Shown here one piece after another: positions 1-20,532 of a stretch of DNA of 20,532 nucleotides. Positions within the stretch are counted from its first letter, which is position 1; each line of letters begins with the position of its first letter. Position numbers and translations under genes: made by a program. A model generated the notes under the pieces. It worked only from the letters and a program-made list of their open reading frames with translations, was not told the DNA's origin and did no database searches. The DNA lies in the IMG/VR virus record IMGVR_UViG_3300009183_000442, positions 1 to 20,532 of that record; one strand, 5' to 3'. Source of the stretch: a virus.

Positions 1-107
1 CCACTAACGCCTTGTAATCCAACTTGCTCACCTTGCATTGCGGTGCCAAGACCAGCTAAGCCAACTTGCTGCCCTTGCATACCAGCTTGTAGACCTTGCA
101 ATCCAAG
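1..107 (-). repeat. 14-residue (42-bp) coding repeat, two copies plus a partial third
   Basis: Inside the truncated gene, 107-66 and 65-24 encode LGLQGLQAGMQGQQ and VGLAGLGTAMQGEQ, and 23-1 begins a third copy (VGLQGVSG). The array runs out of the window, so the copy number is unknown. Confidence 0.7.
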
Positions 108-788
108 CTGAGCGCCAAACTGTTGAGCTTGTTGAGCTTTTTCAAAAGCTGCTTGTTGACCCGTTGCTTCAATACCAGCTAAGCGATTTTGCAAACCACG
201 ATTAGCTTCTGACTGCTGCAATGTCAAACGATTACCGCCAAATGCTCCAGACCCAACGGCTTGAGCAGCCATCTGCGGAGCTTGAATTTGATAGTCACGA
301 ATGGCTTGTTCTTTAGTCCAGTCTGTTACATTCTGCTGATAAGGAGACATGTACGCTTGCATAGTCGATGGACTAGTAGCATTTTGTGCATAGATGTCAC
401 CAACACGGCTAGCAGCAGTACCCATAGCGGCACCAGCTTCACCGTACTTAGTTCCTTGCTCACCATATTGGGCGCCACGCTGACCATACTGTAAGGCAAT
501 AGGAGCTGTACTTAAAGATCCTTGTCCACCAGCTTGTGCTAAAGCCGAACCAGAAGCAAATCCACCAGGAAGCTTTAAGTTAGCCGCATCTATATAAGAA
601 GAATTTAATAGCGCTGGAGTCTGCTGATTAGCAATAAGGTTCTGAGTAGCATTTAGATAGTTGCTGATGTATGGTTGCGCCCACGGCTGAATAGTCGGCG
701 TAGAAGTCTGCGCAGTAGTCTGTGTGCCTTGAGATGTAGGGCTTGATGGCAAATCACTTGAGCCAAATATTCCGTCTAACAAACCCAT
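1..788 (-). CDS. Ala/Gly/Gln-rich virion protein, C-terminus cut by window edge
   Basis: The frame is open from an ATG at 788 to the window edge, giving about 262 residues without a stop. The SD-like AAAGGA lies inside the end of the preceding gene. The N-terminus (MGLLDGIFGSSDLPSS) is followed by a stretch of YGxxGx heptads, the segment AYMSPYQQNVTDW, and a Gln/Ala-rich part with VGSGAFGGNRLTLQQSEANR. The last visible part has a 14-residue repeat of the form VGLxGLxxAMQGEQ. Proteins with the MSPYQQNV and GSGAFGGxR segments are frequent next to tail genes of aquatic phages and are usually left as hypothetical or called internal/ejection proteins. The glycine-spaced, probably helical repeats fit a DNA-ejection or internal virion role, but that is inference. 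The real length is unknown because the 3' end is missing. Confidence 0.8.
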   Translation of the reverse strand, partial: MGLLDGIFGSSDLPSSPTSQGTQTTAQTSTPTIQPWAQPYISNYLNATQNLIANQQTPALLNSSYIDAANLKLPGGFASGSALAQAGGQGSLSTAPIALQYGQRGAQYGEQGTKYGEAGAAMGTAASRVGDIYAQNATSPSTMQAYMSPYQQNVTDWTKEQAIRDYQIQAPQMAAQAVGSGAFGGNRLTLQQSEANRGLQNRLAGIEATGQQAAFEKAQQAQQFGAQLGLQGLQAGMQGQQVGLAGLGTAMQGEQVGLQGVS

Positions 789-791
789 AAT

Positions 792-2639
792 TTATTCCTT
801 TGGTAAAAATTTATTTGGATTGATTTTCTTGCCCTGACTTTTTCTGCCAGTACGGGCTTGACGAATCTGATCCATCATTTTGTACAACTGTTTAGCACCA
901 GCGTCTGTAGAGCCATTACCTAAATGACTCACTACATCTGCTGGAACCACGAATTCTCCATCCGCCAAAGCTGCTGGCTGATGTTGTCCTATTTTGGCTG
1001 GGATGTTGTCTGACATGCCATCGCCTGGACCTTTTAATAGACGCCCACCATCAGAGTATGAACCAAGCGTAGATATTCCGCCACCATTTCCATACATCAC
1101 ACCGCCCTGAGCTGCACGACGAGTATTATAGCTATATATCAGTGGGTTATACATTGCACCGCTAGTATTCATTGGTGTCATATAAGGCGACATAACAAGC
1201 TGTTGTTGCTGAGGATAATTTTGTTGGGGGTACTGTTGTTGAGGCACTGATGTAGTCGTTGTAGTGCTATATGGTACAGAGCCACTACCTCCACCTCCAG
1301 CGCTACCTCCTGAGCCACCCAAAGCTTTCATTGCCAACGAACCAGCCATTAGCTTTTGATATGTATTCATACCAGCGGTATTAAGAGAGGCGGCTTTAGA
1401 TGCGGCATCTGCTGCGGCAATTGCATCTGCAGTTGATTTGGCTCCAGCACCTTGATAACCTAATTCTGCATAAGTAGGACCCATCTGAGGGGCAATGCTT
1501 GTAGCATCTCCTACCATTTGCGGAACGGTTGATTGGTATGCTGTTGTATTTAAGAGTGTATCGGCAGTTCCTGGTGCAACATTGGCTACTGTTGGAGCTA
1601 TTGATGAGGCTGCTTCTGGCAACATAAAACTAGCGCCACTACCAGCAGTTGGCGCATATGTTCCGCCAGCTCCACCAAGAATTTCTGCGGGTGTAAATGC
1701 GGAAGCGCTTGTTGCAGCAGGAGCAAGATATCCCATAGATCCAAGTAATGTTTCAGACGCTGGAACCATACCAGCAAATGCAGCTTCTCCACCAAGCATT
1801 GCTGCACTAGCAGGGGCAGAGGCACCCATCGTTGCGGCAGCCATCATTGCGGCGGTAATATAAGGAGCAGCATCAGCTAATCCACTTTTACCCATGCCAC
1901 TATCTAAATAATTTGGAAGCAAGGGAATTGGAACGCCGTTTTCATCTACACGCAGGTTACCTTTGTCATCCTGATATCCACCTTTGTGGAATTGTCCAGG
2001 TACCAGCACATCAACTCCACCAATTTTTTTGGTTAGCTGGTTAAGTCCGCCATCCCAAGTAAGGTTTGCACCTACTGGCTGATAATAGCCTTGCTCATTT
2101 AACTTGTAATCATTTCTGCTGGGGGTAGCTTGTTGAACAATGCCGTATTTATCAACGCCTAAGGTAGAACCGTCCTTCATGGTATAGGCAGCCCCAGAAA
2201 ACTTACCAGTCTCCGGATCGTTAAACGAAGCAAAATCCCTAATTTGATCTTTAGGGATTTTGTAATCAGTAACTTGTGCTTCCCCGTCTCGGTCACCTTG
2301 CTTTGGAATTGTTTGTAGCTTTACTTGTCCAGACTCTGGATCCCATGATGGCTGTTCTTCTACTTGGCTACCGTCTTCACCAGCAAACCGCAGTGCAGCA
2401 ATACCGCCCCTTGCAAAACGAGATGTAGGTTCACCAGTCAAAGGGTTGGTAGATGGGTCATAGTCAGCAGTAGCAGTTTGGGCGGCTAATGGTAGTTGTG
2501 ATGGGGTAGCATAGTAACTACGGTCAATCTGACTCATAGGGTACATACCCTTATCCATAAAGTTAAACCGTCCTGAATCGCCAATTCCAGTTGAATTAGT
2601 ATTTGGGGTATTCTGTTGAAGGAGCGATTCTATGCCCAT
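792..2639 (-). CDS. Large Ala/Gly/Gln-rich phage structural protein with conserved LADGEFVVPADVV C-terminus
   Basis: This 615-residue protein starts at an ATG preceded by AAAGG with six bases between. Residues 1-250 are mixed and hold the short motif RFARGGIAAL near 74-83. Residues of about 255-420 are alanine-rich, then comes a Gly/Ser linker and a Gln-rich stretch. The last 110 or so residues contain GG-spaced segments (QGGVMYGNGGGIS, SDGGRLLKGPGDGMSD) followed by ALADGEFVVPADVVSHLGNG and a helical basic tail (KQLYKMMDQIRQARTG). I recognise this C-terminal module as a recurrent one in phage genomes beside tail genes; its function is not established to my knowledge. The position after the tail hub gene and the low-complexity centre fit a structural, perhaps internal or ejected, protein. 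Its 3' end carries the ribosome binding site of the next gene. Confidence 0.85.
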   Translation of the reverse strand: MGIESLLQQNTPNTNSTGIGDSGRFNFMDKGMYPMSQIDRSYYATPSQLPLAAQTATADYDPSTNPLTGEPTSRFARGGIAALRFAGEDGSQVEEQPSWDPESGQVKLQTIPKQGDRDGEAQVTDYKIPKDQIRDFASFNDPETGKFSGAAYTMKDGSTLGVDKYGIVQQATPSRNDYKLNEQGYYQPVGANLTWDGGLNQLTKKIGGVDVLVPGQFHKGGYQDDKGNLRVDENGVPIPLLPNYLDSGMGKSGLADAAPYITAAMMAAATMGASAPASAAMLGGEAAFAGMVPASETLLGSMGYLAPAATSASAFTPAEILGGAGGTYAPTAGSGASFMLPEAASSIAPTVANVAPGTADTLLNTTAYQSTVPQMVGDATSIAPQMGPTYAELGYQGAGAKSTADAIAAADAASKAASLNTAGMNTYQKLMAGSLAMKALGGSGGSAGGGGSGSVPYSTTTTTSVPQQQYPQQNYPQQQQLVMSPYMTPMNTSGAMYNPLIYSYNTRRAAQGGVMYGNGGGISTLGSYSDGGRLLKGPGDGMSDNIPAKIGQHQPAALADGEFVVPADVVSHLGNGSTDAGAKQLYKMMDQIRQARTGRKSQGKKINPNKFLPKE

Positions 2640-2673
2640 ATATAGCCTTTAAGGACGAATTTAGTAGAGTTTA

Positions 2674-3357
2674 TCATGTTGTTAGCGCTGATACAAAGGT
2701 TATAGAACCAATAGCTGAGGGAACTGCGGGGTATGCCATAGGGGTTGTTTGGGCTGCTTGGTAGAAAATATAGTTGCCAACTCTTGTAGTAGCGTTAGCC
2801 GCCTGATCCGTACCCCACCAAAGCCCAACATTATCCCCAGCATGTAACGGAAATACTACCTCTGAATAGCCACAAATATATGCCGGAACACCAACGCTTT
2901 TACGAGCTGGCAAACTAAAAATAGTAGATGAACTAGCTATATCTGATCCATTCGTTCTTAACCAAACAACAGAATCATGCTGGGCATTATCATTGTTAGC
3001 AAATTGAAGGCTATAGGTAATCTTATATATGCCAGAAACCTCTGCAGTTGCCGTGCTATTAGCGTTTAATGTAAAGCCAGAGCCATTGCTTAAAGTGTTC
3101 CACAACACTATTGTTGCTGTATTGTTAGCAGTTGCGTATTGTGCGGTGGTATCTTGTGCCGCAATAAACGGAAACCTTAAATATGAACCACCATTTGTGC
3201 CACCAACCCCTGATGCAAAGTTATCAAGCTGGTTAAAGTATAGGCGTAATACGTTCGTAAATTGATCTTGATATTGCTGGGAATAGTCTACCGGACCGAT
3301 AGGTAAGTTCGGTGCTTTTGGCGGTATTAATGCCCCTGATTTTAAATCAACTGGCAT
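2674..3357 (-). CDS. Fibre-like virion protein with probable C1q-like beta-sandwich domain
   Basis: The product is 227 residues. The start ATG overlaps the stop of the upstream gene (TAATG at 3359-3355), suggesting coupled translation. Residues 14-46 form an N-terminal module ending in NVLRLYFNQLDN, a motif I recognise from many phage virion proteins, probably used for attachment or oligomerisation. Residues 58-204 look like a jelly-roll: alternating beta segments, GIYKITYSLQF, then VVWLRTNGSDI, and an AGDNVGLWW segment, as in C1q/TNF-like trimeric domains. The C-terminus (PSAIGSITFVSAL) is also common in phages. I infer a trimeric head or tail decoration or host-contact protein. The assignment rests on motif pattern, not on a search. 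Confidence 0.75.
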   Translation of the reverse strand: MPVDLKSGALIPPKAPNLPIGPVDYSQQYQDQFTNVLRLYFNQLDNFASGVGGTNGGSYLRFPFIAAQDTTAQYATANNTATIVLWNTLSNGSGFTLNANSTATAEVSGIYKITYSLQFANNDNAQHDSVVWLRTNGSDIASSSTIFSLPARKSVGVPAYICGYSEVVFPLHAGDNVGLWWGTDQAANATTRVGNYIFYQAAQTTPMAYPAVPSAIGSITFVSALTT

Positions 3358-5510
3358 TAACGTCGTCCATCCGGTTTAATATCAATGCGTGGGGTACCCA
3401 TCTGCCAAGACACTCCTAACCCATCAGAGTAGACTCTCATAGCCATTTGGCGACCACGAAGACGGGTATATACTTGTCCTGTAAACTCTTGAACCGTATA
3501 TTCAGGAACATTAGTAAAATTGTTGGCGCTTTGGACGGGGTTTAAATCTGCCGAGCCATAGTTTGTACCGCTGTTTTGGCGTGGACGCAATTGCATCGTA
3601 ACGCTAGGCTGGTTAACATTTGACCCGTTAAAGTTAATATCGGGCAACATTCTCCAGACATAGCCAAAGTTATGACCATCTCCAATGTCAAAGTCAGAAG
3701 ACTGGACATAAGATACTATTGGCAAAGTGGTTGCAGTAGACCCATCATCGCTGCCAAGTTCATGATACACAATAGTTCCTGTTGGATTTCCAAGGTCATC
3801 AGCACCATTAATAAATGCACCCATAGGATTTATTCTAATACCAGAGTCTAACCATGAAGTGCGATTTAAAGAACCGTAATACCACACACGATCTAAGTAG
3901 TTATAGACAACATACTTGTCAACAACCGTGCTGTTTACTGAGCAATAGAACCACCAAATTTCATTAAACCCTTCATTGGTTCCACAAGTTACCTGCCAAG
4001 ATTGGTCTTTGTTAATGTCGGAAAATACATATTGACGCAGTGCAGAAGGAAGCGTTTCTACACGACCAGAATACATGTAGAACTTATCTGTACCCATCCA
4101 GTAAGTAACGTTGTTTACAGTAATTACTGCGTTTGGACCCATAATAGAAATGTTATCCATTAATACAGTAAATCCCCAAACATAGGGAGGCCCAAGATAC
4201 TGCATAGAATACAGGGTTGAATCTGTATATACCAAAATCTCTTGACGAGTATTAATTGAGGTAACAATATAAGAACCATGAGATAGGCGGAATTCGCCTG
4301 CCTGATTAGTGATTTCAGGAACCCATTGATATGGGTCTTCTTGGTCAGACCAACGCACCAGCATAGGATCAAATGGAGTTAATGGCTCTCCAACAGCATA
4401 AGAATTAGCACCCATAGCGATAACAAACCGCTGAATATCAGAAGCCACAACTTCGTTTGTTACATTTGGAACCCACTGCCCACTAGTAGCTACCGCTACA
4501 TTAGCTAGAGCCGATAGTTTTTGACCTCTAAACTGTGTACCTAAAGCAGCATCCCAATAATATATTTGTCCGCCACGAGGCGCAAAGATTAAATCTTCGC
4601 CATAGTTATCTGCAGACCACAGGCGTAATTGAGAACCTACTGTTTGAGGCGCAGCATTGCCCCATCCGTAGAAACCCCAAGGAGCAGCGCCCCAGCCGTT
4701 GCCTAATGTAAATACATCCAAACCAACTGGAACTAAGTATTCCACAGTAATGTTGTTACCGCCACCGCCGTTTACTTTAGATGTAGTAAAAGTAATATTA
4801 CTTAAATTATTGTCTGCAGTAGTTAAAGCTGGTGCATACCAATAGCTTGAATTATATTCAAATACCTGATGTTCTTGGTTAAGGACATTTGCCGTTAAAC
4901 CACCAACTGCTGTGCAGTTAGATAAAATTAAAAAGTCTCTAGAGTTAGAGATATTATTAGCATCAAAAAACTGAAAATATCCGCTTGCTATGTTAGCGCC
5001 AGCAGTATGCGTAGCAGCATTTGTGTTGTTAAAACCACGAATACAATTAACAGCTACATTTGATGTAATGCTGTTGTAATAAATCTGCTCACTATCAATC
5101 TTCATTACACCTGCTTGTGGCGCAAAATAAGCGGCATTTGTTAACGAGATTGTAGTTGTATTGATTGTGACATTAGATACTAATGTTGTAAATCCAGTAG
5201 AGATCGTATTGTTATAGGTTGCTCTATCAACAATAGGAGTAATATCATAATAGTACCCACCAGATTCAATATAAAACTTAAGATTTGTGCCAATACCAAG
5301 GTAGTTGTATCCAACTAAAGTAGCCCAATTCCAAATAGAACGAGCAACACCTAAGAATTTATTTGCGCTTAAACGCAGCCAGCCGCCAATCTTCTCTGGA
5401 AAACCAGAACGAAAACGAATCTTATCACCGTCAAAGTAACCACCTTCGTTAGAGTAGTCCGTACCTTCTCGGTTTAATCCTGGTCTTAACTGTATCTTTT
5501 GTAACGGCAT
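3357..5510 (-). CDS. Tail hub/nozzle or tail-stabilisation protein (P22 gp10 / T7 gp12-like role)
   Basis: The product is 717 residues. The N-terminus (PLQKIQLRPGLNREGTDY, then GDKIRFRSGFPEKIGGW) is the typical opening of a large phage protein often annotated as phage stabilisation protein or tail nozzle. The body has the alternating Trp/Tyr/Gly-rich short repeats expected of a beta-propeller: WSADNYGEDLIF, NEIWWFYCSVNS, YNYLDRVWYYGSLNR. The C-terminus has SGTNYGSADLNP and TRLRGRQMAMRVYSDG. Residues 104-176 are an inserted domain that also occurs in the adaptor gene at 17906-18841. The gene starts two bases after the endolysin stop codon begins, with GGAAG upstream. Such a protein would extend the tail tube below the adaptor. 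The placement with P22 gp10 or T7 gp12 is by analogy and only moderately sure. Confidence 0.75.
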   Translation of the reverse strand: MPLQKIQLRPGLNREGTDYSNEGGYFDGDKIRFRSGFPEKIGGWLRLSANKFLGVARSIWNWATLVGYNYLGIGTNLKFYIESGGYYYDITPIVDRATYNNTISTGFTTLVSNVTINTTTISLTNAAYFAPQAGVMKIDSEQIYYNSITSNVAVNCIRGFNNTNAATHTAGANIASGYFQFFDANNISNSRDFLILSNCTAVGGLTANVLNQEHQVFEYNSSYWYAPALTTADNNLSNITFTTSKVNGGGGNNITVEYLVPVGLDVFTLGNGWGAAPWGFYGWGNAAPQTVGSQLRLWSADNYGEDLIFAPRGGQIYYWDAALGTQFRGQKLSALANVAVATSGQWVPNVTNEVVASDIQRFVIAMGANSYAVGEPLTPFDPMLVRWSDQEDPYQWVPEITNQAGEFRLSHGSYIVTSINTRQEILVYTDSTLYSMQYLGPPYVWGFTVLMDNISIMGPNAVITVNNVTYWMGTDKFYMYSGRVETLPSALRQYVFSDINKDQSWQVTCGTNEGFNEIWWFYCSVNSTVVDKYVVYNYLDRVWYYGSLNRTSWLDSGIRINPMGAFINGADDLGNPTGTIVYHELGSDDGSTATTLPIVSYVQSSDFDIGDGHNFGYVWRMLPDINFNGSNVNQPSVTMQLRPRQNSGTNYGSADLNPVQSANNFTNVPEYTVQEFTGQVYTRLRGRQMAMRVYSDGLGVSWQMGTPRIDIKPDGRR
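4983..5201 (-). other. Inserted domain shared with the 311-aa adaptor
   Basis: Encodes residues 104-176 of the 717-aa protein. Key positions are TTISLT, AGVMKIDSEQIYY, NCIRGFNNTNAATH. The same pattern appears at 18233-18436 in an otherwise unrelated protein. It looks like a compact beta-rich module placed in a loop. Confidence 0.6.
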
Positions 5511-5511
5511 A

Positions 5512-6024
5512 TTAAGCTTCCATCTTCAGTGATTCTTCTTTTACTTCATTGACTCGTTTTTCCCAACCCCTACCAAAAGTAGGCCAAGTACTTAATGTCC
5601 GCAAGAAGTTAAGCCGAGCATCACAGAAGTCTTCTATAAGACCAGTCGTTGCAACTTGCTTTACGGCAGCCATAGTAGTCGGGCCAATACCACCGTCAGC
5701 AGTAACCCCAACACAACCCTGCAACAATTTAACAGAACGCCCGACCCCGGAATTAACAGCGCAGTCAAAAACAGCGTAATCAAGACCAGATACAAGCTCA
5801 TCAGCTCTGCAAGCATCCCAGTACTTCCTTTTATATAAAGGTGCAACATCATCTGGAGTTAGCGTCCGCATCTGCTTCTCATCAACAGGATGTCCAACCC
5901 AACTCTCCCATACTTTAGCAGTTACACCAAGATTTGTCATGCCTCCTGGATCTTGGCTGTGATTACTGTAGCCACCTTCATGCTGTAACAACAGGAGCAA
6001 AGACCTATGGAAATTACTTTGCAT
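5512..6024 (-). CDS. Endolysin, GH108-type N-acetylmuramidase
   Basis: The 170-residue protein should cleave the glycan chain of peptidoglycan at the end of infection. Residues 15-35 hold the family signature HEGGYSNHSQDPGGMTNLG; Glu16 of the EGGY motif is the expected catalytic acid. The segment YKRKYWDA follows near residues 64-71, as usual in this family. Residues of about 90-165 (DYAVFDCAVNSG, GVTADGGIGPTTMAAV) match the C-terminal peptidoglycan-binding-3 type domain. The length is normal for the family. I see no signal peptide or membrane anchor at the N-terminus, so export would depend on a holin. The gene overlaps the Rz-type gene upstream by 11 bases and lies next to the other lysis genes, which supports the call. 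Confidence 0.92.
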   Translation of the reverse strand: MQSNFHRSLLLLLQHEGGYSNHSQDPGGMTNLGVTAKVWESWVGHPVDEKQMRTLTPDDVAPLYKRKYWDACRADELVSGLDYAVFDCAVNSGVGRSVKLLQGCVGVTADGGIGPTTMAAVKQVATTGLIEDFCDARLNFLRTLSTWPTFGRGWEKRVNEVKEESLKMEA

Positions 6025-6433
6025 TAAAAATGCCTATCTGCTCGCTAAGCCATCCTTGTAGCGATACCAACTGTTGCGTAGTTATTGCACATTTTTCAAT
6101 AAATTTAGGGTCGGCGGGGGTGCCATCAGTTGGGTTGGTGGCAGCGGAAATTGTGCCTGTTTGATTGGTACTGGAGAGGCGCATCCCACCATAAGTACGC
6201 TTAATAAGAGCGATACGATTTTCATAGTCATTTTTTACCTTTTCATTAACTTGAGCGGCTTCTTTAGCCTTTGATTTGTTAATCATTTCCTGCTCTTTAG
6301 CAGCTAGTTCAACCTTGGATACATAGGCATCGTACTTAACAGACTCGTACTTACCGTAGCCAATACCGCCAATTGCAGCCAAAGCCAGCGCAGCGTATAT
6401 GTAAAACTGAATTGGTATCGTTAGTCCGAACAT
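6014..6433 (-). CDS. Rz: i-spanin, Rz-like inner-membrane lysis protein
   Basis: The product is 139 residues. One N-terminal membrane segment (about residues 8-26) is followed by a charged, helical, probably coiled-coil region (35-80) and a C-terminal part with CAITTQQLVSLQGWLSEQ, a pattern seen in many Rz-like proteins. Inner-membrane spanin subunits have this type II topology and bridge to an outer-membrane lipoprotein to fuse the membranes after endolysin has acted. The start overlaps the stop of the upstream gene (TAATG at 6435-6431), and the end overlaps the endolysin start. A complete o-spanin gene lies inside it in a different frame (6082-6231). Position, topology and the nested partner together make the call strong, although the Rz sequence itself is poorly conserved across phages. 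Confidence 0.88.
   Translation of the reverse strand: MFGLTIPIQFYIYAALALAAIGGIGYGKYESVKYDAYVSKVELAAKEQEMINKSKAKEAAQVNEKVKNDYENRIALIKRTYGGMRLSSTNQTGTISAATNPTDGTPADPKFIEKCAITTQQLVSLQGWLSEQIGIFNAK
6082..6231 (-). CDS. Rz1: o-spanin, Rz1-like lipoprotein nested inside the Rz gene
   Basis: A 49-codon frame lies wholly inside the Rz-like gene, shifted by +1 relative to it. It starts at ATG 6231 with AAAAGGT about six bases upstream and ends at TAA 6084-6082. The product opens MTMKIVSLLLSVLMVGCASP: a short basic-hydrophobic signal peptide and a lipobox with Cys17 as the lipidated residue. Position +2 is Ala, not Asp, which fits outer-membrane sorting. The mature part is only 33 residues and proline-rich (FPLPPTQ, APPPTLN), as in lambda Rz1. 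It would pair with the Rz-type protein to form the spanin that disrupts the outer membrane, so it also argues for a Gram-negative host. It is short enough to be missed by automated calling. The lipobox -3 residue is Met rather than the more usual Leu. Confidence 0.9.
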   Translation of the reverse strand: MTMKIVSLLLSVLMVGCASPVPIKQAQFPLPPTQLMAPPPTLNLLKNVQ

Positions 6434-6990
6434 TAGACAAACCTAATAGTGAATGCAAAAGTAGCTGGAAAGTTCTTAATCAGCGCTGTATTGTCGTGCC
6501 ATTGGTCTGGAGTAATAAAAGCAGGATCAACTAAGGCACGGATGTTATGCCCAAAGTTTAAAATCATCATCTTGCCAAAAACATAATGGTATGAGTTGTA
6601 CTGCCATAAATTATGACCTTCTACACGGATAGTGCCTTCGTGGGTTTCGTTGCAGTTAATATCGCCCTGATAGCTCATACCAGAAGATCCATCAATAAAC
6701 TTGACATCAAAGCCGTAAAACGGATTACGCCACAGCCATTGAACTTTTGACCACCAGCAAGGGTTATGTTCTGCCCTAAAGGTTTGATCACCGTCTAAGC
6801 TATTATCGGGCGTTTGGAACCATGACAAGAAAGAGAATAGGCGTGGGCCTGATTGCCAGACCGTAGCATTGTTGCACCAACCAATTTGGGTTGAATACAT
6901 AATGCCGATAATGAATGCTAAAGGGAAAGTTAAAACCGTACCAATTAAGTTAATAGGTACTAACACTAAGGCGTAAATTAAATAGTTCAT
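6433..6990 (-). CDS. Membrane-anchored phage protein of unknown function in the lysis cassette
   Basis: I choose the ATG at 6990 because it overlaps the stop of the holin candidate (ATGA at 6990-6987). A longer frame from 7035 would run 45 bases further back into that gene and add a non-hydrophobic leader. The 185-residue product has a strongly hydrophobic N-terminus (residues 1-30, MNYLIYALVLVPINLIGTVL and on), enough for one or a hairpin of two membrane passes. It is then Trp/Phe-rich with LFSFLSWFQTPDNSLDGD and WLWRNPFYGFDVK. I recognise TPDNSLxGD and WLWRNPxYGF as recurring in phage proteins near lysis or tail genes; I know no proven function. Two Cys at C53 and C93 or so could pair if exposed to the periplasm. 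Being inside the cassette suggests a role in lysis timing or membrane work, but this is only inference. Confidence 0.8.
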   Translation of the reverse strand: MNYLIYALVLVPINLIGTVLTFPLAFIIGIMYSTQIGWCNNATVWQSGPRLFSFLSWFQTPDNSLDGDQTFRAEHNPCWWSKVQWLWRNPFYGFDVKFIDGSSGMSYQGDINCNETHEGTIRVEGHNLWQYNSYHYVFGKMMILNFGHNIRALVDPAFITPDQWHDNTALIKNFPATFAFTIRFV

Positions 6991-7190
6991 TTTTCGTCCA
7001 AAGGTAAGGTTGTATAAAACCGCAAAATTGCACAAACAACTCCAACAGACATTAAAATAATGCCATAGTACTTGGGGTCAATAATGTTCTGTAAATAAGA
7101 AAAGTTCTCATATACAGCGCCAACCACCATTAACGCAAGAGAAAACCACATGGTCTTTGAGTGCATCGCACCCTTAACGCTGCGTTTCAT
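6987..7190 (-). CDS. Putative small holin with two membrane segments and a possible dual start
   Basis: The 67-residue product has two predicted membrane segments (about 13-29 and 42-58), a Pro-Lys-Tyr-Tyr-Gly turn between them, and a charged C-terminal end (TTLPLDEK). The SKTMWF opening and the C-terminal LRFYTTLPL pattern resemble small phage holins I know from similar cassettes. It directly precedes the other lysis genes. The ATG at 7190 lies one base after the stop of the upstream zinc-ribbon gene and has no good SD, so it would rely on reinitiation. A second in-frame ATG at 7166 (Met9) has AAGGG four bases upstream and drops Lys2, Arg3 and Lys6. A frame reaching 7232 overlaps the upstream gene and is less likely. 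A holin would time lysis by holing the inner membrane; no search was possible. Confidence 0.72.
   Translation of the reverse strand: MKRSVKGAMHSKTMWFSLALMVVGAVYENFSYLQNIIDPKYYGIILMSVGVVCAILRFYTTLPLDEK
7171..7175 (-). promoter_or_regulatory. Shine-Dalgarno AAGGG for the internal Met9 start of the holin candidate
   Basis: AAGGG sits four bases before the second in-frame ATG (7166-7164), whereas the first ATG at 7190 has no comparable site. This decides the ambiguity between a single shorter start and a dual-start holin/antiholin arrangement in favour of Met9 being used at least sometimes. Confidence 0.5.
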
Positions 7191-7191
7191 G

Positions 7192-7404
7192 CTACCAAGT
7201 AATGCCAATAACAGGCACGGAAGTAACTGCAACTGCTACATGTTGTTCAGGGTTAGATAAATCGGCACCACAATCATTGCATACTAGTGCCACCAATTCG
7301 GCTTCATCTACATCTCGATTGCAGTTTGGGCAAAGGATTTCTATTTTAGTTGCGCAATCCGCATCTTTGCCGGGAATATCTTGGGCTTGAGTTTCTATAA
7401 TCAT
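7192..7404 (-). CDS. Small zinc-ribbon protein with hydrophobic C-terminal tail
   Basis: The product is 70 residues. Two CxxC knuckles, C25-P-N-C28 and C42-N-D-C45, are 13 residues apart, a classic zinc ribbon. The last 16 residues (about 55-70) are hydrophobic and end in Trp. The start overlaps the stop of the upstream glycine-rich fibre gene (ATGA at 7404-7401) and the stop is one base before the holin start, so all three are probably translated together. The role is unknown. Zinc ribbons in phages serve DNA, RNA or protein contacts; the position at the fibre/lysis boundary gives no clear hint. The tail is too short and Pro-broken to be a confident membrane anchor. Confidence 0.75.
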   Translation of the reverse strand: MIIETQAQDIPGKDADCATKIEILCPNCNRDVDEAELVALVCNDCGADLSNPEQHVAVAVTSVPVIGITW

Positions 7405-8825
7405 GCTGTGTAAGTTCCAGATCCAGTAAATTTTACATAGGTATAAGAACCGCCGCTTGTAACGGCTGGGCTTCCGGTTACAGTTCCAGAATAGTTAACT
7501 GTTGGAATCTTTAGAATAACTACACCAGTACCACCATTAGCACCAACACCACCGGAGTCACCTATAACTCCACCACCGCCACCGCCCCCTAAGTTTGCAC
7601 CTCCAGCAACCGGATGCGCTCCAACTCTAATACCACCTCCACTACCTCCGCCACCAACTCCGCCAGTGCCAGCAGTACCAGATCCGCCACCTCCGCCACC
7701 ACCATAGGCTACAGATGCGCCTGATGTACTGTTATATGTACCAGCTCCACCAGCTCCACCAGTGGCCTCTTCTGCAACTCCAGTAGCACTACCACCTAAT
7801 CCAGAATTACCACCACCGCCACCGCCACCGTCAAAGTTACCGTTACCACCATTATTACCTTGACCAGACGTACCAGATCCGCCATTGGCCCGTGCGCCAC
7901 CGCCACCGCCTGATGCACCAGTGCCTCCGTTTGCTTCCGAGTTACCGCCGGCACCACCACCTAATCCAGTTCCTTGACCAACCAATGAAGAAGATGTACC
8001 TGTGCCACTTGTAACACCACCAGCACCAACAGTTGCTGTATATACACCGGCTGGAGAAGCAGTAAATGATCCAGCAGTTAAACCACCGCCACCACCTCCA
8101 CCAGCCTGTGGATTACCAGCTTGACCGCCACCGCCACCACCGCCAACAACAAGAAATTCAATTGTGTATTGGCCTTGAGGAGCCGTTATAAAGCGTAACC
8201 ATACGCCATTTGCATAGCCTTCATATATTTGAGATTCACTGTTGTAACGCAATAATCCATTTTGTCCTGTAGCAGCACGAGATGCGGTGTTTCCAGTTGG
8301 TAAAAAGATTTGCCGAGTACTTGAGTTGGCGTATATGTTTTCGCTGAAAGAAGCATTTTTTAACACTACTAAGTTTTTTCCTACAGAAGCATTACCAGTA
8401 ACAGTTAAGTCACCATCAATATAGTTAAACTGTGTAGCGCTAAAAAAATCGGTTCCATTACAGAAGATTACTTCGCTTGCAGCATTTGCAATAGCAACGC
8501 CGTTTCCAGAAGCAGTTTTAATTGTTACTGTAGCATTTGAAAAGTTACGAACAATATAGGTCTTTTCTACTGCTGGAGCAATAACATTGCACGGGGCAGC
8601 TAATAAACCCCCAAAAACTAATACAGCGCTACGAGCTTGATCTGGAAGTCCGTTATAGTCAGTTAAAGTATAGTTACCTCCAGTTAAGGTAATTGACTCA
8701 ACGCCAGCAATAGCAGCCTCTAATAAGGTTCCAAGGTTGTTATTGGTGGTTGTACCCCATGTACCGGCTTGTTCACCGTTACCGATAAGCTCTAATCCGA
8801 GCGATGTTGAATAGGTTGATGGCAT
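7401..8825 (-). CDS. Glycine-rich tail fibre / adhesin (474 aa)
   Basis: The start ATG at 8825 has AAAGGA upstream. Residues 1-60 contain a module I know from many phage fibres: STSLGLELIGNGEQAGTWGT then NNNLGTLLEAAIAG. Residues 60-135 are beta-rich (QARSAVLVFGG, TYIVRNFSNATVTIK). Residues 178-210 hold the GLLRYNSESQIYEGYANGVW module shared with other fibres in this locus. Residues 223-433 are very Gly-rich, with long runs of Gly separated by short variable loops. The last 41 residues end in GSGTYTA, again shared. Gly-rich segments of this kind form polyglycine type II helix sandwiches in the phage S16 gp38 adhesin, whose loops bind the receptor. The same fold here is inference. This is the last and longest of four glycine-rich paralogues, and the only one with the LELIGNGEQAGTW head. 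Confidence 0.85.
   Translation of the reverse strand: MPSTYSTSLGLELIGNGEQAGTWGTTTNNNLGTLLEAAIAGVESITLTGGNYTLTDYNGLPDQARSAVLVFGGLLAAPCNVIAPAVEKTYIVRNFSNATVTIKTASGNGVAIANAASEVIFCNGTDFFSATQFNYIDGDLTVTGNASVGKNLVVLKNASFSENIYANSSTRQIFLPTGNTASRAATGQNGLLRYNSESQIYEGYANGVWLRFITAPQGQYTIEFLVVGGGGGGGQAGNPQAGGGGGGGLTAGSFTASPAGVYTATVGAGGVTSGTGTSSSLVGQGTGLGGGAGGNSEANGGTGASGGGGGARANGGSGTSGQGNNGGNGNFDGGGGGGGNSGLGGSATGVAEEATGGAGGAGTYNSTSGASVAYGGGGGGGSGTAGTGGVGGGGSGGGIRVGAHPVAGGANLGGGGGGGVIGDSGGVGANGGTGVVILKIPTVNYSGTVTGSPAVTSGGSYTYVKFTGSGTYTA
7527..8159 (-). repeat. Low-complexity glycine-coding tract (adhesin 1)
   Basis: On the plus strand this reads as repeated CCACC/CCGCC units; on the coding strand it is G-rich GGN-GGN runs coding for Gly-rich loops. 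Similar tracts occur at 10062-10739, 11695-12357 and 13518-14024, which makes recombination and slippage between them plausible. Confidence 0.8.
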
Positions 8826-8835
8826 TTATTTTCCT

Positions 8836-9933
8836 TTATGCTGCTATAAGTTCCCAATTTGTGGTTTCTAAGTCATCAATTTGACTCCAACCAGATCCTG
8901 AATCATCGTCTATATCTGTCCAGCCAGGGTCAGGCACATCTGGAATCTGACCCCAAACTAGTACTTGCCCGATTATACCTCGTGCTTGAACGCCTGTTAA
9001 GTAGATATTAGCATTGGCTACAGTTGTTACTGTACCTATATATCCAATGGCCTCAACACCTGTAACACGGATATTTTGGGTTAATCTAACAGTTACTTGC
9101 CCAATCTGTCCTATGCCTTGAGCGCCCGTTAAATAGATTGCTGCGCTTGCTGTAGTACTAACTGACCCAACCTGTCCTTGAGCCTGAACGCCTGTTAGGT
9201 AGACATTAGCATTTGCTGCGGTGGTTACCGTGCCAACCTTTCCTACAGCCTGAACGCCTGTTAGGTAGACATTTGCCCCCGCAGTAGCAGAAGCCGTTCC
9301 TAGTTGAGTAACCCCTACAACGCCTGTTACATTGACTACGGCATCTCCTGTGACGCTAGTAGTTCCAGTTTGCCCTACGGCTTGTACGCCTGTTACATTG
9401 ACCCCAGAGCCTTGTTTAACCGTTACGGTACCTACTTGTGCTGGGGCTTGAACCCCAGTAAGATTTACTGTTGCACCTGCGGTAGTTGTGGCAGTACCAA
9501 CTTGTCCTACGCCCTGTACGCCAGTAAGATTTACTACTGCGCCAGCTTGAGTGGTTACAGTGCCTACATATCCTACCGCTTGAACGCCCGTTAAATTAAC
9601 TACCGCAGTACCTGTAACGCTTGCAGTACCTAAATATCCAACTGCCTGAACCCCAGTTAAGAATACATTTGCTGAAGCAGCGGTTGTAACAGTATCTACC
9701 TGACCAACAGCTTGAACACCAGTTAAAAGAACACCAACACCTTCTTTAACTGTTAAAGTCCCGGTTTGCCCAACTGCTTGAACGCCAGTTACATAAGCAT
9801 TGGCTGCGCCAGTAGCATTAGCAGTGCCTAGATAGCCAACCGCCTGAACGCCAGTAACATTAACATTTACTGAAACAGAACCTGCACCAGTATCTGCAAA
9901 GGGGGCCGAAGCGAAAGGTACGAATCCGAACAT
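8836..9933 (-). CDS. Virion/tail protein of fourteen exact 22-residue repeats
   Basis: The 365-residue product has a 22-residue leader (MFGFVPFASAPFADTGAG...), fourteen repeats of exactly 22 residues with no insertion or deletion (residues 23-330), and a 35-residue acidic tail. The repeat consensus is roughly LTGVQAVGQVGTVTT followed by a short variable link; Gly at the TG and VG positions is nearly invariant. The period and the alternating Val/Thr/Gly pattern suggest a beta-solenoid or a regular beta-stack. The tail repeats a Trp-Thr-Asp-Ile-Asp-Asp / Trp-Ser-Gln-Ile-Asp-Asp motif and ends WELIAA. Proteins with TGVQAxGxVG repeats occur in other aquatic phage tail regions, without known function as far as I know. 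Its setting between two glycine-rich fibres suggests a fibre shaft or spike. The SD is weak; translation is probably coupled to the fibre gene that ends two bases upstream. Confidence 0.85.
   Translation of the reverse strand: MFGFVPFASAPFADTGAGSVSVNVNVTGVQAVGYLGTANATGAANAYVTGVQAVGQTGTLTVKEGVGVLLTGVQAVGQVDTVTTAASANVFLTGVQAVGYLGTASVTGTAVVNLTGVQAVGYVGTVTTQAGAVVNLTGVQGVGQVGTATTTAGATVNLTGVQAPAQVGTVTVKQGSGVNVTGVQAVGQTGTTSVTGDAVVNVTGVVGVTQLGTASATAGANVYLTGVQAVGKVGTVTTAANANVYLTGVQAQGQVGSVSTTASAAIYLTGAQGIGQIGQVTVRLTQNIRVTGVEAIGYIGTVTTVANANIYLTGVQARGIIGQVLVWGQIPDVPDPGWTDIDDDSGSGWSQIDDLETTNWELIAA
8944..9867 (-). repeat. Tandem array of fourteen 66-bp coding repeats
   Basis: The array is uninterrupted and encodes residues 23-330 of the repeat protein. 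Units are 66 bp each (14 x 66 = 924 bp). Amino-acid positions T-G-V-Q-A and the central G are conserved while third codon positions vary (cctgttaagtaga, ccagttaaaaga, cctgttacattga and so on), so the copies are old and kept by selection rather than freshly duplicated. Confidence 0.9.
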
Positions 9934-9935
9934 AA

Positions 9936-11306
9936 TTAGGCCGTGTAGGTGCCAGAGGCGTTATAAGTTAAGATTGTATTTGATCCGTTTGTTGTAACGG
10001 TTGGAGATCCTGTTGTAGTGCCTGAGTAACTTGCCGTTGGGATGGAAACAATAACAACACCAGAGCCGCCGTTACCACCAGCAATGGCAGTTGAGCCACC
10101 TGTTCCAGAACCACCACCGCCAGCGTTACCATAGTTTACTGTTCCGTTAGAACCATTTTGCGAATCGTTAGCACCGCCGCCAGAACCACCAGAGCCACGA
10201 GTTACAGAACTTCCAGTAATAGAAGATGCTACACCATTACCGCCAGCAGGATGGGTATTGTCGTTACCAGTTCCAGCGTTTGCTGTTCCTTGGCTACCGG
10301 CTCCACCACCACCAGAACCATTTGTTCCCTCAGACGCATTGCCTGTGTTTTGACCGCCAGCATAACCTTGGTTAGCTGTTCCAGCGCCACCGCTACGAGT
10401 CGTATCTACAGCATCAGCAGTACCACCACCGCTACCACCAGAATTTCCTACAGTTGCACTAGGTGATGCTGCGGTACCACCACCACCACCGCCAGTTGAT
10501 GAAATACTGCTAAATACTGAAGTTCCTCCGTCTGATCCTTTATTTCCCTGTCCAGTACCACCAGAACCACCAGCACCTACTGTAATTGTATAAACTGTTC
10601 CAGCAGTTAGAGTTAAGGAACTTTCGGCACCAGCACCTCCACCAGATGTTCCTGCAGATGTTCTATATCCACCGGCACCACCACCGCCAGCACCACGACC
10701 CGAAGGCGCACCAGCGCCACCGCCGCCACCACCGCCAGCAATTACTAAAAAGTTTGCTGTGTACTGACTAACAACTGGACCAAGTGAATTAGATGTTATG
10801 GCATTTGCTGTACCCGCTGCATTTATAGCAGTTACATTACAGGTCATGTTTGCGCCGTTTTGAGTGGATGTTAAGACAAACGTACTGGATGTTGCGTTAG
10901 TAATATTGGTTGTATTAGCTCGCCATTGATAACCATAGCTGGTTGGAGTATTTGACCAAGTACCAGTAGTTGATGATAGGGTTTGTCCTACAGTAACGGT
11001 GCCTGAGATAACAGGAGCAACACTATTTACCGGTAAAAATGTTTGAGTCAAACTAGACCAGTTCCCAGTTGAATAAGCTTCAAACACACTATTAGATGTG
11101 TTGTATCGCAACATCCCTGACGATGCAGTTGGTCTATTTGCTGTTGTTCCTGCTGGTACGATAAGCGCAGCGGTTGATGCACAGTTAATATTTTGCGTAC
11201 TGTCTATTAACAAAGCATTAGTATTTGCGGTTTGGAATGCAACTGAAGCGGTTAAGTCAACCGTTTGGGTGATTCCAGAGTTGTTGGCGTTAATAATGGC
11301 AGTCAT
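9936..11306 (-). CDS. Glycine-rich tail fibre / adhesin with Ig-like domain (456 aa)
   Basis: I choose ATG 11306 because it overlaps the upstream stop (TAATG at 11308-11304); a start at 11321 would add only five residues inside the previous gene. Residues 1-85 form the N-terminal module shared with the next two upstream genes (AFQTANTNALLIDS, then PAGTTANRP and GMLRYNTSNSVFEAYSTGNW). Residues 95-178 look like a bacterial Ig-like domain: PVISGTVTVGQTLSSTTGTW, YGYQWRANTTNITNATSSTF, MTCNVTAINAAG. Residues 190-415 are Gly-rich with variable loops. The last 41 residues are the shared GVVIVSIPTASYSGTTTG module ending SGTYTA. It probably is a distal, receptor-contacting fibre. It is the only paralogue here with an Ig-like spacer. 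Confidence 0.85.
   Translation of the reverse strand: MTAIINANNSGITQTVDLTASVAFQTANTNALLIDSTQNINCASTAALIVPAGTTANRPTASSGMLRYNTSNSVFEAYSTGNWSSLTQTFLPVNSVAPVISGTVTVGQTLSSTTGTWSNTPTSYGYQWRANTTNITNATSSTFVLTSTQNGANMTCNVTAINAAGTANAITSNSLGPVVSQYTANFLVIAGGGGGGGAGAPSGRGAGGGGAGGYRTSAGTSGGGAGAESSLTLTAGTVYTITVGAGGSGGTGQGNKGSDGGTSVFSSISSTGGGGGGTAASPSATVGNSGGSGGGTADAVDTTRSGGAGTANQGYAGGQNTGNASEGTNGSGGGGAGSQGTANAGTGNDNTHPAGGNGVASSITGSSVTRGSGGSGGGANDSQNGSNGTVNYGNAGGGGSGTGGSTAIAGGNGGSGVVIVSIPTASYSGTTTGSPTVTTNGSNTILTYNASGTYTA
10062..10739 (-). repeat. Low-complexity glycine-coding tract (adhesin 2)
   Basis: Repeated CCACC/CCGCC on the plus strand, coding for residues 190-415 of the Ig-bearing adhesin. Loop segments between the Gly runs differ from those in the other three tracts. 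Confidence 0.8.
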
Positions 11307-11572
11307 TAGAAAACACCCCAAGAGTTGTTAGCATAACCTTCTACCTTAGATAAAGTAGTGTTATATCTCATCATGCCATTAACTGGAGAACTGGGTCTTT
11401 GTGCAGTGGTTCCAGATGGTAAAGTTAAATATCCAGTTGTTGGAAATGAAACAATATTAGATGTAATGTTGCATAAAATTGCTGTTGTGTTAGCAGTTTG
11501 AATAGCTAAAGATCCAGATTTATCAACAGATTCCGTCATTCCAGAAGAAGAGAAATTAATATTAGTCGTCAT
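11306..11572 (-). CDS. Orphan fibre head module (88 aa) without glycine-rich domain
   Basis: The product matches the first 85-90 residues of the flanking fibres: AIQTANTTAILC, then LPSGTTAQRPSSPVNGMMRY and VEGYANNSW. It stops three residues after the conserved Trp, where the neighbours continue into Ig-like or Gly-rich parts. The start overlaps the upstream fibre stop (ATGA at 11572-11569) and the stop overlaps the next start (TAATG), so it is embedded as a separate, cotranslated gene. It could be a free trimerisation or docking subunit, a competitor that tunes fibre composition, or the surviving head of a fibre that lost its tip. The clean stop and intact frame argue against simple decay, but do not exclude it. 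Confidence 0.82.
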   Translation of the reverse strand: MTTNINFSSSGMTESVDKSGSLAIQTANTTAILCNITSNIVSFPTTGYLTLPSGTTAQRPSSPVNGMMRYNTTLSKVEGYANNSWGVF

Positions 11573-12666
11573 GCTGTGTATGTTCCAGACTGCGTATACT
11601 TCACAATAGTGTTAGATCCAGATGTCGTTACTGTTGGAGTTCCTGTTACAGTTCCTGTGTAACTTGCAGTAGGTATAGACAAAATAACAACCCCTGAGCC
11701 ACCAGCACCACCTGTTCCGGGCGCATTACTAATTGAAGATGCGCCACCGCCGCCACCGCCAAGATTTGTTGTACCAGCCGTTCCATTTTTTGACGTAGTA
11801 TTTGCTCCTGTACCGCCGCCACCTGAGCCTCCTGTGCCACCACCAGTAGTTGCTCCAGAGCCACCGCCGCCACCGCCTGCATAGGTTACAGATGTTCCTG
11901 TAATTGATGAAGCATTGCCAGCTCCACCATTACCCGCTGCAGAAGGTGATGTTGTACCGTTTCCACCAACGGCAGAAGCACCTCCACCACCGCCCCCACC
12001 ACCATCACCACCAGCGCTAAGACCACTACCTCCAGCATTACCTTGACCAGATGTTCCTGCTGCACCAGATTCTCCGGGAGAGGTTTGAGAATACCCTCCA
12101 CCACCTGAGCCACCAACTGTTGCTGTAGCCCCACTAGAACCACCTCCACCACCTATGGCTATAGTTAATCCAGTAATTGAAGAATTACCGCCATTACCAG
12201 CGGCACCGTTATTTCCACCAGTTCCGCCAGCTCCAACAGTAATTGTATAAACTGATTTTGAAGATAATGTTGTAGTTCCAGTTAAAAAACCACCAGCACC
12301 GCCACCGCCCATACCCCTACCACCGCCAGTTGATACTGAGCCACCACCACCTCCACCGGCAACAATTAAGTATGAAGCTGTATAGACACCCCCAACAATA
12401 TATGACCAAGTGTTATTGGCGTAGACTTCAAGACCACTGGATGTTGTGTTGTACCGAATTGATCCATTGACTGGTGATACTGGTCTTTGTGCTTCTGTAC
12501 CTACTGGCAATAAAACTGCTGTGTTTGCAGTGCAGTTGATGGTTTGACTTGATCCTATAACAACTGCATTAGATCCATTGGTTTGAAACGCAAGTGTAGA
12601 TGTGTTGTCGCCCGATGTAACGAGCAAGCCAACTTGTGGATCAAGAACAGCATTTATGGATGACAT
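11569..12666 (-). CDS. Glycine-rich tail fibre / adhesin (365 aa)
   Basis: The N-terminal module (residues 1-90: TLAFQTNGSNAVVIGSSQ, RPVSPVNGSIRYNTTSSGLE, VYANNTW) is followed directly by a Gly-rich region (104-324) and the shared 41-residue end (GVVILSIPTASYTGTVTG to SGTYTA). There is no Ig-like spacer. The SD is weak (CTTGAACATAG before ATG), and the preceding gene ends six bases upstream. By analogy with glycine-rich phage adhesins, the variable loops between Gly runs should make the receptor contact. The last 22 bases plus the next start codon are almost identical to those of the adhesin ending at 7401. Confidence 0.85.
   Translation of the reverse strand: MSSINAVLDPQVGLLVTSGDNTSTLAFQTNGSNAVVIGSSQTINCTANTAVLLPVGTEAQRPVSPVNGSIRYNTTSSGLEVYANNTWSYIVGGVYTASYLIVAGGGGGGSVSTGGGRGMGGGGAGGFLTGTTTLSSKSVYTITVGAGGTGGNNGAAGNGGNSSITGLTIAIGGGGGSSGATATVGGSGGGGYSQTSPGESGAAGTSGQGNAGGSGLSAGGDGGGGGGGGASAVGGNGTTSPSAAGNGGAGNASSITGTSVTYAGGGGGGSGATTGGGTGGSGGGGTGANTTSKNGTAGTTNLGGGGGGASSISNAPGTGGAGGSGVVILSIPTASYTGTVTGTPTVTTSGSNTIVKYTQSGTYTA
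11695..12357 (-). repeat. Low-complexity glycine-coding tract (adhesin 3)
   Basis: Repeated CCACC/CCGCC on the plus strand, coding for residues 104-324 of the 365-aa adhesin; G-rich on the coding strand. Confidence 0.8.
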
Positions 12667-12672
12667 CTATGT

Positions 12673-13071
12673 TCAAGGTGTAGGCATTAAAACCCAAGAT
12701 TGGGTTGCTTCATCCCAATAATAAGAACCACCATCTGTAGGATAAGGTACTGGAGCTTCCCATAGCCAAGTGGAAGTATTTAAAATCCATGATGGGTAAG
12801 GCTGGGGTGCATAAAAAACATCATCATATGAGTTATATGTATATCCAATACCTGCGTAGTTAGCCCGTAAAGGAATGCCACCATCAGGAGTACGGGGTTC
12901 AGCAGGAGGACTTGGTGCGTAATGCACATTGCCGTAAGTGTTGTAAGAGGTTTGTTTCCATAGGCCGGGCAGATCAGCAACAAAAGATTCGTCCGCAGAT
13001 AATACTTGAGCTACGGTAAATGTTGATGAATTTGCATTTGCGGTTGGAAAACATTGTGCGTAATAAGACAT
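12673..13071 (-). CDS. Short tail-fibre-associated protein with YAPQPYPSW motif
   Basis: I choose ATG 13071 because it overlaps the stop of the upstream chaperone-like gene (TAATG at 13073-13069); a start at 13083 would add four residues. The 132-residue product has an aromatic and Pro-rich C-terminal half: NYAGIGYTYNSYDDVFYAPQ, PYPSWILN, WLWEAPVPYPTDGG, YYWDEATQSWVL. I recognise the VFYxPQPxPSWxLN / WxAPxPxP / YxWDE pattern from small proteins of cyanophages and other aquatic phages, usually near tail fibre genes. The function is not known to me; a fibre tip cap, baseplate attachment or chaperone role would all fit the place. Confidence 0.75.
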   Translation of the reverse strand: MSYYAQCFPTANANSSTFTVAQVLSADESFVADLPGLWKQTSYNTYGNVHYAPSPPAEPRTPDGGIPLRANYAGIGYTYNSYDDVFYAPQPYPSWILNTSTWLWEAPVPYPTDGGSYYWDEATQSWVLMPTP

Positions 13072-13478
13072 TATGAACTCCATTGTTCGGTTGGTGTTGT
13101 AGGAAATACTGGATCTACTACTGGGTTTACTGCGTATCCTCTAACTATACTTCTATAGGCAATAAATTCAGCTTGGTTTATCAGATATGGGTTTGACTTT
13201 AATGGGTCAGCCACATCAGGAATAGATGTCCAATCTGTTGAATTTAAAGTTGCTGTTGCTGTTTGTTTGCATTGAGCAATAAGTTCTTCAGGAGTTGGGG
13301 CCGGTACTGGGGGAGCAATAAATTGCCCATCAACATAAGTCCATCCCGGACCTGCTGTATCGCTTTGAACGGCAATAATAGGTTCATCAAACCCCGGAGG
13401 AGGGTTAGAGGGCGGCGTGTCATAATCAATAACGTTGATGACGTTAATACCATCAATGATTGCATATCTTTGTGTCAT
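13071..13478 (-). CDS. Tail fibre assembly chaperone-like protein A
   Basis: The 135-residue product starts at ATG 13478 with AGGAA upstream. Residues 1-60 are variable (WTYVDGQFIAPP). Residues 61-135 resemble the C-terminal domain of phage tail assembly chaperones: PEELIAQCKQ, ATLNSTDWTSIPDVAD, FIAYRSIVRGYAVNP, and a final FPTTPTEQWSS. The same domain ends the gene at 14344-14688. Such proteins help fold and trimerise fibres encoded next to them. In lambda- and Mu-like phages the chaperone usually follows its fibre; here one lies just before the YAPQPYPSW gene and the 365-aa adhesin, and just after another adhesin. Which fibre it serves cannot be read from the sequence. Confidence 0.75.
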   Translation of the reverse strand: MTQRYAIIDGINVINVIDYDTPPSNPPPGFDEPIIAVQSDTAGPGWTYVDGQFIAPPVPAPTPEELIAQCKQTATATLNSTDWTSIPDVADPLKSNPYLINQAEFIAYRSIVRGYAVNPVVDPVFPTTPTEQWSS

Positions 13479-13487
13479 AATAAATTC

Positions 13488-14342
13488 CTAGAAATAAGCA
13501 GTGACAATAATTACACCTGCTGCACCTGCGCCACCTGTATTCCCGCTTGTTCCTGCGCCACCAGCAGTACCACCAGCACCAACAGCATAAGAATAAGTTG
13601 AGGAAGGGGTAGTTACAATTGCTTTAAGATAACCACCAGCGCCTGCGCCTGCACCAGCATAAGTTCCAGCAGAGTTCATTGATCCACCAGCACCACCAGC
13701 GCCAGTATTTGCCGTTCCTGCGCCACCATTAGTATTGTAATAAGCACAAGTTCCTGCGCCTCCAAACGGATTCATGCCCCCAGCGCCTCCTGACTGAGAA
13801 ACAGATGTTGCTCCAGAACCAAACCCACTTCCACCAGTTAACGCTAAACCAGATGCACCAGCACCTATTGTTCCAGTTCCACCACCAGAAGCAATATTTG
13901 GATTTGTAGTTGCGCTGCCGCCAGTACAAGTTAAAAATGACGAACCGAATGTGGTGCTTCCACCAGCGCCGCCACCAGTTTGATTTCCTGTTCCAGAACC
14001 GCCGCCACCGCCTCCGCCACCAGCCATTTCAACTACTAAATACTTAGCGCCTGTTGGAGTTGTATAGTTTCCAGAACTACTTGTGTATACGGTTACGTTT
14101 GGGTTTGCATGGGATGTAATAGTCGTGCTATCAGAGAATGTAATACCAGCCGCAGGAACAGTAACCCCACCAGCAAAAGTAGCTGCTTGTGTGCTAGAAA
14201 TTGTTAACGCATTTACGCCGCCAGTTGAAATAGCAATAGCATTAGCCGATGGATAATAAACGCCCGTTGAGGTTCCGCCAGTACCACCTTGAACCGCTGG
14301 GCTTCCTACAGCATTATCTGTTCCGTTAAGAATAAGCGTCAT
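13488..14342 (-). CDS. Glycine-rich tail fibre / adhesin (284 aa)
   Basis: I choose ATG 14342, which lies one base after the stop of the upstream gene; a start at 14390 would put 48 bases inside it. The N-terminal part differs from the other adhesins: GTDNAVGSPAVQGGTGGTST, then VNALTISSTQAATFAGGVTV, a module shared with the gene at 14685-15302. Residues of about 83-106 form a short beta segment (YTTPTGAKYLVVEMAGGG). Residues 107-275 are Gly-rich. The C-terminus ends AGVIIVTAYF and lacks the GTYTA end seen in the other three adhesins. It is therefore a mosaic: head of one fibre type and body of another. The role is probably receptor binding. Confidence 0.85.
   Translation of the reverse strand: MTLILNGTDNAVGSPAVQGGTGGTSTGVYYPSANAIAISTGGVNALTISSTQAATFAGGVTVPAAGITFSDSTTITSHANPNVTVYTSSSGNYTTPTGAKYLVVEMAGGGGGGGGSGTGNQTGGGAGGSTTFGSSFLTCTGGSATTNPNIASGGGTGTIGAGASGLALTGGSGFGSGATSVSQSGGAGGMNPFGGAGTCAYYNTNGGAGTANTGAGGAGGSMNSAGTYAGAGAGAGGYLKAIVTTPSSTYSYAVGAGGTAGGAGTSGNTGGAGAAGVIIVTAYF
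13518..14024 (-). repeat. Low-complexity glycine-coding tract (adhesin 4)
   Basis: CCACC/CCAGC-rich on the plus strand, coding for residues 107-275 of the 284-aa adhesin. It has longer Ala/Ser/Thr/Asn spacers than the other tracts. Confidence 0.75.
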
Positions 14343-14343
14343 A

Positions 14344-14688
14344 TTAAGAACTCCATTGTTCAGTTGGCGCAGGAGGAAATACAGGATCAACTACAGGGTT
14401 AACAGCATAGTTGCGAACAACAGCTCTATATTGTTTAAATTCTGTTTGATTCATTAGATAAGGCGTATATGTAGGATCTGCAACATCGGCGATAGAAGTC
14501 CAGTCTGTAGCGTTTAATATCGTAATAGCTTGAGTTTTACAAGAATTTTTATCCGCTTGGGCTTGAACCGCAACCAAATCATAAGTTACTTCATTGCCGT
14601 TAACATCATAAGCAACATCGCCACGAACCACTACTACTGTTGGATATAGTTGAAATATAGCTTGTGTTTGTTCTGTTGTTAAACTCAT
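14344..14688 (-). CDS. Tail fibre assembly chaperone-like protein B
   Basis: The 114-residue product is a diverged paralogue of the gene at 13071-13478. Their last 55 or so residues align without gaps over most of the length: TILNATDWTSIADVADP, MNQTEFKQYRAVVRNYAVNP, and the identical final EQWSS. The first 50 residues differ (MSLTTEQTQAIFQLYP, YDVNGNEVTYDLVAVQAQAD). The start overlaps the upstream fibre gene stop (ATGA at 14688-14685). It sits between the 205-aa fibre gene and the 284-aa glycine-rich adhesin. The call rests on the DWTsLpD / YR / W pattern of tail assembly chaperones; no search was possible. Confidence 0.75.
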   Translation of the reverse strand: MSLTTEQTQAIFQLYPTVVVVRGDVAYDVNGNEVTYDLVAVQAQADKNSCKTQAITILNATDWTSIADVADPTYTPYLMNQTEFKQYRAVVRNYAVNPVVDPVFPPAPTEQWSS

Positions 14689-15302
14689 GCTGCTATCTCC
14701 ATTAAAGTAAGCGTAGAAGGAGCATTTGAATTAATTCCTATAGAAAAAGAAGCGTTTAGGGCTGAAATATATATGTTGTATGTTGTTGAACTTGTTGTTG
14801 CTGGAGAATCTAAATACATTATTGGCAAATTAACTCCGCCATCAGTTATAGCTGTAGACCCAGTATTAATGTTCATTCTTGCTTCTATTAACTGTGTTGA
14901 ACCTCTAGCTAAAGAACATCTACCATAATAATAAACTTGACCTTGACCATTTTCAGCAATATAAATAGCACAAGATGCAAGAACCAATATTTTGCTAGTT
15001 GAAAATTTAGGTGTAATAGATGCAGTTACATTTGATAGTTGTAAAGTTGTTGAGGTGGTCGTAGATGCTGATACAAATGGCCCTGGATTAACTACTTGCA
15101 ATATAGAACCAGTTGGTAATGAAGCAAAAGCAATGCCTTGAGAAGCTGTAGTTAAAGTTCCCGCAAAAGTAGCGGCTTGCGTATTGCTAAGGGTTAAAGC
15201 AGTTGTGTTAGCTCCTCCAGTAGTAAAGACTAGATTGCCAGTTGTATCGCCCGTATAAATCAACGATGTAGTAGTCGTGTTTCCAGCTTGTATTACGCTC
15301 AT
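14685..15302 (-). CDS. Tail fibre / decoration protein with C-terminal beta-sandwich
   Basis: The 205-residue product starts at TAATG (15304-15300) overlapping the upstream stop. Residues 1-60 form a fibre head module: NTTTTSLIYTGDTTGNLVFT then TALTLSNTQAATFAGTLTT, which is shared with the 284-aa adhesin. Residues of about 65-205 begin GSILQVVN and hold FSTSKILVLASCAIYI, RCSLARGSTQLIEARM, IMYLDSPATTSSTTYNIYI and the end STLTLMEIAA. I recognise that order of strands and the LTLMEIA end as a common beta-sandwich tip in phage fibres. It may bind the host or decorate the capsid. Confidence 0.8.
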   Translation of the reverse strand: MSVIQAGNTTTTSLIYTGDTTGNLVFTTGGANTTALTLSNTQAATFAGTLTTASQGIAFASLPTGSILQVVNPGPFVSASTTTSTTLQLSNVTASITPKFSTSKILVLASCAIYIAENGQGQVYYYGRCSLARGSTQLIEARMNINTGSTAITDGGVNLPIMYLDSPATTSSTTYNIYISALNASFSIGINSNAPSTLTLMEIAA

Positions 15303-15772
15303 TAGATAACCACCCAGCGAGAACCTGATGAAACCGTTATTGATACTCCATTAGACTGTGTAATCGGGCCAACAGAGAAGCCATTAGTACCAGCAGCAAT
15401 TGTGTAATTTGCTGTAGCGTTTGCTTGATTTACTATAATTGCTTGCCCGCTTCCGCCTAATGCAGAAGTTTCAGCAGGGTAAGTAATAAACACATCGTGT
15501 GTAACATTAGTAAAGTTTGTTAAAGAGCCAGCATTACTAGAAGATAGGATTGTTGTACGGGCAAGCGATACATTATTAAGATAATAAGTTCCAATACCTA
15601 CTTCCCAGTTACTTCCAGTTTGATCGGCAATAGTGTAGTAAGTCGTACTATTATTAGCAACAACAGCAGAAAAAAGCTGATAGCCCGCAACTGCAACGTT
15701 TGCAAGAACAATAGTACCAGTACCAGCAGTATTGCTGGTTTCTTTCACCCGATCAAATAATACAAGAGCCAT
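15302..15772 (-). CDS. Conserved phage structural protein (DRVKET family, 156 aa)
   Basis: The gene begins at ATG 15772 with AGGAG six bases upstream. It opens MALVLFDRVKETSNTAGTGT, followed by YQLFSAVVANNSTTYYTIAD, WEVGIGTYYLNNVSLARTTI, LSSSNAGSLTNF and VFITYPAE. This set of motifs is well known to me from the tail/structural region of many marine and freshwater phages, generally left as hypothetical or virion structural. The last 40 residues (SVGPITQSNGVSITVSSGSR) resemble the C-terminal strand pair found in other fibre-related proteins. All-beta content and the place next to fibres suggest a tail attachment or collar part. No enzyme motif is visible. Confidence 0.8.
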   Translation of the reverse strand: MALVLFDRVKETSNTAGTGTIVLANVAVAGYQLFSAVVANNSTTYYTIADQTGSNWEVGIGTYYLNNVSLARTTILSSSNAGSLTNFTNVTHDVFITYPAETSALGGSGQAIIVNQANATANYTIAAGTNGFSVGPITQSNGVSITVSSGSRWVVI

Positions 15773-15784
15773 TTAAAGCTCCTG

Positions 15785-16219
15785 TTATGCTATACGGATA
15801 ATAGCTGAGGTTGAGTCTGCTGTTGGGAATATAACGCTAAATGTACCGTTAGTAGCAGTCTTATCGCCACCAAAAGCCAACACAGCAACAGCCGTATTTG
15901 CAGTGCTGTTATAAATCAACGCACCGTTAGCCGTAATATTCGCATTAGTCCATGAGCTATTCGCAAACGACATAAACGCTACGTTACCTGTAGAGGTAGG
16001 ACTTTGACTAACTGTTAGTGTATTACCACCAGCGGTATAGTTTGAAGCTGAACTAGTCTGCTCATTCAAAGTCGTGTACGCAGTTGTTGCATTGGATAGG
16101 GTAGCTGCACTAGTATACAAAGCAATCTTATATACGGGTGTTGCGCCAGATGTTAAATTTTGTTGACCGGCAAGGATTTGCACCTTGAACGAGTCGCACA
16201 TTGCTTGGGTAATTGCCAT
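15785..16219 (-). CDS. Conserved phage virion protein (144 aa)
   Basis: ATG 16219 has AGGAG seven bases upstream. The product opens MAITQAMCDSFKVQIL, with YKIALYTSAATLSNATTAYT, NYTAGGNTLT, GALIYNSTANTAVAVLAFGG and ending FPTADSTSAIIRIA. The pattern CxSFKxxLL / YKIALYTS / YTAGGxxL / GALIYN / AVAVLxFG is one I know from numerous aquatic phage genomes, usually next to the DRVKET gene as here. The protein is all-beta by appearance and has no signal peptide. The function is not established; a tail tube, tail knob or decoration part is likely from the context. Confidence 0.8.
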   Translation of the reverse strand: MAITQAMCDSFKVQILAGQQNLTSGATPVYKIALYTSAATLSNATTAYTTLNEQTSSASNYTAGGNTLTVSQSPTSTGNVAFMSFANSSWTNANITANGALIYNSTANTAVAVLAFGGDKTATNGTFSVIFPTADSTSAIIRIA

Positions 16220-16235
16220 TTATGACTCCTAAAAA

Positions 16236-16934
16236 TTAAGTAACTTGAACACGAGCTTGACCATTACGATAAGCGTCTTGGCGCTCAAGCCCATCTCCAA
16301 GACGTTTTAATTGGGCTAGCGCCTCATTGTATTTGCTATTATACGTGGCTAACATGTCTGTTTCACCTTTCATATAAGTATAGGCTTCAACTAAAGAGCC
16401 ATAAAGTAAGGCAGGACTATAGTTGTCACCAAGCCATGAAGAACCAGCATCAACGATCGACTCTGGATAATAAAAGTAATGCAGCTCAGCGCCATAGCTA
16501 GCGTCTGGTGTTGGGCCAAGAATGAATGTTAATTCATTTGGATCATTCAATCTAGAGCCAAACAAAGCGTAATATCGGGGTAAACCCGTAGCTGTTGGAT
16601 CTGGATAAGCTTGGCGGATAAAGTTAACATCTTTGTTTAGCAAGTACTCATAATTACCATCGGCCTGAATAACCGCTAACGAATAGGTAGAAAGGTAGTC
16701 ATTTGGGCAGGCTAAGTATTTGCTAGTGCTAGAACAGTTACCAGTAACGTTTTTTCTCAAAGAAGGAATCTGCACCGTATTATAGATGCGCTTCTCCGCT
16801 TGCTGAATGAACGTATTAATCTGAGTGGTTACATTAACCGTACTCGTATTACCGCCAGACAGCTCTACATACGTATCAGGGAATATATTCTCTGTATACG
16901 CTTGTACTTGCTGAAAAAGTTCGTTGTAATCCAT
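16236..16934 (-). CDS. Phage adaptor (head-tail neck) protein, 232 aa
   Basis: The product opens MDYNELFQQVQAYTENIFPD, with FIQQAEKRIYNTVQIPSLRK, YLLNKDVNFIRQAYPDP, ELTFILGPTPDASYGAELHY and FYYPESIVDAGSSWLGDN. The C-terminal helix pair (LLYGSLVEAYTYMKGE, YNSKYNEALAQLKRLGDG) is typical. This is the phage adaptor family that forms a ring under the portal. The length is normal. Its start shares a base with the stop of the next gene upstream (TAATG at 16936-16932). A second adaptor-like gene lies at 17906-18841, so the neck may have two rings, as in T7-like and P22-like viruses with separate tail accessory proteins. The assignment is by remembered family pattern. Confidence 0.85.
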   Translation of the reverse strand: MDYNELFQQVQAYTENIFPDTYVELSGGNTSTVNVTTQINTFIQQAEKRIYNTVQIPSLRKNVTGNCSSTSKYLACPNDYLSTYSLAVIQADGNYEYLLNKDVNFIRQAYPDPTATGLPRYYALFGSRLNDPNELTFILGPTPDASYGAELHYFYYPESIVDAGSSWLGDNYSPALLYGSLVEAYTYMKGETDMLATYNSKYNEALAQLKRLGDGLERQDAYRNGQARVQVT

Positions 16935-17281
16935 TAAGCCATCGGACCTCTAGATTTGATGCCTTTAGTTGCAGCACCATAACCACGCATAGTAATACCG
17001 TCAGTCTTAGGACCACGAGTTTTATTACCAATACTCACACTACGTGCTGGCATTCCGCCTGGAGTAGACTCATCAGCCGTCATACTGTTTGGGTTTGTTG
17101 CATATTGAATATCTGCGCTCATTGTGTTTGGCCCAGGTTGTGCATAAACACCAATGTCTCTAGCTGTGCCAGTGCTTTCTGGAAACTTATATGACCAAGT
17201 GCTTGCGTCTTTAGCTTCTTTAGCATGACCAAGAGGATACTTTCCTGCTGGAGTTGGTTTTACTGATTTATTAGTAGCCAT
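16934..17281 (-). CDS. Small basic phage protein with KTDGITMRGYGAATKG motif
   Basis: The 115-residue product starts at ATG 17281 with AGGGG upstream. It is Gly/Thr/Lys-rich and lacks predicted membrane or enzyme motifs. The C-terminus, TRGPKTDGITMRGYGAATKG then IKSRGPMA, is a basic motif I know from several phage hypothetical proteins in the head/neck region. It is probably disordered. It might bind DNA or the capsid interior; this is inference. Its stop overlaps the adaptor start. Confidence 0.72.
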   Translation of the reverse strand: MATNKSVKPTPAGKYPLGHAKEAKDASTWSYKFPESTGTARDIGVYAQPGPNTMSADIQYATNPNSMTADESTPGGMPARSVSIGNKTRGPKTDGITMRGYGAATKGIKSRGPMA

Positions 17282-17283
17282 GA

Positions 17284-17469
17284 TTACCCCTGATTTTTGG
17301 CACGAGCTAAGTTACGGCCAACAGCTTTCATTGCTGCGCCAGTAACGGTAGATGCACCTTTTTTGCCTTTGCCAGTTTGAATAGCTAAGGTTGGACCTGT
17401 ATCGCCAAGATTTTTACCTTTGGTTTTACCAGTTTTTGTTACGCCGTCTGCTGCTTTTTTGAATGTCAT
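17284..17469 (-). CDS. Small very basic phage protein (61 aa)
   Basis: ATG 17469 has AGGAG upstream. The product is rich in Lys, Gly and Thr (TKTGKTKGKNLGDTG, QTGKGKKGAS) and ends AMKAVGRNLARAKNQG, probably a short basic helix. It resembles the neighbouring basic proteins in composition. I do not recognise a function; a nucleic-acid-contacting virion protein is possible. The good SD and clean spacing on both sides support a real gene despite its length. Confidence 0.65.
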   Translation of the reverse strand: MTFKKAADGVTKTGKTKGKNLGDTGPTLAIQTGKGKKGASTVTGAAMKAVGRNLARAKNQG

Positions 17470-17477
17470 AATGACTC

Positions 17478-17903
17478 CTAAGTTATACTAACCGTTACTG
17501 TACCAAGTTGTGTGTTGCCTATCAAGTCATTTGGCGTTAAAGCATTGTCAAACAACCTTGAACCACCAACTGGCGCCCAGCCCCATTGGAAAATCCTACT
17601 ACCCATATCTGGGTTTCCTAATCCATCTGGCCCAATACCAGTTAAATTAATCTGCAATCCATTAGTACCAGACTGCCAATAGCTTACATCAGGACGAGGC
17701 TCCCGAACCGCTTGCGGGTCGTTTACCGGATACATACCCAATTGTAACTGAGGATGGTCAGGATCCCAACATGCTTGGCAAACTTTAATCTTATATGGCT
17801 TGGTTTTTACCGTTTGTGTCCGAAGCTCTTTTAACATGAATCTTTGAGCGCATCTGTCACATTCGGCAATTGCCCACTTGCCCGAAGCGAACTGATTCGG
17901 CAT
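17478..17903 (-). CDS. Conserved phage zinc-ribbon protein of the neck region
   Basis: The 141-residue product has C15-D-R-C18 and C42-Q-A-C45 knuckles, then WDPDHPQLQLG and DPQAVREPRPD. The order CDRC / VCxxCWDxDHPQL / DPQALRxPRPD is recurrent in phage genomes beside adaptor genes. The remainder (WGWAPVGGSRLF, NDLIGNTQLGTVTVSIT) has a beta-rich, Gly/Asn-rich look, as if a small virion domain were fused to a zinc ribbon. Start ATG 17903 follows the adaptor stop by three bases. The function is unknown; a structural zinc fold in the neck or tail is the simplest reading. Confidence 0.8.
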   Translation of the reverse strand: MPNQFASGKWAIAECDRCAQRFMLKELRTQTVKTKPYKIKVCQACWDPDHPQLQLGMYPVNDPQAVREPRPDVSYWQSGTNGLQINLTGIGPDGLGNPDMGSRIFQWGWAPVGGSRLFDNALTPNDLIGNTQLGTVTVSIT

Positions 17904-17905
17904 TG

Positions 17906-18841
17906 TTAACGGCCTCCTCCACCATAGAACGACATCCTAGGTACAAAACGAATCGGAGCTTTCTCACGATCTTCGTCTGCTGCCAATTGGAACTGTTGCT
18001 CATAATCTGACTTCAGCATTGGGATACGATTCATATCCACATCTGGAAGCTTTGTTGCCAACTGATAAGCCAATCCAGCAACCATACAAGGAATAAAGCG
18101 GAATGGAATGTCTTGTACATACACACCTGAGCCAGCATCTTGGATGCGGCGCAAGCGATAATAAACGAATAGGTACTGGTCGCCAGGAGCATTCGGAGTC
18201 GGCCATACATTAATACAGGGTAAGTTCTGCACTGTAACAGGAGCATCAGCAAGATGAGCTGCGGCAGTCGTATTGTTCTGACCACGGGCGCAGTTTAAAA
18301 GCTGGTTTCCACTAACATTAGGATAGCTAATTGTCTCTGCGCCAATCTTAATAAATCCAGCAGAAGCTAAGTTATTTGTAGATGTTAGGGTAATAGTGGT
18401 ATCAGAAGAGCTTACATTAGCGCTTAAAAGGGCGTCTGAGAGGTTTTCTTGACCTGACTGACGGTTGATATACACCTGAATCGGGCGCCCCTGTGCGAGC
18501 TTATTAGGCAGGCTCATGTAGGTCGGCTCAGCAATACGGCTGATATTGATGTCAATCTGGTTAGAAGTTCCATTGTTTTGGCGGATAACGGTATCCATAA
18601 GGTCAATAGTATCTACAGGAATAGGATACATAGCTTGACCTGTAACCATTGGGATTATGCCCTGCTCTACTGTCCAGAGGTTAATTCCACGGTTAGCCCA
18701 TTCAATGGTCAATAGGTTTAAAGAGCGACGGGCTGTTTTAAAGTCATAGCCAGTACGCAGTTCTTTGCCGCATCTCTCGAATGCCTCTTCGATTAGATCA
18801 TTTACATCTAGATTAAATGCGGTTGTTCCAGTTGTTGCCAT
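17906..18841 (-). CDS. Tail accessory / adaptor protein (T7 gp11 or P22 gp4-like role), with inserted domain
   Basis: The 311-residue product has the family opening FNLDVNDLIEEAFERCGKEL, RTGYDFKTARRSLNLLTIEW and ANRGINLWTVEQ, and a C-terminal half with INVWPTPNAPGDQYLFVYYR, FIPCMVAGLAYQLATK and a charged helix to the end. This is a widespread neck/tail tubular type protein in aquatic podoviruses. Residues 136-203 form an extra beta-rich insert, placed just before the VWPTP segment, that also occurs in the 717-aa tail protein. The end MSFYGGGGR is Gly-rich. The start overlaps the stop of the upstream gene by one base (TAATG at 18843-18839). The gene would connect portal and tail. Confidence 0.85.
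   Translation of the reverse strand: MATTGTTAFNLDVNDLIEEAFERCGKELRTGYDFKTARRSLNLLTIEWANRGINLWTVEQGIIPMVTGQAMYPIPVDTIDLMDTVIRQNNGTSNQIDINISRIAEPTYMSLPNKLAQGRPIQVYINRQSGQENLSDALLSANVSSSDTTITLTSTNNLASAGFIKIGAETISYPNVSGNQLLNCARGQNNTTAAAHLADAPVTVQNLPCINVWPTPNAPGDQYLFVYYRLRRIQDAGSGVYVQDIPFRFIPCMVAGLAYQLATKLPDVDMNRIPMLKSDYEQQFQLAADEDREKAPIRFVPRMSFYGGGGR
18233..18436 (-). other. Inserted domain shared with the 717-aa tail protein
   Basis: Encodes residues 136-203 of the 311-aa adaptor: key positions TTITLT, AGFIKIGAETISY, NCARGQNNTTAAAH. It aligns with residues 104-176 of the protein at 3357-5510. Adaptors of this type normally run from the RQ segment straight to the VWPTP segment, so I read it as an insertion. 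Confidence 0.6.
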
Positions 18842-19098
18842 TATTTTTTCTTCGCTGTTTTAGCAGATTGAGTAAATGCCGCTTTAGTAGGCGCACCCTT
18901 AGATCCAACAGGACGCATCTTTTCACCAGAGCCAGCAGCAATACGCTTTTGCTTCGCATGAATATTTGCATATAATCCCGGTTTAACTTCTCCACCTTCA
19001 GCATACTGAGTAAAGTCCGTATTGTCTCTACGGGGCTTCTTAGTACCTTTAGGCATTTTGGACGGGGCTATTGCGCCCATACCACGAGAGGGTCTCAT
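18841..19098 (-). CDS. Small basic phage protein with YAEGGEVKPGLYANIHAK motif
   Basis: The 85-residue product starts at ATGA (19098-19095) overlapping the upstream stop. Met7 and Met15 are possible later starts, Met15 giving a family-like MPKGTKKP opening. Core motifs are YAEGGEVKPGLYANIHAKQK and RIAAGSGEKMRPVGSKGAP, followed by TKAAFTQSAKTAKKK. I recognise these as a conserved small phage family in head/neck regions; the function is unknown. It is strongly basic and without membrane segments. The EGGEVK part is one of several short double-glycine motifs in this genome. Confidence 0.78.
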   Translation of the reverse strand: MRPSRGMGAIAPSKMPKGTKKPRRDNTDFTQYAEGGEVKPGLYANIHAKQKRIAAGSGEKMRPVGSKGAPTKAAFTQSAKTAKKK

Positions 19099-19334
19099 GC
19101 TTTAGTCTTACCACGAATAGCGCAACCATCAGCACGAGCAGAGGCGGACTTTACTGAACCACCTTTTTTCATACCAGTAACATTTCCCATAGTATCAACA
19201 GCGGGAATATTCTGTTCGGTTGTGCCAAACATTTCATATTCACGTTGCTTTTCCTGACGGATTCCACGTTCTTTATTGGCCTTGTAATAGGCTTCACGCT
19301 TCTCTTTTTCTTTACCAGTCTCTTCGTATGGCAT
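19095..19334 (-). CDS. Small charged phage protein with RADGCAIRGKTK tail
   Basis: The 79-residue product has a Glu/Lys-rich helical N-terminal half (EETGKEKEKREAYYKANKER) and a C-terminal KKGGSVKSASARADGCAIRG then KTKA. The tail closely matches that of the next gene upstream, so this element is duplicated or shared. The start ATG 19334 lies three bases after that gene's stop. I recognise the ADGCAxRGKTKG tail from other phage proteins, of unknown role. The single conserved Cys could be a crosslink or metal site, without proof. Confidence 0.75.
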   Translation of the reverse strand: MPYEETGKEKEKREAYYKANKERGIRQEKQREYEMFGTTEQNIPAVDTMGNVTGMKKGGSVKSASARADGCAIRGKTKA

Positions 19335-19337
19335 GAT

Positions 19338-19670
19338 TTAGCACATCCCGCCAGATTTCATCTTGACCATTGTGCCTTTGGTATGGCCTTTCATAACGCA
19401 ACCGTCTGCACGAGTTACGCCGCCCTTAGCCATTTTGTGCATACGCTTTTCGTGCGATGCAACTTCTGCCTTGGCAACCTTTTTCATCATTGGCATATCT
19501 TCTTTAATGTCTTCGTGTTTCATAGTTCCACCTTCTTTAAATTTTTTGCCTTTGTCGGCAGTCATAAAATGTTTACCTACATCCATACCAACTCCAGCTT
19601 TTTTTGCAAACCCTGGTGAGTGGGCAATAGCAGCCATAAAGTTGTGTTGTTTTTTTGATACGCTTGGCAT
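19338..19670 (-). CDS. Small basic phage protein (SKKQHNFMAAIAH family)
   Basis: I choose ATG 19670 because it overlaps the upstream stop (TAATG at 19672-19668) and matches the family opening MPSVSKKQHNFMAAIAH; a start at 19685 would add five residues. The 110-residue product continues with SPGFAKKAGVGMDVGKHFMT, ADKGKKFKEGG, a Lys/Glu/Met-rich middle, and the tail KGGVTRADGCVMKGHTKG with a final SGGMC. The tail repeats the RADGC element of the following gene. The N-terminal SKKQ/NFMAA/FAKK pattern is familiar from phage hypothetical proteins. The function is unknown; it is rich in Met and Lys and probably a virion-associated or assembly protein. Confidence 0.78.
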   Translation of the reverse strand: MPSVSKKQHNFMAAIAHSPGFAKKAGVGMDVGKHFMTADKGKKFKEGGTMKHEDIKEDMPMMKKVAKAEVASHEKRMHKMAKGGVTRADGCVMKGHTKGTMVKMKSGGMC

Positions 19671-19918
19671 TATTTTTGCCCCCAATATCCAGCAATAAAT
19701 CCAGCTATTCCAGTTAAAAAACTAATAAAACCACCTATAGCCATTAATGTTTTCCAACCACCCTTAGCTTCAGACAAAGTTCTTTCTATGTTTTGGAGCG
19801 TGGTTTTAATTTCAGCCATCTCCTTTACCATTTTGTCCATATCTACCTGTAGATGTTCAATATTACTAGCATGTGTTGCTAGTTCTCTAGCAGTTTCAAT
19901 TGGGTCAATAATACTCAT
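19670..19918 (-). CDS. Coiled-coil protein with C-terminal membrane segment (XhlA-like architecture)
   Basis: The 82-residue product has heptad-like hydrophobic spacing over residues 15-52 (NIEHLQVDMDKMVKEMAEI, LQNIERTLSEAK), then GGWKTLM and one membrane segment at about 58-79, rich in Gly/Phe/Ile. The layout of coiled coil followed by a single C-terminal membrane pass resembles haemolysin XhlA, a membrane-associated lysis accessory of phages. I recognise the LSEAKGGWKTLM segment from other phage proteins. It lies far from the lysis cassette, among head/neck genes, so an extra holin-type or a virion membrane-contact role are both possible. The gene is tightly spaced between its neighbours. 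Confidence 0.75.
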   Translation of the reverse strand: MSIIDPIETARELATHASNIEHLQVDMDKMVKEMAEIKTTLQNIERTLSEAKGGWKTLMAIGGFISFLTGIAGFIAGYWGQK

Positions 19919-19919
19919 T

Positions 19920-20177
19920 TTAGCATTTCCATCGGGCTAAAGAAGCCGCTTTACGAGTAGGCTTACCCTTCTCATCTTTCATTGGTCCAGGCATACCAGA
20001 CATACGTGCGCAGAAAGACTTCTTCCTTGCTCCGCCTTCAGGCTGTGGGGCTTTAAGGTTACTTCCTGTTGCTGCATTGTACTTAGCTCTACCTTTAGCG
20101 GTAAGGCCAGCCCCTTGAGAAACGGGAAGTTTCTCTCCTCTACCAACTGCTAGAGAGGGGCCTTTCTTCTTAGCCAT
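19920..20177 (-). CDS. Small basic phage protein with LTAKGRAKYNAATGSNLKAP motif
   Basis: The 85-residue product carries GRGEKLPVSQGAGLTAKGR, AKYNAATGSNLKAPQPEGG and KKSFCARMSGMPG, then a basic tail ending ARWKC. I recognise this as a conserved phage family (I believe the one catalogued as DUF6321, but I could not check). The function is unknown. Lys/Arg-rich residues and two conserved Cys (FCARM and the final Cys) are the notable features. The start lies inside the end of the upstream gene (8-base overlap). Confidence 0.82.
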   Translation of the reverse strand: MAKKKGPSLAVGRGEKLPVSQGAGLTAKGRAKYNAATGSNLKAPQPEGGARKKSFCARMSGMPGPMKDEKGKPTRKAASLARWKC

Positions 20178-20460
20178 AAAACGTTGTAACTGCTGCGTTA
20201 GCTGGTAGTTTTATGTATACGCCATCATTAAAACGGATACCCTCACCCGGAATCAATGTAGAAATAACGGCAGTATTGGTAGTGACATTTAGCGTTAGGC
20301 GTTCTGTGCCAGTAGCAGAATTAGAGGCGGTATCCCAAAACTGAATCTCGCCAGCAACTCCACCAGAGGCTACTTGATAACCTTTTACTCGAACAGGACC
20401 AGTAATAGCTTGCACGTTTGCATCCGCATGCACCATTTTTACGTCATATTGCATACCCAT
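20170..20460 (-). CDS. Small phage structural protein (96 aa, GPxRVKGYQV type)
   Basis: The product opens MGMQYDVKMVHADANVQAIT, then GPVRVKGYQVASGGVAGEIQ, FWDTASNSATGTERLTL, STLIPGEGIRFNDGVYIKLP and ends TTFYG. This pattern is familiar from small proteins encoded next to capsid genes in aquatic phages. It looks all-beta and may be a minor capsid, decoration or tail-tip protein. ATG 20460 has an AGGAG site (20468-20472) seven bases upstream. It is the first gene after the intergenic hairpin, so it begins a translational unit. Confidence 0.8.
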   Translation of the reverse strand: MGMQYDVKMVHADANVQAITGPVRVKGYQVASGGVAGEIQFWDTASNSATGTERLTLNVTTNTAVISTLIPGEGIRFNDGVYIKLPANAAVTTFYG

Positions 20461-20484
20461 AATTAATCTCCTAAAGATTTAAGT

Positions 20485-20500
20485 GGGGGACGAATCCCCC
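20485..20500 (-). terminator. GC-rich hairpin with TTCG loop in the longest clean intergenic gap
   Basis: On the minus strand GGGGGA-TTCG-TCCCCC forms a 6-bp stem with a tetraloop. The gap (20461-20508) is the longest intergenic space at this end. No run of T follows directly (CACTTAAATCTTT), so a strong intrinsic terminator is unlikely; a weak terminator, attenuator or mRNA-end protector between a highly expressed gene and the next is more plausible. Confidence 0.5.
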
Positions 20501-20508
20501 TAGATTAA

Positions 20509-20532
20509 TTAAACGTTTTGCTGACCGTTGTC
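20509..20532 (-). CDS. Last codons of an upstream gene, 5' part outside window
   Basis: Reading GAC AAC GGT CAG CAA AAC GTT TAA from the edge gives the end DNGQQNV and a stop at 20511-20509. By position before a hairpin and the first structural genes it could be the major capsid protein gene, but seven residues do not allow a call, and the frame itself is only assumed. Confidence 0.35.
   Translation of the reverse strand, partial: DNGQQNV

Follow-up and report, generated by a model that had tools for sequence, protein, structure and literature searches.

An Rz1-like lipoprotein frame nested in the Rz gene of a largely metagenomic phage family

Lysis locus and the nested lipoprotein frame

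The stretch of viral DNA analysed here (the window, 20,532 nt, IMG/VR record IMGVR_UViG_3300009183_000442) carries a set of neighbouring lysis genes on its minus strand, and a 49-codon frame lies wholly within one of them, the gene for Rz (Table 1). The first-pass annotation had given the correct position of this nested frame without stating its strand; the frame is read from the minus strand, in +1 relative to Rz, and the first plus-strand frame over the same positions contains stops. The features claimed for it, namely a Shine-Dalgarno site of its own, a lipobox ending in Cys17, Ala at +2, and a proline-rich mature part, are all present. The product is MTMKIVSLLLSVLMVGCASPVPIKQAQFPLPPTQLMAPPPTLNLLKNVQ. 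Sequence and hydropathy indicate a lipoprotein signal with a basic start, a hydrophobic stretch, and the lipobox MVG followed by Cys17 and Ala, after which the protein runs into its proline-rich end.

Table 1. Features of the window and of related loci (L numbers are loci of relatives)
Feature	Position	Strand	Basis or remark
Rz, predicted i-spanin, 139 aa	6014..6433	(-)	ORF, hydropathy, low-confidence model, weak PHROG matches
Rz1, predicted o-spanin, 49-aa lipoprotein gene	6082..6231	(-)	wholly within Rz, +1 frame
Rz1 signal peptide, residues 1-16	6184..6231	(-)	lipobox MVG, then Cys17; hydropathy peak, lipobox counts
Rz1 Cys17 codon	6181..6183	(-)	predicted lipid attachment; family-invariant
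Rz1 proline-rich motif FPLPPTQLMAPPP	6112..6150	(-)	mostly over the Rz linker
Shine-Dalgarno-like AAAAGG of Rz1	6238..6243	(-)	in Rz codons 64-66; 6 nt to ATG
Endolysin, GH108 and peptidoglycan-binding domain	5512..6024	(-)	start overlaps Rz end by 11 nt
Holin candidate, 81 aa, two hydrophobic stretches	6987..7232	(-)	hydropathy; weak PHROG holin match, E 0.031
DUF7338 protein	6433..7035	(-)	between holin candidate and Rz
Repeat protein, 365 aa	8836-9933	(-)	TGVQAVGxxGT-like units
66-nt tandem array	9446-9607		inside the repeat-protein gene
Nested Rz1 of MW202520	L062:3125-3286
Nested Rz1 of MW202796	L063:678-848
GH19 endolysins of relatives	L002:3410-3997, L018:3410-4009
Phage lysozymes of relatives	L024:3420-3941, L041:3440-3961
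GH108 endolysins of relatives	L016:3410-3931		also in L074

Rz has an N-terminal transmembrane segment at about residues 6-24 according to hydropathy. Its AlphaFold model is a low-confidence one, with a mean pLDDT of 55.6, and only the helix layout was used: a helix at 8-81, a linker at about 82-108, and a second helix at 109-138.

Comparison with known families pointed to a spanin pair. Rz1 matched a PHROG of Rz-like spanins with an E value of 5e-5, and the Rz1 alignment matched lambda Rz1 in hhalign with a probability of 91.8 and an E value of 7e-7. Removing the signal peptides lowered the probability to 57.9, with a score of 21.6 for the mature parts that was reached in none of 200 shuffles (mean 9.3, maximum 17.1). 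Rz itself gave weak matches to Rz-like spanins in PHROG (E 0.0052 and 0.021, and down to 7e-5 for other family members), its best PHROG being an unspecific 'signal peptide motif' family, and no match to lambda Rz was detectable by profile comparison (probability 3.8). The spanin survey of 2018 (PMC6139136) describes i-spanins as very diverse. Pfam matches were too weak to count alone: LysC for the window Rz1 at E 0.031, below its cut-off, and, among ten family members, LysC in three (best 0.0061) and Rz1 in two (best 0.039). NCBIfam was uninformative on Rz, Rz1, and the holin candidate. The identification of the nested product as Rz1, an o-spanin, is upheld by the PHROG match, the profile match to lambda Rz1, the lysis neighbourhood, and the conservation of the lipoprotein frame in relatives described below.

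The genes around the pair vary. Frames beside Rz/Rz1 in seven relatives comprised two GH108 endolysins, two GH19 endolysins, two phage lysozymes, and one frame without a match (L028). The endolysin thus switches family beside a constant Rz/Rz1 pair, and its GH108 version is encoded on the opposite strand in clade 2 (such as L074). The lysozymes of L024 and L041 start with a hydrophobic stretch, which may resemble that of SAR endolysins. Of the 60 loci from the first scan, some with truncated flanks, 23 gave a match to a DUF7338 homologue. Since this gene separates the holin candidate from Rz in the window and some relatives, its product might join in disrupting the outer membrane, or Rz1 might lyse by a route other than fusion. 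We consider this very improbable, as relatives such as L011-L018 have a holin-like gene ending directly before Rz and no matched DUF7338 homologue, and as the Rz1 motif matches that of lambda Rz1.

Elsewhere in the window, a gene for a protein built of repeated units contains a tandem array (Table 1), and a tRNA search of the window found none. A 717-aa structural protein has relatives in phages of Pseudomonas, Aeromonas, Roseobacter, Pelagibacter, Planktothrix, and others (20 listed of 139 records); the hosts named among the listed records are diderm. Two scans of a prokaryote genome collection gave no cellular relative of Rz. A diderm host is likely, on indirect evidence, and the first-pass reading that the gene fixes the host as Gram-negative is a fair one.

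Conservation and selection in two frames

The length of the nested frame alone is not significant, because an ORF this long arises in 7-10% of recodings of the gene. With the Rz protein fixed, an ORF of 49 aa or more in another frame appeared in 1498 of 20,000 recodings drawn from the codon usage of the window and in 1933 of 20,000 in which the gene's own codons were permuted. A lipoprotein-like nested frame of at least 40 aa was far rarer (27 and 63 of 20,000, respectively), and the lipoprotein pattern of Rz1 is thus unusual against the recodings. A similar lipoprotein filter applied to the six frames of the window also picked four other frames, presumably meaningless. For a single sequence, such a pattern is suggestive and short of proof; the reality of Rz1 is therefore settled by its conservation in relatives.

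Altogether, 95 complete Rz genes were compared: that of the window, 92 from IMG/VR loci, and two from GenBank phage records, with Rz identities to the window of about 30 to 97%. Apart from the window, 79 were found through Rz and 15 through a scan with Rz1, so that the presence of a nested Rz1 was part of the selection of the latter. Many of the 95 are near-copies, and the distinct Rz1 sequences number 63. A nested lipoprotein frame closed within Rz was found in all 95 genes, its mature product having 33-41 aa with 6-10 Pro. The first IMG/VR scan with Rz returned 60 loci, 57 of them with a complete Rz (L058, L059, and L061 were excluded because contig ends truncate the gene); the nested frame, its Cys, and the residues CASP were kept in all 57 and in the window. 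A scan with the Rz alignment added 21 new loci among the best 80 of 94 relatives; the 20 complete ones all had a nested Rz1, and L067, incomplete at a contig end, is outside this count. Among the best 80 of 87 relatives in the Rz1 scan, 79 were embedded, the exception being L145, in which the front of Rz is missing at the contig end. The nested Rz1 was kept across clades at about 30-45% Rz identity. Stops or an absent Cys in the nested frame of relatives, named in the first-pass annotation as evidence against the gene, occurred in none of the complete genes.

The two GenBank phages, MW202520 and MW202796 (source Manatee Spring; 30-34% Rz identity), share with the window a homologous Rz and a nested Rz1 with the motif FPSPPxxLMxxPPTxxLL; unlike the window, they have a second Cys in Rz1. 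A third, weak GenBank match to Rz (E 5) was left out. The nested Rz1 is unannotated in both records, as is Rz in MW202520; PMC6139136 reports that nested Rz1 genes are frequently overlooked in annotation. In part of clade 2 (L068-L080 and L082), the first 60 or so Rz codons are also open in the +1 frame, which there encodes a hydrophobic product; this N-terminal frame is not listed in L081, L083, and L084 and is thus probably due to chance.

The start region is conserved as well. ATG was the first Rz1 codon in 56 of 58 genes; the other two (L045 and L049) kept an ATG two codons downstream, and Rz1 of L065 likewise reads KTTMK. The AAAAGG was present in 57 of 58 genes, with CGGAGAAAG in its place in L060. 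The Lys codon of Rz under this site was AAG in 60 of 61 genes of the window's clade (group 1), while the other Lys codons of Rz comprised 254 AAG and 372 AAA.

Synonymous change in Rz was suppressed about 3-fold over the nested frame, as the first-pass annotation had predicted for third positions over 6082-6231. Among 51 distinct genes, the proportion of differing codons for the same Rz residue was 0.501 outside the overlap and 0.154 inside it. Counted per codon, the synonymous difference was 0.499 for 74 codons outside and 0.136 for 49 inside (Mann-Whitney p 1e-14), and 25 distinct genes of other clades gave 0.367 and 0.138 (p 2.8e-6), the unit of both p values being the codon, not the sequence, and the sequences being related. 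The outside set excludes the two codons at the start of Rz, the last few at its end, and codons 61-68 around the ribosome site, with similar exclusions for the other clades. Variation at Rz third positions fell from 0.520 outside to 0.192 inside the overlap. Rz first positions, which are the third positions of Rz1, were not slowed (0.229 outside, 0.252 inside), as is expected if the +1 frame codes. The second frame is under selection.

An open frame arising in Rz by chance, with no product, is accordingly scarcely credible: neither the frequency of frames of this length among recodings nor the four other frames picked by the filter weighs much against a frame kept in every complete gene, with suppressed synonymous change and a similarity to lambda Rz1. 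Conservation of the overlap DNA as an RNA or regulatory element without a second gene has an equally negligible probability, for although RNA structure could by itself lower synonymous change, variation within the overlap follows the nested codons (0.113 at first, 0.192 at second, and 0.252 at third positions), and the +1 product is conserved as a protein that matches Rz1. Both readings were rejected.

Lipobox, cysteines, and division of constraint

As a rule, the residue following the Cys is other than Asp in lipoproteins sorted to the outer membrane. In the 63 distinct Rz1 sequences, this residue was Ala in 48, Thr in 13, and Ser in two, and never Asp. The lipoboxes were MVGC (48), IVGC (5), MVAC (3), and MLGC (2), with LVAC, IAGC, LTGC, LAGC, and ITGC occurring once each. 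Met at -3, which the first-pass annotation had considered unusual, is instead the norm of the family (53 of 63). It is the sole departure of MVGC from the o-spanin consensus [LVI][ASTVI][GAS]C given in PMC6139136, where deviations are also reported.

The family is divided by a second Cys in mature Rz1, absent from all 61 group-1 sequences and present in all 34 others. The conserved Cys of Rz (Cys115 in the window) was found in 95 of 95 genes, and in all 61 group-1 Rz proteins, it is the only Cys past residue 28. In an Rz tree of 75 rows, one branch separated the Cys-lacking from the Cys-bearing group with a support of 98/95, in an alignment of few columns that include the overlapped ones and with a long-branch warning for L062 and L063. 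Because a Cys is present at position 29 of lambda Rz1, one loss in the clade of the window is the more economical reading, though not a proven one. According to PMC6139136, 507 of 528 spanin pairs carry at least one Cys, and work cited there found that either Rz Cys152 or Rz1 Cys29 suffices in lambda. The window pair fits this rule with one periplasmic Cys, that of Rz, and the intermolecular disulfide through it is putative. In L150-L153, two extra Cys (SSCGQLSC) are located in the Rz linker, within the stretch overlapped by Rz1.

The two proteins are not constrained equally along the overlap. Among 54 distinct group-1 genes, the mean pairwise identity over Rz codons 83-103 was 0.56 for Rz and 0.80 for Rz1; it was 0.74 and 0.66 over codons 69-82 and 0.82 and 0.78 over codons 104-117, respectively. 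Outside the overlap, the +1 readout of group 1 had an identity of 0.40-0.42 vs. 0.70-0.88 for Rz. Codons 83-103 fall in the modelled unstructured part between the two Rz helices (mean pLDDT 55.6), and Rz1 is the more conserved of the two proteins over this linker. The division of constraint holds by region only: no per-codon anticorrelation between Rz and Rz1 conservation was found inside the overlap (Spearman 0.16, p 0.28). For lambda, PMC5295617 reports that where one spanin protein is sensitive, the overlapping part of its partner is silent, and that the Rz linker can be replaced by Ser-Gly repeats. The window family agrees with this mutagenesis pattern by region, whereas its per-codon correlation is not negative.

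An embedded two-component spanin

We read the nested frame as Rz1 of an embedded two-component spanin (probability about 0.96), with a function in lysis proposed by analogy with lambda. The frame is open in the window and its relatives, its ribosome site and lipobox are conserved, both frames are under selection, and its product resembles lambda Rz1 in a lysis gene context. As in lambda, Rz1 lies wholly within Rz in the +1 frame and is a lipoprotein whose mature part is short and rich in proline. The order of membrane segment, helix, linker, and helix described for lambda Rz in PMC5295617 is shared by the low-confidence model of the window Rz. Rz1 has 60 aa in lambda and 49 aa in the window, and the Cys29 of lambda Rz1 has no counterpart in the window's clade. 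Rz Cys115 of the window is located close to where the second helix begins, while Cys of lambda Rz are at 99 or 152. In the window, Rz/Rz1 precede the endolysin; in lambda, they follow it.

This kind of spanin is well known from lambda, and the window pair adds another member. In the 2018 survey, 182 of 528 spanins were embedded (PMC6139136). The window Rz1 covers 0.48-0.84 of the Rz gene length; its start is in the range of 0.4-0.5 reported for about 70% of the embedded spanins of that survey, which end at 0.9-1 of Rz, that is, further downstream. The +1 frame is one of the two seen there, and the presence of one or more periplasmic Cys in a pair is likewise shared. In contrast to the survey, the mature window Rz1 has no Cys beyond the lipobox, and the phages of the window family are known only from metagenomes, apart from the two GenBank records.

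By the lambda model, ribosomes would start Rz1 at a separate site within the Rz mRNA. Rz would be an inner-membrane protein whose periplasmic domain is helical, and Rz1 would be exported, lipid-modified at Cys17, and, given Ala at +2, anchored in the outer membrane. After cleavage of the peptidoglycan by the endolysin, the two proteins may pull the membranes together in a complex, and the phage would be set free by membrane fusion or disruption.

A fuller picture, to which we give even odds, is that the embedding is locked in this family and selection is shared along the DNA, Rz1 ruling over the linker, with one loss of the Rz1 Cys leaving cross-linking to Cys115 only. With 95 complete pairs, the family is well sampled, and double-frame selection on a spanin can be measured on natural variation. 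Two points are of modest interest, the division of selection by region and the clade-wide difference in the Rz1 Cys. If true, the former would mirror, in natural variation, what mutagenesis showed for lambda, and the natural loss of the Cys offers a case in which to probe the idea that only one well-placed disulfide site is required in a spanin pair.

What the first reader, a model, noticed from the sequence alone, without database searches (positions are those of the whole stretch)
18233..18436. Same inserted domain in two different neck/tail proteins
Residues 136-203 of the 311-aa adaptor and 104-176 of the 717-aa tail protein share TTIxLT, AGxxKIxxE, NCxRGxNNTxAAxH in the same order, whereas the rest of the two proteins is unrelated. 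It appears inserted in a loop of both. These proteins sit next to each other in a tail, so the domains may decorate the outer surface or contact one another.
Basis: partly seen in the sequence, partly recalled or inferred. Interest (0 to 1): 0.6.

Follow-up and report, generated by a model that had tools for sequence, protein, structure and literature searches.

The report
Roaming beta-barrel domain in phage tails
Two different proteins of one short phage tail each carry a copy of the same small barrel-shaped domain, which related phages lack, carry at other sites or carry in other virion proteins, so it is a roaming building block that lets phages re-model the outside of the tail.

Summary
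Residues 139-202 of the 311-aa adaptor and 110-174 of the 717-aa nozzle/stabilisation protein align at 45% identity (E 6e-12); the rest of the two proteins is unrelated. It is a true insertion. Half of 165 adaptors and about 70% of 77 nozzles lack it cleanly, and some relatives carry it at another site in the same protein or in a third neck protein. AlphaFold2 models both copies confidently with the same strand order. The adaptor copy matches six-stranded beta-barrel domains in solved phage structures (VP1 capsid, JBD30 hub domain VI, LKA1 tailspike insertion domain, Mystique tail tube). A sequence profile independently finds the Chi tail tip and the JBD30 hub. The same domain occurs in cyanomyovirus sheath, neck and baseplate-wedge proteins and has no adequate Pfam model. 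It is therefore a promiscuous phage structural module, not something specific to these two proteins. Adaptor and nozzle copies occur independently in some genomes, so obligate pairing is unlikely. Most likely role: an extra surface or interface module on the fibre-dock side of the adaptor and the tip side of the nozzle; glycan binding is the main rival. The fold is known; its sequence spread and its double use in one neck appear undescribed.

The parts
18233..18436 (-). beta-barrel insertion domain in the adaptor (residues 136-203; best bounds about 132-206 = 18224-18448)
   Evidence: BLASTP E 6e-12 to the nozzle copy; absent from 83 of 165 relatives; model pLDDT about 90; VIA Z 9-10.5 to phage barrels over residues 131-211
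17906..18841 (-). 311-aa head-tail adaptor protein (host protein of the insertion)
   Evidence: Pfam SU10_adaptor 34.6 bits, cut-off 27; VIA Z 13.3 to the cyanophage A4 adaptor, 11.5 to T7 gp11
4983..5201 (-). beta-barrel insertion domain in the nozzle protein (residues 104-176), site I
   Evidence: pLDDT about 94
3357..5510 (-). 717-aa nozzle / P22 gp10-like stabilisation protein (host protein of the insertion)
   Evidence: phrog_3287 E 5e-62; VIA Z 29.6 to the Pa223 tail protein, 26.2-26.7 to SU10 gp17, 23.6 to P22 gp10
4725..4985 (-). native 'tip' domain of the nozzle (about residues 176-262), directly after the inserted barrel; duplicated in tandem in several relatives
   Evidence: comparison with minimal nozzles
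17478..17903 (-). 141-aa neck protein; its N-terminal part is related to HTVC027P gp65, which carries the barrel (here it does not)
   Evidence: 32% over 75 aa, E 6e-5

Best explanation
Both segments are copies of one mobile, about 70-residue, six-stranded beta-barrel domain with adjacent ends, so that it can drop into a surface loop without disturbing the host fold (shown by sequence and models). In the adaptor it interrupts a hairpin of the beta-domain between helices 2 and 3, which by topology corresponds to the T7/SU10 fibre dock. In the nozzle it precedes the tip domain that leaves the propeller, the region where SU10 carries its Ig-like nozzle domains (both placements inferred). It most likely works as an extra structural interface on the outside of the neck and tip: it props a neighbouring subunit or a fibre/spike root, as the homologous domain VI does in the JBD30 hub and the structurally similar rider does in the K1 lyase. 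Phages gain, lose and move it between virion proteins by recombination.
For: Homology between the copies. Clean presence/absence and alternative sites: adaptor 129-206 missing in DSL-LC04, HTVC023P, CRP-902 and Pag-Yong1; another adaptor site (85-164) in HTVC027P, plus its third neck protein gp65; nozzle site I (about 103-180) in 20 of 77 and site II (about 217-311) in 3 of 77; Skadi nozzle 513-588. Same strand register in two separate models, offset 28-29 residues throughout. Structural matches for the adaptor copy. Profile hits to solved proteins: Chi tail tip E 1.5e-7, JBD30 hub E 0.0035 at residues 494-556, the same stretch as the structural match 479-558. Copies in cyanomyovirus sheath (two in tandem), wedge and neck proteins. 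Literature: JBD30 domain VI stabilises the baseplate (PMC11445458); K1 rider mutants lose thermal stability (PMC8822698). The same nozzle slot holds a second tip domain in other phages.
Against: No coordinates were available to superpose the two inserts or to place them in a tail complex, so the outward orientation is inferred. The nozzle copy was not matched alone to a known barrel, because propellers fill its hit list. Interface function is inferred from relatives only. K1 rider and RcGTA data also point to sugar contact.
Confidence: 0.55

Rival explanations
1. The barrels are glycan-binding decorations that give weak, multivalent (12 + 6 copies) adhesion of the tail to host surface polysaccharide.
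For: In the K1 lyase the rider barrel forms part of a polysaccharide pocket (PMC8822698); the RcGTA hub barrel is called oligosaccharide-binding by its similarity to the LKA1 domain (PMC7296036); KP34gp57 barrel residues help binding (PMC10653864). The many surface copies per virion would suit weak avidity (inference).
Against: Binding in those cases depends on the neighbouring beta-helix. Copies in sheath, capsid and tail-tube proteins do not suggest a receptor role. No sugar-site motif was tested here.
Confidence: 0.22
2. The adaptor and nozzle barrels contact each other across the two rings and lock the neck.
For: 14 of 16 viral genomes with both genes and at least one copy have both copies; the two proteins are expected to touch in podophage tails (PMC6702177).
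Against: Genomes with only one copy exist: adaptor only in G016; nozzle only in G014, HTVC023P, CRP-902 and 023Pt_psg01. Co-occurrence follows one lineage. Stoichiometry 12:6 does not pair one to one.
Confidence: 0.1
3. The barrels are selectively near-neutral passengers: easily tolerated insertions spread by recombination, with no specific role.
For: High turnover of sites and hosts; half of the relatives do without it.
Against: The representative adaptor copies form one clade and are kept intact across the lineage, and G, E, RG, T and H positions are conserved even between distant copies.
Confidence: 0.13

Closest known systems
Domain VI of the JBD30 baseplate hub (gpJ-like), PDB 8rk3; and the Chi tail-tip protein, PDB 8vjh
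   Same: Same barrel by structure (JBD30 Z 9.9, rmsd 2.1, 73 residues, 25% identity) and by sequence profile (JBD30 E 0.0035; Chi E 1.5e-7), sharing the RG..T..H stretch
   Different: There it extends from fibronectin-like domains of a siphophage hub; here it sits in a podophage adaptor and nozzle
Insertion domain of LKA1 gp49 tailspike / K1 lyase 'rider' / AP22 gp54
   Same: Six-stranded beta-barrel inserted in another fold; LKA1 Z 9.4, rmsd 1.9 over 69 residues; AP22 Foldseek probability 0.98
   Different: Part of polysaccharide-degrading beta-helices; no significant sequence match for LKA1, weak for K1 (E 0.0075)
P22 coat protein I-domain
   Same: Reported by others as structurally similar to the LKA1 and K1 barrels (PMC5701251, PMC8822698)
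   Different: Not matched directly here
Promiscuous Ig-like domains of phage structural proteins, including the SU10 nozzle domains
   Same: Works like them: a domain pasted into unrelated virion proteins; SU10 has four Ig-like domains between propeller blades 2 and 3 (PMC9509320)
   Different: Different fold and sequence; no Ig, Big or fn3 Pfam match in 16 copies
Cyanomyovirus sheath, neck and baseplate-wedge proteins (PHROGs 4406, 2885, 708, 11439)
   Same: Carry one to three copies of the same domain
   Different: Myovirus proteins; the domain there is unannotated

Membership tests
[quoted passage not shown]
   Model of residues 131-211 all-beta, pLDDT about 90; VIA Z 9.3-10.5 to four phage barrels at rmsd 1.7-2.1, above the F1-ATPase crown barrels at about 7
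[quoted passage not shown]
[quoted passage not shown]
   Chi E 1.5e-7, JBD30 E 0.0035
LKA1 gp49 insertion domain / K1 rider subgroup | sequence homology | tested here: inconclusive
   LKA1 not found by profile; K1 E 0.0075 over 38 positions
LKA1 gp49 insertion domain / K1 rider subgroup | takes part in polysaccharide binding | not testable with these tools
   needs binding assays
Ig-like / Big / fn3 phage domains | match to a Pfam model of these families | tested here: not met
   None of 16 copies at E <= 1
Podophage head-tail adaptor (PF24175) | Pfam match above the curated cut-off and the adaptor fold outside the insert | tested here: met
   34.6 bits against 27; Z 13.3 to A4 with 202 of 216 residues aligned
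Podophage nozzle / gp10-like protein | beta-propeller nozzle fold | tested here: met
   phrog_3287 E 5e-62; Z 29.6 to Pa223 over 465 residues

The most novel reading that the evidence does not exclude
A single, still unnamed sequence family of barrel domains circulates by recombination among unrelated virion proteins of podo-, myo- and siphophages (adaptor, nozzle, sheath, wedge, neck, hub) and is reused at several sites in one tail as a general-purpose interface, a non-Ig counterpart of the phage Ig-like domains.
Probability: 0.5. Interest if true: 0.6.

Novelty: new variant of a known kind. Interest (0 to 1): 0.45.

Why it matters
Ig-like domains are the textbook example of a module pasted into unrelated phage proteins. 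Here is a second module, with a different fold, that can be followed by sequence across podo-, myo- and siphophages, including very abundant aquatic ones, and that has no adequate Pfam model. Because closely related phages differ in whether and where they carry it, its function can be tested by natural comparison and by clean deletion.

Tried and rejected
Intragenomic duplication of one copy into the other gene: neither shown nor excluded. The tree puts adaptor copies in one clade (98/95) and the window-lineage nozzle copies in another (100/96); holding adaptor and nozzle-I copies together is not rejected (p 0.228), and DNA identity is only 53%. A first tree mislabelled adaptor rows as nozzle because the nozzle query matched them through the insert; it was redone. 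Ig-like domain: no Pfam support. Single-sequence phmmer of either protein against the PDB found nothing for the insert; the influenza and PDZ rows of the profile search are chance (E about 0.5 or more). Plasmids: no match. hhalign against SU10 gp11 and gp17 did not give usable alignments, so the dock and tip placements rest on topology. T7 and SU10 adaptors and nozzles as negative controls: no domain. A 16-row domain alignment was too diverse for a collection scan; a 5-row one worked, but its viral hits are mostly adaptors because the first row is the adaptor copy.

Full report
CHECK. They match at 45% identity over 65 residues, E 6e-12, and nothing else in the two proteins matches. Shuffling controls put the score (127) far above chance (mean 31, maximum 59), and masking the segments drops the rest to the chance level. 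Inside the window only these two reading frames carry the segment convincingly.

HOST PROTEINS. The 311-aa protein is a head-tail adaptor: it passes the Pfam SU10_adaptor cut-off and its model aligns best with the adaptors of cyanophage A4, Carin 1, T7 and SU10. The 717-aa protein is the P22 gp10 / SU10 gp17 type nozzle: phrog_3287 E 5e-62, VIA Z 29.6 to the Pa223 tail protein and 23.6 to P22 gp10. The window record is a 20.5-kb virus fragment.

IT IS A TRUE INSERTION THAT MOVES. In adaptors of DSL-LC04, HTVC023P, CRP-902 and Pag-Yong1 the chain runs straight from residue 128 to about 207 of the window protein. Of 165 adaptors collected, 82 carry the domain and 83 do not. The HTVC027P adaptor carries it at another place (residues 85-164), and the next gene of that phage, whose N-terminal part is related to the 141-aa protein of this window, carries one as well. 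In nozzles 23 of 77 carry it, 20 at site I (as here) and three at a second site about 110 residues further on. The Skadi nozzle carries it at residues 513-588. Among 23 viral genomes with both genes, 14 have both copies, one has only the adaptor copy, one only the nozzle copy and seven have neither. HTVC023P, CRP-902 and 023Pt_psg01 have only the nozzle copy. Several other nozzles have a second copy of the native tip domain in the place where the window nozzle has the barrel, so this loop is a slot for swapping domains.

WHAT THE DOMAIN IS. AlphaFold2 models the insert well in both proteins (pLDDT about 90 and 94), and the strands fall in the same order with a constant offset of 28-29 residues, although the two models came from different alignments. 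VIA matches residues 131-211 of the adaptor alone with a chain of the VP1 capsid entry (Z 10.5, rmsd 1.7, 72 residues), JBD30 hub residues 479-558 (Z 9.9), the LKA1 tailspike insertion domain (Z 9.4) and the Mystique tail tube (Z 9.3); F1-ATPase crown barrels follow at about 7. A profile of 27 copies finds, by sequence, the Chi tail-tip protein (E 1.5e-7, two places) and JBD30 hub residues 494-556 (E 0.0035), the same place as the structural match. Published descriptions call the JBD30 domain a small six-stranded barrel that stabilises the baseplate (PMC11445458), and the LKA1 and K1 barrels six-stranded or barrel-like and similar to the P22 I-domain (PMC5701251 and PMC8822698).

SPREAD. Copies match PHROG families of virion structural proteins, tail fibres and baseplate wedges. 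One natural copy (HTVC023P) finds 282 phage records, mostly cyanomyoviruses. Reading ten of them shows two tandem copies in the tail sheath of S-SZBM1 and P-TIM40, two to three in wedge proteins and one in neck or VrlC-like proteins. Pfam and NCBIfam have no adequate model for it. The tree has few columns, but the window-type adaptor copies form one clade (98/95), the window-lineage nozzle copies another (100/96), and the HTVC027P adaptor copy groups with cyanophage neck copies (97/88), although a common origin of all adaptor copies is not rejected (p 0.225).

MECHANISM. Shown: one homologous domain, two host proteins, clean insertion, several sites, wide spread, barrel fold for the adaptor copy. 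Inferred: in the adaptor it interrupts a hairpin in the beta-domain between helices 2 and 3, which by topology is the fibre dock of T7 and SU10 adaptors (PMC6702177, PMC9509320); in the nozzle it precedes the tip domain that leaves the propeller, near where SU10 has its Ig-like nozzle domains. Both places should face outward, so the domain most likely adds an interface for fibre roots or neighbouring subunits. Glycan binding is the strongest rival, because the K1 rider and the RcGTA hub barrel are described as sugar-contacting. A fixed partnership between the two copies is unlikely, since single copies occur.

VERDICT. The kind (a promiscuous phage structural domain) and the fold are known; what seems new is the sequence family that links adaptor, nozzle, sheath, wedge, neck and hub proteins, and its double use in one neck. 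I found no paper that describes this in the searches made, which covered open-access papers only.

Noticed in passing
16236-16934 and 17906-18841 (-): The window encodes two proteins of the SU10_adaptor Pfam family (E 1.9e-22 for the 232-aa one, 3.3e-8 for the 311-aa one); only the latter carries the barrel. Which of them touches the nozzle is not settled.
   Followed up: partly
7401-14390 (-): A run of fibre-like genes with related N-terminal parts; three have glycine-rich C-terminal domains (Pfam Gly_rich_2) and a fourth (13488-14390) is similarly glycine-rich. They look like a family of alternative poly-glycine adhesins.
   Followed up: partly
8836-9933 (-): 365-aa protein made of about a dozen repeats of the form 'xNVTGVQAVGxxGTVT', with no Pfam or PHROG match.
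   Followed up: no
L118, L125, L130, L142 and others (nozzle genes): Nozzles without the barrel often carry a second, tandem copy of the native tip domain, and others (L159, L164, L169) carry a different insert of about 75-78 aa at a third site: the nozzle is a hotspot of domain insertion.
   Followed up: partly
L319:2158-3612 (contig of a Lokiarchaeota MAG): A 484-aa protein with two copies of the barrel on a contig binned as an Asgard archaeon; it may be a virus or a mis-binned contig.
   Followed up: no
L305:2497-5271 and L314:2464-5235: Tail sheath proteins of cyanomyoviruses S-SZBM1 and P-TIM40 carry two tandem copies of the barrel near residues 94-246.
   Followed up: yes
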